The notes under the pieces: generated by a model
Databases searched by the model: none
The model's input: the letters and a program-made list of their open reading frames with translations, nothing else
What the model was told of the DNA's origin: nothing
Part shown: in pieces, positions 1 to 64,000 of the stretch
Numbering within the stretch: position 1 is the first letter of the stretch
Layout: each line of letters begins with the position of its first letter
Origin: Halorubrum sp. CBA1229
GTDB lineage: Archaea; Halobacteriota; Halobacteria; Halobacteriales; Haloferacaceae
NCBI RefSeq assembly: GCF_003721435.2
Contig: NZ_CP054585.1
Location: 2,418,001 to 2,482,000, forward strand
Length of the DNA stretch: 64,000 nt
Direction of reading: 5' to 3'
Position numbers and translations under genes: made by a program

Positions 1-2167
1 CGTCGAGGTAGGCCCGCGGGGTCTCCCCGGCGCGGCGCTCCCGATAGCGACGGGCCAGCAGATGCTCCAAGTCGGCGAACGCCCGCTTCGCGTCGGCGGT
101 CGGGTCGGCGCGACTCCACGGTGGCCGCACCCGCGGGAGCCGGAGCCGGACGGCGCGGCGTGCCCGCGCCCCGACGCCGAACCGCCGGGCGCCGGTGACG
201 CCGATCACGGCCGCGAACAGCCAGTACGCGACCGCTTCGACCGACGGAAGCGGGGAGTCGTTCCCGCCCGCCCCGGGCTCGCCGGCGACCGCGCCGCGGG
301 TGAGCGCGCCCTGCCCCGGCGCGGCCCCTCTCTCGGCGGCCACGTCGTCCCCCGCCGCGCCGTCGCCGGTCGCCGCCGTCGCGTTGCCGTCGTTCGCTTC
401 CTCGGTCGAGTCCCCCTCGGTCTCGGGGACGATCTCCGGGGTCGCCTCACCGGGTTCGGAGGCCGGCACGTCGACGTCCTCGTCGCCCGCCGCTCGCGCG
501 TCGGCGAGCCGCGCGGTCCGGGCCTCGTCGCGCTCGGCCGCCGGGGTCGGGTCGAACGCGACCCAGCCGTGCTCCGGGAAGTACACCTTCACCCAGGCGT
601 GGGCGTCCTGCCCGCGGACGACGTACTCGTCTTCGCCGACCCGCTCGCCCTCGGAATACCCGGTGACGAACTGCGCCGGGATCCCCTGCGAGCGCAGCAT
701 CGCGGCCATCGTCGTCGCGAAGTAGACGCAGTAGCCGGCGTCCATCTCGAAGAGGAACGCGTCGGCCACGTCGCCGTCGGGCTTCCGGACCGTCAGCGAG
801 TACTCGTACTCCGAGCGCAGGTAGCGCTCGATCGCGACCGCCTGATCGTACGGGGTCTCCGCGCCGGCGGCGGCGACGATCTCCTCCGTGCGCTCGCCGA
901 CCCGGTCCGGCGTGCTCTCGGGGAGCTGCGTGTACCGTTCCTCGATCGCGCGGTCGTAGTCGGTGCCCGCGTTCCGCAGCTCGGTGGGGGAGGCGGCGGG
1001 TACTCGGCTTTCGACCGTGACCGACTCGCCCGCGCCCAGAGGCTCGGCGAGCCGGAGCGTCCCGTGCTCGTCCACCCGAGCCGTCTGCGCCGCGGGCCCT
1101 CGCACGTCGACGACCTGCCACGGCGCCGGCAGCGACGGCGACGCCGTCTCAGCGGTGATCGTGGTGTTCACCGCCGTCGCGTCGCCCGGCGGCCCGTCGA
1201 GGGGCCCCTCCAGCGGCGACTGCTCGCCCGACCGCACCCAGCCGTCGCCGGTGTAGGTGTCGTACGCGCCGGCGTGCCAGTTCGCCGCGACCGGGCTCTC
1301 GATCGTGTAGCGCACCTCGGGCGAGAGCCGCGTCGGGCCGACGACGGCCACCTCGTCGTCCGCGTCGAGCGACGACTCCAGCGTCGGGGTGCCGCGGTCG
1401 AGCCCCCACGGTTGGGCCGCGCCGGCCGGCAGGAGAGTGAGCGTCGCGCTCACGAGTATCATCGCCGCCAACACCGCGGCGAGGGTGTCGCCGTGGTCCC
1501 GGATCCCGCCCGGCATCGACAGCGTCGAGAGCCCCGCCGCGAGCGCGACGCCGACGACCCCGGCGAGCGTGGCCGTCCCGCCCGCGTCCCCCGTGAGCAC
1601 GAGGAACCCCAGCGTGCCCCCGGCCACCCCGGCGGCCGAGACGTGTCGCCCGCGGCCGACGAGGTAGCCGACGAGGAACGTCGGGACGGGCGCGATCGCG
1701 AGCACCCACACGTCCGCGAGCGCGAGGCGGAGTATCGACAGCCCGGTCAACAGGGAGACCACGTCGACCGCGACCCGACCGACCGAGAACACCGCGCGCC
1801 GACTCGCCGGGATCGCGAAGTAGTACCCGGCCAGCGTTGCGGCGAACAGGGCGACCGTCAGCCGGAGCGCGGCCCGCTCGCCGACGTATCGCGCGAGCGC
1901 GAAGCCGGCGGCACCGGCGAGCACGACGGCCGCGGCGGTCCGGCCGGTCCCCCCGACCACGTCCGTCGCGGCGAGGAACACGGAGAGGTACGCCGCGGTG
2001 ACGACGGCGACGCCGACCACCGGCGGGTCGACGACCGCCCGCAGCCACCCGCGAAGGCCGCCGTCGACGGCGGATCTCCCGTCCGCGTCCGACCCGCCTC
2101 GGCCGCGGCTCCGGAACGTTCCGCCCCGGTCAGACCCGCCGCGGTCGCCGAGCGACGGCCCTCTCAT
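1..2167 (-). CDS. Membrane-anchored transglutaminase-like protein with DUF4129-type tail (3' partial)
   Basis: The frame is open from the ATG at 2167 past the left edge, so the C-terminus is missing. The N-terminal part has several hydrophobic segments (roughly residues 45-210). A transglutaminase core follows, with Cys480 in DAGYCVYFATTMAAML, His523 in DAHAWVKVYF and Asp539 in WVAFDPTPA, which is a complete catalytic triad. A long acidic Gly/Ala/Asp-rich linker, another membrane segment and a DUF4129-like stretch (FADLEHLLARRYRERR) end the visible part. The start overlaps the stop of the DUF58 gene by ATGA, so it is the third gene of a moxR-DUF58-transglutaminase operon. In this widespread set the transglutaminase fold probably acts on the outer face of the membrane; the substrate is unknown. 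Confidence 0.9.
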   Translation of the reverse strand, partial: MRGPSLGDRGGSDRGGTFRSRGRGGSDADGRSAVDGGLRGWLRAVVDPPVVGVAVVTAAYLSVFLAATDVVGGTGRTAAAVVLAGAAGFALARYVGERAALRLTVALFAATLAGYYFAIPASRRAVFSVGRVAVDVVSLLTGLSILRLALADVWVLAIAPVPTFLVGYLVGRGRHVSAAGVAGGTLGFLVLTGDAGGTATLAGVVGVALAAGLSTLSMPGGIRDHGDTLAAVLAAMILVSATLTLLPAGAAQPWGLDRGTPTLESSLDADDEVAVVGPTRLSPEVRYTIESPVAANWHAGAYDTYTGDGWVRSGEQSPLEGPLDGPPGDATAVNTTITAETASPSLPAPWQVVDVRGPAAQTARVDEHGTLRLAEPLGAGESVTVESRVPAASPTELRNAGTDYDRAIEERYTQLPESTPDRVGERTEEIVAAAGAETPYDQAVAIERYLRSEYEYSLTVRKPDGDVADAFLFEMDAGYCVYFATTMAAMLRSQGIPAQFVTGYSEGERVGEDEYVVRGQDAHAWVKVYFPEHGWVAFDPTPAAERDEARTARLADARAAGDEDVDVPASEPGEATPEIVPETEGDSTEEANDGNATAATGDGAAGDDVAAERGAAPGQGALTRGAVAGEPGAGGNDSPLPSVEAVAYWLFAAVIGVTGARRFGVGARARRAVRLRLPRVRPPWSRADPTADAKRAFADLEHLLARRYRERRAGETPRAYLD

Positions 2168-3330
2168 CGGCCGATCACCTCGTCTCGCTCCCGCGGGACG
2201 GACGCCTCGGTGGTCGCCTCGTCGGCAACGTCACTCGCGGCGTCGATGACCGTCTCCCCGACCGCCCCGCCGACTGTCTCTTCGACCGCCCTGCCGACCG
2301 TCCCTCCCGCGACGTCGCCGAACGCGACGGCCCGGTCGTCGACGCGGTACCGGGCGCCGCTCTCGTCGGCGACCACGCGGACGTCCGCCTCCTCGACGCC
2401 GCCCGATCCGGGACCGGTCCGCGCGGCCAGCTCGAGCACGGCCCGACGCCCCCGACGGCCCGGATCGACCGAGACCTCGCCGCCGGGGAGCGTCAGGTCG
2501 ACCGGCACGCCGTCGTCCAGCAGCGCGAGCGCGAGGCTGGCGGCCGCGCTCGCGAGCGCGTCGGCGGGCGCTCGGTCGCCGGCGCTCTTCCGCCCGCCCG
2601 CGCTCTCCCGTCCGCCGCCGGCCTCGCCGGCGATCGCCACCCGACCCCGCTCCGTCTCCGCGGCGAACGCCTTGACGACGATTTCGTCGTGTTTCGCGGT
2701 CGCCGGCCAGTGGACGTCGCGGAGGGGGTCGCCGCGCGCGTACTCGCGCAGGCGGTCGAACTCCTCGCGCCGCCGGCTCGCTCCCACGGCGTCGTCGGCG
2801 TACAGCGCTCGCCGGAGCCACGGCGGAATCTCTCGACACGCCGGGTACGCGAGGGCCGTGTCGAACTCCTCGACGACCGTCCGGCGCTCGAAGAGCCCGA
2901 ACACGTCGCTCGCGGTCACCGTGACGGGGCCGAAGCGCCGCTCGCCCCGGCGCCGGTAGCGGACGCGGTACGTCGCGGGGGCGTCGCCGACGGAGGTGCG
3001 GACCGGCCCCGGCGGCCCCTCCAGCCCGTCGTCGAGCCCGTCGTCGACGTCGGCGACGTAGGTCGGCGACACCGCGCCGTTCGTCCCGCGACCGCGGAAC
3101 GCGAGGCGGACCTCGCCGCCCTCGCCGACGAACCCCTCGGACGGGAGGGTCCGCCTGACCGCGGGCTCGTCTATCCGGGCGAGCTGGACGTACCCCGCCG
3201 CGAGCGCGACGGCGCTCGGGAGGACGACCGCCTCCAGCGACCGCCCGCCGGCCGCCAGCGCCATGCCGACGCCGACGACGCAGACCGCGGCGACGACGCG
3301 ACCGCGACGGGTGAGGGTCGGCGACGTCAT
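2164..3330 (-). CDS. DUF58 domain protein
   Basis: The 388-residue protein has two N-terminal hydrophobic segments (about residues 12-48), a beta-rich middle part and the DUF58 signature around REYARGDPLRDVHWPATA. DUF58 proteins are vWA-related and are usually encoded beside MoxR ATPases and transglutaminases, as here. The gene lies 6 bases after moxR and overlaps the next gene by ATGA, so the three are surely cotranscribed. The C-terminal part (from about residue 210) is Ala/Gly/Glu-rich and poorly conserved. Family assignment is firm; the molecular role is unknown. Confidence 0.9.
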   Translation of the reverse strand: MTSPTLTRRGRVVAAVCVVGVGMALAAGGRSLEAVVLPSAVALAAGYVQLARIDEPAVRRTLPSEGFVGEGGEVRLAFRGRGTNGAVSPTYVADVDDGLDDGLEGPPGPVRTSVGDAPATYRVRYRRRGERRFGPVTVTASDVFGLFERRTVVEEFDTALAYPACREIPPWLRRALYADDAVGASRRREEFDRLREYARGDPLRDVHWPATAKHDEIVVKAFAAETERGRVAIAGEAGGGRESAGGRKSAGDRAPADALASAAASLALALLDDGVPVDLTLPGGEVSVDPGRRGRRAVLELAARTGPGSGGVEEADVRVVADESGARYRVDDRAVAFGDVAGGTVGRAVEETVGGAVGETVIDAASDVADEATTEASVPRERDEVIGR

Positions 3331-3336
3331 GAGCGA

Positions 3337-4326
3337 TCACTCCACGCTCGTCCGGTTCAGCGCGTCCTCGATCACTTGTTCCCCGTCGGTTCCGGAGTCG
3401 GAGCGGACGCGGTGCGCGAGCACGGTCGGTGCCTCCGCCTGGACGTCGTCCGGGACCACGTACCCGCGGCCGTCGAGCGCGGCCCGCGCCTGCGCGGCCC
3501 GGAGCAGCGCGAGGCTCCCCCGCGGGCTGACGCCGAGCCGGGCGTTCCGCCGCGTGTACGTCGCCAGCCGCGCGATGTACTCCCGGATCGGCTCGGTCGC
3601 GTCGACGTCGGCGACCGCCGCCCGGGCGCGCCGCACGTCCTCGATCGAGGCGACCGGTTCGACCGCGTCGACCGGGTGGTCGCCCGCCATCCGCCCGATT
3701 ATCTCGGCCTCCTCGTCGGTGTCGGGGTAGCCGAGCCGGATCTTCTTCGTGAACCGGTCGACCTCGGCCACCGGGAGCTCGTACGTCTGCCCGGGCTCGA
3801 CGTCGTTCTGCGTGGCGATCACGCAGAAGGGGTCCGGGAGCGCCCGGGTCTCTCCGTCGGTCGTCACCTGTTCCTCTTCCATCGCCTCGAGCAGGGCCGA
3901 CTGCGTCTTCGGCGGGGCCCGGTTGATCTCGTCGCCGAGGACGACGTTGGCGAAGACGGGGCCCGGCTGGAACTCGAACTCGTCCGTCCGCCGGTTGAAC
4001 ACGTTGACGCCGGTGACGTCGGCCGGGAGGAGGTCCGGGGTGAACTGGACGCGCTTGAACGAGCCGTCGATCGAGCGCGACACCGCCTTCGCGAGCGTGG
4101 TCTTCCCGACCCCCGGCACGTCCTCCACGAGGAGGTGCCCGCGGGCGAGGACCGTGACCACGACGTGTTCGACCGCGGCCCGCTTTCCCACGATCACCTC
4201 CTCGACGTTGTCGGCGACGCGTTCGGCGAGCGCGGCGACCTCTTCGGGTGCCATCGGCCGGTGTCCGTCTCCCTTCCCTCCGTCGGCGTCGGCCCCGCCC
4301 GGACCGGTCCCCGCGGCGTCGGTCAT
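3337..4326 (-). CDS. MoxR family AAA ATPase
   Basis: This is a MoxR-type AAA_3 ATPase. It has Walker A EDVPGVGKTT, Walker B with the MoxR-typical GDEINRAPPKTQSALLEAME, a sensor 1 region ATQNDVE and a C-terminal lid. I start it at the ATG of MTDAAGTG (4326), giving 329 residues. A longer open frame to 4521 has low-complexity, non-conserved sequence and is probably untranslated. MoxR proteins act as chaperone-like ATPases; this one heads the operon with DUF58 and transglutaminase proteins and probably activates or assembles that membrane system. Confidence 0.93.
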   Translation of the reverse strand: MTDAAGTGPGGADADGGKGDGHRPMAPEEVAALAERVADNVEEVIVGKRAAVEHVVVTVLARGHLLVEDVPGVGKTTLAKAVSRSIDGSFKRVQFTPDLLPADVTGVNVFNRRTDEFEFQPGPVFANVVLGDEINRAPPKTQSALLEAMEEEQVTTDGETRALPDPFCVIATQNDVEPGQTYELPVAEVDRFTKKIRLGYPDTDEEAEIIGRMAGDHPVDAVEPVASIEDVRRARAAVADVDATEPIREYIARLATYTRRNARLGVSPRGSLALLRAAQARAALDGRGYVVPDDVQAEAPTVLAHRVRSDSGTDGEQVIEDALNRTSVE

Positions 4327-4635
4327 GTCGGCGCCCGTCTCGCGGCGGTCCGGTCGCTCCGATCGGTCCGACCCGGCCGCGCGGGTCGGCCCGGCGGCGC
4401 GACCCGACCCGTCTGTGTGGGCGTCCCACCCCCCGTGACAGAGGTACCCACGATCATCGACATGGCCCCGCTTAGGATAGCAACGGCATATGCGTTCCGC
4501 CGAGGTGTCGTCCCCGTACACGTCCGATATCGGCCGCGGTTACGGGCGTCAGCCGTCGTCCGCAGACACGGGCGTCAGCCGTCGTCCGCAGACACGGGCG
4601 TCAGTCGCTTCGATCTCTGTCCGGCTCCGCCATCT
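4327..4635. other. Intergenic region with moxR promoter and a 26-base tandem repeat
   Basis: This 309-base stretch separates moxR and pyrC, both transcribed leftward. It should hold the moxR promoter, but no sharp TATA box stands out. Its one obvious structure is the tandem repeat listed separately. No conserved small frame was found. Confidence 0.5.
4542..4604. repeat. 26-base tandem repeat, 2.4 copies
   Basis: Units at 4542-4567 and 4568-4593 are identical (beginning ACGGGCGTCAGCCGTCGTCC), followed by an 11-base partial third copy from 4594. It lies between pyrC and moxR, outside any coding frame. Probably a slippage product; a protein-binding role cannot be excluded. Confidence 0.85.
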
Positions 4636-5994
4636 CTACGACTCCCGGACGTTCCGGCCGACCGGCTCGCCGAACGACTCGGCGCCCGTGACGGGGTCGC
4701 GCTCGTAGACGACCTCGCCGCGGACGAGCGTCAGCTCCGGAAAGACGCCCTGTAACCCCTCGAACGGCGTCCAGCCGCAGGCGCTGTGCAGCGCGCCCGC
4801 CTCGACCTCGCGCGGGTTCGTCAGGTCGACGAGGACCAGGTCGGCGTCGGTGCCCGCGGCGACTCGCCCCTTCGCGCCGATCCCGAAGATCGACGCGGGG
4901 TTGGCGGCGACCACGTCGCGGACGCGCTCCAAGGCGAGATCGCCCTTGCGCACGGACTCTAAGAGGAGCGGGTAGAGGGTCTCCACGCCCGGAACGCCGC
5001 TCGGCGCCTCGGCGAGCCCTTGACGCTTCTCGGCGACCGTGTGGGGCGCGTGGTCGGTGGCGACGACGTCGACGTCGCCGTCGCGGAGGCGCTCGAACAC
5101 CCCGGCGCGGCGCTCCTCTGACCGGAGCGGCGGGTTCATGCGGCCGAACGTGCCGAGCCGGCCGGCGTTCTCGCGCGAGAGGAAGAGGTGGTGCGGGGTG
5201 ACCTCGCAGGTGGGCGGGGCGACGGAGTCCCCCGACGCGCCCGCCTCCTCCCGGGCCTTTACGACCGCGTCGATCCCCTCGGGCGTCGACGTGTGCGCGA
5301 TGTGGACCTGCGCGTCGCTCTCGGCGGCGGCGCCGAGGGCGCGCTCGACCGCGGCGACCTCCGCCTCGGCGGTCCGGTAGGCGGACCACGGGTCGGCCGT
5401 CGCCGCGGTGCCGGCGCCGCCGAGGTCGCCCTCCAGCGCGCCCTCGTCGAACAGCGTCTCGTCCTCCGCGTGGACCGTGACGGGGACGTCGCGGGCGGCG
5501 GCCTCGGCGAGCGCGTCCTCGAACAGGTCGACGGCGATCCCCATGTCGCCGGTCGAGTCCGCGAGGAACACCTCCCCGAGCGCGAACAGGGGCCGCTCGA
5601 ACAGGCCCTCGGGGTCCCACTCGCCCGTGACGCCGCCGTTGATCCCGTAGTCGACGAGCGACTCGGCCGCGAGCGCTGCCTTCTCGTCGAAGGCGTCGCC
5701 GTCGACCGTGGGCGGCGAGGTGTTCGGCTGGTCCACGACCGTCGTCACGCCGCCGGCGGCGGCGCTCCGCGAGCCGGAGGTCCACGTCTCCTTGTGGCTC
5801 CCGCCCGGTTCGCGGAAGTGGACGTGCACGTCGACGGCGCCGGGCAGGAGGTGGCGCCCGCGGGCGTCGACGACGCGCTCGCCCGCGTCCGGGTCGAGGC
5901 CCGCGCTCGTCGGTTCGACCGCGTCGATGGTCCCGTCTCGGATCCGAACGTCGCGGACTCGCCCGTCGGCCAGCTCCGCGCCCGTGATGAGCAT
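4636..5994 (-). CDS. pyrC: Dihydroorotase
   Basis: The 452-residue protein is a cyclic amidohydrolase that interconverts carbamoyl-aspartate and dihydroorotate in pyrimidine synthesis. The metal-binding signature DVHVHFREPG is at residues 55-64 (His57, His59), followed by VVDQPNTSPPTV, HTSTPEG and the late metal site ATDHAPHT. The length and the FREPG motif fit the multifunctional-complex type dihydroorotase rather than allantoinase. The ATG at 5994 gives MLITGAELADG, a normal family start. It appears monocistronic. Confidence 0.94.
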   Translation of the reverse strand: MLITGAELADGRVRDVRIRDGTIDAVEPTSAGLDPDAGERVVDARGRHLLPGAVDVHVHFREPGGSHKETWTSGSRSAAAGGVTTVVDQPNTSPPTVDGDAFDEKAALAAESLVDYGINGGVTGEWDPEGLFERPLFALGEVFLADSTGDMGIAVDLFEDALAEAAARDVPVTVHAEDETLFDEGALEGDLGGAGTAATADPWSAYRTAEAEVAAVERALGAAAESDAQVHIAHTSTPEGIDAVVKAREEAGASGDSVAPPTCEVTPHHLFLSRENAGRLGTFGRMNPPLRSEERRAGVFERLRDGDVDVVATDHAPHTVAEKRQGLAEAPSGVPGVETLYPLLLESVRKGDLALERVRDVVAANPASIFGIGAKGRVAAGTDADLVLVDLTNPREVEAGALHSACGWTPFEGLQGVFPELTLVRGEVVYERDPVTGAESFGEPVGRNVRES

Positions 5995-6077
5995 GGGTAC
6001 GCGCTCGCGGCGCGCCGCTTAAACCGTGTGGTTCGAGTCACCACAAAGCGTTTGACACGTCCGACGAGAGATGGCGT

Positions 6078-6587
6078 ATGGCCCTCGGTCCCGCCAGCGT
6101 CGCCGCCCTCCCCGCGGTCGTCGATACGGCGATCGGCTGGCTCTCGCTGATCGCGTTGTTCGCCCTCCCCGGAACGGTCGCCGCCGTGCTCTGGACGCCC
6201 TTCCTGATCGCGGCGCGATTCCGGGCGCTGTTCCGCGCTCTCCCGCCGGCGGGGCGGCTCCTCCCCTCGTACGTCGGCGTCGCGCTCGCGCTCTCGGTCC
6301 CGTACCTCGCCGGCGTCGCCCTCACCGTCGCGCTCGTCGACTCGGCCGGTCCCGGCTGGAGCGAGGGGTTCCTCGACACCGCGCTGTTCGGCGGGGTCCT
6401 CGTGGGATTCGTCGCCCCGGCGGTCGCCGCGGCCGGGCTCCCGCGGCTCGGCGTCGACTGGGACCCGACGGGCTACGGCGCCTCGACGTGGGCCGTCCTC
6501 GTCGCCGCCGGGCTGTGGTACGCGGTCGTCGCCGCGGTGCCGCTGGTCGCGCTCGCGGTCGGGATGGCGCTGCCGGGCGGGTACTGA
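6078..6587 (+). CDS. Small multi-pass membrane protein, unknown function
   Basis: The 169-residue protein has about four hydrophobic segments (roughly 15-45, 64-86, 104-125, 138-165) with little polar sequence between them. I do not recognise the family. The reading frame shows strong third-position GC bias, and the ATG at 6078 follows a short divergent spacer from pyrC, consistent with a leaderless start. It precedes another small membrane protein on the same strand by 56 bases. Confidence 0.75.
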   Translation: MALGPASVAALPAVVDTAIGWLSLIALFALPGTVAAVLWTPFLIAARFRALFRALPPAGRLLPSYVGVALALSVPYLAGVALTVALVDSAGPGWSEGFLDTALFGGVLVGFVAPAVAAAGLPRLGVDWDPTGYGASTWAVLVAAGLWYAVVAAVPLVALAVGMALPGGY

Positions 6588-6643
6588 CGGCGCGTCCGTC
6601 GACACCGTAAGATTTTGTTGAGTCGCGTCGCCATCGCTCGGAC

Positions 6644-6883
6644 ATGTTCCCCGCACCCTTCCGACTGTTCTTCGTCGCCGTCCCCCTCCTCGTCGCCGCG
6701 GGCGCGCTGGCGATGGCGGCGTTCCCCCGACGCATGACCTCCTGGCAGACGCGCTCGCCGGACGGTTCGACGCAGCGGATCGAGCCGAGCGACACGCGGA
6801 TCCTGATGATGCGGATCATGGGCGTTGTCGTCGCCGGACTCGCGCTCCTCATGGTGGTCGCGAACTTCGCGTTCATCCCCTGA
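6644..6883 (+). CDS. Small membrane protein (79 residues)
   Basis: Two transmembrane segments (about residues 8-26 and 55-77) flank a short polar loop with the sequence WQTRSPDGSTQRIEPSDTRI. The hairpin topology, with an Arg-rich turn and a final MRIMGVVVAGLALL segment, resembles small conserved haloarchaeal membrane proteins, but I cannot name the family. It lies upstream of serS on the same strand with a 146-base gap, so it is probably a separate unit. Confidence 0.7.
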   Translation: MFPAPFRLFFVAVPLLVAAGALAMAAFPRRMTSWQTRSPDGSTQRIEPSDTRILMMRIMGVVVAGLALLMVVANFAFIP

Positions 6884-7029
6884 GACGGCGATCCGGCCGT
6901 TCGCTCTCGTGAGTTCCGCCCTCGGGATTTTTAGGTTAGACCGCCCCCGCCGAGCCCGCCCTGCGATCCGTGCCAACTGATACCGACGCTCCGATACGGT
7001 TTTGAGTCGCCCCGCGGAATCCCCGATAA

Positions 7030-8400
7030 ATGCTGTCTCGACAGTTCGTCCGGGAGAACCCCGAGGTCGTCCGCGAGGCGCTCGCCAACAAGGGCGTCGA
7101 CGTGGACTTCGACCGGATACTCGACGTCGACGAGGAGTGGCGGGAGCTGAAGAGCCGCGGGGACGACCTGCGCCACGAACGCAACGAGGTCTCCTCGGAG
7201 ATCGGCGAGCTCAAAGGGGCCGGCAAGGAGGAGGCGGCCCAAGAGGCGATCGAACGCTCCCAAGAGCTCAAGTCGGAGCTCCAAGGGGTCGAGGAGCGCG
7301 CCGACGAGCTTGAGGCCGAACTGGAGGCGTCGCTGCTCGAGCTCCCCCAGATCCCGCAGGAGTCGGTGCCGGTCGGCGCCGACGAGTCGGAGAACGTCGA
7401 GCGGCGCCGCGAGGGGTTCGACGACCTCCGCGAGCTCCCGGCCGACGTGGAGCCCCACTACGACCTTGGCGAGGACCTCGAGATCCTCGACTTCGAGCGC
7501 GGCGCGAAGGTCGCCGGCGGCGGCTTCTACGTCGCGAAGGGCGACGGCGCCCGGTTAGAGCACGCGCTGATCCAGTTCATGCTCGACGTCCACCGCGAGC
7601 AGGGGTACACGGACGTGTTCCCGCCGATCCCCGTCAACTCGGCGTCGATGCGCGGTACCGGACAGCTCCCGAAGTTCACCGAGGACGCCTACCGGGTCGA
7701 GGGGACGAACGAGGACGAGTACGACGACGACGACCTCTGGCTGCTCCCGACCGCGGAGGTGCCCGTGACGAACCTCCACCGCGACGAGATCCTGCTCGGC
7801 GAGGACCTCCCGCTCAAGTATCAGGCGTACACGCCGAACTTCCGGCAGGAGGCGGGCGAGCACGGCACCGAGACGCGCGGGATCGTCCGCGTCCACCAGT
7901 TCAACAAGGTGGAGATGGTGAACTTCGTCCGGCCCGAGGAGAGCGACGAGCGCTTCGACGGGCTCGTCGACGAGGCCGAGGAGGTGCTGCGCCGCCTCGA
8001 GCTCCCCTACCGCATCCTGGAGATGTGCACCGGCGACCTCGGGTTCACGCAGGCGAAGAAGTACGACATCGAGGTGTGGGCCCCCGCCGACGACATGGAC
8101 GAGGGACCCGACCGCGGCGGCCGCTGGCTGGAGGTCTCCTCGGTCTCCAACTTCGAGGACTTCCAGGCGCGCCGCGCGCAGATTCGGTACCGCGAGGAGC
8201 ACCACGAGTCGGCCGATTACCTCCACACCCTGAACGGCTCCGGGCTCGCGGTCCCGCGGATCGTCGTCGCGATCCTGGAGTACTACCAGAACGACGACGG
8301 CACCGTCACCGTCCCCGAGGCGCTCCGCCCGTACATGGGCGGCACCGAGGTCATCGAGGGCCACGACGCCGTCGGCGAGACGAAGCTGGGCGGGGAGTAA
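7030..8400 (+). CDS. serS: Seryl-tRNA synthetase
   Basis: The 456-residue enzyme charges tRNA-Ser. Residues 1-110 form the charged coiled-coil arm ([20 protein letters not shown]). The class II catalytic domain shows motif 2 as [15 protein letters not shown] and motif 3 as [16 protein letters not shown]. The TAEVPVTN substrate loop is present. This is the common bacterial/haloarchaeal SerRS type, not the rare methanogen type. The ATG at 7030 is the first in frame and suits the [12 protein letters not shown] start. Confidence 0.97.
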
Positions 8401-8433
8401 GCAACCCGAGGCCCTCCGGTCGCTCGGGGCGGG

Positions 8434-8643
8434 TCACTCCTCCTGGGGAGGGACGCCCAGCTCCCCGTTCCACGCGTAGAACCCGATCAGGGCGGCCGCC
8501 ATCACGAACCCGGTCGCCACGCCGAGCGGGACGCTTCCCTCGGCCAAGTACGAGAAAATCGCGAAGACCGTACAGAACGCCGCGACGTAGACGATCGACT
8601 GACGGAGGGCGATGGACCGATCGAACGCCTCGGGCAGCTGCAT
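8434..8643 (-). CDS. Small membrane protein (69 residues)
   Basis: Starting at the ATG of MQLPEAFDRS (8643), the protein has two hydrophobic stretches (about 17-35 and 42-60) and a short acidic tail. The longer frame to 8715 adds unlikely sequence. It is convergent with serS, with a 33-base gap. Not recognised beyond a haloarchaeal-style membrane hairpin; function unknown. Confidence 0.7.
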   Translation of the reverse strand: MQLPEAFDRSIALRQSIVYVAAFCTVFAIFSYLAEGSVPLGVATGFVMAAALIGFYAWNGELGVPPQEE

Positions 8644-8738
8644 GGGGTCACGCTCGGGGCATCCGAGTATAGCTCTTTCCTCTTCCGAAGGCGCCGCACG
8701 GGACCACGTCGGCACCGGTTCGGCGCTCGCGCGACGGG

Positions 8739-8785
8739 GCGAGGGGACGGAGCGAGGTGCGAGGGACGAGGGGACGGAGCGAGGA
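8739..8785. repeat. Two copies of a 19-base G-rich repeat
   Basis: The sequence GAGGGGACGGAGCGAGG occurs at 8741-8757 and again at 8769-8785, a 28-base period, in the gap between two leftward genes. Probably slippage; no function can be assigned. Confidence 0.6.
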
Positions 8786-8800
8786 GACGGGGCGGGGTCG

Positions 8801-9403
8801 CTACTGGTTCTCCAAGGCGTCGAGGATGCACGCGGCGGCGACCACCGCCTCTTTCGGCACGTCGCTCGCGTCGTCGATGGTGACCGTGTAGGCGTCGCGC
8901 AGCGAGAACTTCCCCTCGATATCGCCGACGTGGCCGCCGTCGGCGTCGAATATCTCGTACTTGTTCGGGACGAGGTTCGCGACGGAGATCAGGTGCCGGA
9001 GCCCCGCCATCAGCTTGCTCTTCGACTTGATGGTCGCCAGCGCCTCCCCCGTCTCCGGGTCGCGGATCGTCCAGTTCTCGACGAACAGCGAGTAGTCCTC
9101 GTCGAGGACGACGACCTCCTCGCCGGTGCCCGAATCGACGATGGCGTAGTTCCCGCCGATGTCGATGACGCCGCCCGCCTTCACCGAAAAGGCGTCGTCG
9201 CCGTCGCCGGTGACGAACGGGAACTCCTCTTTCAGCTTGAACATCTTCTGTTTCCCGCGCAAGACGACGTTTCCGGCGCCGTCGCGGACGGTGTACTTGT
9301 TCCGGATCGCCGACTGTTTGACCTCGTAGCGGTCGTCGTCGAGGTCGACCGTGGAGATGTCGTAGGCGTCCGAGTCGGAGGGGAACACGGAGTGCTCGCT
9401 CAT
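8801..9403 (-). CDS. LURP-one-related (tubby-like fold) protein
   Basis: The 200-residue protein from the ATG of MSEHSVFPSD (9403) has the repeating beta-strand pattern of LURP-one-related/tubby-C-like proteins: short strands such as YEVKQSAIRNKYTVRD, GNVVLRGKQKMFKLKEEF, WTIRDPETGEALATIKSK and NKYEIFDADG, then one hydrophobic helix near the C-terminus (EAVVAAACILDALE). In other organisms the fold binds lipids or DNA; the archaeal role is not known. It is followed by a 157-base gap before the next leftward gene. Confidence 0.82.
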   Translation of the reverse strand: MSEHSVFPSDSDAYDISTVDLDDDRYEVKQSAIRNKYTVRDGAGNVVLRGKQKMFKLKEEFPFVTGDGDDAFSVKAGGVIDIGGNYAIVDSGTGEEVVVLDEDYSLFVENWTIRDPETGEALATIKSKSKLMAGLRHLISVANLVPNKYEIFDADGGHVGDIEGKFSLRDAYTVTIDDASDVPKEAVVAAACILDALENQ

Positions 9404-9503
9404 GGGCAGCAAGAGAACCAGGCGTCTGAAAACGGTTCCGCTCGTCTCGCCGGGGCGGCGGGTGGCCCCGCCGGCGCCCGTCGGGGCGTCGGCCGCTCGC
9501 GCG

Positions 9504-10700
9504 TCAGGGCGTCAACCGCGTGATCGAGAGCCATTCGACGTCGGCGTCGCGGACCGCGTCGTCGGCGTTTCCGAGGCCGTCACCGCCGTCGTCCCCGACC
9601 GCCGTCAGCGCGAACACCATCTCCTTGCGGACGCCGCCCGCGAGCCGCACGTCGAGCGACAGCTCGCGGGGCGAGAAGCGGTGGTCGGCGTCGACGACGC
9701 GCACGAGGTGCTCGGAGTGCGGCAGGTCCTCGACCGTCTCCACGTCGAGGTACGTCCGGAAGTCGGCGCCGAACTTGAAGCCGGTCTTCGGGACGGCGTC
9801 GGCCGCGCGGAGGCGTTTATAAACCGCGAGCCGGCGGTCGAAGCGCTCGCCCTCCACGTCGCGGCCGCGGGCGACGACCGCGGCGGCGGGGCCGTCGGGC
9901 TCCGCGGCGGGGCCGTCTCGCTCCGCGTCGGCCTCACTGGAGGCCCCGCCCGCCGTCCCGACCGACGCCGACAGCGAGAGGACCCCATCGGCCGCGAGCG
10001 ACGCGGCCTCGACGAGGGAGAGCTGGAGCGCCCCCTCGACGGCGGCCGCGCGGCCGGTGAGCGGCTGGCCGTAGAAGCCGCGCTCGTAGAGGGCCTCGGG
10101 GGCGTCCCAGACGACGACGCGGTCGGAGAGGAGCACCCCGTCGAGCCGGTCCGGGGGGTCGTAGTCGGTCGCGCCCTCGATTCGCCCCTCGGTCGCCGCG
10201 AAGTACGTGATGTCGGACTCCTCGTCGACGACCGCGAGGGTGCGCCCGGCGAGCCCGTCCGCGGGGAGCGACTCGCGCTCGCCGACGACCTGCACGGGGT
10301 ACTTCACGTCGCCCGTGTCGGGCGTCGAGCCGCGCTCGTAGGCGACGAAGTCGACCGCGTCGGCGACGCCGACGCTCCCGCCGGGCCACGGCTCGCGGGC
10401 GGGCGAGAGGTAGAAGCCACGGTCGCGGAGGTCGGAGTAGACGAGGTACCGCACCGCGAACCGGTCGGCCGCCGCCGCGCTCTCGACGAAGAACCGCTCG
10501 AAGCCGACGGGGTCGGCGTCGGGGGCGAGGGCGACGCCGGAGAGGTCGCCGCGGAAGAGGAGGTGGGCCGCCTCGACGCGCGAGAGCGCGATCTCGTTCC
10601 CGTCGAGCGGGCGCCCGTACCCCCGGGAGTCGTAGAAGCGCTGGCGGGCGTCGCCGGCGACGCGGACCGCGTCGCCGCGCAGGTGCCCTGTCGGTTGCAT
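9504..10700 (-). CDS. endA: tRNA-intron splicing endonuclease
   Basis: The 398-residue protein cuts introns out of pre-tRNAs at the bulge-helix-bulge motif. Two tandem endonuclease repeats are visible. The first carries a pseudo-active site (YLVYSDLRDRGFYL); the second has the catalytic region with VYKRLR, KTGFKFGADFRTYL and HSEHLVRVVD, supplying the expected Tyr, His and Lys residues. The two-repeat architecture is the homodimeric archaeal type. It starts 81 bases from structured repeat A, which separates it from the divergent CDC48-like gene. Confidence 0.93.
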   Translation of the reverse strand: MQPTGHLRGDAVRVAGDARQRFYDSRGYGRPLDGNEIALSRVEAAHLLFRGDLSGVALAPDADPVGFERFFVESAAAADRFAVRYLVYSDLRDRGFYLSPAREPWPGGSVGVADAVDFVAYERGSTPDTGDVKYPVQVVGERESLPADGLAGRTLAVVDEESDITYFAATEGRIEGATDYDPPDRLDGVLLSDRVVVWDAPEALYERGFYGQPLTGRAAAVEGALQLSLVEAASLAADGVLSLSASVGTAGGASSEADAERDGPAAEPDGPAAAVVARGRDVEGERFDRRLAVYKRLRAADAVPKTGFKFGADFRTYLDVETVEDLPHSEHLVRVVDADHRFSPRELSLDVRLAGGVRKEMVFALTAVGDDGGDGLGNADDAVRDADVEWLSITRLTP

Positions 10701-10780
10701 ACTCCAAGGCGGGCCCGGGCGGGGTAAGGGGGTTGCGGTCGGTACTCGTGCGATTCCGGAGCCTCTGGTCGGGAGAGCAA

Positions 10781-11296
10781 TATTTTATAAGTGAATCTGG
10801 ATGTTGCGGTCGAGTATTTATAAACGATCGACGACGCTGCGACGAACGGCTTCAGAACCCCAGCCGCTCGCTTATAAATAGCTGCCGGTGATGCGGGGAA
10901 CACCTCCAAAGCCCCAGCCGCGAGGGCGGCGCACACTCGCTGCGCTCCTCGGTCGCACACTCGCTGCGCTCCTCGGTCGCTCACTCCGTTCGCTCCCTGC
11001 GGTGTCGCCGGCGGCTTCGCCGCCGGCTGCCCGTGGCGCGTAGCGCCACGCTGCTTACGTCGTCTGCGCCGCCCTCGCGGCTGCCCCTTTGAGTCCCCAC
11101 CCACCGCACAGCACCGCAGCCTCACACCTCCCCAGCCTCGTCGCCGGACTACGTCCGGCTGCAAGCGAGAGCTTCGCTCTCGCCCTGTCAGTCGCCTCCG
11201 CTTCGCTCCGGCGACTGACTCCCTCGCGCGTGCGACTCGCGGCCCTAGGGGCCGCTCGCCGGCACGCGCCACCGCGGCCGTTATTTATAAACAATC
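10781..11296 (+). repeat. Structured intergenic element, copy A
   Basis: This is the first of three related noncoding elements. It opens with three TATA-like boxes (10781 TATTTTATAA, 10815 TATTTATAAAC, 10872 TTATAAATA) and ends with TATTTATAAAC at 11282-11292. The signature CACCTCCAAAGCCCCAG (10901-10917) leads into a perfect 18-base stem, 10916-10933 with 11065-11082. Inside the loop are a 24-base tandem duplication (10930-10977) and hairpins GCCGGCGGC/GCCGCCGGC (11007-11027) and GTGGCGC/GCGCCAC. After the stem come TGCCCCTTTGAGTCC (11082-11096) and CACCTCCCCAGCCTCGTCG (11125-11143), both shared with copies B and C, then three more hairpins. Long Arg-rich frames here are artefacts of GC-rich palindromes. 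It lies between divergent endA and the CDC48-like gene. Confidence 0.85.
10916..11082 (+). repeat. Long paired stem of copy A (18-base arms)
   Basis: The left arm AGCCGCGAGGGCGGCGCA (10916-10933) is the exact reverse complement of 11065-11082. The equivalent arm in copy B has several substitutions and one extra base, yet is again perfectly paired, so the pairing rather than the sequence is kept. Confidence 0.88.
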
Positions 11297-11395
11297 GTCG
11301 CTATCGCTCCGACCGTTTGTACCACATCCACGCTCATGAATCGGCTCCCGACGGCGCCGGACAAGGGTAAAGGGTCATCGGCGAGAACGATGGGT

Positions 11396-13672
11396 ATGAA
11401 CGACACCGCAGGCCTCCGGCTCACGGTGCGTGCCGCCGAGAAGCGGGACGCGGGCCGGGGGATCGCCAGGCTCCCCGAATCCGCCCGGAAGCGGCTCGGC
11501 CTCCTCAGCGGCGACACCGTCGAGGTCCGCGGCGAGCGCGCCGCCGTCGCGAAGGTGTGGCCCGGCGGCGCCGACGCGACCGACGGCTCGGTCCTCATCG
11601 ACGCCGACACCCGCGCGAACGCCGGCGTGAAGGTCGGCGACACGGTCACCGTCGCGCCCGTCACCGTCGAGGACGCCGTCCGCGTCGCGCTCGCCGCGCC
11701 CGCTCGCCTCGCCGACGTCGACGTGAGCCGGGAGGTGGTCGAGCGCGCGCTCGCCCGCGACCTCCGCGACCGCCCCGTCACCGAGGGCGAGGCGGTCCAC
11801 GTCGAGCGGCTCGGCGGGCTCCGGTTCGTCGTCGCCGAGACGGCCCCGGCGGGCACGGTCCGCGTGACGAACCGGACCGACGTGTCGGTGACGTACGGGG
11901 ACGGCGGAGGCGCCGGCGGTGAGGGCGTCAAGGGCGACGACGCGGGGAGCGACGCGGGCGCGGACGGCGCCGGTCGGGGCACGCCCGACGCGTCGGCCGG
12001 CGACCGCGCCGCTCCGACCGCGCCGCCCGGGACCGACGCCCGCCCGAAGGGCGACGGGACCGCGCCCCCGGAGGAGCACACGGCTGGCGCCACCTACGAG
12101 GACATCGGCGGGCTCGACGAGGAGCTGGAGCTGGTGCGCGAGACGATCGAGCTCCCGCTCTCCGAGCCCGAGGTGTTCACCCGGCTCGGCGTCGACCCGC
12201 CGAAGGGGGTCCTGCTCCACGGCCCGCCGGGCACCGGGAAGACGCTGATCGCCCGCGCCGTCGCCAACGAGGTGGACGCCGAGTTCATCACCGTCGACGG
12301 CCCGGAGATCATGTCGAAATATAAGGGGGAAAGCGAGGAGAAACTCCGCGAGAAGTTCAACGAAGCCCGCGAGGCCTCGCCCTCTATCATCTTCTTCGAC
12401 GAGATCGACTCGATCGCCGGCAAGCGGGACGACGGCGGCGACGTGGAGAACCGGGTCGTCGGCCAGCTGCTCTCGCTGATGGACGGGCTCGACGCCCGCG
12501 GTGACGTGATCGTCATCGGCGCGACGAACCGGGTCGACACCCTCGACCCCGCGCTCAGGCGCGGCGGGCGCTTCGACCGCGAGATCGAGATCGGCGTCCC
12601 CGGCGAGGCGGGTCGCCGCCAGATCCTCGACGTCCACACGCGTCGGATGCCCCTCGCCGACGACGTCGACCTCGACCGGATCGCGAGCCGGACGCACGGC
12701 TTCGTCGGCGCCGACATCGAGGGGCTCACGCAGGAGGCGGCGATGACGGCGCTGCGGCGCGCCCGCGAGTCCGACAGCCGGGCCCTCGACGAGGTGACCG
12801 TCTCGAAGGCCGACTTCGAGGCCGCCCACGCGAACGTCGAGCCGAGCGCGATGCGGGAGTACGTCGCCGAGCAGCCGGCCACCGACTTCACCGACGTCGG
12901 GGGGCTGCCGGAGGCCAAAGAGAAGTTAGAGCGCGCCGTCACGTGGCCGCTGACCTACGGCCCGCTGTTCGAGGCCGCCGACGCCGACCCGCCGACGGGG
13001 GTCCTGCTGCACGGTCCGCCGGGAACCGGGAAGACGCTGCTCGCGCGGGCGATCGCGGGCGAGAGCGGCGTCAACTTCATTCAGGTCGCCGGCCCGGAGC
13101 TGCTCGACCGCTACGTGGGCGAGTCGGAGAAGGCGGTCCGGGACCTGTTCGACCGCGCGCGGCAGGCGGCGCCCGCGATCGTCTTCTTCGACGAGATCGA
13201 CGCCATCGCGGCCGACCGCGACGGCGCGGGCGGGGACGGCTCGGGCGTCGGCGAGCGCGTCGTCTCTCAGCTCCTGACGGAGCTGGACCGCGCCAGCGAC
13301 AACCCGAACCTCGTCGTGCTCGCGGCGACGAACCGGCGGAACGCGCTCGACCCCGCCCTGCTCCGACCGGGTCGCTTGGAGACGCACATCGAGGTGCCCG
13401 AGCCCGACCGCGAGGCGCGCCGGAAGATCCTCGACGTCCACACCCGCGAGAAACCCCTCGTCGAGGGCGTGGACCTGGACCACCTCGCCGACGAGACGGA
13501 GGGGTACTCCGGCGCGGAGATCGCCTCGCTGTGCCGGGAGGCCGCCCTCGTCGCCATCGAGCGCGTCGCCGACGAGCACGGCGCGGCCGCGAACGACCAC
13601 GCCGACGAGATCGGCATCACGAGCGACGACTTCGCGGCCGCGCTGGAGACGGTGCGGCCGGCGACCCCCTGA
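11396..13672 (+). CDS. CDC48/VCP-family AAA ATPase (two AAA modules)
   Basis: I start this at the ATG of [10 protein letters not shown] (11396), giving 758 residues; an ATG two codons earlier and another at 11336 are alternatives. Residues 1-165 form the CDC48 N-domain (double-psi barrel: [18 protein letters not shown]). Residues 168-230 are a Gly/Asp/Ala-rich disordered linker. D1 has Walker A GPPGTGKT at 276-283 and Walker [14 protein letters not shown]2 has Walker A at about 540 and [12 protein letters not shown]. Both modules look active. Such ATPases unfold protein substrates, often feeding the proteasome. The linker is much longer than the tight connection in typical VAT proteins, suggesting a CDC48 paralogue. 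The next gene follows after three bases. Confidence 0.94.
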
Positions 13673-13675
13673 GCG

Positions 13676-14638
13676 ATGGGCGGCGAGGGGGACCCGCGTG
13701 ACGGCGACGGGCCGCCGAGCGGGGATCGCGCTGACGCCGACACGCCCACCCTCCGCGGCCTCCTCGCCAGCGTCCGCGCGGCCGTCCGGTCGAGCCCGCC
13801 GAGGGACCTCTTCCTGATCGCCGTCCCCATCCCGGCGCTGCTCGTCGCCGTGAGCCTCACGCCGGGGACCGACGCCTGGCACCTCTCGCTCGCGACCGGC
13901 GGAGTCTTCGAGAGCCGGTGGGCGCTGTGGACCGCGTTCGCGTCGAGCTTCGTCCACGCGACCCCGGCGCACCTCCTCGACAACCTCGTCAACTACTGGC
14001 TGCTCGTCGCGGTCGCGTACCCCCTCTCGGTCGTCGCGGGCTGGCGCGACCGGCTGCTCGGCGCGACCGCGATTTACCTCGCCGTCGTCCCGCTCGCGTC
14101 GGCGTGGGCGACCATCGTCGCGCTCGGCGGGCTGACGAACGCGCCGACCGCCGGCTTCTCGGACGTGAACAGCGCGCTCCTCGGCTACCTGGTCGTCGTC
14201 TGGTTCGCCGCGCTGGCGACGGAGGCCGGGGCGGATGGAGAGCGCGGCGAGGGCAGGAACGACGGGGACGCCGAACCGACGGTCGGCGTCGACGCCCGCT
14301 GGTCGGTCGTGGCCGCGCTCGGCTCGCTCGCGCTCGCGTACCTCGCGCCGAGCGGCGTCGGCTACTTCCCGTCGCTGCCGGCGGTCGGGTCCCTGTTCGC
14401 GCTCTGCGCGGCCCTCGTCGCCGTCGGGCTCTACGCCGGCGTCGGCAGCCCGCGGGTGGTCGGGCTCGACCTGGCCCCGGAACGAGAGCTGCTGTACGTC
14501 ACCGGCGCGAGCGTCGCCGTCGCCGGGGTGATCGGGTCGCTGGTGGTCGTCCCGTTCGGCAGCAACGTGTTCGCGCACCTCGCCGGCTACGTCGTCGGCG
14601 TCGCGGTCCCGCTCGTCGGCGTCGTGCTCGACGGGTGA
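13676..14638 (+). CDS. Rhomboid-like intramembrane protein
   Basis: The 320-residue protein has at least six hydrophobic segments. The segment SSFVHATPAHLLDNLVNYW resembles the rhomboid HxxxN region of helix 2. GFSDVNSALLGY sits where rhomboids have GxSG plus the helix 4 glycines. The last helix, NVFAHLAGYVVGVAVP, matches the AHxxGxxxG pattern that carries the catalytic histidine. The exact GxSG is replaced by GFSD, so activity is uncertain although a Ser/His pair is present. The gene starts three bases after the CDC48-like ATPase, suggesting a shared mRNA and perhaps work on the same membrane substrates. Confidence 0.7.
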   Translation: MGGEGDPRDGDGPPSGDRADADTPTLRGLLASVRAAVRSSPPRDLFLIAVPIPALLVAVSLTPGTDAWHLSLATGGVFESRWALWTAFASSFVHATPAHLLDNLVNYWLLVAVAYPLSVVAGWRDRLLGATAIYLAVVPLASAWATIVALGGLTNAPTAGFSDVNSALLGYLVVVWFAALATEAGADGERGEGRNDGDAEPTVGVDARWSVVAALGSLALAYLAPSGVGYFPSLPAVGSLFALCAALVAVGLYAGVGSPRVVGLDLAPERELLYVTGASVAVAGVIGSLVVVPFGSNVFAHLAGYVVGVAVPLVGVVLDG

Positions 14639-14662
14639 GTCGCGGCGGCGTCGTCCCTCCGG

Positions 14663-15154
14663 CTACTCGTCGCCGTGACCGCGTCCCGACCCCTCCCCGT
14701 GTGCGCGCCCGTCGCTGTCGGGCGTCGCCTTCGCGACCGTGTCGGCGCCGAACTCGTCGACGGGGATCACGCTGTAGTCGACGGTGAGCGTGTCCTTCGT
14801 CGCCCGGACCTTCCCGACGAACGCCGAGATGTCCGCCAGCCGCCCCTCCAGCACGAACAGCTCCATGCAGTAGCGGGAGCCGACGTGGTTGTGGAAGTTG
14901 GAGGCGACGAGCCCCTCGTGCTCGTGTCGGAGCCGCATCATCCGCTCCTCGACGCTCGTGGTTTCGTAATCGAACAACACCGTCACCACCGCCATCAGCG
15001 CTCTGTCCTCCAGTTTCGCGTCCTCGAACTCGCCGAGGAGGTTCCGCGAGGCCTCGCGGACGACCTCGCTGCGACCGGTGTAGCCGTGCTCGTCCGCGAA
15101 GCCGTCGATCCGTTCCAGTAACTCCTCCGGCATGGAGACGCTGACGACTGTCAT
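14663..15154 (-). CDS. nikR: NikR-type nickel-responsive ribbon-helix-helix regulator
   Basis: The 163-residue protein from [13 protein letters not shown] (15154) has an N-terminal ribbon-helix-helix DNA-binding part (residues 1-45) and a C-terminal ACT-like metal domain. The nickel ligands of E. coli NikR (His76, His87, His89, Cys95) correspond to His77, His88, His90 and Cys96 here, so the site is complete. A His/Gly-rich tail ([13 protein letters not shown]) may add metal affinity. It follows padR by 25 bases on the same strand. No nickel transporter lies nearby, so the targets are elsewhere. Confidence 0.9.
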
Positions 15155-15160
15155 ATAATA

Positions 15161-15181
15161 AACCACACCGCCTGTGTTGTT
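15161..15181. promoter_or_regulatory. Imperfect inverted repeat before nikR
   Basis: AACCACAC (15161-15168) and GTGTTGTT (15174-15181) form an 8-base inverted repeat with one mismatch and a 5-base spacer, just upstream of nikR and touching the padR stop. It could be an operator for NikR or PadR. It does not match the E. coli NikR box. Confidence 0.35.
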
Positions 15182-15527
15182 AATCCTTGAGGTCCGAGCC
15201 CTCGGTCGAGGCCGAGACGTCGGTCGCCTCCGCCCCCTCAATCGATGCCGCGGCGCCGACGCGTTCGGAGAGCCACGCGTAGTGGTCGAGGAGGGCGCGC
15301 TCGCCGGCGTCGGTGAGCGCGTACACGTCGGCGATCCCCTCGGTCCGGCGGTCGAGGAACCCCGACTCGACCAGCGACCGGAGCGTCGCGTAGAAGGAGC
15401 CGGGGTCGATGCGCTCGTCGTAGTGCGACTCCAGCCGGTTTTTCAGCGACTGCGCCCGCAGCTCGCCGGCCTCGTACAGCAGCGCGCACAGGTCGCGCCG
15501 GCGACCGCTGTGGAACCACTTCGTCAT
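15180..15527 (-). CDS. PadR-family winged-helix regulator
   Basis: The 115-residue protein has the PadR winged-helix pattern: [20 protein letters not shown], then [18 protein letters not shown] and the wing [15 protein letters not shown] short acidic tail replaces the long C-terminal dimerisation helix, so it is a short-type PadR. It is transcribed ahead of nikR with a 25-base gap, which suggests a two-regulator operon. The effector is unknown. The region upstream is an AT-rich island with a palindrome, a likely place for its control site. Confidence 0.87.
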
Positions 15528-15589
15528 GGGCCGGCTAGCGCGCGCCGACTCACGACCGTTTCGGTCGCGGACGGCCGGCCCGTCGCGGG

Positions 15590-15735
15590 GTCAGACACAG
15601 CGAAAGATCTGAAGTGGTGATTCAAACGTATTACGAGAAATACAAGACGAATACTCACTCTTGAGAAGAATACTGATAATTCTTTTTCTTATTATGCACA
15701 CTAGTGTGTATTCACGGAAGTTATTTATCAGTCGG
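15590..15735. other. AT-rich island between divergent genes
   Basis: About 145 bases here are roughly 65% AT, in a window near 70% GC. It contains A- and T-rich runs and the 12-base palindrome noted separately. A minus-strand frame of 64 codons crosses it (15591-15785), but its composition and lack of family features make it unconvincing. The island is probably the joint promoter region of padR (leftward) and the small zinc-finger gene (rightward), or a remnant of foreign DNA. Confidence 0.6.
15697..15708. promoter_or_regulatory. 12-base perfect palindrome CACACTAGTGTG
   Basis: CACACTAGTGTG lies in the AT-rich divergent region, about 170 bases upstream of padR and 48 bases before the zinc-finger gene. 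A TTATTTATCA box follows at 15721-15730, some 26 bases before that gene's ATG, so the palindrome sits just upstream of a core promoter. Candidate operator. Confidence 0.5.
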
Positions 15736-15755
15736 CGGTGGTCTGTCGATAGACG

Positions 15756-15884
15756 ATGTCCCTCGAACGCCTGATCTGTCGCCACCAGTACGAGCGCCGA
15801 GCGGTGGTTATCGACCCGGACGAGGTCGTGGAGTCGTGCACGAAGTGCGGGAAGGAACGCATTCGGCGGGACACCGGCGTCTGA
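15756..15884 (+). CDS. Tiny HVO-style zinc-finger protein (42 residues)
   Basis: ATG at 15756 opens a 42-residue frame with Cys8-x-Cys/His spacing CRHQY (Cys8, His10) and a C-terminal CTKCG (Cys28, Cys31). Together these can form one zinc site. A TTATTTATCA promoter box lies about 26-35 bases upstream, fitting a leaderless start. Zinc-finger micro-proteins of under 60 residues are common in haloarchaea. The function is unknown. Confidence 0.75.
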   Translation: MSLERLICRHQYERRAVVIDPDEVVESCTKCGKERIRRDTGV

Positions 15885-15908
15885 GTCGGCGCTCGACCGT
15901 GGCGTCGC

Positions 15909-16562
15909 TCACGTCGGGTCGACCAGCTCGTCGAGCCGGTCGACGCGCCGGTCGCCGAGCACGCACCGCCCGCGGTCCTCGTGGCCGACCCGCTCGACGT
16001 GGACCGCGTCGAGTCCGGCGTTCCACGCCGCGCCCACGTCGCTCTCGCCGTCGCCGGCGTAGTAGCCGCGGTCCGCCCGCGGGTCGACGCCGAGCTCGCG
16101 CATCGCCAGCTCGATCGGCCCGGGGTCCGGCTTCCACCCCGTCTCGTCGGTACAGCAGATCACCGCGTCGAACCGCCCGTCGAGGGCCACGCGGTCGAGG
16201 ACGGGCTCGGCGAGGAACCGCTGGCAGTGGGTGACGAGGCCGGTCGGTCCGCCGGCCTCGTCGACGCGGTCGAGCAGTCGGGCGGCGTCGTCGTGGAGGT
16301 ACGTCGCCTCCGCGCGGGCGACGGGGTCTTCGACCGCGTGGAACGCCGGCCAGAAGGCCTCCGGGTCGACGCCGATCTCGCGGAGGGTGTCCCCGCGGGG
16401 ACCGCCCAGCCCGTGCCAGAGGACGTGCGCCTCCCGGTCGGAGAAGCGCCGTCCGAGCCGGTCGCCGACGCGGTCGAACACCGCGCGGGTGTACGACCAC
16501 TCCGCGTCGACGAGGGTGCCGTCGAGGTCGAACAGGTGGAAGTCGTAGTCGGCGACGGCCAT
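15909..16562 (-). CDS. HAD-superfamily phosphatase
   Basis: The 217-residue protein shows all HAD motifs: FDLDGTLVD near the N-terminus (nucleophile Asp and acid/base Asp), GLVTH as motif II, the Lys of GWKPDPGP as motif III, and YYAGDGESDV as motif IV. The small helical cap and length are those of phosphoglycolate-phosphatase/beta-phosphoglucomutase-like enzymes. The substrate cannot be read from sequence. It starts at MAVADYDFH (16562), with a CTTATAAA box 23-30 bases upstream. Confidence 0.9.
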   Translation of the reverse strand: MAVADYDFHLFDLDGTLVDAEWSYTRAVFDRVGDRLGRRFSDREAHVLWHGLGGPRGDTLREIGVDPEAFWPAFHAVEDPVARAEATYLHDDAARLLDRVDEAGGPTGLVTHCQRFLAEPVLDRVALDGRFDAVICCTDETGWKPDPGPIELAMRELGVDPRADRGYYAGDGESDVGAAWNAGLDAVHVERVGHEDRGRCVLGDRRVDRLDELVDPT

Positions 16563-16584
16563 GGACGCTGCAGTAGGCCCTCAA

Positions 16585-16612
16585 TTTATAAGTGCGTTGT
16601 GAACTTTATAAG
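16585..16612 (-). promoter_or_regulatory. Two TATA-type boxes upstream of the HAD gene
   Basis: TTTATAAG occurs at 16585-16592 and 16605-16612. Read on the minus strand, the nearer copy (CTTATAAA) is 23-30 bases from the HAD gene ATG, as expected for a leaderless haloarchaeal promoter. The same box is iterated in repeats A and B. Confidence 0.6.
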
Positions 16613-16665
16613 ACATTCTCGGCTCGTGAGGGGGTCCCGTCGCGCGTGAGCCCCGTCGAACGGGC

Positions 16666-17034
16666 TCACTCCTCTCGGACGTGGACCGACGACCCGAGGT
16701 ACTTGCGAAGGACCTCGTCGACGGAATCGGCGTTGAACCGGCCGAGGTCCTCGGCGATCGCCGCGCGCAACGCGTCGAGGTACTCGCGGTCGGTCCGGAG
16801 CTCCCGGAACTCGACATCGACGACCTCGACGCCGAGGCGGTCGCTCGCGAGGGTCCGGAACGACGGTTCGTCGCCGATCTCGCCGCGCCAGAGCCGGTCG
16901 CGGAAGAACAGCCAGCCGTCGGTGCCCGGGTCGCTCGCGGGGACTTCCATCGTCGTCTCGAACCGCTCGGGATCGACCGTCGCCCCGTCCGGATCGAGTC
17001 GGAACGCGACGGCGAAGACGTAGGCGGCGTCCAT
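16666..17034 (-). CDS. LWR-salt-like protein
   Basis: The 122-residue protein contains FFRDRLWRGEIGDE, matching the motif that gives the haloarchaeal LWR-salt proteins their name. These are small soluble proteins usually encoded next to cis-prenyl transferase, exactly as here. The gene is divergent from uppS, with a 64-base shared promoter region. There is no signal peptide or membrane segment; the protein is acidic with a Tyr/Leu-rich C-terminal helix. Function unknown; the conserved pairing suggests a link to isoprenoid carrier metabolism. Confidence 0.75.
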   Translation of the reverse strand: MDAAYVFAVAFRLDPDGATVDPERFETTMEVPASDPGTDGWLFFRDRLWRGEIGDEPSFRTLASDRLGVEVVDVEFRELRTDREYLDALRAAIAEDLGRFNADSVDEVLRKYLGSSVHVREE

Positions 17035-17098
17035 CGGTCGCGATCTGCGGGAGCGGAGGGTAAAAGTACATATCCCTCCGTCGTGTCGGTCCCGATGT

Positions 17099-18070
17099 AT
17101 GTTGCACCGCCTCCGCGACCTCGGCGAGCGCGCCTACCGCCGCCACCTCCGCCGCGAGATCGAGGACGTGCCGGCCCACGTCGCGATCATTCAGGACGGG
17201 AACCGGCGGTACGCCCGCGAGCGCGGGGACGACGCCCCCGACGGCCACCGTGCCGGCGCCGACACCACGGAGCGCGTGCTCGACTGGTGCGCGGACCTCG
17301 GCGTCGCGGAGCTGACGCTGTACGCCTTCTCCACCGAGAACTTCGAGCGTCCCGACGAGGAGCTGGCGCCCCTCTTCGACCTGCTGGAGCGCAAGCTCCG
17401 GGAGTTCGCCGACGCCGACCGCGTCCACGAGCAGGGGGTGCGCGTCCGGGCGATCGGCGACATCGAGCGGCTCCCGCCCCGCGTCCGCGACGCCGTCGAC
17501 TACGCCGAGCGCCGCACCGCGGAGAACGACCGGTTCACGCTGAACGTCGCCTTGGCGTACGGCGGCCGGACCGAGCTGCTCGACGCCGCCCGGACCATCG
17601 CCGCCGACGTCGACGCCGGCGACCTCGACCCCGCCGACGTCGACGTCGAGACCGTCGAGGACCGGCTGTACGACCGGCCGGTCCGCGACGTCGATCTCAT
17701 CGTCCGGACCGGCGGCGACGAGCGCACCTCGAACTTCCTCCCGTGGCACGCGAACGGTAACGAGGCCGCCGTCTACTTCTGTGCGCCCTACTGGCCGGAG
17801 TTCTCGCAGCGGGAGTTCCTCCGCGCCATCCGCACCTACCAGTCCCGCGAGGAGTCGTGGCAGCGCGCCCGCGCTGAGCGGGCCGCCGCGCTCGTCCGGG
17901 CGGTGGCCGAGGTGGAGATCGCCGAGGCCCGGGCCGTCGCCGGGCGACTCCGCGAGCGCGTCCCGCGGCTCGACGGCAGCGATATCTCTGACGACGCGCT
18001 CGGGATCGGCGACGGCGACGCGGTCGGGCCGGTCGACGACGAACCGCGGGAGTCGAAGAGCGCGAACTAA
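17099..18070 (+). CDS. uppS: cis-Prenyl transferase (polyprenyl diphosphate synthase)
   Basis: The 323-residue enzyme adds isopentenyl units in cis to build the polyprenyl carrier lipid used in archaeal glycosylation. Family motifs are HVAIIQDGNRRYARERG (the phosphate-binding Asp), YAFSTENF and GGDERTSNFLPW, with WPEF close behind. The Ser-containing NFLPW loop and acidic C-terminal extension are usual in haloarchaea. The stop overlaps the convergent DUF2891 gene by four bases. Confidence 0.95.
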   Translation: MLHRLRDLGERAYRRHLRREIEDVPAHVAIIQDGNRRYARERGDDAPDGHRAGADTTERVLDWCADLGVAELTLYAFSTENFERPDEELAPLFDLLERKLREFADADRVHEQGVRVRAIGDIERLPPRVRDAVDYAERRTAENDRFTLNVALAYGGRTELLDAARTIAADVDAGDLDPADVDVETVEDRLYDRPVRDVDLIVRTGGDERTSNFLPWHANGNEAAVYFCAPYWPEFSQREFLRAIRTYQSREESWQRARAERAAALVRAVAEVEIAEARAVAGRLRERVPRLDGSDISDDALGIGDGDAVGPVDDEPRESKSAN

Positions 18071-19167
18071 CCGCCGCCCGGCGCGATTCCGCCCTCGGCC
18101 CGCGTCAGCAGATACAGCGCGAACGAGGAGAGCCAGTGCGAGCCCGCGTAGTCGTCGGTGAGCACGTCCGCGGCCCCCGCCTCGGCGTGGCGGCGCGCCG
18201 CGGCGTCGAGCGGCTCGCGGAGCCGGGCCGCCGCCGCCCCGTCCCGCTCCGCCAGCGCGTCGGCCAGCCCCGCGAGACACCACGCGCGGGAGACGTTGAG
18301 CCCGATCAGGTGCATCGCGGCGCCGTCGGCGTCGTCCGGCTCGACGTCGACGGGCTCCAGCAGCGCGTCGTGCGGCGGCGCGGCGAGGTCGGGGAGGAAC
18401 CCGTCGAGCCACGCCGCGAACGCGCCGGGGTCGAGGACGCGGCGCATGAGGTCCGCCTCGGCCAGCGCGGGCGAGAGGAAGTCCCAGCCGAGTGGCTCCG
18501 CGCCGACGACGGCAGCGGTGTCGTCCGCGTAGAGCCGGCGGGCCGTCGTCACGGTCTCCGCTTCGAGGTCGTCGTCGTCGACGACCCGCGCGTAGTCGAG
18601 GACCCCCGCGAGCGCGAAGGCGGTGTTGCCGTGGGTGCCGACCCGGTGGGGGCGGTCGACGTCGAGGACCGACTCGCGGGTCCCCCGTCGGACCCGCTCC
18701 TCGAGGGGACGGAGCGCCTCGCTCCACGCGTCGGCGCGCGGGTCGTCCCACAGGCGAAGCTCTGCGGCGAGCCGCAGCAGCCACGACCAGCCGTACGGCT
18801 CCTCGAAGCCGGGGTTTTCGTCGAGGTACTCTACTTCGCTCGCGACGTTCTCCGGGGTCAGCCGCTCGTCGACGCGCTCCGCGATTGCGGCCTCGTCCGG
18901 GTGGTCCGGGACGAGCCGCAGCGCGCGCACGAGCGCCCAGTGGCTGTGAACCGCCGAGTGCCAGTCGAAACAGCCGTAGAAGACCGGATGCTTCTCCGAC
19001 GGCCGCGACGGCGCGTCGGCCCCCTCCACCGTCCCCTGGTAGTGCGGGTACTCGGTCTCGATCCCGTCGAGGGGGTGCGCGGCGAGCGCCGTCGCGACCG
19101 CGTCGTCTATCGCGTCCGCCCGCCCGGCCCGGAGCGCGTCCGGCGAGACGTTCTCGAAGGCGTCCAT
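18067..19167 (-). CDS. DUF2891 family protein
   Basis: The 366-residue protein begins MDAFENVSPDAL and contains the DUF2891 hallmark HPVFYGCFDWHSAVHSHWAL near residue 85, plus GTHGNTAFAL and GSHWLSSFALYLL further on. The repeated helical hairpins suggest an alpha/alpha-toroid, as in glycoside-processing enzymes, and His/Trp-rich motifs could line a pocket; no activity is established. The gene is monocistronic and convergent with uppS. Confidence 0.88.
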   Translation of the reverse strand: MDAFENVSPDALRAGRADAIDDAVATALAAHPLDGIETEYPHYQGTVEGADAPSRPSEKHPVFYGCFDWHSAVHSHWALVRALRLVPDHPDEAAIAERVDERLTPENVASEVEYLDENPGFEEPYGWSWLLRLAAELRLWDDPRADAWSEALRPLEERVRRGTRESVLDVDRPHRVGTHGNTAFALAGVLDYARVVDDDDLEAETVTTARRLYADDTAAVVGAEPLGWDFLSPALAEADLMRRVLDPGAFAAWLDGFLPDLAAPPHDALLEPVDVEPDDADGAAMHLIGLNVSRAWCLAGLADALAERDGAAAARLREPLDAAARRHAEAGAADVLTDDYAGSHWLSSFALYLLTRAEGGIAPGGG

Positions 19168-19246
19168 GGCCGTGAGTCAGCGGGGCGCCTGTTCAATCGG
19201 TCGGTCGCGTGAGGGGCACTGGCACGGCCCGCTCACTCCGGGCCGC

Positions 19247-19705
19247 TCACGCCGGGTTCTTCCGCGTCAGGTCGCTGCCGCAGATCGGGCACCGCTCCTT
19301 GTTCTCGTCGAACGTGCGGTTGCAGCCGACGCACTGGAAGCGCCACTCGCGCTCCTCCGAGATCCCGTCCCGCGCGATGGGCTCGACGTCCAGCTCGAGC
19401 CGCTCGGCGACGTTCTGCATCGCGTAGTCGTCGGTGACCAGCGTCGCGCTCAGCTCGAGCGCGGTCGCGATCAGCCGCGTGTCGGTGTCGGACAGCTCCG
19501 CGTCGTCGCCGGACCCGCGGGCCGCGCGCCGGACGTTGTCGATGACCTCCGGGGCCGGGACGTGGATCGTCATCCCGGATCCCTCCATCGCGTCGAAGCG
19601 GAGCGCCCCCTCGCCGGTGAGCTCCTCGTGCACTTCGGGCACCGAGACGACGTCGTCGTCGGTGGTGTACTCGTGGATGAACGCCGAGGTGTCGAGGACT
19701 TCCAT
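19247..19705 (-). CDS. nob1: Nob1-like PIN endoribonuclease
   Basis: The 152-residue protein has an N-terminal PIN nuclease domain (DTSAFIHE, LSDTDTRLIATAL, VTDDYAMQN supply the acidic cluster) and a C-terminal zinc ribbon (CVGCNRTF...CPICGSDL). The order is that of archaeal Nob1, which makes the final 3' cut of 16S rRNA. It overlaps the PRC-barrel gene by ATGA, so the two are cotranscribed; infB is divergent on the other side. The grouping fits ribosome maturation and initiation. Confidence 0.93.
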   Translation of the reverse strand: MEVLDTSAFIHEYTTDDDVVSVPEVHEELTGEGALRFDAMEGSGMTIHVPAPEVIDNVRRAARGSGDDAELSDTDTRLIATALELSATLVTDDYAMQNVAERLELDVEPIARDGISEEREWRFQCVGCNRTFDENKERCPICGSDLTRKNPA

Positions 19706-19950
19706 CAGCGGGCGACGACGATGTAGTCTTTCACCGCCTGCACGTTCCCGACCGGCACCTTGAGCCGGCCCATCTCGTCGACGTCGAAGCCGGATCGCTC
19801 GGGGCTGAGGTGCTCGTGCGGGCTCACGAGCAGGTCGTTCAGCTCGCCCGACTTCAGGTCCATCGTGATGTTGTACAGGTCGCCGAGCTCAGTGCCGTCC
19901 GAGCTCATCACCGCCTTCCCGGAGAGGTTCTCCGCGAGGATGTCTACCAT
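19705..19950 (-). CDS. PRC-barrel domain protein
   Basis: The 81-residue protein from MVDILAENLSGKAV (19950) is a single PRC barrel (GTELGDLYNITMDLKSGEL...MGRLKVPVGNVQAV). PRC barrels occur in RimM and photosynthetic reaction centres, and in haloarchaea as stand-alone proteins. Overlap with nob1 and divergence from infB suggest a part in ribosome assembly. The longer upstream frame is non-conserved. No catalytic residues are apparent, so it is probably a protein- or RNA-binding adaptor. Confidence 0.85.
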   Translation of the reverse strand: MVDILAENLSGKAVMSSDGTELGDLYNITMDLKSGELNDLLVSPHEHLSPERSGFDVDEMGRLKVPVGNVQAVKDYIVVAR

Positions 19951-20144
19951 GTGCGCATCGTCCGGGGCAACGGTCTTAAACGCCACGGGGGCGTCCGACG
20001 GGCGACCGACGCCGACCCGGCCGAGCCCGACGACGGACGGGCGACGACCGCTGATCCGGGCCCTCGCGGCCGAACGCATTTTGAAAGGCTTAACTGACGT
20101 CCGGGCGGAAGACACGACAACCGACTTTCTCGGGGCGATCACCT

Positions 20145-21938
20145 ATGACCGACCACACAAACGCGGACACCCTTCGGACGCCGATCGTCGCCGTGCTGGG
20201 TCACGTCGACCACGGCAAGACGAGCCTGCTCGACAAGATCCGCGGCTCCGCCGTCAGCGAGGGCGAGGCCGGCGCGATCACCCAACACATCGGGGCGACG
20301 GACATCCCGCTCGACACCATCTCCGGGATGGCGGGCGAGCTCATCGACCCGACCGACTTCGATTTACCCGGCCTCCTGTTCATCGACACGCCGGGCCACC
20401 ACTCCTTCTCGACGCTGCGCGCCCGCGGCGGCGCGCTCGCCGACATCGCGGTGCTCGTCGTCGACGTCAACGACGGGTTCCAGCCCCAGACCGAGGAGGC
20501 GATCGACATCCTCCGACGCACCGGCACCCCCTTCGTCGTCGCCGCCAACAAGGTCGACACGACGCCGGGGTGGAACCCGCAGGAGGGCCAGCCGATCCAG
20601 AAGAGCCTGGAGGCGCAGTCGGAGCGCGCCGAGTCGATGCTCAACGAGAACCTCTACGAGATCATCGGGCAGCTGTCGGACGCCGGCTTCTCGGCCGACC
20701 TCTACTGGCGCGTGCAGGACTTCCAGAAGAACATCGGCGTCGTCCCGCTGTCGGCGCTCACGGGCGAGGGCGTCCCCGACCTCCTCACCGTCCTGATGGG
20801 GCTCTCCCAGCGGTTCATGAAAGAGGAGATGGAGATCGACGTGCAGGGCCCCGGCGAGGGGACGGTCCTCGAGGTGAAAGACGAGCGGGGCTTCGGCGCC
20901 ACCATCGACACGGTGGTGTACGACGGCGTGGTGCGCAACGGCGATCAGGTCGTCGTCGGCGGGCAGGACGAGCCGATCGTCACCGAGATCCGGGCGCTGT
21001 TGCAGCCGCGCCCGCTCGAGGAGATCCGCACCGAGAAGCAGTTCGAGAAGGTGGCGGAGGTCGGCGCCGCTGCCGGGGTGAAGATCGCCGCGCCGGACCT
21101 CGACCGGGCGATGGCCGGCGCGCCGGTCCGAGTCGTCCGCGACCGCTCGGAGGCGGAGGTCGTCGAGGACGTGAAAGCCGAGCTCGCGGAGATCGAGGTC
21201 GAGACCGCCGAGAACGGCGTCGTCGTCAAGGCGGACACGCTCGGGTCGCTGGAGGCGATGGCGAACGCGCTCCGCGAGGCGGAGGTGCCCATCCTGCGCG
21301 CCGAGGTCGGCGACATCGCGCCGCGCGACATCGCCGTGGCCGAGACCGCGAACCAGGACGAGCACAAGGCCATCCTCGGCTTCAACGTCGACCTGCTGGC
21401 GAACGCGGAGTCGGAGCTGGAGAGCGCCGACGTGAAGCTGTTCACCAACGACGTCATCTACCAGCTGATCGAGGACTACGAGACGTACGTCGAGGAGAAG
21501 CAGCGCGCCCAGCAGGAGACGGTGCTGGACAAGGTCGTCCGCCCCGCGCGCTTCCGCATCCTCCCGGACCACACGTTCCGACAGAACGACCCCGCCGTCG
21601 TCGGCGTCGAGGTCATCTCCGGCACGGTCCAGAACAACCGCAACGTCGGGATGTTCGAGGGCAACGAGTTCGAGCGCGTCGGCCAGCTCTCCGGGATTCA
21701 GAAGCAGGGCGACGACGTCGACGAGGCGCGCGCCGGCGAGCGCGTGAGCATCGCCATCGACGGGCCCACGGTCGGCCGCGGCATCGAGGAGGGCGACACC
21801 CTCTGGACCGAGGTCCCCGAGAAGCACGCGAAGATCCTCGAACAGGAGTTAAAAGAGGAGATCACGGCCGACGAGCGCGAGGCGCTCTCGGCGTATCTCG
21901 ACACCAAGCGGAAGCGCGACCCCTTCTGGGGGAAGTGA
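20145..21938 (+). CDS. infB: Translation initiation factor aIF5B (IF-2 type GTPase)
   Basis: The 597-residue GTPase joins ribosomal subunits and positions initiator tRNA. The G motifs are [12 protein letters not shown] (G1), DTPGHHSF (G3) and [11 protein letters not shown] (G4). After the G domain come the beta-barrel domain, the connecting domain ([14 protein letters not shown]) and the C-terminal barrel. The length is standard for archaeal aIF5B, which lacks the long N-terminus of eukaryotes. A T-rich promoter element (TTTTGAAAGGCTTAAC) lies about 50-65 bases upstream, giving a short leader. Confidence 0.97.
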
Positions 21939-21957
21939 GTCGAAGCTCCGTCGACCC

Positions 21958-22083
21958 TCAGAACACCCTGCCGCAGTTCGGGCACTCCGGACCGAAATCG
22001 CCCGCGACCGGCTCGACCGCGATCCGGCAGTTCTCACACCACCGGCGCCCCTCGGTCTCGTCGCCGGGCACGTCGTGTGTCAT
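21958..22083 (-). CDS. Zinc-ribbon micro-protein (41 residues)
   Basis: A short minus-strand frame from the ATG at 22083 encodes MTHDVPGDETEG, then CENC and CPNC separated by 15 residues, ending in GRVF. Two CxxC pairs make a complete zinc ribbon. It is convergent with infB, 19 bases away. No partner is evident. Proteins of this size with a ribbon are typical haloarchaeal regulators or adaptors. Confidence 0.75.
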   Translation of the reverse strand: MTHDVPGDETEGRRWCENCRIAVEPVAGDFGPECPNCGRVF

Positions 22084-22158
22084 GCGTTACGATAACACGG
22101 ATACTGGGTAATAATCGTTACCGCCGTGGTGCGCCGAGCGCGTCCCCGGGGAGCGCGC

Positions 22159-22857
22159 TCACCGCGGCAGCGTCCAGTTCACGTCGACGCCGCGGTCGGG
22201 GAACCGCGGCGTTGAGACGACTTCGAACGTCCGGTTCGCGGCGCCCTCGGTCGTCGGCGCCGCGGTCATGAGCCACGCCACGTCGGCCCGCGAGACGGTG
22301 CCCCACAGCTTCTCGCCCGGTTCGGCCGTCGAGACGAGCCCCGTCCGGCGGCCGTTCGTCAGGACCCCCGGACGGAGGACCGTGTGGCGGATCGGCGCGT
22401 CGCGGATCGCCGCCTCCGCCTCCCCCTTGACCTCCTGGAGCGGGCCGATGAACGCGTCGAAGGCCGACGCGAGCGGGCTCGCCGGCTCGGGACCGACGCC
22501 GATCGCCGACTCCATCACGAACGCGTCGACGCCGGCGTCGACCGCCGCGTCCAGCAGCGCCCGGTTGCCGGCGCCGTCGACGAACGGCGGCCCGTCTCGC
22601 ACCGCCGACGGAGCGGTCCCGACGGCGCTTATGACGGCGTCGATCCCCTCGACGGCCGCGACCAGGTTCGACGGGTCGAGGAGGTCGTCTACCGCGACCT
22701 CGTCCGCGCCCGCCGCGCGGAGGTCGGCGGTGGCCCCCGGCGACCGAGTGAGCGCGCGAACGGTCTCCACTCGCGATCCGGCTCGCCGCAGCACCTCGCG
22801 GCCGGTTCCGCCCGTCGCGCCCGCGACGAGGACCGCGTCGACGTCGTGCGTGGTCAC
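22159..22857 (-). CDS. Atypical SDR / NAD(P)-binding protein
   Basis: The 232-residue protein starts [23 protein letters not shown], with a Rossmann glycine motif GATGGTG like that of NmrA or the SDR_a5 group. Acidic residues follow where the adenosine ribose would sit. The YxxxK pair of classical SDRs is absent, so it is likelier a redox sensor, isomerase or epimerase than a standard dehydrogenase. The C-terminal part ([15 protein letters not shown]) is typical of atypical SDRs. It seems monocistronic. Confidence 0.85.
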
Positions 22858-22935
22858 GTCCGGGTTTCGGCGTCGAACGCAAAGAGCGTCGGGGTCGAGG
22901 CGGTCGCCCCGTCAGCGGCACGACGGGGGCGTCCG

Positions 22936-23730
22936 CTACTCGCGGGCGGCTCCCGCCGTGTGCCCAACCAGCCGCGTCGCGGTCGCCTTCCAGCGGATCG
23001 CCACCTCGTCGCCGGCGTTCAGGGCCAACCGGTCCGCGCTCTCGGCCGTGATCAACACCCGGAAAGTGACGTCCTCGACCGCGACGCGCACCGTCGAGAC
23101 GGTCTCGCCCGCGTCGATCCCGACCACCGCGCCGCGCAGGCGGTTCCGGGCGCTCGTCGCGTCGGGGTCGACCCCGACGTCTCCCTTATAAATCGTCACC
23201 GCGTCGGCGCCGATCCGCACCTGCACGGCGTCGCCGACCGCCACCTCGTCGCGGGGGTCGTCCGCGCCGCTCGGCCCGCCGTGGAGCCCTCTGACCGTCC
23301 CGACCGCCGTGTCGACGTCGGCCAGCTCGCCGTCGACGCGCGCGACCGTCCCGTCGAGCACCGTCTCGGGCACGCTCGCGGTCGCGGTCAACACGGCCTG
23401 CAGCCGGTCGTAGCGGTCGAGGAGCGCGTGCCCGGCGTCGGCGAGCCGGCTGCCGCCGCCGCCCGAACCGCCGCGCCGTCGCTCGACGAGCCGACCGAAC
23501 GCGTCCTCCAAGGTCTCTATCCGCGAGAGGGCGCGGGCCCGGGAGCGACCCAGCTCGGCGGCCGCGCCCGCGACCGAGCCCGCGTCGTGGACCGCCCGGA
23601 GGAGCGCGGCGTCGCGCCCGTCGAACTCGACGTCCCCCTCGAGGAGCGCCGCGCGGCCGCGCCCCGCGCCGGCGGCGTCCGCCCCGGCGCTCTCCCGTCC
23701 TCCGACGCTCTCGTCGCCGCCCTCGTCCAT
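22936..23730 (-). CDS. ModE-like HTH/TOBE regulator of the adjacent transporter
   Basis: The 264-residue protein from [11 protein letters not shown] (23730) has a Gly/Ala-rich N-tail, a winged-helix part ([19 protein letters not shown]...[16 protein letters not shown]) like the ModE/LysR N-domain, and two molybdate-binding TOBE-like repeats near the C-terminus (DGTVARVDG...; [22 protein letters not shown]). It is divergent from the tup genes across 240 bases, the usual layout for oxyanion-sensing control. Molybdate or tungstate as ligand is inferred from family and neighbours. Confidence 0.85.
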
Positions 23731-23970
23731 ACGGGAGGCGTCGGGCCGCGGGGTGTTGGCGCTTTCCCTCCCGCCCGGAACCGCCGTCCGCGACGTCGAC
23801 GTAACCGTTTTCGGTCGTTCACCCGCTCGATCCCGGCCGCACACGGGACGCGATCGGCCACCGTCTCGGCCTCGATCGCTCGCCCCGGCCCTCCCGCGCC
23901 TGAGCGGGTAACCTATTGCGGTTGCTCGCGAGCCAGAAGCTATATCGGGTATCGGTCCATCGGTGTATCT

Positions 23971-24900
23971 ATGCCGATACATCGAAGACGGTTCGTCGCC
24001 GCGCTCGGTGCAGGGGCTGTCGCGAGTACCGCCGGCTGCGCCGGCGGGAGTCAGGCGGAGTCGGACGGCGGCGCCGGCGTGGCCGGCGAGACGCTGACGC
24101 TCACGACCACGACGAGCACCTACGACACGGGGCTGCTCGACGCGATCCACGGCGACTTCGAGGAGATGTACGGGGTCACCGTCGACGCGGTCGCGCAGGG
24201 GACGGGCGCGGCCCTCGAGTCGGCCCGGAACGGCGACTCCGACGTGGTGATGGTCCACGCCCGCGGGCTCGAGGACGAATTCATGCGGAACGGGTACGGG
24301 ATCAACCGCCGGGACCTGATGTTCAACGACTTCGTGATCGTCGGACCCGAGAGCGACCCGGCCGGGATACAGGGGACGTCCTCGGCTACCGAGGCGCTCA
24401 CCGCCATCGCCGAGGCGCAGGCGCAGTTCGTCTCCCGCGGGGACAACTCCGGGACCCACACCAAGGAGCTGAACCTCTGGGAGGCCGCGGGGACCGAGCC
24501 CGGCGGCGACTGGTACCAGGAGACCGGCACCGGGATGGGCGAGGCGCTGAACATCGCCAACCAGCAGGGCGCGTACACGCTCGCGGACCGGGGCACGTTC
24601 ATCTCGCAGCGCTCGGAGATCGACCTGACGATCCTCGTGCAGGGCCCCATCGAGGACGGCCCGGAGATCCTCGCGAATCCCTACGGAATCATGGCCGTCA
24701 ACCCCGGCGTGCACGACAACGCCAACTACGACCTCGCGATGGCGTACATTGGCTGGATCACCAGCCCCGGGGCCCAGAACGCGATCGCCGACTACCAGAT
24801 GAACGGCGAGCAGCTGTTCTTCCCCGAGGCGGTCTCCGAGAACCCCGACTTCCAGCAGTACGTTCCGGAAGGTTGGAGTGGGAACTCCACCGACGGGTGA
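23971..24900 (+). CDS. tupA: Tungstate-type ABC transporter, substrate-binding lipoprotein
   Basis: The 309-residue protein begins with a twin-arginine signal ([14 protein letters not shown]) and lipobox STAGC, Cys23 being the lipidation site. The mature part opens [18 protein letters not shown], a motif of TupA/WtpA-like oxyanion-binding proteins, and keeps [12 protein letters not shown] and [11 protein letters not shown]. It captures tungstate (or molybdate) outside the cell for the permease and ATPase downstream. The ATG at 23971 is clear. The stop overlaps tupB by four bases. Confidence 0.9.
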
Positions 24901-25655
24901 GCGTGCCGCTCGAATCAGTCGCACCGCTGCTGCCGACCGTTCTCGGGAGTCCGGTTACCGCTGACCTTCCGGCCCTCCTCGACCTCCCGTTCAGGGACGG
25001 GTACGTCTGGAGCATCATCTACGTCTCCCTGTACGTGAGCCTCACGGCGGTGGCGCTGAGCACGCTGTTCTCTATTCCGGTCGCCGTCGCGATGGGGTTC
25101 ACCGAATTCCCGGGCAAGGGGTTCGCGAAGGCGGTCATCAACACCGGGATGGGCTTTCCCAGCGTCGTCGTCGGGCTCCTCGTGCTGTTCGCCGTCTCCA
25201 ACCAGGGACCGCTCGGTGCCCTCGAGCTCGTCTTCACGAAGGAGGCGATGATCATGTCGCAGTTCGTGCTCGCGACGCCGCCGATCACCGCGATCAGCCT
25301 CGCGGCCGTCTCCGGCGTGGACGAGGGCGTCCGGGACGCCGCCCGCGTGCTCGGCGGCACGCGCGTCGACGTGGCGCTCGTCGTCCTCAAGGAGGCGCGG
25401 TACGGCATCGCGACCGCGATCCTCGCCGGATTCGGCCGCGCCATCAGTGAGGTCGGCTCAGTGCTCATCGTCGGCGGCAACATCACGGGCGCGGACGGGA
25501 TCTCGAAGACGCGGACGCTGACGACCGCGATCCAACTGGAGGCCAGACAGGGACAGTACGGCACCGCGATGATCCTCGGCGCCGTCCTCGTCACGCTCGT
25601 CCTCACGGTCAACGCCGTCGTGATTCGGCTCGGCGACCAGGGGGTGCGCCGCTGA
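24897..25655 (+). CDS. tupB: Tungstate-type ABC transporter, permease
   Basis: The 252-residue permease has about six membrane helices. The EAA-type loop for docking the ATPase is [19 protein letters not shown], followed by [15 protein letters not shown], a TupB signature. The start is a GTG at 24897 whose codon overlaps the tupA stop (GTGA); a second GTG at 24903 is the alternative. It also overlaps tupC, so expression of all three is coupled. Confidence 0.92.
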
Positions 25656-26419
25656 TGCTCCGGCTCCGTAACGTCTCTCACTCGTACGGGAACGAGTCGG
25701 TGTTCCGCGACCTCTCGCTCGCCGTCGACGAGGGCGAGGTCGTCGCGGTGATCGGTCCCTCGGGCGTCGGCAAGACGACGCTGCTCCGGACGCTCGCGCT
25801 CTCGCTCGAACCCGACGAGGGCGCCGTCGCGCTCGACGGCACCGACGTGTGGACCGCCGCGGAACCCGATCGGCTCGCTCTGCGACGGCGGGTCGGGATG
25901 GTGTTCCAGGAGGCGAGCCTCTTCGACGCGCCCGTCGCGCGCAACGTCGAGTACGGGCTGCAGATCCGCCGGCCGTGGGCGGACCGGGTCCAGGCCCAAC
26001 TCCGCTCGCTCCTCGGGCTGCACGAGCCCGTCGACGCCGTCGTCGACGCGCTCGACGTGGTGGGGCTCTCCGAGAAGGCGACCCAGCGGGCGGATTCGCT
26101 CTCTGGGGGCGAGGCGCAGCGCGTGTCGTTCGCCCGGGCGCTGGCGTACGACCCCGACGTCCTCCTCTTGGATGAGCCCACCTCGGACCTCGACCCCCGG
26201 AACACCGCCGTCATCGAGGACGCGATGGCGAAGGCCCGCGAGCGCGGGATCGGCGTCGTCGTGGCGACGCACGACATGCACCAGGCGGAGCGCGTCGCCG
26301 ACCGGGTCGCGGTGCTGCTCGACGACGGCATCACCGAGGTCGGCCCGACGGAGCGGATCTTCGACGACCCGTCCGACGAGCGCACCCGGAAGTTCATCTC
26401 GGGCGAGCTGGTGTACTGA
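25655..26419 (+). CDS. tupC: Tungstate-type ABC transporter, ATP-binding protein
   Basis: The 254-residue ATPase has Walker A GPSGVGKTT, Q-loop VFQEASLFD, signature LSGGEAQRVSFARAL, Walker B VLLLDEPTSDLD and the switch His in VVATHDMHQ. The start overlaps the tupB stop (TGATG). The C-terminus lacks a regulatory TOBE domain, which matches TupC rather than ModC. The stop codon lies within the imperfect outer part of the left inverted repeat of element B. Confidence 0.92.
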   Translation: MLRLRNVSHSYGNESVFRDLSLAVDEGEVVAVIGPSGVGKTTLLRTLALSLEPDEGAVALDGTDVWTAAEPDRLALRRRVGMVFQEASLFDAPVARNVEYGLQIRRPWADRVQAQLRSLLGLHEPVDAVVDALDVVGLSEKATQRADSLSGGEAQRVSFARALAYDPDVLLLDEPTSDLDPRNTAVIEDAMAKARERGIGVVVATHDMHQAERVADRVAVLLDDGITEVGPTERIFDDPSDERTRKFISGELVY

Positions 26420-26426
26420 TACACAT

Positions 26427-26910
26427 CGGGAGTGGGTATAGCAAGACGGTGGAGCAGTTGTTTATAAGCGCTCGGATGATGTTGCTGGCGGCTATTTATA
26501 AGCGAACGGCAGCGTTGCGGTGAAGACCTCCAAAGCCCCAGTCGCTGCGGACGGCGCACGCTCGCTGCGCGCCTCACTCGGTCGCTTCGCTCCCTCGTTG
26601 CGGTGCTTACGTCGCCTGCGCCGTCCGCAGCGACTGCCCCTTTGAGTCCTCCCCGCACCGCACAGCACCGCACCTCGCACCTCCCCAGCCTCGTCGCTGG
26701 CGGCGATAGCCGCCAGCGACGCCCTCGCACCGGCGTCGCCGGCGGCTCCGCCGCCGGCTGCCAGAGGGACCTTCGGTCCCTCGCGGTTCGCGGCTCTCCG
26801 GGCCGCTCACCGGGGCGCGCCACCGCCTGTCATTTATAAGCGATCGTCGCCGTCGCTCAGGGCTATTTAAATACCGAATCGCAACCGCCAATCTGCGATA
26901 CCCACTCCCG
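26427..26910 (+). repeat. Structured intergenic element, copy B, with terminal inverted repeats
   Basis: This copy has TTTATAAG boxes at 26461 and 26493-26502 and TTTATAAG again at 26833-26840. ACCTCCAAAGCCCCAG (26526-26541) leads into a perfect 19-base stem, 26540-26558 with 26617-26635. TGCCCCTTTGAGTCC (26635-26649) and CACCTCCCCAGCCTCGTCG (26678-26696) match copies A and C. Hairpins TCGCTGGCGGC/GCCGCCAGCGA, GCCGGCGGC/GCCGCCGGC and GAGGGACC/GGTCCCTC follow. CGGGAGTGGGTATAGCA (26427-26443) pairs with 26894-26910 with one mismatch, bounding about 484 bases. It lies between the convergent tupC and HIT genes; the minus-strand Arg-rich frames are not credible genes. Confidence 0.85.
26540..26635 (+). 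repeat. Long paired stem of copy B (19-base arms)
   Basis: AGTCGCTGCGGACGGCGCA (26540-26558) is exactly complementary to 26617-26635. Compared with copy A, the middle of the arm differs and both sides changed together. The loop is only 58 bases, against 131 in copy A. Confidence 0.88.
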
Positions 26911-26991
26911 GTATCGATCAGGGGTATCTCTCAGCGGCAAGCCGTTTTGAGCGAAAATGGCTCTGGAACCGGGACTTCAGCGGCCTATCGT

Positions 26992-27543
26992 TCAGATGTC
27001 GAAGTCGAGCTCGACCGCCTCGCCGGCCTCGGCGTCGCCCGGATCGACCACGTCGTCGCCGGCGGCGAAGCCGGCGTGGAGGTGCTCGTAGGTGCGGTCG
27101 ACCGCCTCCACGATCACCTTCGTCTCGCCCGTCACGGGCATGAAGTTCGTGTCGCCGTCCCACCGCGGGACGACGTGGGTGTGGAGGTGGTCGACCGAGC
27201 CGCCGGCGGCGGTCCCGCCGAGGTTCTGGCCCGTGTTCACCCCGTCGGGGTCGACGTCGCGGCGCATCGCCGCCAGCGTCGCCGCCTTCAGCTTCGCGTG
27301 GTCGAGGAGGGTCGCGTCGTCGAGGCCGGTCGGGTCCTCGCGGTGCTCGTACGGAATCACCATCGCGTGGCCCGGGTTGTACGGCGCGTTGTTCAACAGG
27401 ACGTAGTTGCGCTCGCTGCGGGCGACGATCCGGGACTCGCGGTCGTCCTCGCGCTCGGGCAGGACGCAGAACGGGCAGCCGTCGATCGGGTCCGACTCGC
27501 GCTCGACCCACTCGATCCGCCACGGGGCGTAGATCCGGTCCAT
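26992..27543 (-). CDS. HIT-family nucleotide hydrolase/transferase
   Basis: The 183-residue protein has the histidine triad DHLHTHVVPRW near residue 115, an N-terminal CPFC pair, and NNAPYNPGHAMVIPYEH, typical of the Fhit/Hint-like branch. Such enzymes cleave dinucleoside polyphosphates or nucleoside phosphoramidates. The start overlaps the map stop by one base (ATGA), placing it second in a map-HIT operon. It is convergent with repeat B on its 3' side. Confidence 0.92.
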   Translation of the reverse strand: MDRIYAPWRIEWVERESDPIDGCPFCVLPEREDDRESRIVARSERNYVLLNNAPYNPGHAMVIPYEHREDPTGLDDATLLDHAKLKAATLAAMRRDVDPDGVNTGQNLGGTAAGGSVDHLHTHVVPRWDGDTNFMPVTGETKVIVEAVDRTYEHLHAGFAAGDDVVDPGDAEAGEAVELDFDI

Positions 27544-28451
27544 CAGTCGTCGAACGCGTGGATCCCCGCGGTCGTCACCTCGACGCCGTCCTCGGTGATC
27601 AGGAGGGTGTGCTCCGCCTGGCTCACGAGGGCGTCGTCGGCCTCCTTCAGCACGGGGTACCCCTTCACCGCGTTCGCCTGCTTCAGCCGGCGCAGCGCCA
27701 TCCCGACGCGGTCGCCGTCGAGCCACCGCGCCGCGAACGGGAGGTCGTCGAACGCCTCGATCTCCTCGAGGGCCTGCCGGGCTCGGCGATCGCGCACGCT
27801 CCCGGAGCCCTGGCGCTCGAAGATCTCCTCGTCGGTCCCCTCGCCGACCTTCCCGCGGCCGTCGGTGGCGAACGGCTCGATGGCGACCGCCTGCCCCGGC
27901 TCCAGCTCGACGGACCGCTCGACGCCCCGGTTCGGGACCGTCGGGCCGGTGTGGGCGTCGTAGCGCTCGACGCCGTGGCCGGAGAGGTTCAGGACGGGCG
28001 TGTAGCCGTACCCGCGGATCACGTCCTCGATCGCTTCCCCGACGACGCCGACCTCGACGCCCGGGCCGGCCTCGTCGACCGCGGCCTCAAGCGCCATCTC
28101 GGCGGCCTCGACGAGCTCCGGAGTGCCCGTGTGGTCGATCGTCACGGCCGCGTCGGCGATGTAGCCGTCGACGTGGACCCCGACGTCGAGACACACCATC
28201 TCCTCGCCGAACTCAGTGTCGTCGTCGCGGCCCGGGGTCGCGTGCGACGCCTCCGGGTCGACGCTGATGTTGACGGGGAACGCGAGCCCGGCCCCCTGCT
28301 CGCGGATGAAGTCCTCCGTCCACTCCGCGACCTCCAGGTGGGTCCGCCCCGGCTCGACCATCTCGCGGGCCTCGTTCGTCGCCTCGACCAACACCGCGCC
28401 GGCCTCCCGGTAGCTCTCGACCGCGTCGTCGTCCAGGGATCCGTGGCTCAT
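27543..28451 (-). CDS. map: Methionine aminopeptidase (type II)
   Basis: The 302-residue metallopeptidase removes initiator methionine. Metal ligands lie in CLDVGVHVDGYIADAAVTID (two Asp), LSGHGVERYDAHTGPTVPN (His), AIEPFATDG (Glu) and the late AEHTLLITEDG (Glu). The insert between the metal motifs is characteristic of type II (archaeal/eukaryotic) enzymes. The start at MSHGSLDDDAVESY (28451) fits the family; longer upstream sequence is non-conserved. Confidence 0.96.
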   Translation of the reverse strand: MSHGSLDDDAVESYREAGAVLVEATNEAREMVEPGRTHLEVAEWTEDFIREQGAGLAFPVNISVDPEASHATPGRDDDTEFGEEMVCLDVGVHVDGYIADAAVTIDHTGTPELVEAAEMALEAAVDEAGPGVEVGVVGEAIEDVIRGYGYTPVLNLSGHGVERYDAHTGPTVPNRGVERSVELEPGQAVAIEPFATDGRGKVGEGTDEEIFERQGSGSVRDRRARQALEEIEAFDDLPFAARWLDGDRVGMALRRLKQANAVKGYPVLKEADDALVSQAEHTLLITEDGVEVTTAGIHAFDD

Positions 28452-28583
28452 GCCCGTCGGTTCGGCCAGCGACCGCAAAGAGGTTGCGGAGGGCCGGCGA
28501 CGGCGCGGGTCCGGGGCGGGTGGCGGGCCGCGGCGAACCGACCGGACCGAACCCACTAAGGCGCCGCCGAATCGACGGGAACT

Positions 28584-29051
28584 ATGCTCGAACCGGGCGA
28601 TGCCGCACCCCCGATCGCGCTCTCCGACCAGCACGGCGACACGGTCACCGTCGACCCCGCCGACGCGCGGTACACGGTGGTCTACTTCTACCCCCGAGCC
28701 GACACGCCGGGCTGTACCGCCGAGGCGTGTGGCTTCCGCGACGAGTGGGACGCCTTCGAGGAGGCCGACGTCGCCGTCGTCGGGGTCAGCGACGACCCGG
28801 CCGAGGACCTCGCGCCGTTCGCCGAGAAGTACGACCTCCCGTTCACGCTGCTCTCCGACCCCGACGGCGAGGTCGCGAGCGCGTACGACTCCTACGGCGA
28901 GAAGCAGCTGTTCGGCAACACCTTCGACGGCGTGTTCCGGAACACGTACGTGATCGACGACGACGGCACCGTCGTCCTCGCGTACGAGGGCGTCTCCCCT
29001 GAGGACCACGCGGTCGAGATCGTCGACGACATCGCCGCGTTGGACGGCTGA
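28584..29051 (+). CDS. Peroxiredoxin (Bcp/PrxQ type)
   Basis: The 155-residue protein has the thioredoxin-fold peroxidase signature FYPRADTPGCTAEACGFRD, with peroxidatic Cys and a second Cys five residues later, the PrxQ pattern that forms an intramolecular disulfide. It reduces hydrogen peroxide and alkyl peroxides with electrons from thioredoxin. The ATG at 28584 (MLEPGDAAPPIAL) is the normal start. It is divergent from map. Confidence 0.93.
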   Translation: MLEPGDAAPPIALSDQHGDTVTVDPADARYTVVYFYPRADTPGCTAEACGFRDEWDAFEEADVAVVGVSDDPAEDLAPFAEKYDLPFTLLSDPDGEVASAYDSYGEKQLFGNTFDGVFRNTYVIDDDGTVVLAYEGVSPEDHAVEIVDDIAALDG

Positions 29052-29220
29052 GCCGGCGTCCCACGTTACTTTCCGTCGAATCGCTCACGGCACCCCAACG
29101 CCCTCCCGCGAGATGACGGGAACGCGTCTGTCACCGTCGAACACGAAATGTCTCCCCGTAACACAAAGGCCGGTTTGAGTGTCACGTACGTATAACACGA
29201 CAGCGAGAGTGTAACCCGAC

Positions 29221-30012
29221 ATGGACCGCCGCGACCTCGCCGTTGGCCTGCTGATCGTCGCCGCCGTAGTCGTCGCTTCCTTCGCCGTCGCCACGGCGTG
29301 GTCCGCACCAGCCGGACCCCTTGGGGCCGATCAGACGTACCCGCCCGGAGCGGACGCGGATCAGATCAACTTCTCGGATCTCGGTACCGGCGACGCCAAC
29401 CTCACGCACACGCCACGGAACCACTGGGATTCGTACGCGATTCGCTATACGGCACCCCCCGAGCGCCGACTCGTGGAGGGGGAGTACTACATCAACTCCT
29501 CGACGGGGGAAATCATCGCCGACCGCTGGCACGACGCCACGGTGTATCGCAACGGGACGGAGTACGCGTTCCTCCAGCCCGCGGAGAGCGTCCCCGAGCA
29601 CCAACGCGAGCAGTTCGATTCGGATCCCCAGTTCGTCTACGACGACACGACCGACGCGTACTATCGGTATGACCCACGGTACGGACAGATCGCTCCCACG
29701 AACATCGGTCGGCATACGACGCTACTCGACTCGTACACGTGGGAGGCGGTCAACACGACGACTCATCACGGCGTCCCGGTCATCACGTATCAGGCGACCG
29801 GGACACGTCCGGACTCCCGAGCGCCGCCAGCGACCGGAACGCTCCGACTCGGCGTCGAGGACGGCCTCGTCTACGGGTACGATCTCACGCGGGACGCAGA
29901 GGGGGGACCGTATCGCTACGCGTACAGCGTGGAGCCGGCCCCGTTCCCGGAGCACGAGTGGGTGGACACGGCCCGAGAGTTGGCGGCGAACTCCACGGAC
30001 AGCGGCTCGTAG
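29221..30012 (+). CDS. Secreted or membrane-anchored haloarchaeal protein, unknown function
   Basis: The 263-residue protein has an N-terminal hydrophobic segment (about residues 7-27) after MDRRD, then a polar, Tyr/Thr/Asn-rich domain with several N-x-S/T sites (for example NGTEY, NSSTG), as in glycosylated surface proteins. No lipobox is evident, so it is probably a signal anchor. Its codon use is visibly less GC-rich than the neighbours, hinting at transfer. A GTACGTATAACAC box lies about 25-35 bases upstream. Not recognised further. Confidence 0.7.
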   Translation: MDRRDLAVGLLIVAAVVVASFAVATAWSAPAGPLGADQTYPPGADADQINFSDLGTGDANLTHTPRNHWDSYAIRYTAPPERRLVEGEYYINSSTGEIIADRWHDATVYRNGTEYAFLQPAESVPEHQREQFDSDPQFVYDDTTDAYYRYDPRYGQIAPTNIGRHTTLLDSYTWEAVNTTTHHGVPVITYQATGTRPDSRAPPATGTLRLGVEDGLVYGYDLTRDAEGGPYRYAYSVEPAPFPEHEWVDTARELAANSTDSGS

Positions 30013-30036
30013 CCTCCTCCGGGACCGTGCGGGCCC

Positions 30037-30216
30037 TCAGCCGTTTTCCTCGCTCTCTTGATAGTTGTTGATGACCATCGGGAGCACTGCCGCGACTAAC
30101 ACGAGGACGCTCGTCGACACAAGCGGTGGCGCGTCGAATCCGTCAGCGACGAGCACGGCTAGAACGACCCCCAGAATAGCGCACGCGAACACCACCTCGT
30201 TCTTCCGAGAGGCCAT
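30037..30216 (-). CDS. Small membrane protein (59 residues)
   Basis: From the ATG of MASRKNEVV (30216), the protein has two hydrophobic segments (about 8-25 and 31-49) and a hydrophilic end (NNYQESEENG). The upstream extension to 30324 is unlikely. It is convergent with the secreted-protein gene, 24 bases away. Function unknown. Confidence 0.65.
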   Translation of the reverse strand: MASRKNEVVFACAILGVVLAVLVADGFDAPPLVSTSVLVLVAAVLPMVINNYQESEENG

Positions 30217-30361
30217 GGTCTGAGGCGTCGTCGCAGCCGTAGTATGATTTTTTGAAACGAAGTGGCGGTCGAAGGACCGGAAGCGACCGATCAACTCCCG
30301 ACCGTCGGCGAACGGCTGTTTCAAACCGGAACGAACCTGACGGCCGGACGTTCGATATCGG

Positions 30362-31288
30362 TTAAAATAGCCCGCCGACCCGCGAGAGGAGCCGCGGCAC
30401 CTCGTCGGCGATCGCGTGCCGCTTCAGCAGCGCGAAGCCGACGACGATGACGGCGAAGCCGACGACCGTCAGCGCCGTCACGGGCTCCGCGAGGAGCACC
30501 GCACCGGCGACGGTCGCGACCACCGGGACGACGTAGGAGACGAGGTTGATCTCGAACGCGCCCAGCCGGTCGAGCAGCGTGAAGTAGATGGTGTACGCGA
30601 CCGCCGAGGAGAGCACGCCGAGGAACAAAAGCGACCCGACCGCCGGCAGCTCCGCGACCGGGAGCTGTTGCGTCTCGCCCAGCCCGGCGCTCAGCCCGTG
30701 GATCAACAGGGCGCCGAACAGCATCGCCCACCCCGTGAGCGCGATGCTGGAGAAGCTCGTCTCCACGGTGCGGAGCCCGACGCTGCCGACCGCGACCGCG
30801 AGCACGCCGATCGAGATGAGTCCCACGCCGATGGTGACGCCGCCGGCGAGGTTCGCGGGGTCCGGCTGGGCGACGAGCCCGACGCCGACGAACGCGAGCA
30901 CCACGCCGAGGGTGCCGCGCGCGTCGAGGTCGGATCCGCCGATCCAGGCGGCCGCGACCGCAGCCGTCGCGATCGGTACGAGGCTGTAGGTGATCGAGGC
31001 GATGCCGCTGGTCGTGTACTGCTGGCCGACGAACAAAAGCGAGTTGTTGGCGGCGACGGAGAGCCCGCCGCTGAAGCCGATCGCGGCCAGATCTCCCCGC
31101 GTGGTCGGGAGCGGACTCGATTCGGTGAGGAGGACGTACGAGACCAACACCAGCGCCGCCACGTCGAACCGGTAGGCGGCGTACAGCACGGGCGGGTAGT
31201 ACTCTAAGCCCACCTCGATGGCGACGAAGGAGCCGCCCCACAGCAGGGCGAGGGTGAAGAACAGGACGACGTCTCGGTACCGGGACAC
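30362..31288 (-). CDS. EamA/DMT-family transporter
   Basis: The 308-residue protein has ten predicted membrane helices in two EamA repeats, with LLWGGSFVAIEVGLEYYPP at the first repeat and LTGWAMLFGALL and YTIYFTLLDRLGAFE in the second. These proteins export small metabolites such as amino acids or nucleosides; the substrate is unknown here. The ATG at 31288 gives MSRYRDVVLFFTLALLWGG. It lies downstream of idsA, separated by 94 bases. Confidence 0.9.
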   Translation of the reverse strand: MSRYRDVVLFFTLALLWGGSFVAIEVGLEYYPPVLYAAYRFDVAALVLVSYVLLTESSPLPTTRGDLAAIGFSGGLSVAANNSLLFVGQQYTTSGIASITYSLVPIATAAVAAAWIGGSDLDARGTLGVVLAFVGVGLVAQPDPANLAGGVTIGVGLISIGVLAVAVGSVGLRTVETSFSSIALTGWAMLFGALLIHGLSAGLGETQQLPVAELPAVGSLLFLGVLSSAVAYTIYFTLLDRLGAFEINLVSYVVPVVATVAGAVLLAEPVTALTVVGFAVIVVGFALLKRHAIADEVPRLLSRVGGLF

Positions 31289-31382
31289 GGACGGGAGAAC
31301 GGCGACCGGGAATAAAGCGGTGTCCGTTGCGGACGGCGCCGCCGGATCGAGGTCCCCGCAGACCTCGCGTCCGCCGGTCCGC

Positions 31383-32429
31383 TCAGTAGCCGCGGACGAT
31401 CAGGTAGTCCGCGAGGTCCTCGAGGAGGCTCCGGGAGCCGCTCTCCGGGAGCAGTTCGAGGTGCTCTTTCGACCGCTCGGTGAGGTCCTCGGCCGTCTCG
31501 CGGGCGTACGCGATCGAGCCCGCCGCCTCTAAGGCGGCCACCGCGTCCTCGATGGCCGACTCCGTCACCTCGGCCGGGGTGTCGGCGTCGACGAGCCCGT
31601 CGACGTCGACGCCCTCCTGCCGCGCGTGGAGGGTGATCAGCGTCTCCTTCCCCTCGACGAGGTCGGAGCCGCGCTGCTTCCCGAGCTCCTCGGAGGGGAC
31701 CGTCAGGTCGAGCACGTCGTCCTGGATCTGGAACGCCCGTCCGGAGTCGATCCCGTACTGGTACAGCGCGTCGACGATATCGTCGTCGGCGCCGAGCAGG
31801 ACCGCCGGCGTCGCCGCCGACGCCCCGTACAGGACCGCGGTCTTCAGCTCGACCATCTCTAAGTACTCCTCCGGGAGGATGTCGTCGCGGGACTCGAAGG
31901 CGACGTCGAGCGCCTGCCCCTCGCAGATCTCCGTGCAGGTGGACGCGAGCATTCGCATCGCCTCCAGGCCGTTCTGTGGAGCCGCACCCGTCTCGGTCAT
32001 GAACTCGAACGCCTTCGAGTAGAGGGTGTCGCCGGCGAGGATCGCCGTCGACGTGTCGTACTGCTCGTGGACGGCGGGGACGCCGCGCCGGAGCTCGTCC
32101 TCGTCCATGATGTCGTCGTGGATCAGGGTGAACGACTGGATCACCTCGATGGCGACCGCCGCGCGCATCACGTCCACCTCGGTCCCGTCGAGCGCCGAGA
32201 ACTCGCGGAAGTCGGCGCCCATGGGCTCGGTGCCCGTGACGGCCTCGGCGGCGAGCGTCGCCACCGTCGGCCTGAGCCGCTTCCCGCCCGCTTCGAGGAT
32301 GTAGCGCGTCGCCTCGTAGAGGCGCTCCGGGTGCTGTACCGGCAACTCCTCGTCGATAGCGGCGTTGACCAGGTCACGCCGCTCGCGGATGGCGTCGAGC
32401 ACCCGCGCCTCCTTCGTCTCGTTCGTCAT
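31383..32429 (-). CDS. idsA: Trans-isoprenyl diphosphate synthase (geranylgeranyl type)
   Basis: The 348-residue enzyme condenses isopentenyl units for archaeal membrane lipids. The first aspartate-rich motif is [14 protein letters not shown], the second FQIQDDVLD, and GGKRLRP is the pyrophosphate-binding site near the N-terminus. The residues before the first motif (IQSFTL) suggest a C20 or C25 product. It overlaps RNase J by four bases on the same strand, so both are in one operon. Confidence 0.94.
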
Positions 32430-33778
32430 TCGACCAGCTGGATGACGCCGCCGTTCTGCGTGACGTGGACGTCACGACCGAGCTTGTACCCCTGCGACGT
32501 CGCGAGGTTCACGTACGGCGAACGGCCCTCCAGCGTCTGGTGGCCGGGGATGACGTGCTGCGGCTGGAGCGCGTCGAGCATCTCGTAGTGGCCCTCCTCG
32601 CGGAGGTGACCGGAGACGTGGATGTCGTCGTAGATCCGGGCGCCCTGCATCCGGAGGAGCTGCTCGGACTGGTAGCGCTGCCCCTCGTTGGTCGGCTCCG
32701 GGATGACGCTGGCGCTGAAGACGATCTTGTCGCCGTCGTCGATTTCGTACGGCGTCTCGCCGCGGCCCATCCGGGTGAGCATCGCGCGCGGCTCGCCCTG
32801 GTGGCCCGTCACGATCGGGAGGAAGTTCCCCTTCCCCTCCTTCATGATCCGCTTGAACGCGCGGTCGACGGACTTGCGGTGGCCGTACATGCCGACGTCG
32901 CCCTGGAAGTCGACGAAGTCGAGCCGCTCGGCCGTGCCGGAGTACTTCTCCATCGAGCGCCCGAGCAGGACCGGCTGGCGGCCGATCTCGCGGGCGTACT
33001 CGACGAGGGTCTTCACGCGGGCGATGTGGGAGGAGAACGTCGTGGCGACGATCCCGCCCGAGTAGTCCTCCATCGAGGTCAGCGTGTCCTCGACGTGCTT
33101 CTTCGCGTACGACTCGGAGGGAGTCCGGCCCTTGCGGCCGGCGTTCGTGCAGTCCTCGATGTACGCGAGGACGCCCTCGTCCTGGCGGCCGATCTCGCGG
33201 AACCGGTCCATGTCGATCGGGTCGCCGATGACGGGCGTGTGGTCCAGCCGCTTGTCGAGGCCGTAGACGATGGCGCCCTCGGGCGTGTGGAGGACCGGGT
33301 TGATCGCGTCGATGATCGAGTGGGTGACGTTGACGAACTCCATCTCGACCTGCTCGGAGTCGCCGATGGCCATCGTGCCGCCGGCCTCCATCTTCACGAG
33401 GTCGTTGTCGACCTGGAACTTCCCCTCGTCCGCGATCTGCTGTTTGACCAGCTCGATCGTGTACGGCGCCGCGACGATCGGGGCGTCGTACCGGTGGGCG
33501 AGCTTCGGGATCGCCGCGATGTGGTCGAGGTGGCCGTGGGTGGGGACGATCGCCTGGACGTCGCCCTCCAGCTCGCTCATGACGCGGTCGTCCGGGATCG
33601 CGCCCATGTCGATCAGGTCGAGGCTGTGCATGCTCTCGGTCTCCACGTTGTCGTGGATGAGGACCTTACTGAGGTTCAGGCCCATGTCGAAGATGACGAT
33701 GTCGTCGCCCGCCCGCACCGCCGTCATCTGTCGACCGACCTCTTCGTAACCGCCGAGTGTCGCAATTTCGATTTCCAT
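32426..33778 (-). CDS. rnj: Ribonuclease J
   Basis: The 450-residue metallo-beta-lactamase/beta-CASP enzyme degrades RNA from the 5' end. It shows [15 protein letters not shown] (the HxHxDH metal site), a later metal-binding His in VNVTHSI, and the beta-CASP region with [12 protein letters not shown] and [15 protein letters not shown]. The ATG at 33778 gives [15 protein letters not shown], the usual start; a longer upstream frame is not conserved. It heads an operon with idsA. A 7-base-pair hairpin lies 14 bases upstream (listed separately). Confidence 0.95.
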
Positions 33779-33792
33779 GGTTTGTGTATATC

Positions 33793-33811
33793 GAACGCCT
33801 GCACGGCGTTC
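33793..33811 (-). promoter_or_regulatory. Hairpin / inverted repeat in the rnj leader
   Basis: GAACGCC (33793-33799) and GGCGTTC (33805-33811) form a perfect 7-base stem with a 5-base loop, 14 bases before the rnj start codon. In the mRNA it would block the 5' end region. Possible autoregulation site or protein operator. Confidence 0.5.
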
Positions 33812-34045
33812 ATCACTGAAACCCCGCAAGGAGCCGTCAGCGCTTCGTCCGACCGCGCGTCGTTGAGGCCCCGCTACGGCCGAGCCGACAGTGGCTCACC
33901 GTGTCCCGCGGGAGTGTGGTATCCGGAGATACAGGTGCCCGTCTTAAAAACACCGGGGTTCGGTCGCGGCCGAGCCGGCCGGTAACACGGCGGTCGCCGG
34001 TCGGTTCGCCTCGTTTGCCCCCGATTCGTCCCCTTCGCGTCCCGG

Positions 34046-34056
34046 TATTTTTAATA
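34046..34056 (+). promoter_or_regulatory. TATA box of lsm-rpl37e operon
   Basis: TATTTTTAATA ends 24 bases before the lsm ATG at 34081, the expected distance for a leaderless haloarchaeal transcript. Confidence 0.65.
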
Positions 34057-34080
34057 GCGCGACGGGAGGCGATACGTGTA

Positions 34081-34323
34081 ATGAGTGGACGACCCCTCGA
34101 CGTGCTCGAAGCGTCGCTCGAGGATCCGGTGACGGTACACCTGAAAGACGGGACGACCTACTACGGAATTCTGGCCGGCTACGACCAGCACATGAACGTC
34201 GTCATCGAGCCGGAGGACGACGTGGGCGACCGCGTCGACGACGATCTCGACGGCGAGTTCGCCGTCGCGATCGAAGACACAACGATTATACGCGGCGATA
34301 ACGTCGTCACCATCAAAGCATGA
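34081..34323 (+). CDS. Sm-like (LSm) RNA-binding protein
   Basis: The 80-residue protein has the Sm1 motif [25 protein letters not shown] and Sm2 [10 protein letters not shown]. Archaeal LSm proteins form heptameric rings that bind U-rich RNA. An acidic insert ([15 protein letters not shown]) lies between the motifs, usual in haloarchaea. It overlaps rpl37e by ATGA, and this lsm-rpl37e pair is widely conserved in archaea. Confidence 0.95.
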
Positions 34324-34496
34324 CCGGCTCCGGAACGCCCTCTCAGGGGAAAAAGAACAAAACGGTTCACGTGAAGTGCCGCCGCTGCGGCGAGAAGTCC
34401 TACCACATCAAAAAGGAGCGCTGCTCCTCCTGCGGCTTCGGGAAGTCCGCGAAGCGCCGCGACTACTCGTGGCAGTCGAAGAACGGCGACCACTGA
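34320..34496 (+). CDS. rpl37e: Ribosomal protein eL37
   Basis: A 58-residue zinc ribbon protein begins [15 protein letters not shown]. Zinc ligands are Cys20-x-x-Cys23 and Cys35-x-x-Cys38, followed by [16 protein letters not shown]. Sequence and context (ATGA overlap with lsm) are diagnostic. It binds 23S rRNA in the large subunit. Confidence 0.96.
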
Positions 34497-34665
34497 CGAC
34501 GGCTCTCTCTGCTCTTTCGTTTCCACCCTGACCTCGCAGCGACCGCTCTTCTCGGGCCTCTACTGGTCCGTCCGCCCGATCTGAACCCCGCGTACCCGCC
34601 GCAGCGAACCCCCACGTGCCCGCCGCCGGCCCAACCCTTACCACCGGGCGTCGCCGAGCGCGGGC

Positions 34666-35703
34666 ATGGACCTCTCCGTCGTCGATCTCTCACCGGTCCC
34701 CGCTGACGGGACCGCCACCGACGCCTTCGCGAACACGGTCGCGGCCGTCGAGCAGGCCGAGCGGCTCGGCTACTCGCGGTTCTGGGTCGCCGAGCATCAC
34801 GGTCGGACCGACCGCCTCGCGGGGACGACCCCTGAGGTGCTGCTCGGGCGGCTGGCGGCGGCGACCGACGCGATCCGACTCGGTAGCGGCGCCGTCCTGC
34901 TCAACCACTACAGCCCGTTCAAGGTCGCGGAGGCGTTCGGGACGCTCGACGGGCTCGCGCCGGGCCGCGTCGACGTCGGCCTCGGCCGGGCGAACGGCCC
35001 GCCGGCCGCCGACCGCGCGCTCGGGACGAGCCGCCGCGTCGAGAGTCCGAACGAGGACCACGAGGAGCGGATCCGCTCGCTCGTGAGCCACCTCTACGAC
35101 GACTACCCGGAGGGGCACGAGTACGCCGACCTCGGCGTCCCGCGCTCGGGGGACGGCCCACCGGTCCCGTGGGTGCTCGGATCGAGCCCGGCCAGCGGTG
35201 AGATCGCCGGCAAACTCGGGCTCCGGTACTGCTTCGCCGGCTTCATCCGCCCCGGATTTGCGGAGCGCGCGTTCGCGGCCTACCGGGAGGCGTTCGACCC
35301 GGGGGCGCTCCCCGGCGGACCCGACGAGCCGACCGGGATGGTCGCGGTCAACGCCGTCGCCGCCGAGACCGACGCGGCCGCGGCGCGACGACGAGCCCCC
35401 GCGGAGGCGACCTTCAGGCGGATGCAACGCGGCGAGCTCGGCGACTCGACGCCGAGCGTGGAGGAGGCGATCGACGAGCTCGGCGGCGTCCCGGAGCCGA
35501 CCCCCGCGACGCTCGACGCCGACGAGTGGCCGCGGTCGGTCTCCGGGAGCCCGGAGACGATCGAGGGGCTGCTCGAACAGTTCGCCGACCGCGTCGGCGT
35601 CGACGAGGTGATGATCCAACACACGGTGCCCGATCACGACGACGCGCTGGCGTCGCACGCGCTGCTGGCCGAGGCGGTCGGGCTGGAGTCGAGAAGCGAG
35701 TGA
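34666..35703 (+). CDS. LLM-class flavin-dependent oxidoreductase
   Basis: The 345-residue protein is a luciferase-like TIM-barrel enzyme using FMN or F420. Its N-terminal LSVVDLSPVPADGTATDA and FWVAEHHG are hallmarks of the MsnO8/LLM group, followed by IRLGSGAVLLNHYSPFKVAE and RVDVGLGRANG. The substrate is unknown. It stands alone downstream of rpl37e with a 169-base gap. The C-terminal part (about 230-290) is Ala/Glu-rich, typical of the haloarchaeal form. Confidence 0.92.
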   Translation: MDLSVVDLSPVPADGTATDAFANTVAAVEQAERLGYSRFWVAEHHGRTDRLAGTTPEVLLGRLAAATDAIRLGSGAVLLNHYSPFKVAEAFGTLDGLAPGRVDVGLGRANGPPAADRALGTSRRVESPNEDHEERIRSLVSHLYDDYPEGHEYADLGVPRSGDGPPVPWVLGSSPASGEIAGKLGLRYCFAGFIRPGFAERAFAAYREAFDPGALPGGPDEPTGMVAVNAVAAETDAAAARRRAPAEATFRRMQRGELGDSTPSVEEAIDELGGVPEPTPATLDADEWPRSVSGSPETIEGLLEQFADRVGVDEVMIQHTVPDHDDALASHALLAEAVGLESRSE

Positions 35704-35726
35704 CGTCCCCGCGTCGCCGCCCCCGA

Positions 35727-35939
35727 TCACTGAGCGCGCGGCGGATTCCGCACGATCGCGTCGAGCATCAGCACCGCGCACGCCAGCGACGCGTTCGCGG
35801 TGGCGGCCACCCACCCGCCGAACACCGCCGCGCCGACGCCGTACCCGCCGGCGAACAGCAGCGGCATGCCCGCGAGGATCGCGTCCGCCCGCGTCACCCG
35901 ATCGGGCAGGTCGACCGCGCTGCTGTCGGCCACGCTCAT
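35727..35939 (-). CDS. Small membrane protein paired with an RHH regulator
   Basis: The 70-residue protein from MSVADSSAVDLPDRV (35939) has two hydrophobic segments (about residues 20-40 and 42-62). The ATG overlaps the stop of the upstream RHH gene (ATGA), so the two are translationally coupled. The family is unknown to me; the layout resembles a small regulator/membrane-effector module. Confidence 0.75.
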   Translation of the reverse strand: MSVADSSAVDLPDRVTRADAILAGMPLLFAGGYGVGAAVFGGWVAATANASLACAVLMLDAIVRNPPRAQ

Positions 35940-36139
35940 CACTCCACGTACCCCAGATCTCGAAGTCGCTGTCCGATCCGACGGGCCTCCGCCTCGCTGA
36001 TCTCGTCGTCCGACTCCATCTCCTGAACGACGACGTGTTTCACGAACTCCTTCACGGAGCCGAACGGTTCGTCTTCGATGTACTCCTCCACGTCCGCGAC
36101 GAACTCTTTCCGCAGTGAGATCGTGGTGTACTCGCTCAT
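35939..36139 (-). CDS. Ribbon-helix-helix DNA-binding protein
   Basis: The 66-residue protein begins MSEYTTISLRKEFVADVEEYI, a ribbon-helix-helix strand and helix as in CopG/MetJ antitoxin-like regulators, followed by GSVKEFVKHVVVQEM (second helix). The acidic C-terminal helix would dimerise. A perfect 16-base palindrome lies 34-49 bases upstream, suggesting autoregulation. It forms an operon with a small membrane protein. Confidence 0.85.
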   Translation of the reverse strand: MSEYTTISLRKEFVADVEEYIEDEPFGSVKEFVKHVVVQEMESDDEISEAEARRIGQRLRDLGYVE

Positions 36140-36172
36140 TACGCCGGAGGAGTCGCTCCGGGGTGAAAAATC

Positions 36173-36188
36173 TAATTACATGTAATTA
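36173..36188. promoter_or_regulatory. 16-base perfect palindrome upstream of the RHH gene
   Basis: TAATTACA (36173-36180) is followed directly by TGTAATTA (36181-36188). It is AT-rich in a GC-rich context and sits between the DHS stop and the RHH gene, at the position expected for its TATA box and operator. A likely binding site for the RHH protein. Confidence 0.65.
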
Positions 36189-36200
36189 CGACTGCGAGCC

Positions 36201-37250
36201 TTACTCCACGCGCTCGCGGGCCGCGGCGATCAGCATCGGCAGCATCACGGTCGCGTCGCCGTAGACGGAGGCGTTGCGCGCGTCCTTCTCCAGTTTCCCC
36301 CACGAGCGGGCCTCCTCTAAGGTCGCGCCGGAGAGCCCGCCGGTCGCCTCCGGGTCCATCGTGATCTGGACCGCGTAGTCGTACGCCCGGGGGGTGACGA
36401 GCATCGTCTGCAGGGTGAAGTTCTTCGGGACGCCGCCGCCGACGAGCAGGCAGCCGGCGTCGTCGGCCTCGAACGCGAGGTCGGTCAGTTCGGTCATGTC
36501 GTCGAGGGCGTCGAGCGTGAAGTCGGCCGTCTGCGCGTACATCCACGCCTGCAGTCCGAGCACGGAGTCCTGCACCGCGGGGCAGTAGACGGGGACGTCG
36601 CAGTCGTAGGCCGCGGCGGCGACGCCGGGGTCCTCGCTCACGTCGTCGCGCTCGTTGACCGCGGCGTTCGCGCGGCCGAGCTCGCGGGTGAGGTCGGCGA
36701 TGGAGACGGGAGCGTCTCCCTCCAGCTCGGGGAACACCTCCTCGCGGAGGTGCCCCTCGAACGCGGCGAAATGCTCCTGCGGGAGGTAGACGTTGTATAT
36801 CCGGTCGACGCCCTCGTCGCGGAGCCCCTCGTCGTGCTCGCGGAGGCTCTTCTCCGGGTCGTGAGTCCGCCCGTGGTGGTGTTTCCCGCCGATCGCCTCG
36901 ATCGCGTCGTGCGTGAGGTTCGCGCCCGTGGTCACGAGGGCGTCGACGTAGCCGTCGCGGATCAGATCGGAGACGATCCGGCGCATCCCGGCGGGGACCA
37001 TCGCGCCCGCGAGCGAGAGGAAGACGGTGCAGTCCTCGTTCGCGAACATCTCCGCGAGCACGTCGCCCGCCTCGTTGACCGACGCCGCGCCGATGCCGGC
37101 GTCGCCGTACCCCTCGACGAGCTGGCCGACGGTCATGTCGGCCGTCGCGCGCGTGTGCCCGACCGGGTCCTCGTGGAACTCCTCGCGGTGCGGGCCGTCG
37201 TCGTGGTGTCCCTCCCCGTGCTCTCCGTCGTGTTCGTCGCCGTCGCTCAT
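36201..37250 (-). CDS. dys: Deoxyhypusine synthase
   Basis: The 349-residue enzyme modifies a lysine of aIF5A using NAD and a polyamine. In haloarchaea the donor is thought to be agmatine rather than spermidine. A His/Asp-rich N-tail (HDGEHGEGHHDDGPH) precedes the conserved core: LAGAMVPAGMRRI, VTTGANLTHD, CPAVQDSVLG, and GATLEEARSWGKL near the C-terminus, the region with the catalytic Lys. The start at MSDGDEHDG (37250) is the first ATG. Confidence 0.94.
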   Translation of the reverse strand: MSDGDEHDGEHGEGHHDDGPHREEFHEDPVGHTRATADMTVGQLVEGYGDAGIGAASVNEAGDVLAEMFANEDCTVFLSLAGAMVPAGMRRIVSDLIRDGYVDALVTTGANLTHDAIEAIGGKHHHGRTHDPEKSLREHDEGLRDEGVDRIYNVYLPQEHFAAFEGHLREEVFPELEGDAPVSIADLTRELGRANAAVNERDDVSEDPGVAAAAYDCDVPVYCPAVQDSVLGLQAWMYAQTADFTLDALDDMTELTDLAFEADDAGCLLVGGGVPKNFTLQTMLVTPRAYDYAVQITMDPEATGGLSGATLEEARSWGKLEKDARNASVYGDATVMLPMLIAAARERVE

Positions 37251-37289
37251 GTCGAGTGATGCGGCGGGCGACCGTTTGAAACGACCGAT

Positions 37290-37574
37290 CTACCGGCCGC
37301 CCGATCCCCCGCTCACCGGCGGGAACAGCGCCAGCTCGTCGCCCGACTCCAGGGTCGTCTCCATCCCCTCGTCGTCGCGGACGCTCCGACCGTTCCGGAG
37401 GACGTTGATGTGGTCGGCCACCTCACCGTCTTCGAGCACGCGCTCCCGGAGGTCGGGGTGCGCGTCGAGCAGGGCGTCGAGCGCGTCGCCGACCGTGTCG
37501 CCCGGCGACGCCTCCACCTCGACGGCGCGGCCGCCGGCGATCTCCGCGAGGTCCGCGAACAGCTTCCACTCCAT
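37290..37574 (-). CDS. SAMP1/MoaD-like ubiquitin-fold protein with masked C-terminus
   Basis: The 94-residue beta-grasp protein from MEWKLFADLAEIAGG resembles Haloferax SAMP1, a small archaeal modifier whose C-terminal diglycine is activated by an E1-like enzyme and joined to lysines. It keeps DHINVLRNGR and ELALFPPVSGG. After this diglycine four more residues follow, SGGR, so the chain does not end in Gly-Gly. It would need trimming for conjugation or sulfur transfer. The codons GGG GGA TCG GGC GGC CGG TAG read clearly. Confidence 0.88.
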   Translation of the reverse strand: MEWKLFADLAEIAGGRAVEVEASPGDTVGDALDALLDAHPDLRERVLEDGEVADHINVLRNGRSVRDDEGMETTLESGDELALFPPVSGGSGGR

Positions 37575-37596
37575 ACGTGAACCCCGCACGGCCGCC

Positions 37597-38952
37597 TCAA
37601 GAGCGTTGCGTCCCCTCGTCCGATTCGGTGCCGGCGCCGGCCTCCGATTCGTCGCCCGATCCGGTGCCGGAGTCGACTTCCGCGTCCGTCGGCGCGGCGA
37701 CAGCCGGCTCCGCCCGCTCCCCGCCGGCGTCGGCCTCGAACCGACGGAGCGCGTCGGGCCGTCCAACGAGGTACACCAGGTCGCCGGGGTCGAAGGCGTA
37801 CGATCGCGGCGGGATCGGCTGTACCGACCCGTCCTCGGGCCGGACGGCCGCGACGACGACCGCCACGTCGCCGACCGTGCTCCCCTCCAAAGCGCTGCCG
37901 GCGCCGACCGTGATCGCCGCCATCGTCTCGTCGGCGGTGCGGAGCAGCGAGGCGAACTCCCGGTCGGCTTGCGGCTCCGACGGGAGCGTCACGATCCGGT
38001 ACGACTCCTCCTCGGCGAGTCGCTCCGCGTCCGACTCGTCGAGCGCGACGGTCGCCGCGTCGCCGGCGACGCCCCGGAGCTCGCCGCTGGCGACGCGCTT
38101 CGGCTCGGGGTCAGTCCGCCACAGCTGGACCGCGTCGCCGGCGGTCGCGTTGTTCGGGGGGTCCGCGGCCACGGCGACCGCGGCCGACCCGGGTGCGAGC
38201 GTCGGGCCGAGCCCCGCCGCGCGGGAGCCGACCGCGAAGTAGTCGATCGCGCCGTCGTCGGTCACGTCGACGTCGACGTGGCCGACGCCGTGGTCGGTTT
38301 TTACCCGTGCGACGAGCCGCTCGCGGAGCTCCTCGCCGGAGAGCTTCCGCGCGAACAGCAGCGTCTTCCCGGCCATCTCCGCCTTCTTCTCGGGCGAGAC
38401 CGGGTCGTAGGTGTCCATGTCCCCGATCTCCTCGACCGGGGGGAGCGTGACGGCCGTGAACCGCCCGACCGCCCGGACGATACCGCTCAGCTCCCCCTCC
38501 AGCTGTCTGGCCCCCGAGAGCGCGAACACGTCGACCGCGAGCCGGTCGCCGACGTACCGGCCGCCCGGGGCGATGACCGCCGCGACGCCGAGCGAGACGA
38601 CGTTGAAGAAGACGCTCTGCGGCTCGAGCAGCGCCGGGCTCTCGCCGATCGCGATCGCGCCGAGCGAGGTCGTGTTGAGGTAGAGGGCGACGACGGAGAC
38701 ACCGAGCAGGACGGTGACCCCTTCTGGTATCTCGTCGCGGAAGTACCACCGGTACGTCAGCGCCGCCGCGCCCGCGACGAGGACGGAGAGGACCGCGAAC
38801 GTGGCGAGCGTGACCGCCGCCTGCCGGGGGCGCTCGAAGCCGACGTCGACGGGGGGTCCGACGGCGACCGGCGGTCCGATAGCGACGACGAGCCGCCAGA
38901 GGTTCCCGGCGTCCGCGGCGATTTCCGCGACCGCTCCCGCCGCCGCGGTCAT
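37597..38952 (-). CDS. Membrane protein with RCK/TrkA-C-type domains
   Basis: The 451-residue protein from MTAAAGAVAEIA (38952) has three N-terminal membrane segments (to about 150), then a soluble part with repeated RCK_C-like patterns, such as VGDVAVVVAAVRPEDGSVQPIPPRSYAFDPGDLVYLVGRPDALRRFE in the second. It ends in an acidic Gly/Glu tail. It overlaps its upstream paralogue by ATGA. RCK_C domains bind ligands controlling K+ channels, so a role in K+ or osmotic balance is likely; no pore loop of its own is visible. Confidence 0.82.
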   Translation of the reverse strand: MTAAAGAVAEIAADAGNLWRLVVAIGPPVAVGPPVDVGFERPRQAAVTLATFAVLSVLVAGAAALTYRWYFRDEIPEGVTVLLGVSVVALYLNTTSLGAIAIGESPALLEPQSVFFNVVSLGVAAVIAPGGRYVGDRLAVDVFALSGARQLEGELSGIVRAVGRFTAVTLPPVEEIGDMDTYDPVSPEKKAEMAGKTLLFARKLSGEELRERLVARVKTDHGVGHVDVDVTDDGAIDYFAVGSRAAGLGPTLAPGSAAVAVAADPPNNATAGDAVQLWRTDPEPKRVASGELRGVAGDAATVALDESDAERLAEEESYRIVTLPSEPQADREFASLLRTADETMAAITVGAGSALEGSTVGDVAVVVAAVRPEDGSVQPIPPRSYAFDPGDLVYLVGRPDALRRFEADAGGERAEPAVAAPTDAEVDSGTGSGDESEAGAGTESDEGTQRS

Positions 38953-40256
38953 CGCGCGGCCTCCGTGAACCGGTCGAGCGCGTCGCGTCCCCCGACGACG
39001 AACAGCTCGTCTCCGGCGGACAGGAGCTGCGACCCGCTCGGGGCGATCGTCCACTCGTCGTGGCGCGCCGCGAGGACGGCGACGTCGTACGTCTCGCGGA
39101 CGCTCACCTCGCCGATGGTGTGGCCGTCGAGGGGGCCGCCGGGGACGACCGACACCTTGCGGAACCGCTTCCCGGCGCGGCGAAGCAGCGTCGTCAGCTC
39201 GTACTCCCGGCGCGTGCCGCGGGAGAGGACGAGGACGCGCCCCCGCCCGGCGCCCAGGAGCGCCGTCGCCTCCGACCGGTCGACGGCGACAGTCACCCGC
39301 CCTTCCCCGCCGGTCGTCGTGGGCGCGCTCGACGCCGGCGGGGTCGGCGGAGCGTCCGCGGACGCCTCACCGCCGTCGGTCCTGGCGTCGCCGTCCCCGC
39401 GCGGCTCGGCGTCGTTCCGTTCGGTCCCGGGGAGGTCGCCTTCAGGCTGTGCGCCACCGTCCGTCGGCTTCGCGGCACCCGGCTCCGGCTTCCCGCTCGT
39501 CCGGGCGGCCAGCACGGTCCCGTCCACGCTGAGACCTGACGCGAGCACGCGCACGACGTCGCCGCGGGCGACCCCGGTCGGAACGAGCGCCGGCACCGAC
39601 ACCGCGCGCTTCCCCTGGGGGACCCGCTTCGACAGCGCGCCGGTCGGCGGCGCCGCGGCCACCGTGGCGTTGGCGCGCTCGTCGATCCGCACGGCGACGT
39701 CCGCCAGGTCGAGCTCGGTCCGGAGCCGCTCCGCGAACCGGTCCTCCAGCTCGACGAGCGGGAGGTCGGCCGGGAACGTCCACTCGCCGTCGACGATCGC
39801 GCGGCGGGTCTCGGCCGGCAGCGGCGGGTACCCCTCCATGTCGTTCACCTCGCCGGCGACGTCGACGGTGACGCGACCCCGCCCGCCGACCAGCTCGACG
39901 ACGTCGGTCGAGAGCGTCCGGTCGCGGAGCTGCTTGAGCGAGAGCCGCTTCGGGACGGTGGCACCGAGCTTGTCGCCCTGAGCGTGCGCGTACAGCGAGA
40001 TCATCAGGATGACTACGATGGCCGTGAGGATCGCCGGCGCGCGCTCCGAGGACCGGATCGTCTGGTCGTTCAGCGCGAGCAGGCCGCCGTTGATCCCCGC
40101 GATCGCGAGCGCGAGGACGACGACCCCGAGTCCGGGAATCGTCACGCCGGTGACGTATTTAAATACGAAGCCGAGGACCCCGGAGACCAACGCGGGGAGG
40201 ATCCCGGTGATGATCCCGAGGTAGATCCCGAAGACGATCTCGACGGGCAGTGACAT
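38949..40256 (-). CDS. Membrane protein with RCK/TrkA-C-type domain (paralogue)
   Basis: The 435-residue protein from MSLPVEIVFGIYLG (40256) has three hydrophobic segments at residues 5-100, a soluble region and a C-terminal RCK_C-like domain (GHTIGEVSVRETYDVAVLAARHDEW...LLSAGDELFVVGGRDAL). A Pro/Asp/Gly-rich linker of about 80 residues (PEPGAAKPTDGG...) divides it. It is coupled by ATGA to the shorter gene and is divergent from the K+ channel gene across 185 bases. A role in K+ control is inferred. Confidence 0.82.
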   Translation of the reverse strand: MSLPVEIVFGIYLGIITGILPALVSGVLGFVFKYVTGVTIPGLGVVVLALAIAGINGGLLALNDQTIRSSERAPAILTAIVVILMISLYAHAQGDKLGATVPKRLSLKQLRDRTLSTDVVELVGGRGRVTVDVAGEVNDMEGYPPLPAETRRAIVDGEWTFPADLPLVELEDRFAERLRTELDLADVAVRIDERANATVAAAPPTGALSKRVPQGKRAVSVPALVPTGVARGDVVRVLASGLSVDGTVLAARTSGKPEPGAAKPTDGGAQPEGDLPGTERNDAEPRGDGDARTDGGEASADAPPTPPASSAPTTTGGEGRVTVAVDRSEATALLGAGRGRVLVLSRGTRREYELTTLLRRAGKRFRKVSVVPGGPLDGHTIGEVSVRETYDVAVLAARHDEWTIAPSGSQLLSAGDELFVVGGRDALDRFTEAAR

Positions 40257-40300
40257 ACGCCTCACACTCGGCGGCGCGGTTAAACCGCTGTCGGCGCGGG

Positions 40301-40345
40301 GGTCGCGTCGGTGCGGGTCGCGTCGGCGCGGATCGCGTCGGTGTC
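40301..40345. repeat. 15-base tandem repeat, three copies
   Basis: Three units at 40301, 40316 and 40331 share the pattern G(G/A)TCGCGTCGG(T/C)G. They sit in the divergent region between the RCK-protein operon and the K+ channel gene. Confidence 0.7.
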
Positions 40346-40354
40346 GCCGTCGAA

Positions 40355-40390
40355 GCTTCGTCGAATTCGTCGAATTCGTCGAATCCGTCG
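40355..40390. repeat. 9-base tandem repeat, four copies
   Basis: Units GCTTCGTCG, AATTCGTCG, AATTCGTCG and AATCCGTCG follow each other from 40355. The overlapping TTCGTCGAA steps are near-palindromic, so they may serve as an operator cluster for either divergent operon. Confidence 0.7.
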
Positions 40391-40441
40391 CCGCCGCTCC
40401 GCCCTCGCGGGGTTTAAGTCGGCCCTCGCTGACGGGTCGAT

Positions 40442-41641
40442 ATGGAGCTGACCCGCGAATGGGTGACCGTGCGGGCGTCGATCGCCCTGACGTTCGCGGT
40501 CGCGGTCCTGTCGATCCTCGCCGGCCTCGCCCAGATCGGCGGGCTCGGCGTCGACGGACCGCTCGCGTCCTCCGTCCCCGCGGTCGTGCGGCAGACGGTC
40601 GGCTTCACGGGGACGATCACCGGCTTCGCGATGCTCGGGAGCGGCTTCGCGCTGCGGACCGGCTACCGGATCGGCTGGTACTCCACCGCGATCCTGCTGC
40701 CGCTGACCGCGATACAAGGCCTGATGCAGGCGTCGGTGCTGTCGTTCCCGCTGGTGGCGCTGTCGGTCCTCTCGATGCCCGCGCTCGCCTACAACCGCGG
40801 ACGGTTCGACCGGGACTTCTCCCCGTCGCCGACCCAACTCGCGGCGGGCACCGCGCTCGTGACCGCCATCTCGTACGGCACGGTCGGGACGTACGCGCTC
40901 CGCGACCAGTTCAACGGGGTAGAGACGATCGTCGACGCCTTCTACTTCACCGTCGTCACCGCCTCCACGGTCGGCTACGGGGACGTGACCCCGCAGGCCG
41001 GCGCATCGGCCGACATCGCTCAGCTGTTCGTGCTCTCCTCGCTCGTGATGAACGTTGCCGCCTTCGCGGTGGCGCTCGGGGTCCTCCTCACGCCCGCCAT
41101 CGAGGCGCAGCTCTCCAAGGCGCTCGGGAAAATGACTGACAGACAGATCGACCTCCTCGACGACCACGTCCTCGTGCTCGGCTACGGGGACCTGACGGAA
41201 CCGATACTCGAAGAGCTCGCCGCCCGCGACGGCGTCGAGTACGCGGTCGTGACGCCCGACGAGACGGCCGCCCGGCGGCTCGCCGACCGCGACGTCCCGG
41301 TGTACACCGCGGACCCCAGCGACGTCGAGCCGCTCGAACGGGTGAACCTCGCCGGCGCCCGCGCGGTCGTCGCCGCGACCGAGGACGACGCGCGCGACGC
41401 GCTCGCCATCCTCACCGCCCGCCAGCTCAACCCGGACGTGCGGATCGTCGCGGCGGTGACGCAGCGGGAGAACATCGACAAGCTCCGGCGGGCCGGCGCC
41501 GACCAGGTGATCTCGCCCGCGACGCTCGGCGGACACATCATCGTCGACTGCGCGTTCGGCGCGGACAGCGGCGACGCGACGACGGACCTCCTCGGCGACG
41601 TGATCGACGACGTGGAAGACGTCGACGACACGAGCGACTGA
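40442..41641 (+). CDS. K+ channel with RCK-N (TrkA-N) domain
   Basis: The 399-residue channel has an N-terminal block of several hydrophobic segments, then the pore: FYFTVVTASTVGYGDVTPQ, with the K+ selectivity filter TVGYGD, and an inner helix with VMNVAAFAVALGVLLTPA. The C-terminal RCK-N domain begins HVLVLGYGDLTEPILEEL, an NAD-binding Rossmann motif (the first glycine position is kept). More helices than a simple 2-TM channel are predicted. It is divergent from the two RCK-type membrane proteins. Confidence 0.92.
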   Translation: MELTREWVTVRASIALTFAVAVLSILAGLAQIGGLGVDGPLASSVPAVVRQTVGFTGTITGFAMLGSGFALRTGYRIGWYSTAILLPLTAIQGLMQASVLSFPLVALSVLSMPALAYNRGRFDRDFSPSPTQLAAGTALVTAISYGTVGTYALRDQFNGVETIVDAFYFTVVTASTVGYGDVTPQAGASADIAQLFVLSSLVMNVAAFAVALGVLLTPAIEAQLSKALGKMTDRQIDLLDDHVLVLGYGDLTEPILEELAARDGVEYAVVTPDETAARRLADRDVPVYTADPSDVEPLERVNLAGARAVVAATEDDARDALAILTARQLNPDVRIVAAVTQRENIDKLRRAGADQVISPATLGGHIIVDCAFGADSGDATTDLLGDVIDDVEDVDDTSD

Positions 41642-41678
41642 CCGTCCGAGCGACTGACCGTCCGAGCGACTGACCGCC
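41631..41678. repeat. 16-base tandem repeat at the end of the K+ channel gene
   Basis: CGAGCGACTGACCGTC occurs at 41631-41646 and 41647-41662, and again with one change at 41663-41678. The channel stop codon lies in the first unit, so the gene end has been copied into the spacer. Confidence 0.8.
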
Positions 41679-41775
41679 CGACCGCCCGAGAGACCGAATC
41701 GAGTACCCCTCGCTTCGGCGGCGTCTCGGACCCCGTCGCCGTCGCAGCATCACCGGTCCCGTCGCCGCCGCTGCG

Positions 41776-42411
41776 TCACCGACTCTGCCGGCCCTTCGTC
41801 TGTCGGTAGTCCCGGCTCAACACGTTCTCCCGCATGTGCTCGCGGAAGGCGTCGGCCTCTGCGTCGGTCATCTCGGTGGGCTCTTTCATCGGGACCAGCT
41901 CGAACCCGCGCCCGCGGATCGTCGTCGCGTGTTCGGCGTCGACGTCGAAGGAGTCGGGCCGCCGCGTCGTGTACTCCACCGCGAGCTCGCGGAGGGGACG
42001 TTCCCCGACGGGGACGATAATCTGCGGGTTGATCATCCGGATCTCCGCGTTGAGGAACGGCTCGCAGGTGTCGACCTCGCGGTCGGTCGGCTCGCGGTCC
42101 GGGTGTCGACAGCGCGTCAGGCTCGTGAAGAAGACGTTCTGGACGTCCGGCTCCGCCGCGTCGGGCGGGGACCGGACGAACCCGAGGTCGGCGAAGATCG
42201 ACTGGACCCGCTCGCCCCCGTCCGCCCCGGTGAAGGGCACGCCGTTCGCCTCGGCGGCCGCCGTCGGCCGGGTCCCGACGACGAGGAACTCGGCGCCCAC
42301 GTCGCCGTAGCCGTGGACGACGCGCTCTCGCTCGCCGCACAGCTCGGGACAGTTCTCGCACGCCGTGTCCATCCCGAACGGGTTCCGGAACTCCTGTTGG
42401 TTCGCGTCCAC
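41776..42411 (-). CDS. Uracil-DNA-glycosylase-superfamily protein, divergent active site
   Basis: The 211-residue protein has four cysteines, in CENCPELC near the N-terminus and TRCRHP / DTCEP later, as in iron-sulfur family 4/5 UDGs. The scaffold matches (FLVVGTRPTAAAEANGVPF; NPQIIVPVGERPLREL), but the catalytic GEAPG motif reads GTRPT and the C-terminal HPS motif is not evident. It may be a UDG-like protein of altered specificity or one that has lost glycosylase activity. The start MDANQQEFRNPFG (42411) is normal for the haloarchaeal group. Confidence 0.82.
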   Translation of the reverse strand: MDANQQEFRNPFGMDTACENCPELCGERERVVHGYGDVGAEFLVVGTRPTAAAEANGVPFTGADGGERVQSIFADLGFVRSPPDAAEPDVQNVFFTSLTRCRHPDREPTDREVDTCEPFLNAEIRMINPQIIVPVGERPLRELAVEYTTRRPDSFDVDAEHATTIRGRGFELVPMKEPTEMTDAEADAFREHMRENVLSRDYRQTKGRQSR

Positions 42412-42495
42412 GGGCCTACTGGGATCCGCGAGCCCCTAAACGCTCCGCTGGCGGGGAGCAGGTCAGGCGCCGAGAACGACCTCGCTAGCGGGGAG

Positions 42496-42714
42496 TCAAT
42501 TCAGCACGTAGGTGTCGCCGTCGCAGTCGACCATCCCCTCGCGCTTGAGGGTCTTCAGGATGCTGTACAGCGAGAGCTTCTTCATCCCGAGCGACTCGCC
42601 CATCTCCGAGACGGTGGCGTCGCCGTTCGTCGTCAGGTACAGGTACACGAGCTTCGCGCGCGGCGACTGCAGCTCCGGCGGCAGGGCCGGCGCCGCGGTG
42701 CGTGTCTCTATCAT
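42496..42714 (-). CDS. Small winged-helix regulator (72 residues)
   Basis: From the ATG of MIETRTAAPALPPEL (42714), a single helix-turn-helix covers the protein: SPRAKLVYLYLTTNGDATV, SEMGESLGMKKLSLYSILKTLKREGMV and the wing DCDGDTYVLN. It is of MarR/TrmB-like type without a ligand domain. A 9-base inverted repeat and TTTATC box lie directly upstream, so autoregulation is likely. It is not in an operon. Confidence 0.82.
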   Translation of the reverse strand: MIETRTAAPALPPELQSPRAKLVYLYLTTNGDATVSEMGESLGMKKLSLYSILKTLKREGMVDCDGDTYVLN

Positions 42715-42732
42715 CTTATTCGAAGCCAAGAC

Positions 42733-42770
42733 TTCGACGATGATAAATCCCCCATTCAACGATCGTCGAA
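42733..42770. promoter_or_regulatory. 9-base inverted repeat around the HTH gene promoter
   Basis: TTCGACGAT (42733-42741) and ATCGTCGAA (42762-42770) are exact inverted repeats flanking a TTTATC core-promoter-like sequence, ending 19 bases before the start codon of the 72-residue HTH protein. A candidate operator. Confidence 0.6.
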
Positions 42771-42965
42771 ATACTCCAGAACGGCCCGGAACCGGCATCT
42801 CTCGCGCCAACAGCGTCGAACCGGAACGGCAGAACTCCGCGACTGAACGGAGGCGACGGCAGAACGGCGGGACCTTTCGACCGATGACGGATAGGAAACC
42901 GTGAACGATCCGGAACGATCCTGACGGAGCGGTCGCGTCGGGGCGAGGCGGTCGCCCCCGGCGCC

Positions 42966-44795
42966 TCAGTACGAGCGGCTCTTCGGCTCGTACGTCTTGT
43001 TCTCGCCCTCGAGGATCGTCGGCTTATACCAGAGCTCTGGCTCGCCGTCGTTCCACGAGACGAGCGTGTGTTTGAGCCACTCGTCGTCCTTCCGTTCTTG
43101 GTGTTCCTTCCGCCAGTGGGCGCCGCGGAACTCCTTGCGCGCGAGCGCGCCCATCGTGAGCGCCTCGGCGATGTCGAGGATGTTCCGCGTCTCCATCGTG
43201 TGGATCAGGTCGGTGTTGAACGTCCGGGACGGGTCGGAGACGGCGACGTCCTTGTACGCCTCGCGCGCCTCCCGGAGGTCGCCGAGCGTCTCCTCGAGCC
43301 GGCCCTCCTCGCGGAACACGTTGACGTTGTCTGTCATCGTCTCTTGGACCTGTGACCGGATCTCCGCGTGGTTGCGCCCCTTTCGCGCGAGGAGCTCGTC
43401 GACGCGGTCCTTGGCGCGGTCGACCTCCGCTTCGAGCACGCTCTCGCCGTCCGTCGCCACCGCGCCGCCGTCGGCCGCGGCCGGGTCCCGCCCGCCCGTG
43501 TCGCCGACCTCGACCTCGAACTCGTAGTCCGCGGCCTCCCACTCGCCGTCCTTGCCGGTCGTGATCTCGGCCTCGCCCATGTCCTCACCGGCCGCGTGGC
43601 GACCGGCGCGCTTGCCGAAGACGATGAGCTCGGGGAGGGCGTTGCCGCCGAGGCGGTTCGCGCCGTGGACCGACGCGCAGGCGCACTCGCCGGCGGCGTA
43701 CAGTCCGCCGATGACGGTCTCGCCGAACTCGTTCGTCTCGATGCCGCCCATCGCGTAGTGCTGGCCCGGCTTGACCGGCATCGGCTCCGTGAGCCCGTCG
43801 GCGCCCTCGAAGTCCTCCGCGAGGTGGAGGATGTTCTCCAGCCGGTCGAGGATGCGCTCCTCGCCTAAATGCCGCATGTCGAGGTGGACGTACTCGTCCT
43901 CGATGCCGCGTCCCTCGTTGACCTCCGTCAGCTCGGCGCGGGAGACGACGTCGCGGGAGGCGAGCTCGCCGTCGTTGTTGGCGTAGCCGTGTTCGAACAT
44001 GAAGCGCTCGCCCTCGCTGTTGTAGAGGATGCCCCCCTCACCGCGGACGCCCTCGGAGATCAGGACGCCCGTCGACGGCAGCGTCGTCGGGTGGAACTGG
44101 ATGAACTCCATGTCCTCCATCGGGACGCCAGCGCGGTACGCCATCGCGACGCCGTCGCCGGTGTTCGCGACCGCGTTCGTGGTGTGGTCGAACACCTGCC
44201 CCATCCCGCCGGTCGCGAGGATGACGCCGTTGTCGGCGCGGAAGCCGCTGACCTCGCCGCTCTGGATGTCGTAGGCGACGACGCCGTGGCAGGTGCGGTC
44301 GGCCGGGTCCTCCTCGTCGGTGACGGCCAGGTCCATCACGTGCCACTCGTCGTACACCGTGACGCCGCGTTTGACCACCTGCTCGTACATCGTGTGGAGC
44401 ATCTGGTGACCGGTCTCGGCGCCGGCGTACGTCGTCCGGGGGAAGGAGAGCCCGCCGAACGGCCGCTGGGAGACGCGGCCGTCCTCCTCGCGGGAGAACG
44501 GCATTCCCCAGTGTTCGAGCTGGATGACCTCCTCCGGGCTCTCCTGACAGAGGGCCTCGACCGCCGGCGCGTCGCCGAGGTAGTCCGACCCCTTCATGGT
44601 GTCGTACGCGTGGTCCTGCCAGGAGTCGGCGTCGCGCAGCGCCGCGTTGATGCCGCCCTCGGCCGCGCCCGTGTGCGAGCGGACCGGGTGCAGTTTCGAG
44701 ACGATGGCCACGTCGGCCCCGGCTTCCTGTGCCGCGATCGCCGCCCGGAGTCCGGCCCCCCCGGCGCCGACAACGATGACGTCGTGTTCGTGCAT
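42966..44795 (-). CDS. sdhA: Succinate dehydrogenase flavoprotein subunit
   Basis: The 609-residue subunit oxidises succinate to fumarate with covalent FAD. It has the FAD-binding GAGGAGLRAAIAA, SHTGAAEGGINAAL with the flavin-linked His region, QFHPTTLPSTG and RHLGEERI. The C-terminal helical domain (RNILDIAEALTMGAL) is intact. It is the last gene of an sdhCDBA operon, 52 bases after sdhB. Confidence 0.97.
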   Translation of the reverse strand: MHEHDVIVVGAGGAGLRAAIAAQEAGADVAIVSKLHPVRSHTGAAEGGINAALRDADSWQDHAYDTMKGSDYLGDAPAVEALCQESPEEVIQLEHWGMPFSREEDGRVSQRPFGGLSFPRTTYAGAETGHQMLHTMYEQVVKRGVTVYDEWHVMDLAVTDEEDPADRTCHGVVAYDIQSGEVSGFRADNGVILATGGMGQVFDHTTNAVANTGDGVAMAYRAGVPMEDMEFIQFHPTTLPSTGVLISEGVRGEGGILYNSEGERFMFEHGYANNDGELASRDVVSRAELTEVNEGRGIEDEYVHLDMRHLGEERILDRLENILHLAEDFEGADGLTEPMPVKPGQHYAMGGIETNEFGETVIGGLYAAGECACASVHGANRLGGNALPELIVFGKRAGRHAAGEDMGEAEITTGKDGEWEAADYEFEVEVGDTGGRDPAAADGGAVATDGESVLEAEVDRAKDRVDELLARKGRNHAEIRSQVQETMTDNVNVFREEGRLEETLGDLREAREAYKDVAVSDPSRTFNTDLIHTMETRNILDIAEALTMGALARKEFRGAHWRKEHQERKDDEWLKHTLVSWNDGEPELWYKPTILEGENKTYEPKSRSY

Positions 44796-44847
44796 TGTGA
44801 TATGGTGTTTCGTTGGTTCCGAATGCCCTTGAGCGTGTCTCCCGCCG

Positions 44848-45738
44848 TTACCAGAACTTCAGGTTGTTCTTCACCGCTTCGCGCTTCAGCTCCTGGATGT
44901 GCTCGGTGAGCGGGATGTCCTTCGGGCACACCTCGGTACAGGAGAACTGGGTCTGACACCGCCAGACGCCGTGCTCCTGCTCGATGATTTCCAGCCGCTT
45001 CTGCTTGATGTCCTCGCCCTCGCGCTCGTCCATGGCGAACCGGTACGCCTTGTTGATCGCGGCGGGCCCGAGGTACTCGTTGTCGCCGGCGGCGATGTTA
45101 CACGAGGACATGCACGCGCCACACCAGATGCAGCGCGTCGACATCTTCACCTTCTCGCGGTTCTCCCGCGTCTGGCGCTGTTCCTCCAGCTCCCCGTCGG
45201 GGTACTCGTTCGTCTGGAAGTACGGCTCGACGGCCTCCATCTGGTCGTAGAAGTGCTCCATGTCGACGACGAGGTCCTTCTGAACCTCGGCGTGCGGGAG
45301 CGGTTCGACGCGGATCGGCTCTTCGAGGTCGACAATCTGGGTCTTACACGCCAGCTTCTGGCCGCCGTTGACGAACATGGCGTCAGAGCCGCACACCGCC
45401 TGCCGGCAGGAGTGGCGGAACGTGAGCGAGGAGTCGTAGTTGTCCCGCGAGTACATCAGCGCGTCGAGGACGGTCATCCCCTTGGTGAACGGGACGTGGA
45501 ACGTGTCGAACCGGGGCTCCTGTTTCCCCTCCACTTCGGGGTCGTACCGGAACACCTTCAGCTCGATCGTGTCCTCGTCGGCCGCGGCCTTCTCGGCCTC
45601 CTCCTCCTGTCGCCGCGCGCGCTCCTCCGCGGCCCGCCGACGCTTCTCGGCCCGGCGTTCGTCGCCCTTGGAGGCGACGTCGGCCTCGGTCTCGGTCTCG
45701 GTCGATTCCTCGGTCTGCTTGGGTATCTGTGTGCTCAT
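44848..45738 (-). CDS. sdhB: Succinate dehydrogenase iron-sulfur subunit
   Basis: The 296-residue subunit has a charged N-terminal extension of about 55 residues (EKRRRAAEERARRQEEE), then the 2Fe-2S domain (FRHSCRQAVCGSDAMFVNGG) and the two-cluster C-terminal domain (CIWCGACMSSCN; CTEVCPKDI), passing electrons to the membrane subunits. Cluster cysteines are all present. It follows sdhD by 7 bases. Confidence 0.97.
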   Translation of the reverse strand: MSTQIPKQTEESTETETEADVASKGDERRAEKRRRAAEERARRQEEEAEKAAADEDTIELKVFRYDPEVEGKQEPRFDTFHVPFTKGMTVLDALMYSRDNYDSSLTFRHSCRQAVCGSDAMFVNGGQKLACKTQIVDLEEPIRVEPLPHAEVQKDLVVDMEHFYDQMEAVEPYFQTNEYPDGELEEQRQTRENREKVKMSTRCIWCGACMSSCNIAAGDNEYLGPAAINKAYRFAMDEREGEDIKQKRLEIIEQEHGVWRCQTQFSCTEVCPKDIPLTEHIQELKREAVKNNLKFW

Positions 45739-45745
45739 GGTCGGT

Positions 45746-46117
45746 TCAGTAGAGTCCGATGCCCGCCCACGCGTTCGCGGTGCGCACGCCCTGCACGATC
45801 AGGACTGTGCTCGCGGCGACGAGGGTCCACTTGATAACGGTGCGTTTGGTGCCGGTCAGTCCCTGATTGACGAGGGCGTTGTACACGCCGTTGACCCCGT
45901 GGAACGTCGCGGTCACGAGGAAGAGGATCATCAGCGAGTAGTAGCTCAGCGACTCCATCCGCCCCGAGCTGGCGAGGAACGAGACCTCGTCCGCGTGGTG
46001 GACGAAGTGGAGCAGGAAGAAGTGGAACGCCAGCACGACCAGCAGGAACGCCGCCGTGATCCGCTGGAGCAGCCACATCCGGCCGCCCGACTCGAACGAG
46101 GAGTAGCGCTCCGCCAT
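45746..46117 (-). CDS. sdhD: Succinate dehydrogenase membrane subunit D
   Basis: The 123-residue membrane anchor begins MAERYSSFESGGRMWLLQRIT and has three hydrophobic helices (about 14-34, 51-73, 88-106). His residues in HFFLLHFVHHADE and TATFHGVNG could bind heme or quinone. It follows sdhC with one base between them and precedes sdhB. Confidence 0.92.
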   Translation of the reverse strand: MAERYSSFESGGRMWLLQRITAAFLLVVLAFHFFLLHFVHHADEVSFLASSGRMESLSYYSLMILFLVTATFHGVNGVYNALVNQGLTGTKRTVIKWTLVAASTVLIVQGVRTANAWAGIGLY

Positions 46118-46118
46118 C

Positions 46119-46544
46119 TCAGAACGCCCCCGCGATGAACGTCGGCACCGACGCGACGGTGATCGCGCCGGTCAGGATGAGCGACGCGTAGAAGCTCTTG
46201 TCCTGTGCGTCCAGGCCGACGCCGAGGTCGACGAGGAGGAGCCGGGCGCCGTTGAGCATGTGGAAGACGGCCACCGCGAGCAGGCCGACCTCGAGGAGCC
46301 GCACCAGAAGCAGGCTCTCGAGGCTGACGATCGTCTGGGTGTACACGTCCTCTCCCGCCATGATCGCGGCTTCACCCGCGCCCGCCGCCGGGATCCCGGT
46401 GCTCAACACGGCGATGTGGGTGAACAGGTAGCCGATGAGCACCCACCCCGTGAACTTATGGAAGATCCAGGCCCACATCCCCGCCTCGAACTCCCGCCAC
46501 CGACTGAAGTCCTCGATGAGGCCTCGATTGTACGACTGACTCAT
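46119..46544 (-). CDS. sdhC: Succinate dehydrogenase cytochrome b subunit C
   Basis: The 141-residue membrane subunit from [16 protein letters not shown] (46544) has three hydrophobic helices and the family sequences [20 protein letters not shown] and [14 protein letters not shown], with His residues suited to heme ligation. It is the first gene of the sdhCDBA operon. The spacer to the divergent cold-shock gene carries TACTATAC about 25-40 bases upstream. Confidence 0.92.
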
Positions 46545-46664
46545 ACCTACCGCTTTCCACCGGGGTCGTATAGTAGTTACTAACACGGCGGGATCCACCC
46601 CGACGCTCCCCCGTCGCGTTCGGGTGTGATCCGCCTTGCCACGCCGGACTCGCTCGCGGAAGCC

Positions 46665-46673
46665 TTTTATGTA
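46665..46673 (+). promoter_or_regulatory. TATA box of the cold-shock gene
   Basis: TTTTATGTA ends 23 bases before the ATG at 46697, consistent with a leaderless transcript. Confidence 0.6.
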
Positions 46674-46696
46674 TTCCCCCCGCTCTTACGGACGCA

Positions 46697-46891
46697 ATGG
46701 CGAAAGGCGAAGTTGACTTCTTCAACGACACTGGCGGCTACGGATTTATCGAGACTGACGACGCGGACGAGGACGTGTTCTTCCACATGGAGGACGTCGG
46801 CGGCCCGGACCTGGAAGAGGGTCAGGAAGTCGAGTTCGACATCGAGGAGGCGGACAAGGGTCCGCGCGCGACGAACGTCACCCGTCTGTAA
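46697..46891 (+). CDS. cspA: Cold-shock domain protein
   Basis: The 64-residue protein is a single cold-shock OB fold: KGEVDFFNDTGGYGFIETDD (RNP1-like) and DVFFHMEDV (RNP2-like). It binds single-stranded RNA or DNA. The surface is unusually acidic for a Csp, as expected for a halophile. It is monocistronic and divergent from sdh. Confidence 0.95.
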   Translation: MAKGEVDFFNDTGGYGFIETDDADEDVFFHMEDVGGPDLEEGQEVEFDIEEADKGPRATNVTRL

Positions 46892-47060
46892 CAGTCGACG
46901 ACGTTCCACGGTTGTATCGGCTTTTCGACTGTTCTACGCCCGTGAGCGACGGCTGTCTTCCCGGTCCGTGATCGGTCCCCCGATCCGGCTCGCGGAGGCC
47001 CCCGAGACGCGGATCGGCGCGGCCGATCGAACCGGCCGTTCGAACCCCGACCGATAGGGA

Positions 47061-47091
47061 TTTATCAGTTGCTGACTGACCGGTCAGTCAG
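47061..47091 (+). promoter_or_regulatory. TetR promoter and 20-base palindromic operator
   Basis: TTTATCA at 47061-47067 is the TATA-like box. CTGACTGACC (47072-47081) and GGTCAGTCAG (47082-47091) form a perfect 20-base palindrome that ends at the base before the tetR ATG. A repressor bound there would cover the start of a leaderless transcript. Confidence 0.75.
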
Positions 47092-47934
47092 ATGAGCGAC
47101 CAGCCGAGCGCGGCCGACGAGATCATGGACGGGGTCTACCGCGCGCTCCGCGCACACGGCTACGCCGACGTGACGATGCAGGACATCGCCGACGAGTGCT
47201 CGAAGAGCAAGTCGCTGCTCCACTACCACTACGACACGAAAGAGGACCTGCTCGTCGCGTTCCTCGACTACGTCATCACCGACTCAGAGGCCCGGATCCG
47301 CGCCCACGCCGACGACCCGCCGGCCGAGCGGCTCGCGGGGTTCGTCGGCTGGTTCGTCTTCGAGGCCGACGCTGCCGACCGCGAGGCGTTCCACATCGCC
47401 CTCCTCGAGCTCCGCACGCAGGGTCCGTTCAACGACCGCATCCGCGAGCAGCTGGTCAGGAGCGACCGACTCCTCCGCGGGACCGTCGCCGACATCCTCG
47501 AATCGGGGATCGAGGAGGGAACGTTCCGCGAGGTCGACGTCGAGGAGACGGCGGCGCTGATCGTCGCCACCCTCGACGGCGCGCGGACCCGACAGATCAC
47601 CCTCACCGACGGGGCGGAGGGAACCGACGGGACAGCGGACCTCGACGAGTCAGGGGGGACGGACACCGGCACGGACGCGACCGGCGAGGACGACGTGGAA
47701 GACGCGGCCGGCGAGGACGACGTGGAAGACGCGGCCGGCGAGGACGACAGAACCGACGGAGCGACCGGCGAAGACGGCGCGACCGCTCGCGGCCTTCCCG
47801 AGCCGACGTACACCCGTCGGGTCGCCGAGGCGACGCTCCAGCGTATCGTCGAGCCGCTGCTTGCCGAGGGCGTGGAACTGCCGTCGCTGACGAGCGACAT
47901 CGACGTACTGACCCGCGACGGCGAGCCGGAATGA
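47092..47934 (+). CDS. TetR-family repressor with acidic repeat linker
   Basis: The 280-residue protein has a TetR N-domain (GYADVTMQDIADECSKSKSLLHYHYDTKEDLL) and a helical ligand domain. Between about residues 178 and 240 lies an acidic, repetitive insert with a 9-residue GEDDVEDAA repeat encoded by perfect 27-base DNA repeats. The last 40 residues return to helical sequence (RRVAEATLQRIVEPLL). The gene is followed by an MFS exporter after 54 bases and preceded by its own palindrome, so it probably controls that exporter. Confidence 0.9.
   Translation: MSDQPSAADEIMDGVYRALRAHGYADVTMQDIADECSKSKSLLHYHYDTKEDLLVAFLDYVITDSEARIRAHADDPPAERLAGFVGWFVFEADAADREAFHIALLELRTQGPFNDRIREQLVRSDRLLRGTVADILESGIEEGTFREVDVEETAALIVATLDGARTRQITLTDGAEGTDGTADLDESGGTDTGTDATGEDDVEDAAGEDDVEDAAGEDDRTDGATGEDGATARGLPEPTYTRRVAEATLQRIVEPLLAEGVELPSLTSDIDVLTRDGEPE
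47683..47736 (+). repeat. 27-base tandem repeat inside tetR
   Basis: Two identical in-frame 27-base units start at 47683 and 47710 (encoding GEDDVEDAA), and a partial third follows. Likely to vary between strains. Confidence 0.85.
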
Positions 47935-47988
47935 CCGAACGCCTGACGAGGCGCGGAACGGCGTCGGCCTCTCGTCGGGGGCCCTGAC

Positions 47989-49365
47989 ATGGGGTGGTTC
48001 GGCTTCGACCGCCCGCCGGCCGTGCTGCTCGCGGTGATCGCCAGCACCTTCTTCGTCGGCTTCGGGGGCGGGGTCGTCTTCCCGATCCTGCCGAACCTCG
48101 GCGCGGTCCTCGGGATCTCGGCGTTCATGGTCGGCGTCATCCTCTCGGCGAACCGCTGGGTGCGGCTCGTCGCGAACGCGCCGGCCGGCGCCCTCGTCGA
48201 CAAGTACGGGACCCGCAAGCCGTTCGTGCTCGGGCTCTTAGTCGAGGGGATCGCGACGCTCGGCTACGTCGTGGCGCTCGCGATGCCGCCGGCCGAGTCG
48301 CTCCGGCCCCTCGCGGCGTCGCTCCCGCGGTTCGCGGTCGGCTCCCTCGCCGTCGGACCCGACTGGTGGTTCGCGCCGATCTCGGTCGCCGTCGCGCCGG
48401 AGACGTGGTTCCTCCTCGCGCGGGTGGTCTGGGGGCTCGGCTCCGCGGCGGTGTTCGCGACCGCGTACACCATCGCCGCCGACCTCTCCGACAGCGGGTC
48501 GCGCGGGACGAACATGGGCGTCGTCCGCGGCGGCATCACGCTGGGGTTCCCGGCCGGGCTGGTGCTCGGCGGGATCGTCTCCTCGGTGGCCGGCAACGCC
48601 GCCGCCTTCGTCGTCGCCGCCGCGTTCGCGCTCACCGCCAGCGTGGTCGCCTACCGGTACGTCCCCGAGACGCACGTCACGGGCGACCGCTCGGGCGACT
48701 CGATCAAGCCGTGGGACGTCGACACCGCCGTCCCCGCCCTCACGGTCGGACTGGTCAACTTCGGGCTGCTGTTCGCGTACATCGGCGCGCTGTTCTCCAC
48801 GCTCGTGCTGTTTCTCGGCGAGAACGACATCTCGCTGTTTGGGCTCGCCCCGCAGGGGACCTCCGGGCTGTTCATGGCCGGCACCGTCCTCTCCGCCGCC
48901 TTCTTCATGCTCATCGGCGGGCGGATCTCGGACACCCGTGACTCGCGTACCCCGATCCTATTGACGTTCCTCGTCGTCTCGTTCGTCGGGTTCCTGCTGC
49001 TCGCCCGGTCGGGGTCGGTCGTCGACCTCGCGCTCGCCTGCGTCTTCATCGGCGCCGGGCAGGGCGGCACGAGCGGTCCGATGATGGCGCTGCTCGCCGA
49101 CCTGACCCCCGACGAGCGCATGGGGCGGGCCTCCGGGACGAACAACGTGTTCGGCGACATCGGCGGCGGGCTCGGCCCGATGGTGTCGTTACCGCTGATC
49201 GAGGCGGTCGGCTTCGCGCCCGTCTACGCCGCCTGCGCGGTCCTGCCGCTCGCGGCGGGCGTCGCGCTGCTCCTCGGCGTCCGGCGAGAGACCGGGACGT
49301 TCCTGCCGGGGCGGGCCGCCGACGACGCCGGCGGCGCGGGCGACGCGACCGGCGCCGAGCCGTAG
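47989..49365 (+). CDS. MFS exporter
   Basis: The 458-residue transporter has twelve predicted helices, with the MFS loop motif RLVANAPAGALVDKYGTRKP between helices 2 and 3 and its repeat GGRISDTRDSRTP in the second half. The C-terminal tail is Asp/Gly/Ala-rich. Proximity to a TetR regulator suggests proton-coupled drug or metabolite efflux. The longer loop after helix 4 (VGPDWWFAPISVAVAPETW) is typical of haloarchaeal members. Confidence 0.9.
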   Translation: MGWFGFDRPPAVLLAVIASTFFVGFGGGVVFPILPNLGAVLGISAFMVGVILSANRWVRLVANAPAGALVDKYGTRKPFVLGLLVEGIATLGYVVALAMPPAESLRPLAASLPRFAVGSLAVGPDWWFAPISVAVAPETWFLLARVVWGLGSAAVFATAYTIAADLSDSGSRGTNMGVVRGGITLGFPAGLVLGGIVSSVAGNAAAFVVAAAFALTASVVAYRYVPETHVTGDRSGDSIKPWDVDTAVPALTVGLVNFGLLFAYIGALFSTLVLFLGENDISLFGLAPQGTSGLFMAGTVLSAAFFMLIGGRISDTRDSRTPILLTFLVVSFVGFLLLARSGSVVDLALACVFIGAGQGGTSGPMMALLADLTPDERMGRASGTNNVFGDIGGGLGPMVSLPLIEAVGFAPVYAACAVLPLAAGVALLLGVRRETGTFLPGRAADDAGGAGDATGAEP

Positions 49366-49442
49366 GTCGGCCGTGTGCGAACCGCTGGCTCCCCCTACCC
49401 GAAAGAACAACCGTTAAAAGTCGTCACCGGGTTCGTACGGAT

Positions 49443-49919
49443 ATGGCTGGAACTATCGAAGCGCTCGTCCCCGGCGGGCAGGCCACCCCCGGCCCGCCGC
49501 TCGGTCCGGAGCTCGGGCCGACGCCGGTGGACGTTCAGGACGTCGTGGGGCAGATCAACGATGAGACCGCCGCGTTCGACGGGATGGAAGTCCCCGTCAC
49601 GGTGGAGTACGACGACGACGGCTCGTTCACCATCGAGGTCGGCGTCCCGCCGACGGCCGAACTGATCAAAGACGAGGCCGGGTTCGAAACGGGCTCCGGC
49701 GAGCCCCAGACGGACTTCGTCGCGGACATGTCGATCGAACAGGTGAAGAAGGTCGCCGAGCAGAAGTCGACCGACCTGCTCTCGTACGACGTGAAAAACG
49801 CCGCCAAGGAGGTCGGCGGCACCTGCGCCTCCCTCGGCGTCACCATCGAGGGCGAGGACGCTCGGACGTTCGACGACCGCGTCGACGCCGGCGACTACGA
49901 CGACGTCCTCGACGCCTGA
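49443..49919 (+). CDS. rpl11: Ribosomal protein uL11
   Basis: The 158-residue protein begins MAGTIEALVPGGQATPGPPLGPELG, the classical uL11 N-terminus, and has the RNA-binding C-domain with VKKVAEQKSTDLL and GTCASLGVTIEG. It anchors the GTPase-associated centre. A GTTAAAAG box sits about 25-35 bases upstream. The next gene is unrelated, so L1, L10 and L12 are not immediately downstream. Confidence 0.96.
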   Translation: MAGTIEALVPGGQATPGPPLGPELGPTPVDVQDVVGQINDETAAFDGMEVPVTVEYDDDGSFTIEVGVPPTAELIKDEAGFETGSGEPQTDFVADMSIEQVKKVAEQKSTDLLSYDVKNAAKEVGGTCASLGVTIEGEDARTFDDRVDAGDYDDVLDA

Positions 49920-50057
49920 TTCGGTTCTCGCGGCCTTTTGCGGCGGCGTTTTCGCGACGGCACCGTGTCACTGCCCTCGTAGCGGCGCGCCCGTCCCCGC
50001 CGGCCCCCGCGCGGCCCGACCCGTCGCTTTTTATCCGCGACGTGCCGAATCGCGTCC

Positions 50058-50345
50058 ATGCCTGATCTCCACCCGATCGCGAAGCGGATCCACAACGTCC
50101 AGCCGCGACCCGTCCGGCTCACCCTCGACGACGGCGAGACCGGCGTCTTCGAGTTCTCCTCCACAGAGTTCTTCCAGCGCGAGTTCCGCGGCGAGGGCGT
50201 CCGCACCGACGCCGACCGCGACGCCGAGTTCCGGCTGATCACCGACGACGACTACGAGTCGGTGCTGCTGGGCCGGTCGGGACCGGACGCGGAGGGCTGG
50301 ACCGTCGTCGGCGAGATCGTCGAGGCCGAGCGCGCCGCGGAGTGA
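50058..50345 (+). CDS. Conserved haloarchaeal protein, unknown function (95 residues)
   Basis: The small acidic protein begins MPDLHPIAKRIHNVQPRPVRLTL and looks beta-rich (GETGVFEFSSTEFFQREFRGEG; SVLLGRSGPDAEGWTVVGEIVEAE). No signal peptide, membrane segment or metal site is seen. It stands downstream of rpl11 with a 138-base gap. Not recognised beyond a general haloarchaeal character. Confidence 0.75.
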   Translation: MPDLHPIAKRIHNVQPRPVRLTLDDGETGVFEFSSTEFFQREFRGEGVRTDADRDAEFRLITDDDYESVLLGRSGPDAEGWTVVGEIVEAERAAE

Positions 50346-50399
50346 CGGCGACGCGCTCGGCCGCGTAGTCGGGCGACCGCACCGAGCTCTCGTCACCCG

Positions 50400-50861
50400 C
50401 TACCGCACGACCGTCACCGGCACCTCGGCGCGGCGGACGACCCCCTCGGCGACGCTCCCGAGCAGGATCCGCGAGAGTCCGGTCCGGCCGCGGCTCGCGA
50501 GCACGACGTGGTCGAACGGCTCCGCGGTCCCCTCCGCCCCGTCATCGTCGCCGACCGCGGCGTCGCCGCCGGCGACCGTGAGGATCGTCGCGGTCGGCCG
50601 GCCGACCTCCAGTCTGGTGTCGACGTCGCGGTCGACCGCCCTCGCGGTCTCGCGGAGGATCCGCTCGCCGCGCCCCTTCGCGCTGTCGTACCACTGGTCG
50701 ACGGCGCCGGGGAAGCCCCCCTCCGCCCCGGTCGTCGAGTCGGCCGGGTTGATCACGTGCAGCGCCGTTATCTCGGCGTCGGGCCACTCCTCGGCCGCGA
50801 AGCGGAGCGCCTCGGTCGATTCCTCCGAGCCGTCGACCGCCACCAGGATCCGTTTGGTCAT
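50400..50861 (-). CDS. Universal stress protein (UspA family)
   Basis: The 153-residue protein has the Usp fold: MTKRILVAVDGSEESTEAL at the start and the nucleotide-binding VLASRGRTGLSRILLGSVAEGVVRRAEVPV at the end. The G-x2-G-x9-G(S/T) motif is present (GRTGLSRILLGS), so ATP binding is likely. An acidic loop with ten Asp/Gly residues precedes it. It is convergent with the 95-residue gene and lies beside a HerA-like ATPase on the same strand. Confidence 0.93.
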   Translation of the reverse strand: MTKRILVAVDGSEESTEALRFAAEEWPDAEITALHVINPADSTTGAEGGFPGAVDQWYDSAKGRGERILRETARAVDRDVDTRLEVGRPTATILTVAGGDAAVGDDDGAEGTAEPFDHVVLASRGRTGLSRILLGSVAEGVVRRAEVPVTVVR

Positions 50862-50942
50862 ACGCGGCGCTTCACCCGCTCGGTTTAAAAAGGGCGATGG
50901 CGGCTCCGGCCGCGCGGAAACGCGTCCGCTCGCCCGGTCGGC

Positions 50943-52838
50943 TCAGTCGCCGTGGCGGGTCACGCACTTCGAGAGCCCGATCAGCTCCACCGGCTCCGAG
51001 TTGTCCGGCGAGTACACCACCATCTGTCCCTTCTCCATGTACGGGACCTTGCCCGCGAGGTTCGAGGGGATGTTCACGCTGGAGATGGCGTCCTCGTCGC
51101 CGAGGTTGAGGACGATCTTCGTGTTCACCTGTTTAAAAACCGACTCCGCGACGTCCTGTGGGTCCTGCGTGATCAAGAAGAGGCCGAGCCGCTCCTTCCG
51201 GCCCTGCTTCGCGGCCTCCGTGAACTTCTGGACGACCTTCCGCGCCTGCACGTTGTCGGCGTCAGCGAGGAAGTTGTGCGCCTCGTCCATGCCGATGAGC
51301 AGCGGCGTCTCCTCGATCCGGTCGCTGTCGGGGTCGTTCGAGAGCTTGTCGTCGACGAGGAGGCCCGCGACCGCGAGCACGACGATCTCCTTCTGCCGGG
51401 AGGTCGGGAGGTGGTACGTCGGCACCACGGAGAGCCCGCCGGGCCGGACGAGGGTGTGGTCGAGCTCCGTGATCGGTTTCGCGTCCTGGTCGAACACGCC
51501 GCCGGGGACCGCGCGCACCCGCCGCTTCACGGCGTCGAACGTCGCCTCGTGGACCCGGCCGCTCTCGTCGAGCTCCGCTTTGAGCGCCGGGTCGTCGAGG
51601 TACGAGAGGAACTGGCTGTAGGTGCCCGAGTCGCCGTAGTCGCCGAAGAACCGGTTGAGCAGGGTCAGCAGGGCGGGGTACTGGTTGTCGTTGAGCCCGG
51701 AGCCGGCGACGAGCCACGGCATGTCGTTCGCCAGCGAGAACGGGATGGTGAACTCGACGCGCTCGGCGCGGTGCCCCTCGCCGGGGTACGTCGCGTTCGC
51801 CGCCCGGGGCACCAGCGCGACCGTGTCGTCGTGGCCGCCGTGCGCGATCCCCTCGCGGTCAAGCCGCCGCGCGAAGTCGGCATCGAGGTCCGGGTTATCG
51901 TCGTGCATCTGCGCGTACTCGTCCTGCGGGTCGAACTGGACGACCGCCATGCGCGACTCCCGGCCGTCGCCGGTCGGGTAGGTGCGGTCCGAGTCGAGGT
52001 ACTGCCGGAGGACGTTCTTGGAGGCGTGCGTCTTCCCCGACCCGGTCCCGCCGGCGACGAGGGTGTGCCGGAACGCGAGCGGGTCGCCGTCGGCGTAGTC
52101 GTCCTTCACCCGGTAGTCGACGGTGGGCGGCTCCGCCGCCGTCCGCACCTTCTCGCCGCCGACCGAGAGATGGCCGAGGAAGACGCCGTCCTCGGGGATC
52201 TTCAGTCCGGTCTTGATCTCGGCGTCGTCGGAGGCCTCCTCGACGACCGCCCCCGGCTTCGGCACCCGGTCGGTCATCCGCCGTTTCATGTCGTCGCCGG
52301 CGCCGTAGACGACGGACATCGGCTCCAGCTCGGCCATGAACTTGTAGTCGCGCTCGGCGAAGTCGTCCCGGCGCATCTGGCGGCGGGCGTGGATCTCGGT
52401 GGCGTCGTCCGAGCGGAACTCCTGGGCGTACTCCAGCCCCGTGATCCGACAGAACAGCCGCTCGCCGTCCGGGTACGGGACGAGGAGGTACTTCCCGAGC
52501 CGGACCGACTCGCGGTTCCCCGTCGTGACGAACGCCCGCAGCGTCGTCTCCTCTGCCTCCTCCGCCACGCGGAGTCCCTGCGAGACGGAGACGACCCCGA
52601 GCCCCGCGTCCTCGCCGGCCGGCTCCACGTCGTACGCGGCGAACGCGTCGTCGTCCGCCTCGTCACCCGTGGCCCCCGCGGACGCCGCGCGACCGCCGTC
52701 GCCGGTCGCCGCGCCTCCCGAAGCCGCTCCCTCCGCTCCGGGCGCGTCGTCGGTGTCGCGGTCGGCGGGCGAGCCGGCGGCGTCGCCCCCGCCGTCGCCA
52801 TCGTCGTCGGTGAACTCGGTGAAGTCCTCCAGCGTCAT
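50943..52838 (-). CDS. HerA-like ATPase
   Basis: The 631-residue protein from MTLEDFTEFTDDD (52838) has a disordered acidic N-tail (to about residue 75), a HAS-barrel region, and a RecA/FtsK-like ATPase with Walker A GGTGSGKT (263-270) and Walker B LLIGMDEAHNFLAD. The C-terminal part has LITQDPQDVAESVFKQVNTK, typical of HerA/VirB4-like DNA translocases. No NurA nuclease gene lies nearby, so it may be a paralogue of the repair HerA. Catalytic motifs are intact. Confidence 0.9.
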   Translation of the reverse strand: MTLEDFTEFTDDDGDGGGDAAGSPADRDTDDAPGAEGAASGGAATGDGGRAASAGATGDEADDDAFAAYDVEPAGEDAGLGVVSVSQGLRVAEEAEETTLRAFVTTGNRESVRLGKYLLVPYPDGERLFCRITGLEYAQEFRSDDATEIHARRQMRRDDFAERDYKFMAELEPMSVVYGAGDDMKRRMTDRVPKPGAVVEEASDDAEIKTGLKIPEDGVFLGHLSVGGEKVRTAAEPPTVDYRVKDDYADGDPLAFRHTLVAGGTGSGKTHASKNVLRQYLDSDRTYPTGDGRESRMAVVQFDPQDEYAQMHDDNPDLDADFARRLDREGIAHGGHDDTVALVPRAANATYPGEGHRAERVEFTIPFSLANDMPWLVAGSGLNDNQYPALLTLLNRFFGDYGDSGTYSQFLSYLDDPALKAELDESGRVHEATFDAVKRRVRAVPGGVFDQDAKPITELDHTLVRPGGLSVVPTYHLPTSRQKEIVVLAVAGLLVDDKLSNDPDSDRIEETPLLIGMDEAHNFLADADNVQARKVVQKFTEAAKQGRKERLGLFLITQDPQDVAESVFKQVNTKIVLNLGDEDAISSVNIPSNLAGKVPYMEKGQMVVYSPDNSEPVELIGLSKCVTRHGD

Positions 52839-52973
52839 GAGCGAATCAGCGGCCGCCACGCCGAAAGCGTTTCCCCCTCCGCGTCGCCTCGGGGCGTCGC
52901 GGGTGCCGCCGCCGTCTCGGGCGTCTCGCGCCCGTCGCGGGCCCCTTTTCCGCGTCGGGCCCCTACCGTCGGT

Positions 52974-53309
52974 ATGATACTGGTTCGCGGCAGCGGCGGG
53001 GGGACCGACCTCACCGGGACGGTGTTCGAGCGCGGCGAGGACCCGCCGACGTACAAGGGCGCGCCCGACGAGGACGCCCCCTACGTCTGGGTGTGCGACT
53101 CCTTCTATCAGGTCGAGAGCGGCGGCTCGGCGCTCACCGTCGGCGGCGAGGAGATCCGCGTCGCCTTCGAGGAGCCGATGCCCCGCGGGTTCGACACCAA
53201 GTCGGCGGCGCTCGACGCGGCCGAGGAGCACGTCCGCACGCAGTTCGCCCGGATCGGGGTCGACCCCGACGACGTCGAGGTCGAGGTGACGAAGGCGGAC
53301 CCGGCCTGA
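52974..53309 (+). CDS. Conserved haloarchaeal protein, unknown function (111 residues)
   Basis: The protein begins MILVRGSGGGTDLTGTVFERG and includes APYVWVCDSFYQVESGG and GFDTKSAALDAAEEHVRTQF. The mixed alpha/beta pattern suggests a small compact domain. No known motif is seen. It is divergent from the HerA-like ATPase, sharing a 135-base promoter region. Confidence 0.75.
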   Translation: MILVRGSGGGTDLTGTVFERGEDPPTYKGAPDEDAPYVWVCDSFYQVESGGSALTVGGEEIRVAFEEPMPRGFDTKSAALDAAEEHVRTQFARIGVDPDDVEVEVTKADPA

Positions 53310-53338
53310 GCCGTCGACGGGGCGTCCGTCGCCTCCGA

Positions 53339-53402
53339 GCCGGCCCCGCCACGCGGCGGTCCCGCTACGCGCCGGTCACGCCACGCACCGGCCCCGCCAC
53401 CC
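53339..53402. repeat. 16-base imperfect tandem repeat, four units
   Basis: Units begin at 53339, 53355, 53371 and 53387, each close to GCCGGTCCCGCCACGC, in the gap between two rightward genes. Probably slippage. Confidence 0.7.
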
Positions 53403-53438
53403 GCCGGGGTTTACCCGTTCGGGCACGGTACGGGGGGT

Positions 53439-54146
53439 ATGTCGGAACCGCCGGAGGACTTCGATTCCGGATCCCGGGAGGAGCGCGAGGTCGCCGCCGA
53501 GGCGGCGGGGGACCGCTCCGACCTGCTCTCGCTCATGGGCCACACCTACCGCGGCGAGCTCGGACGGATGAGTTCGTGGCGGACCCGCATCGACCGGACG
53601 ACCAACTGGGCGGTCGTGCTGACGGCGTCGCTGCTCACGTGGACCTTCTCCAGCGAGTCGCGCCCCCACTACGTGCTGCTCATCGGACTCGTGATGCTCA
53701 GCGTCTTCCTCGGCATCGAGACGCGCCGCTACCGCATGTTCGACGTCTGGCGGTCCCGGGTGCGACTCTTAGAAGAGAACGTGTTCGCGAACGCGCTCGA
53801 CCCGGAGGGCGTCAAGCAGTCGAACTGGCGGACGCTCCTCAGCGAGGACCTCCGTGAGCCGACGATCAAGACGCCCACCGTCGAGGCGATGTCACGGCGT
53901 CTCCGTCGGCTGTACGCCCCGCTCCTCACCGTTCTCATCGCCGCGTGGCTCGTTCGGCTCACGGTGTTCACGTCGTCCGAGAACGGCGTCGTCGCGACCG
54001 CGGCGGTCGGCGCGATCCCGGGCGCGCTCGTGATCGCGGTCGTCGGGTGCTTCTACCTCGCCGTGCTGGCGCTGACGATGCGCCGGCCACCGAGGCGGGC
54101 GAAGGGCGAACTCGGGTCCACGGACGACGCCGAGGAGTGGAAGTGA
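53439..54146 (+). CDS. DUF2270 membrane protein
   Basis: The 235-residue protein has a charged N-tail, then LMGHTYRGELGRMSSWRTRIDRTTNWAVVL, the DUF2270 signature, two helices (residues 63-97), a cytosolic LGIETRRYRMFDVWRSRVRLLEENVF stretch and two C-terminal helices. Function unknown. It is followed by the M28 peptidase gene after 77 bases. Confidence 0.9.
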   Translation: MSEPPEDFDSGSREEREVAAEAAGDRSDLLSLMGHTYRGELGRMSSWRTRIDRTTNWAVVLTASLLTWTFSSESRPHYVLLIGLVMLSVFLGIETRRYRMFDVWRSRVRLLEENVFANALDPEGVKQSNWRTLLSEDLREPTIKTPTVEAMSRRLRRLYAPLLTVLIAAWLVRLTVFTSSENGVVATAAVGAIPGALVIAVVGCFYLAVLALTMRRPPRRAKGELGSTDDAEEWK

Positions 54147-54223
54147 GCCGGTCGCGACCGCGGGCCGCGGCCCGCGGTTCCGCGTCCCGCAACCCCTTTT
54201 CGCCCGCGGTCCAATCGGGTCCT

Positions 54224-55606
54224 ATGACAGCGCTACCGGACCGCGTCGTCGGCGACGCGCGCACGAGCGACTTCGGCTGGGACCTCCTCACGGACCTGAC
54301 CGACATCGGGAACCGGATGGCGGGGTCCGTCGGCGAGCGGCGCGGGGCGGAGCGAGTCGTCGCGGCCTTCGACGAGGTCGGCCTCCGGAACGCCGGCCTC
54401 GACGAGTTCGAGATCCCCGGCTGGTGGCGCGGGGACTCCGCGATCGATCTCGCCGGGCCGGTCGAGCGCCGACACGAGGGCTCTCACGAGGTCATCGCGC
54501 TCCCCGGGACGCCCTCGGGCGATGTGAGCGCCCCGCTCGTCGACGTCGGCGACGGGACCGACGAGGCGTTCGAGGCGGCGAGCGACGAGCTCGACGGCGC
54601 GATCGCGATGGCCTCCTCGCGGACGCCGGACGCCCACGACCGCTGGATCCACCGCATGGAGAAATACGTCACCGCCGCCGAGCACGGTGCGGTCGGCTTC
54701 GTCTTCCGGAACCACATCGAGGGCGCGCTCCCGCCCACCGGCGAGATCGGGTACCACAACCGGCCGGGGCCGATCCCTGCGGTCGGCGTCTCGAAGGAGG
54801 TTGGCGAGCGGCTGGTGCGGCTCGCCGGAGGCGACGGCGAGGGCGACGACCCGGTCGAGCTCTCGATCGAGGTCGACTGCCGGAACGAGCCGACGACCTC
54901 GGTCAACGCGGTCGCCGAGGTGGGGCCCGACACCGACGAGGCGGTGTTCCTCACCGCGCACGTCGACGCCCACGACGTGAGCGACGGCGCGAACGACAAC
55001 GGCGCCGGGTCGGCGATCGTCGCCGAGGTCGGTCGGCTCCTCGCTACCGTCGAGGACGACCTCGACACCCGCGTCCGCCTCGTCACGTTCGGCGCGGAGG
55101 AGATCGGTCTGTGGGGCGCGTACCACGCCGCCGAGACGACGCCGCGCGACGAGATCGCCTGCGTGATCAACCTCGACGGCGCCTGTAACTCCCGGGACCT
55201 CAGGGTCGGGACCAACGGCTTCGACGGGATGGGCGCGGTCTTCGAGGCGGTCGCCGAGGCGTTCGACGCCCCGCTCGCGACCGGCGAGACGATCTCCCCG
55301 CACGGCGATCAGTGGGCGTTCGTTCAGGAGGGGATCCCGGCGGTCATGGCGTCGACGAGCTCCGACCAGTCCGGTCGCGGCTGGGGGCACACCCACGCCG
55401 ACACGCTCGACAAGCTCGATCCGCGCGATCTGCGCGAGGTGGCGACGCTGGTCGCGGCGGCGACCTACCGCTTCGCGACCGACGGCGGCGGCGCGGCCGG
55501 CGGCACGGAGGTCACGCATCGGTCGCGGTCGGCGATCCGCGAGTCGATCGCCGACGGCTACGTCACGGAGCTCAAGACCGGCGGTCGCTGGCCGTACGAC
55601 GAGTGA
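54224..55606 (+). CDS. M28-family metallopeptidase
   Basis: The 460-residue protein from MTALPDRVVGD (54224) is an M28 aminopeptidase-like enzyme. Zinc-site residues lie in FLTAHVDAHDVSDGANDNGAG (His and bridging Asp), VTFGAEEIGLWGA (catalytic Glu pair) and the late HGDQWAFVQEG / GWGHTHADTLDKL (His). An insert domain of about residues 75-195 resembles a PA domain. No signal peptide is seen, so it is probably cytoplasmic. Upstream frame extension to 53945 overlaps DUF2270 and is not likely. Confidence 0.9.
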   Translation: MTALPDRVVGDARTSDFGWDLLTDLTDIGNRMAGSVGERRGAERVVAAFDEVGLRNAGLDEFEIPGWWRGDSAIDLAGPVERRHEGSHEVIALPGTPSGDVSAPLVDVGDGTDEAFEAASDELDGAIAMASSRTPDAHDRWIHRMEKYVTAAEHGAVGFVFRNHIEGALPPTGEIGYHNRPGPIPAVGVSKEVGERLVRLAGGDGEGDDPVELSIEVDCRNEPTTSVNAVAEVGPDTDEAVFLTAHVDAHDVSDGANDNGAGSAIVAEVGRLLATVEDDLDTRVRLVTFGAEEIGLWGAYHAAETTPRDEIACVINLDGACNSRDLRVGTNGFDGMGAVFEAVAEAFDAPLATGETISPHGDQWAFVQEGIPAVMASTSSDQSGRGWGHTHADTLDKLDPRDLREVATLVAAATYRFATDGGGAAGGTEVTHRSRSAIRESIADGYVTELKTGGRWPYDE

Positions 55607-55649
55607 CGCTCGCGGCCGGCCGCGGACCGACCGCGGCCGCCTATTCCTC

Positions 55650-55841
55650 CTACTCCTCTTCGTCCGCGTCGCAGACGCCGAGCGGAAGCGTCTCCGGCGG
55701 CTCAACGTCGCCGTCGAGCCCCTCGTAGGCGTCGTCGATCAGGCGGGCGAGCTGGGTCTCGGGCGTCACGCCGCGGGCGGCCGCGAGCGCCGCGAGCCGC
55801 TCGTACTGCTCGGCCGGAACGGACACCGAACCCTCTGTCAT
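55650..55841 (-). CDS. Small acidic protein (63 residues), possibly ribbon-helix-helix-like
   Basis: MTEGSVSVPAEQYERLAALAAARGVTPETQLARLIDDAYEGL resembles the strand-helix-helix of RHH or related dimeric regulators, followed by an acidic tail with one Cys. Too short for certainty. It is convergent with the peptidase gene and 77 bases upstream of the HTH-10 regulator's stop. Confidence 0.6.
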   Translation of the reverse strand: MTEGSVSVPAEQYERLAALAAARGVTPETQLARLIDDAYEGLDGDVEPPETLPLGVCDADEEE

Positions 55842-55918
55842 ACCTGTCGCTGGTCGCCGTAGCTACAAAAGCGTTGTTCGGGCATCACCACCGGCCGACT
55901 CGCTTGTCGCCCGCCGAC

Positions 55919-56650
55919 TCACTCGCCCTCCGCCGCCTCGCGCTCGCGACGGTCCGGAGCGGCCTGCCCCTCGAACCGGTCGAAGAGAGCGTTCATCACC
56001 GTCGACTCCGCCCGCGAGAGGTGCTCCCACACCGTCGTCGAGCCGAGCCCGATCTCGTCGGCGACGTCCTCGACCCCGACGCCGCCGCCGTGGTCGTAGT
56101 AGCCGACCGCGATGGCCGTCGCGAGCACCTCTCGCTGTCTCGACGTGAGCCCGTCCAGGATGCCGGAGGCCGGCAACGCCGGCGGTCGCTCGATCGACGC
56201 CAGCTCGACGTTGCGCGCGAGTTCGACCTCGTTGCCCCCGCGCTCAAGCTCGCGGATCACCGCTGCGAGGTCGTCGTCGGCCTCGATATATACGGTCCAG
56301 CGCTCGATCCCGGCAGAGATGCTCGTCCCCGTCCGGTAGTGGATCCCCATCTCCGAGAGCCGCTCGCGGATCCCCTCCCAGCCCTCGCTGTCGATCACCA
56401 CCGCGACGTACGCGTGGGTCCCGGTGACCGGCGAGATCGGATCCGCCTTCACGACGTCGTCGGCCGCGCGGAACTCCTCGACGAACGACTCTATCTCGGC
56501 CGTCGGCCCGCGCAGCTCCATGATCCGCTTCCGCTCGCTTCCCCGCCCGGTCATCGAGGAGACCGACCGAAACGTCACCTCCGGGTGACGTGCGCTCACC
56601 TCGGACTCCGGCCCTCCCCGATGGCGGATTCGGAGGGTCACTTCGCGCAT
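55919..56650 (-). CDS. HTH-10 (Bat-type) regulator
   Basis: The 243-residue protein begins MREVTLRIRHRGGP and ends with the HTH-10 domain LTSRQREVLATAIAVGYYDHGGGV...VEDVADEIGLGSTTVWEHLSRAESTVMNAL. The N-terminal part is a beta-rich domain common to haloarchaeal bacterio-opsin-activator-like regulators (YVAVVIDSEGWEGIRERL). The target is not evident; aIF1A lies upstream on the same strand. Confidence 0.92.
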   Translation of the reverse strand: MREVTLRIRHRGGPESEVSARHPEVTFRSVSSMTGRGSERKRIMELRGPTAEIESFVEEFRAADDVVKADPISPVTGTHAYVAVVIDSEGWEGIRERLSEMGIHYRTGTSISAGIERWTVYIEADDDLAAVIRELERGGNEVELARNVELASIERPPALPASGILDGLTSRQREVLATAIAVGYYDHGGGVGVEDVADEIGLGSTTVWEHLSRAESTVMNALFDRFEGQAAPDRREREAAEGE

Positions 56651-56756
56651 GGTATATCTAGGTCATCGACGTTCAAACGGTTTCCGGGAGCGATCGCGTC
56701 GCCACTCGCCGGAACGGGAGCGTTGCAGAACGCGGTCACGGGTCGCTCAGAAGCGA

Positions 56757-57041
56757 CTACTGGATGTGTCCTTCGCGCCGCAGCTGGTCCGCGTCGTCGT
56801 CGTCGTAGCGCCACTCGACGTTCGCCTTCTCGTCCTGCCAGTCCCACGGCTCGGCGAGCACGACGTCGCCCTCGCTGATCCATGTCCGGTACTTCATGCG
56901 GCCGGGGATCCGGCCCAGTCGCGTCTCGCCGTCGACGCAGCGCAGGCGGACGTGGTTCCCGCCGAGGTGCTCGGTCACCACGGCGAACACTTCGTCGTCC
57001 GAGGGCATTCGGAGGTTCCGACGCCCGGATTCTTCGCTCAT
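56757..57041 (-). CDS. eif1A: Translation initiation factor aIF1A
   Basis: The 94-residue OB-fold protein from [19 protein letters not shown] has [32 protein letters not shown], the S1-like core, and an acidic C-terminus. It binds the 30S A site during initiation. The start at 57041 matches archaeal homologues. It appears monocistronic. Confidence 0.95.
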
Positions 57042-57225
57042 ACAGTCAGTAGTGCGTTCGTCGGTATAAGTGATGGGAGACGCGTGTGTGCGTTGCACGT
57101 GCCAATCGATAGCACGGAGCGGGGTCTCGTCCCCGGAGCCGGATCGGCCACGACCGCCGCGGGCGGCGTCCCGGCGCCGGGACGCGAGCGAAGCGTTCAA
57201 ACCCCGCGGCGACGAGGCGCTTCGT

Positions 57226-57360
57226 ATGCAAGACATGGAAAGCATCGTCCTCGACGAGAACGAGGAGGCGCTCGCCCCGGCCGTCGTGGTCGCGACGATC
57301 GCGCTGCTCGCCGTGTTCGTCTTCGGGTTTCTGATCCAGATCGTCGGACTGGTGATCTGA
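57226..57360 (+). CDS. Single-span membrane micro-protein (44 residues)
   Basis: [22 protein letters not shown] precedes one long hydrophobic helix (residues 18-42) at the C-terminus, ending IVGLVI. The acidic N-tail would face the cytoplasm. A second ATG at codon 4 is possible. Function unknown. Confidence 0.6.
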
Positions 57361-57477
57361 CCACCCGGCCATGTTGGCGGACGCGCCGCACGCGTCGACC
57401 CTCCGGACGCGCGCCGACGGACACGAAACTCGCCGGGTCCGCCTCCGTTTTCGCCCCCGGGCGCCGAGCCTTCGGGT

Positions 57478-58164
57478 ATGACCCGCGAACTCCTCGCCGA
57501 CCTGCTCGACCGCAACGGGGAGCACGTCGGTTCCGCGGCCGCCGCCGACCTCGCCGCCCGGCGCGACGGGCAGCGCCCGCCCGTCGTCTCCGTCTGCTGT
57601 TCGGACTCGCGCGTGTCACAGGAGGGTATGTGGGCTGTCGACCGGCCGGGCTTCCTCTTCACCGCGGGCAACATCGGGAACCGCGTGAGCAGCGTCGTCG
57701 ACGGCGAGCGCGTGCTCTCCGGGAGCGTCGCCTATCCGCTGGGCCACACCGACACGGACGTGCTCGCGGTCGTCGGTCACACCGGCTGCGGCGCGGTCGG
57801 TGCCGCGCTCGCCGCGGTCCGCGACGGCGCCGTCCCCGAGGAGCCGGGCGTCCGGGCGGACGTGGCGGAGCTCGCCCCGATCGTCGAGGCTGGGCTCGCG
57901 GCGATCGACGAGGACGACGGCACCGCCGCGAGCCTCCGCAACCGGCTCGTCGAGTACAACGTCCACGAGCAGGTCGCGATCGCCCGCGGGACCGAGACCG
58001 CGGCCGACGCCGACGTGTACGGATTCGTCTACGACTTCCACGGCGCCTACGGCGACCGCGACGGCGCCGTCTACCTCGTGAACGCGAACGGCGATCGCGA
58101 CCCGGAGGCGCTCCGGGAGCTCGTCGGCCCGGACCGCGTCGACAGCGTCGCCAGCCTGCTGTAG
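57478..58164 (+). CDS. Beta-carbonic anhydrase
   Basis: The 228-residue enzyme has the zinc-site motifs SVCCSDSRV (Cys, and the Asp-Arg pair) and [10 protein letters not shown] (His and Cys). This is a full beta-class active site, interconverting carbon dioxide and bicarbonate. The insert [16 protein letters not shown] is typical of haloarchaeal members. A Phe/Ala-rich loop ([12 protein letters not shown]) lines the site. It stands alone. Confidence 0.93.
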
Positions 58165-58247
58165 CCCGCTCTCGTTCGCCGTCGTCCCGAGGTGCCGCCC
58201 CACCGCATCCGACAGTCGTATGACCGCGACGCCCGAAGGGACGGCTA

Positions 58248-59522
58248 ATGGACCGTCGCGTTCTGTTCGCGAGCCTGATCCTCCTCGCCGGCGGTGCGAC
58301 CGGCGTCGGGGTCGCCCTCTTCGCGTTCGTCGGTATCGACGAGGGCGCGGTCGACGCCGAGATCGTGTGGGAGACCGACCCCGTCGAGGGCGACGACGGC
58401 AGCGGCGCGGTCGTCGCCACGATGGACGGTGACCCGGTCGTCGTCCAGTCGACGACTGCCGACGGCGAGCGCGTCGTCCGCGCGACCGCGGTCGGCGGTG
58501 ACGTCGCGTGGCGGACACCGCTCTCCGCGATCGCCGCGGGCGACGCCGCCGGCGGCGACGGCGATACGGGATCCGGCGACGCCGGGGGAGCCGACGACCC
58601 GCCCGGGACCAGCCGCCTCGTCGCGGGGACGCTCGACGGCGAGTCGGTCGTCGCGTTCACGACGGCGCCCGGATCGCTCGTCGTCCTCGACGCGGCCGAC
58701 GGCTCGACGCGGTTTACCGTCGACCTCGACGGACCGGGCGGGATCCGGCCGGCGATCGGCGACCTCGACGCCGACGGCGGCAGCGAGGTCGCCGCGGCCA
58801 CGGCCGACGGCCGCGTCGTCGCCGTCGCCGACGGCGGTGACACCGTGTTCGAGACGTCTCTCGGCGAGCCCGTCGACCGACGGCCGCTGATCGTCGGCTC
58901 CGGAGGCGACGAGTCCGGCGATGCGGCGGCCGACGCCCGGGGAATCGCGGTCGCGACCGTCGGCGGCGAGGAGACGACGGTGCGCCTGCTCGACGCGAAC
59001 GGCGACGCTCGCTGGACGGCGACACCGTCGGTCACACCGCTGAGCTGGAACGCGGCCGACACGCGGAGGGGCCCCGTCATCGCGCTCGGCGGAACGAACG
59101 GGAACCTGGAGGCGATCGAGGTCGCCGACGGCTCCAGCAGGTACGAGGTCGGACTTCAGGACCTCCCCGTCACCGTGGGCGAGGCCGACCGCGGTCGGAT
59201 CCACGTCGGCGGCGTGCGCAGCGTGTGGGCGGTCGACCTCCTCGACGGAGAGGTCGTCTGGAAACAGCAGTACGGGGGCGACACCCGAGTGAACGCCCCG
59301 GGCGTCGGCACCGTCAGCGCGGACGCCGGCACCGGTCCGGTCGCGGTGAATCGAGAGGGCGACGTGCTCGCGTTGAACCCCAGCGGCGAGGCGATCGCCC
59401 GGGGCGACGTCGGCGCCGCCGTGGTGTACGCGGGCCCGCTGTTCGCCGACGTGACCGGCGACGGGACCGACGAGGTCCTCGTCGTCACCGAGGACGGTCG
59501 CATCGTGGCGCTCGACGACTGA
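58248..59522 (+). CDS. Membrane-anchored beta-propeller (PQQ/FG-GAP-like) protein
   Basis: The 424-residue protein has an N-terminal membrane helix (residues 5-27) followed by repeated blade motifs such as VVVLDAADGSTRF, IGDLDADGGSEVAAATADGRVVAV, VWAVDLLDGEVVWKQQY and the final DVTGDGTDEVLVVTEDGRIVALDD. These FG-GAP/PQQ-like units form a calcium-binding propeller outside the cell. The ligand is unknown. Its N-terminal arm is Gly/Asp-rich. Confidence 0.85.
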   Translation: MDRRVLFASLILLAGGATGVGVALFAFVGIDEGAVDAEIVWETDPVEGDDGSGAVVATMDGDPVVVQSTTADGERVVRATAVGGDVAWRTPLSAIAAGDAAGGDGDTGSGDAGGADDPPGTSRLVAGTLDGESVVAFTTAPGSLVVLDAADGSTRFTVDLDGPGGIRPAIGDLDADGGSEVAAATADGRVVAVADGGDTVFETSLGEPVDRRPLIVGSGGDESGDAAADARGIAVATVGGEETTVRLLDANGDARWTATPSVTPLSWNAADTRRGPVIALGGTNGNLEAIEVADGSSRYEVGLQDLPVTVGEADRGRIHVGGVRSVWAVDLLDGEVVWKQQYGGDTRVNAPGVGTVSADAGTGPVAVNREGDVLALNPSGEAIARGDVGAAVVYAGPLFADVTGDGTDEVLVVTEDGRIVALDD

Positions 59523-59551
59523 GGGGGCCGTTTCGCGTCGCGTGCGCGGAG

Positions 59552-59559
59552 TTTATATA
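59552..59559 (+). promoter_or_regulatory. Orphan TATA-type box TTTATATA
   Basis: TTTATATA lies 30 bases after the propeller-protein stop and has no open frame downstream on this strand. GTGATGA, a box-C-like sequence, occurs at 59598-59604. A small RNA is possible but no box D is evident. Confidence 0.3.
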
Positions 59560-59691
59560 CCTCTTTGACAGGAAAACCGCCCGACAACGCCCGTTCAGTG
59601 ATGATCGTTCACCGGAAACGCGGTGTGTCAACGGTGCGGTCGCTCTCCGCTCTTCGCGGGCGGCAATAAACGGGAAAGAAGGCGCGCGCGG

Positions 59692-60171
59692 TCAGTGCTG
59701 CTCGTCCTCGTACACCCACGCGGCGGTGTCGAGGCCGTAGTCGACGAGCTCGTCCTCGTCGAAGAACAGGTCGATCTCGCGCTCGTTCGCGCCCTCGTCC
59801 TCGTGGTCCGACGCGTGGATCACGTTGTGGCCGAGGTCTAAGCCGAAGTCGCCCCGGATCGTGCCCGGGGCGGACTCGGCGGGGTCGGTCTCGCCGACCA
59901 TCGCGCGGACCTGTCGGGTCGCGTCGGCTCCCTCCCACACCATCGCGAAGACGGGGCCGGAGGTGATGAAGTCGACGAGGCCGTCGAAGAACGGCTTCCC
60001 CTCGTGCTCGCCGTAGTGCTCGTGGGCGAGGTCCTCGTCGATCCGCATGAACTTCCCGCCGACGAGCTTCAGCCCGCGCTCCTCGAAGCGGGAGACGATC
60101 TCCCCGATGAGGCCGCGCTGGACGCCGTCGGGCTTCACCATCACGAAGGTGCGCTCGTCGTGGTGGCTCAT
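59692..60171 (-). CDS. ndk: Nucleoside diphosphate kinase
   Basis: The 159-residue enzyme balances nucleoside triphosphates. The signature [17 protein letters not shown] is near the N-terminus and [22 protein letters not shown] carries the phosphoryl His. The C-terminus is acidic. It is the last gene of the L7Ae-eS28-eL24-ndk operon, starting one base from the eL24 stop. Confidence 0.97.
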
Positions 60172-60360
60172 CTACTCGCCACCCTGCTCGCGCCCTTCCT
60201 CGGTCCACTCGAGGTCGCGCGCCTCGCGGCCGAGGAAGTAGTTCTTCTCCGCCTTCGAGTCGACGAAGTGGAGGATCTGTCCGTTCTTCTTGACGTACAT
60301 CGTGCCCGTGCCGGGCTCGATCTCCTCGCCGGTGTAGTCGCAGGTGCGTGTCTCGACCAT
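60172..60360 (-). CDS. rpl24e: Ribosomal protein eL24, zinc site lost
   Basis: The 62-residue protein is clearly eL24 (DYTGEEIEPGTGTMYVKKNG...FLGREARDLEWTEEGRE). Typical archaeal copies have four zinc cysteines (CxxC...C...C); only Cys7 remains here, with Thr, Val and Ala at the other places. The fold must hold without zinc. It lies between eS28 and ndk in the operon. Confidence 0.95.
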   Translation of the reverse strand: MVETRTCDYTGEEIEPGTGTMYVKKNGQILHFVDSKAEKNYFLGREARDLEWTEEGREQGGE

Positions 60361-60363
60361 TGG

Positions 60364-60588
60364 TTATCGCCCTCCGATGGAGTCGGCGTCGCGCTGGGTC
60401 TCCCGGAGCTGGAGCACGTCGCCCATGCGGACGGGGCCCAGGACGTTCCGGGTGATGATCCGGCCCTGGTTCGATCCCTCTTGGATGCGGCATTTGACCT
60501 GCATGGCCTCGCCGTGCATCCCGGTCTTGCCGACGACCTCGATCACCTCGGCGGTGGTCGAGTCGCCGGTGCCCTCTTCTGCGCTCAT
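60364..60588 (-). CDS. rps28e: Ribosomal protein eS28
   Basis: The 74-residue OB-fold protein has [21 protein letters not shown] and the conserved C-terminal [18 protein letters not shown]. It sits between L7Ae and eL24 with 3-6 base gaps, the standard archaeal order. Confidence 0.97.
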
Positions 60589-60594
60589 GGGTGG

Positions 60595-60957
60595 TTATCG
60601 GAGCTCCGCGACCTTCTCGCCGATGTCCTCGACGTCGTCGTCGGCGTCGCCGGCGTCGACGACGGCGGCGGCGGCCGAGCCGACTTCGAGGCCGGCGGCG
60701 TGGCCGACGTCGTCCTGCGTGTCGACGAAGACGACCGGGATTCCCTTCTCGTCGGCGAGCTCGGGGAGGTGCATGACGATCTCCTCGGGGGAGACGTCCT
60801 CCGCGACGATGACGAGGTCGGCGTTGCCGCGCTCGACGGCCTTGGTGGTCTCGTTGGTTCCTTTCTTCACGGTGCCTGTGTCTCGGGCGACCTCGAGCGC
60901 TTCGAGCGATCGCTCGGCGAGGTCGGCTGGGGTTTCGTAGTCTACGTAAACGGGCAT
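60595..60957 (-). CDS. rpl7ae: Ribosomal protein L7Ae
   Basis: The 120-residue protein binds kink-turns in rRNA, box C/D and H/ACA guide RNAs and RNase P RNA. Motifs: [17 protein letters not shown] (RNA-binding loop) and [31 protein letters not shown]. It leads the L7Ae-eS28-eL24-ndk operon, from a promoter about 115 bases upstream. Confidence 0.97.
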
Positions 60958-61082
60958 ATGTTGTTCACCTATCCTCCGTGCGGGCTCGCGTGTCCGTCCC
61001 GTGGTCGGTCCCTAACGGAACGGCACATCATCAACCCCACAGAGGCTGTGACCCGACGTAGTCCGGACGTCCATAAAAGCGC
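60958..61082 (-). promoter_or_regulatory. L7Ae operon promoter and leader with possible kink-turn
   Basis: On the minus strand CTTTTATGG (61070-61078) is a TATA-type box about 115 bases before the L7Ae ATG, implying a leader of roughly 90 bases, unusual in this mostly leaderless genome. The leader contains UGAUGA (RNA sense, 61027-61032) beside a 7-base stem, CCGTTCC with GGGACGG. L7Ae binds kink-turns and controls its own mRNA in other archaea; a second strand for a true kink-turn is not fully matched. Confidence 0.45.
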
Positions 61083-61185
61083 TTTCAATATGCCTCGCGT
61101 GTGCGAGCGGGAGTCACGGGTGGGAATCGGCCCCGTCGGACTCCGCGTTTCTTAAGCGTCGCTCGCCCCTCGGCCCGCACATCGA

Positions 61186-62679
61186 ATGGTCCGACTCGTC
61201 CACTACTCCGACATCGAGAACGTCTTCGACGCGCCCGCGCGAGCCGCCCGCCTCGCCGGTCGGATCCGGGCGCTCTCGGGCCCCGACGCCGCGGTGGTCG
61301 CCACCGGCGACACGACCGCGCCGGGCGTCCTCTCGCTGGTCGCGAGCGGGCGGCAGGTCCTCGACTTCTACGCGGCCACGGACACCCGGCTCGACACGTT
61401 CGGCAACCACGAGTTCGACTACGGGCCGGACGCGCTCCGCGGGCTCGTCGCCGACGCGCCCGCGACCTTCGTCTCCGCGAACGTCCGCGACGAGGCGGGC
61501 GAGCCCTTCGGCCGCGACGAGGGCGTCGTCCCGTGGACGACCCTCGAGATCGACGGCGCGACGGTCGGGTTCGTCGGCGTCACTGACCCCGCAACGGACT
61601 CGCTGAACCCCATGGCCGCCGAGCTCTCCTTCGACGACCCGGTCGCCGCCGCGCGCGACGCGCTCGCCGAGATGCGGACCGCGGTCGCCGAGCGCGGCGA
61701 GAGCGGAGGCACCGGCGCGGCCGCCCCCGGGCTCGACTACGCGGTTGTCCTCTCGCATCTCGGCGCGGGCGACGACGACCTCGCCCGCGCGCTCGACATC
61801 GACGCGATCCTCGGCGGTCACGTCCACAGCCGGCGCAACGAGGTCGTCGCCGGCACCCGGATCGTTCGGCCCGGCGTCAACGGCGAGACGGTCGCCGAGG
61901 TGGCGTTCGGCGGGGGCGCTTCGAGCGACGCGATGGCCGACGGGTCGGGCGACGGCGCGACGAACGACGCCGGAAGTCACGTCCCGGCCGCGACCCTCCA
62001 CGAGCCCGACGGCGCGGATCCCGCGCCGGGGCTCGAGGCCGCCCTCGCGGAGCGGATGGCCGCGGCCGACCTCGACGAGACCATCGACGTCGTCGACGAT
62101 CCCATCGAGCGCACCGGCGACGTGGTCCACGGCGGCGAGTGCCGCGTCGGGAACTTCGTCGCCGACGCGTTCCGGTGGGCCCACGACGCCGACGTGGGGC
62201 TCTCGAACGCCGGCGGGCTGCGACAGGGCGACCCGTGGGCGGGCGAGGTGACGAAGGCCGACCTGATCAGCCTGATCCCGTTCGAGGAGCCCGTGGCGCT
62301 CGCGTCGGTCACCGGCGCGGAGCTGCACGACGTGTTCCGCGAGATGGCCGCGCCCGACGTGGACTTCGGCGAGGACGACTGGTGGCACGGCCACGTCTCG
62401 AACGCCGAGGTCGTCTGGGACGCCGACGCCGAGCTCGTCCTCGAGGCCACCGTCGGCGGCGAGCCGATCGACCCCGAGGCGCGCTACACCGTCGCCGTCT
62501 CGGAGTACCTGCTCCACTCCGAACACGAGTTCCCGACGCTGGCGCAGCGCCACCGGATCGACGAGGCCGACATCCAGTACGAGGTGCTCGCCGCCTACGC
62601 CCGCGAACACGGGATCGACCCCGCGGTCGAGGGGCGCATCGAGATCCGGAACCGGGCCGCCACGGCCGACGACGACTGA
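61186..62679 (+). CDS. 5'-Nucleotidase / cyclic-phosphodiesterase-like metallophosphatase
   Basis: The 497-residue protein has a calcineurin-like N-domain with SDIENVF, ATGDTTAPG, DTFGNHEFDYG and GGHVHSR, the full metal-site set of UshA-type enzymes. The C-terminal 5'-nucleotidase domain has GECRVGNFVADAFRW, LSNAGGLRQGD and LIPFEEPVALASVTG. No signal peptide is visible, so it may act inside the cell on nucleotides. It is followed by repeat C. Confidence 0.93.
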   Translation: MVRLVHYSDIENVFDAPARAARLAGRIRALSGPDAAVVATGDTTAPGVLSLVASGRQVLDFYAATDTRLDTFGNHEFDYGPDALRGLVADAPATFVSANVRDEAGEPFGRDEGVVPWTTLEIDGATVGFVGVTDPATDSLNPMAAELSFDDPVAAARDALAEMRTAVAERGESGGTGAAAPGLDYAVVLSHLGAGDDDLARALDIDAILGGHVHSRRNEVVAGTRIVRPGVNGETVAEVAFGGGASSDAMADGSGDGATNDAGSHVPAATLHEPDGADPAPGLEAALAERMAAADLDETIDVVDDPIERTGDVVHGGECRVGNFVADAFRWAHDADVGLSNAGGLRQGDPWAGEVTKADLISLIPFEEPVALASVTGAELHDVFREMAAPDVDFGEDDWWHGHVSNAEVVWDADAELVLEATVGGEPIDPEARYTVAVSEYLLHSEHEFPTLAQRHRIDEADIQYEVLAAYAREHGIDPAVEGRIEIRNRAATADDD

Positions 62680-62701
62680 CGAGACCGCGACGACGACGGC
62701 C

Positions 62702-63120
62702 TATTTATAAATAGACGCGGCGGCGCGTGCCTGCGAGCGGGCTGTAAGCCCGCGAGCAGCGCGCGCGAGGGAGTCGGTCGCCCGGAGCAACGCGGAGGGG
62801 CGACCGACGAGGCTGGGGAGGTATGAGGCGCGGTGCGGTTGCGGTGGGAGGGAATCAAAGGGGCAGCCGTGAGGGCGAAGCACGGCGACGCAAGGACCGC
62901 AGGGAAGGAGCGAAGCGACTGACCGAGGACCGCAGCGAGCCGCGCGAGCCCTCGCGGCTGGGGCTTTGGAGGTGTTCACCGCAAAGAGACCAGTCACGTA
63001 TCGCCGAGCGGCTGGGGCTTTGGCGGTGTTCACCGTCGGTTCTGCAGCAGACGTTTTTTAACCGAGCGGCTGAGGTTTTGGGAGAAATCATCGCTGACCC
63101 GTACTCGGCTATTTATAACT
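62702..63120 (-). repeat. Structured intergenic element, copy C (reversed)
   Basis: Read on the minus strand, this copy begins after the TATTTATAA box at 63110-63118 and has three iterations of the leading unit (CCAAAGCCCCAGCCGC type) at 63070-63083, 63012-63033 and 62958-62979. A 12-base stem follows: 62948-62959 with 62865-62876, one mismatch. The TGCCCCTTTGA block is at 62851-62865 and the CTCCCCAGCCTCGTCG block at 62805-62824. Hairpins GTCGGTCGCCC/GGGCGACCGAC and GCGGGC/GCCCGC and the box CTATTTATAAATAG (62701-62714) close it. It lies between convergent genes. Confidence 0.83.
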
Positions 63121-63181
63121 GACCGTCAACCACGTACAAACACCAACTGCAGCAATCCACCGAGCCCGCCGCCTCTCCGCC

Positions 63182-64000
63182 TCAGTCCAGATCCACGTCG
63201 ACGTCGTGCTGGAGCCCGGCCGCCTTCACCGTATTATAAAGGAGCATCGCGCGCGTCATCGGCCCGACGCCGCCGGGAACCGGCGTGATCGCCCCCGCCA
63301 CTTCGCTCGCCGACTCGTACTCCACGTCGCCCACCAGCTCGTACCCCTTCTCGGTGTCCGCGTCGACCCGATTGATCCCCACGTCGATCACCGTCGCCCC
63401 TTCCTTCAGCATCGAACCGTCGACGAACTCCGGGATGCCGGCGGCGGCGATCACGAGGTCCGCGTCCGCGAGCTTCCCTTCCAGGTCCTCGGTCCGGGAG
63501 TGACAGACCGTCGTGGTCGCGTTCCCGGTCGGCGCCTTCTGGATCAGGAGGTTCGCCATCGGCTTCCCGACGATATCTGACCGGCCGACGACGACCGCGT
63601 CGGCGCCCTCCGTCTCCACGTCGTACGCCGCGAGGAGCTTCTGGACGCCGTGCGGGGTACAAGGTTTAAATCGGGCGTCGCCCGCGACGAGCCGGCCGAC
63701 GTTCTCCGGGTGGAAGCCGTCAACGTCCTTCTCCGGGGCGATCCGCCGGAGGACGCTCCGCCTGTCGACGTGGTCGGGGACCGGCAGCTGGACGAGGATG
63801 CCGTGGACGTCCTCGCGCTCGTTGAGGTCGTCGATGGTGTCGTACAGTTCCTCGGCGGGCGCGTCGGCGTCGATCTCGACGTGGACGCTCTCGATACCGA
63901 CCTCCTCGCAGTCGCGCTGCTTCATCGAGACGTACGTCTCGCTGGCCGGGTCGTCGCTCATCAACACGGTGGCGAGCCCCGGGGTCACGCCCGCCGCCTC
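63182..64000 (-). CDS. folD: Methylenetetrahydrofolate dehydrogenase/cyclohydrolase (5' partial)
   Basis: The visible 272 codons lack only the N-terminus beyond the right edge. The protein is FolD: GLATVLMSDDPASETYV, the active-site Lys region YVSMKQRDCEE, QLPVPDHVD, DVDGFHPENVGRL, the NADP-binding VVVGRSDIVGKPMANLL, and PVPGGVGPMTRAMLL. It moves one-carbon units on tetrahydrofolate. The frame continues upstream as codons for EAAG before 63988. Confidence 0.95.
   Translation of the reverse strand, partial: EAAGVTPGLATVLMSDDPASETYVSMKQRDCEEVGIESVHVEIDADAPAEELYDTIDDLNEREDVHGILVQLPVPDHVDRRSVLRRIAPEKDVDGFHPENVGRLVAGDARFKPCTPHGVQKLLAAYDVETEGADAVVVGRSDIVGKPMANLLIQKAPTGNATTTVCHSRTEDLEGKLADADLVIAAAGIPEFVDGSMLKEGATVIDVGINRVDADTEKGYELVGDVEYESASEVAGAITPVPGGVGPMTRAMLLYNTVKAAGLQHDVDVDLD

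Follow-up and report, generated by a model that had tools for sequence, protein, structure and literature searches.

What kind of element are three similar, non-coding intergenic stretches lying within 64 kb of the Halorubrum sp. CBA1229 genome? The initial annotation of this 64,000-nucleotide stretch (hereafter the window) described them as a family of structured elements (A, B and C), either noncoding RNAs or small mobile elements, with many further copies to be expected. The named blocks were found, in the order stated, in A and B on the + strand and in C on the - strand. The "reversed" arrangement of C, in which the blocks are present, is plain placement on the opposite strand.

Copy Number and Genomic Placement

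Halorubrum sp. CBA1229 has about 100 such folded repeats, A, B and C among them. In the window, TGCCCCTTTGA with one mismatch allowed occurs 4 times against 0.20 expected, and TTTATAA 18 times against 0.03 expected. In the whole genome, the 15-mer TGCCCCTTTGAGTCC with two mismatches allowed gave 99 matches, 75 of them exact, while the reversed control gave 5; the true copies among the 99 number 96. Element A as a query produced 106 local matches, and our covariance model R1 identified 98 places, among them a few that the 15-mer had not detected, so that the prediction of many copies per genome was borne out. Every copy, including all R1 places, is located on the 3.2-Mb replicon (C1), and none on the 364-kb replicon, where chance would place approximately 11 (P about 2e-5). 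Without exception, the 96 copies are intergenic. They are enriched in gaps between convergent genes (34 of 94), and orientation in co-directional gaps is unbiased (26 vs. 20). Two stretches of C1, of about 245 kb each, are poor in elements according to the 15-mer (104-350 kb, and 3072-96 kb across the coordinate origin); R1 places one copy at 143 kb, inside the former.

Architecture of the Element

The blocks named in the initial annotation are parts of a larger plan, which comprises one to five tandem 57-bp units followed by stem I, the core and the B block; hairpins II and III come next, with TTTATAAATA as the terminal motif. On the C-rich strand, each 57-bp unit carries a TATA-like motif 37 nt before TCCAAAGCCCCAG, and the last unit continues into stem I through CAAAG, CCCC and AGCCGCGAGG onward, the return arm being CGGCT, GCCC and CTTTG. 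The core overlaps the end of stem I and is followed by a C-rich spacer with CCTCCCCAGCCTCG, hairpin II, TCCCTCGC, hairpin III and GCGCGCCACCGC. The terminal TTTATAAATA was found in 69 of 96 copies (about 72%), against a background of 0.7% for this TATA motif. The features in the window are the following; in element A the C-rich strand is + and the G-rich strand -.

10781..11296, +, element A: TATA units, stem I, core, B block, hairpins II and III, terminal TATA
10894-11101, - (G-rich), R1 match of A, E 2e-13
10902..10917, +, last-unit block of A, ACCTCCAAAGCCCCAG; its CAAAG pairs with CTTTG at 11087-11091
10915..11083, +, stem I of A, with a nested twin-hairpin insertion inside that is outside the core count
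11082..11096, +, core of A, TGCCCCTTTGAGTCC
11128..11143, +, B block of A, CTCCCCAGCCTCGTCG
11141..11221, +, hairpin II region of A, holding a twin-hairpin insertion
11220..11275, +, TCCCTCGC, hairpin III and GGCACGCGCCACCGC of A
11284..11290, +, terminal TTTATAA of A
26427..26910, +, element B; R1 match 26518-26654 on -, E 3e-27
26527-26541, 26635-26649, 26681-26696 and 26833-26839, A block, core, B block and terminal TTTATAA of B
62702..63120, -, element C; R1 match 62846-62981 on +, E 2e-29
62958-62972 and 63012-63026, A blocks of C
62851-62865 and 62805-62820, core and B block of C
62704-62710, terminal TTTATAA of C

Some copies carry "twin hairpin" insertions, i.e., two hairpins of about 20 nt with a short linker, nested in stems or spacers and missing from other copies (10990-11050, 11141-11188 and 26733-26790 in the window); one of those at site A is common to another genome (G027). 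In addition, an optional hairpin module of about 83 bp, CCGGAAGACG...CTCGCGGGA, is located in the spacer before the B block in some C1 copies (722799, 852635, 1028748, 1449218, 1723098, 1734767, 2245002 and 2250950). The 57-bp units were also compared with the 58-bp promoter repeats of HF2, which they resemble in length only.

Covariation of Stem I and the Folded Strand

When 49 copies from several genera are aligned, the stem I cells are paired in 95% of cases, compared to 78% after shuffling and 31-44% in slid versions, with covariation of 0.440 vs. 0.146. Double changes occur in 26 of the 34 pairs, compensatory changes of the kind expected of a structured noncoding RNA, and across 261 copies the outer twelve pairs show all four Watson-Crick types at most positions. 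The outer pairing is CAAAG/CTTTG in Halorubrum and GAAAG/CTTTC elsewhere, the outermost pair being C-G in the former and G-C in the latter, with intermediates almost absent. Stem I is a covarying helix whose structure is under selection.

Concerning the strand, mismatches in Halorubrum read on the C-rich strand are mainly A.C rather than G.T, both in stem I (85 vs. 19) and in hairpins II and III (36 vs. 1), and the G-rich strand yields the better consensus fold. For these reasons it is probably the G-rich strand, and not the C-rich one of the initial annotation, that is under folding constraint in this genus. The asymmetry is nevertheless only suggestive, since two pair positions account for 57 of the 85 A.C mismatches, collapsing by local context removes significance, and the asymmetry is absent outside Halorubrum (11 vs. 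17). In another Halorubrum genome (G370), the conserved internal loop is replaced in the sole strong copy (L417) by a perfectly paired GGGG/CCCC.

Distribution and History

Of 46 Halorubrum genomes, 43 contain the exact core, in 6-186 copies each, and the other three lack it. The covariance-model search beyond the source genome, proposed along with the initial annotation, recovered the family across related haloarchaea: R1 matched 332 of 391 Halobacteria genomes and 75 of 86 genera, including families outside its training set. In this class-wide scan 8 places were scored per genome, with rough E-values, and the counts are thus lower bounds. Outside Halorubrum the usual form consists of two stems in inverted orientation. 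Ten neighbours are shared across genera against 3.8 expected; their orientations agree in half of the cases, i.e., at chance level, and deep positional conservation across genera was accordingly rejected.

The presence/absence polymorphism that had also been proposed as a check does exist between Halorubrum species. In the comparison with one of them (G292), 18 of 36 assessable sites are common, all 18 with the same orientation, and the remaining 18 lack the core, some keeping remnants. For 25 of 115 copies of the genus, both flanks are common with a copy in Halorubrum sp. CBA1229, again in the same orientation throughout (25/25). Many orthologous sites are cleanly empty. Mapped on the tree, site A spans three clades, which implies an old insertion that was repeatedly lost. 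Orthologous copies of stem I are no more alike than paralogs, an indication that modules were exchanged between copies, and in three copies the two flanks come from different sites, which sit inverted in Halorubrum sp. CBA1229, as expected from inversions between copies. The Halorubrum pattern is mostly one of vertical inheritance, together with losses, module exchange and inversions. No terminal inverted repeats or target duplications could be defined at sites A and C or at the copies of another Halorubrum genome (G336), these being old insertions. Recent transposition was considered for G336, which has three near-identical copies, but their flanks make at least one of them a recombination chimera.

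These data bear on the possibility that the copies are dispersed structured noncoding RNA genes of the host, transcribed from the TATA motifs and retained for a cellular function. The strong covariation, the fixed 37-nt spacing of the TATA-like motif in each 57-bp unit, the further TATA motif at the far end and the retention of old sites are all compatible with it. However, copy number varies from 0 to 186 within Halorubrum, orthologs do not resemble each other more than paralogs, Rfam returned no family match (its sole hits were implausible microRNA ones outside the element), and the TATA motifs were seen in no other genus, so that we regard this explanation as unlikely. Even less probable is that the elements act in cis as terminators, promoters or insulators of neighbouring genes. 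The enrichment between convergent genes would fit such a role, as would the element found upstream of an endA-like gene, in the same strand relation, at site A in Halorubrum and again in two genomes from a different family (L412 and L415), although this may be chance. Orientation to neighbours is inconsistent, many orthologous sites are empty, and the other shared neighbours agree in orientation at chance level only.

Mobility in Another Genus

In genus G232 the paired module lies inside the inverted-repeat ends GGTNCTGTTCAG...CTGAACA, flanked by 8-bp target duplications that are perfect in three copies (8/8 in L448, L462 and L463) and match at 7/8 positions in several more. These inverted ends and duplications indicate that the module moved as DNA there, and DNA transposition is what carried it in G232. 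The ends presumably resemble those of the IS6 family. No transposon with the G232 ends was identified among the matches to end a, all but two of which were followed up; nearly all of these matches adjoin the module. With regard to the initial alternative of structured RNA or small mobile element, structure is selected and the module is mobile DNA in at least one other genus, while recent transposition in Halorubrum was not supported.

The haloarchaeal PATEs of Haloquadratum are palindrome-associated, transposase-free, high-copy elements (PMC3119063). That the present family consists of such PATEs, moved by Y1 transposases of the IS200/605 type, is very improbable: near-terminal palindromes, high copy number without a transposase and the same organism class speak for it, but genomes free of Y1_Tnp carry 56-102 copies, genomes with 1-2 Y1_Tnp matches carry none, and the clear ends in G232 are inverted repeats with 8-bp duplications, which PATEs lack by definition. 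Dependence on a Y1 transposase was rejected on the same counts.

The Plasmid Form

On large haloarchaeal plasmids from many genera, stem I is located upstream of, and co-oriented with, an OB-fold gene (15 plasmids). The distance to this RPA/SSB-like gene is about 560-660 bp, and its product of about 287-313 aa is annotated as "DNA-binding protein" or hypothetical. Six of eight plasmid proteins matched NF005553, a model of replication factor A (E 1e-13 to 1e-17, below the model cut-off), and all eight gave weak OB-fold Pfam matches. In two Haloarcula plasmids the gene downstream of stem I is an OB-fold "SOSS complex subunit B family" gene; for four further plasmid matches, linkage to an OB-fold gene is lacking or unsettled. 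The leader measures about 400-650 nt (562-662 nt in the cross-family comparison), has a mean identity of 77% across families and folds equally in sense and antisense. Haloarcula loci L213-L220, L223 and L224 belong to a conserved unit of about 2.5 kb, with a stem I leader and an OB-fold/zinc-finger gene, in 1-4 copies per genome. An origin from rRNA operon leaders was rejected, as the conserved flank of about 2.5 kb common to the Haloarcula copies contains no 16S and own rrn leaders carry no copy. A phage origin was dropped as well: the search for one gave no match, and neither did a scan of viral contigs for the plasmid protein.

Three Natrialbaceae plasmids, from Natrinema sp. DC36, N. zhouii and Natrononativus, carry the second half of the Halorubrum element about 100 bp after the gene. 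This half contains CCTCCCCAGCCTC, a hairpin, TCCCTCGC or TCCCTCAC, another hairpin and CGCGCGCCAC, in the orientation of the Halorubrum element. Matches to a second model (R2) were found 97-98 bp after the gene (L226, E 2e-4; L487, E 2e-5; L486, weak, E 0.17), and the B block is visible in L486 despite its weak score. Two of the three plasmids are near-identical in this region, and the Natrialbaceae subgroup is the only one with the B block after the gene, which is absent there from most plasmids examined. A non-exhaustive look revealed no gene-bearing copy in Halorubrum.

Origin and Possible Role of the Family

On balance, we favour the interpretation that A, B and C represent non-autonomous chromosomal copies, with internal deletions, of a haloarchaea-wide element family whose plasmid form carries an RPA/SSB-like gene. 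Since both halves flank the gene in the Natrialbaceae plasmids, the Halorubrum element can be read as the two ends of a larger element from which leader and gene were removed. The full-length plasmid form would have stem I and a structured leader ahead of the RPA/SSB-like OB-fold gene, with the B block, hairpins II and III and GCGCGCCAC behind it. In Halorubrum, the copies would have kept the two ends, fused, and lost leader and gene. The deleted form probably derives from the full-length one and not the reverse, and mobility may have brought the family into the Halorubrum chromosome at an early stage of the genus. Once copies were numerous, their similarity would be maintained, and their hairpins reshuffled, by recombination among them.

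The conserved features of the element are its ends and folds. Its functional form may be a single-stranded fold, probably of the G-rich strand in Halorubrum, read either as ssDNA in plasmid transfer or replication, similarly to an ssDNA promoter or origin, or as RNA; an RNA partner of the OB-fold protein would be an equal alternative to the promoter role. By analogy, the G-rich strand would serve as template for the RPA/SSB-like gene. A more far-reaching and tentative idea, which we put forward with considerable reservation, is that of a new kind of haloarchaeal selfish element, which has no transposase but couples a large structured nucleic acid to an RPA/SSB-like protein of its own, is kept on conjugative plasmids and has been seeded class-wide into chromosomes as miniature structured recombination/inversion sites.

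If the favoured interpretation is correct, a repeat family present in most sampled haloarchaeal genomes (332/391 by the covariance model) has so far escaped description. We found no account of it in the open-access literature, which omits most subscription papers, and an earlier description is possible. The link to a plasmid gene for a single-stranded-DNA-binding-like protein would make the origin of the family testable, and module exchange and inversion flanking by its copies would help explain Halorubrum genome plasticity. It would also give conjugative archaeal plasmids a large structured leader that is conserved; leading regions and signals acting in ssDNA are, to our knowledge, hardly characterised in such plasmids.

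Comparison With Known Systems

Frpo-type ssDNA promoters belong to the leading region of conjugative plasmids. They share with the plasmid form the placement of a hairpin region ahead of an SSB-like gene, here on plasmids that in part are typed MPF_T for mating-pair formation, a likeness that is one of analogy only. Like REP/BIME and BOX repeats of bacteria, the family is intergenic, palindromic and modular, with a variable number of units and fast-changing hairpin sequence. In contrast to them, it is much larger, has long conserved unpaired blocks, is linked on plasmids to an OB-fold gene and does not require a Y1 gene of the RAYT type, the presence of which does not track copy number. The PATEs and SMRs of Haloquadratum are likewise transposase-free structured haloarchaeal repeats, one nested in another (PMC3119063), and differ, in a comparison by description, in that the present family is Y1-independent, with genomes rich in elements and devoid of Y1_Tnp, and has inverted repeats and target duplications in G232. 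Finally, MITEs are also short and non-coding, with many intergenic copies and an internal deletion relative to a longer form, and the G232 copies additionally share their inverted ends and target duplications, of 8 bp in this case. Unlike in MITEs, the longer form here carries an RPA/SSB-like gene and no recognised transposase, and the internal hairpin is strongly conserved and covarying; in Halorubrum, inverted ends and duplications were not found at sites A and C or in the G336 copies.
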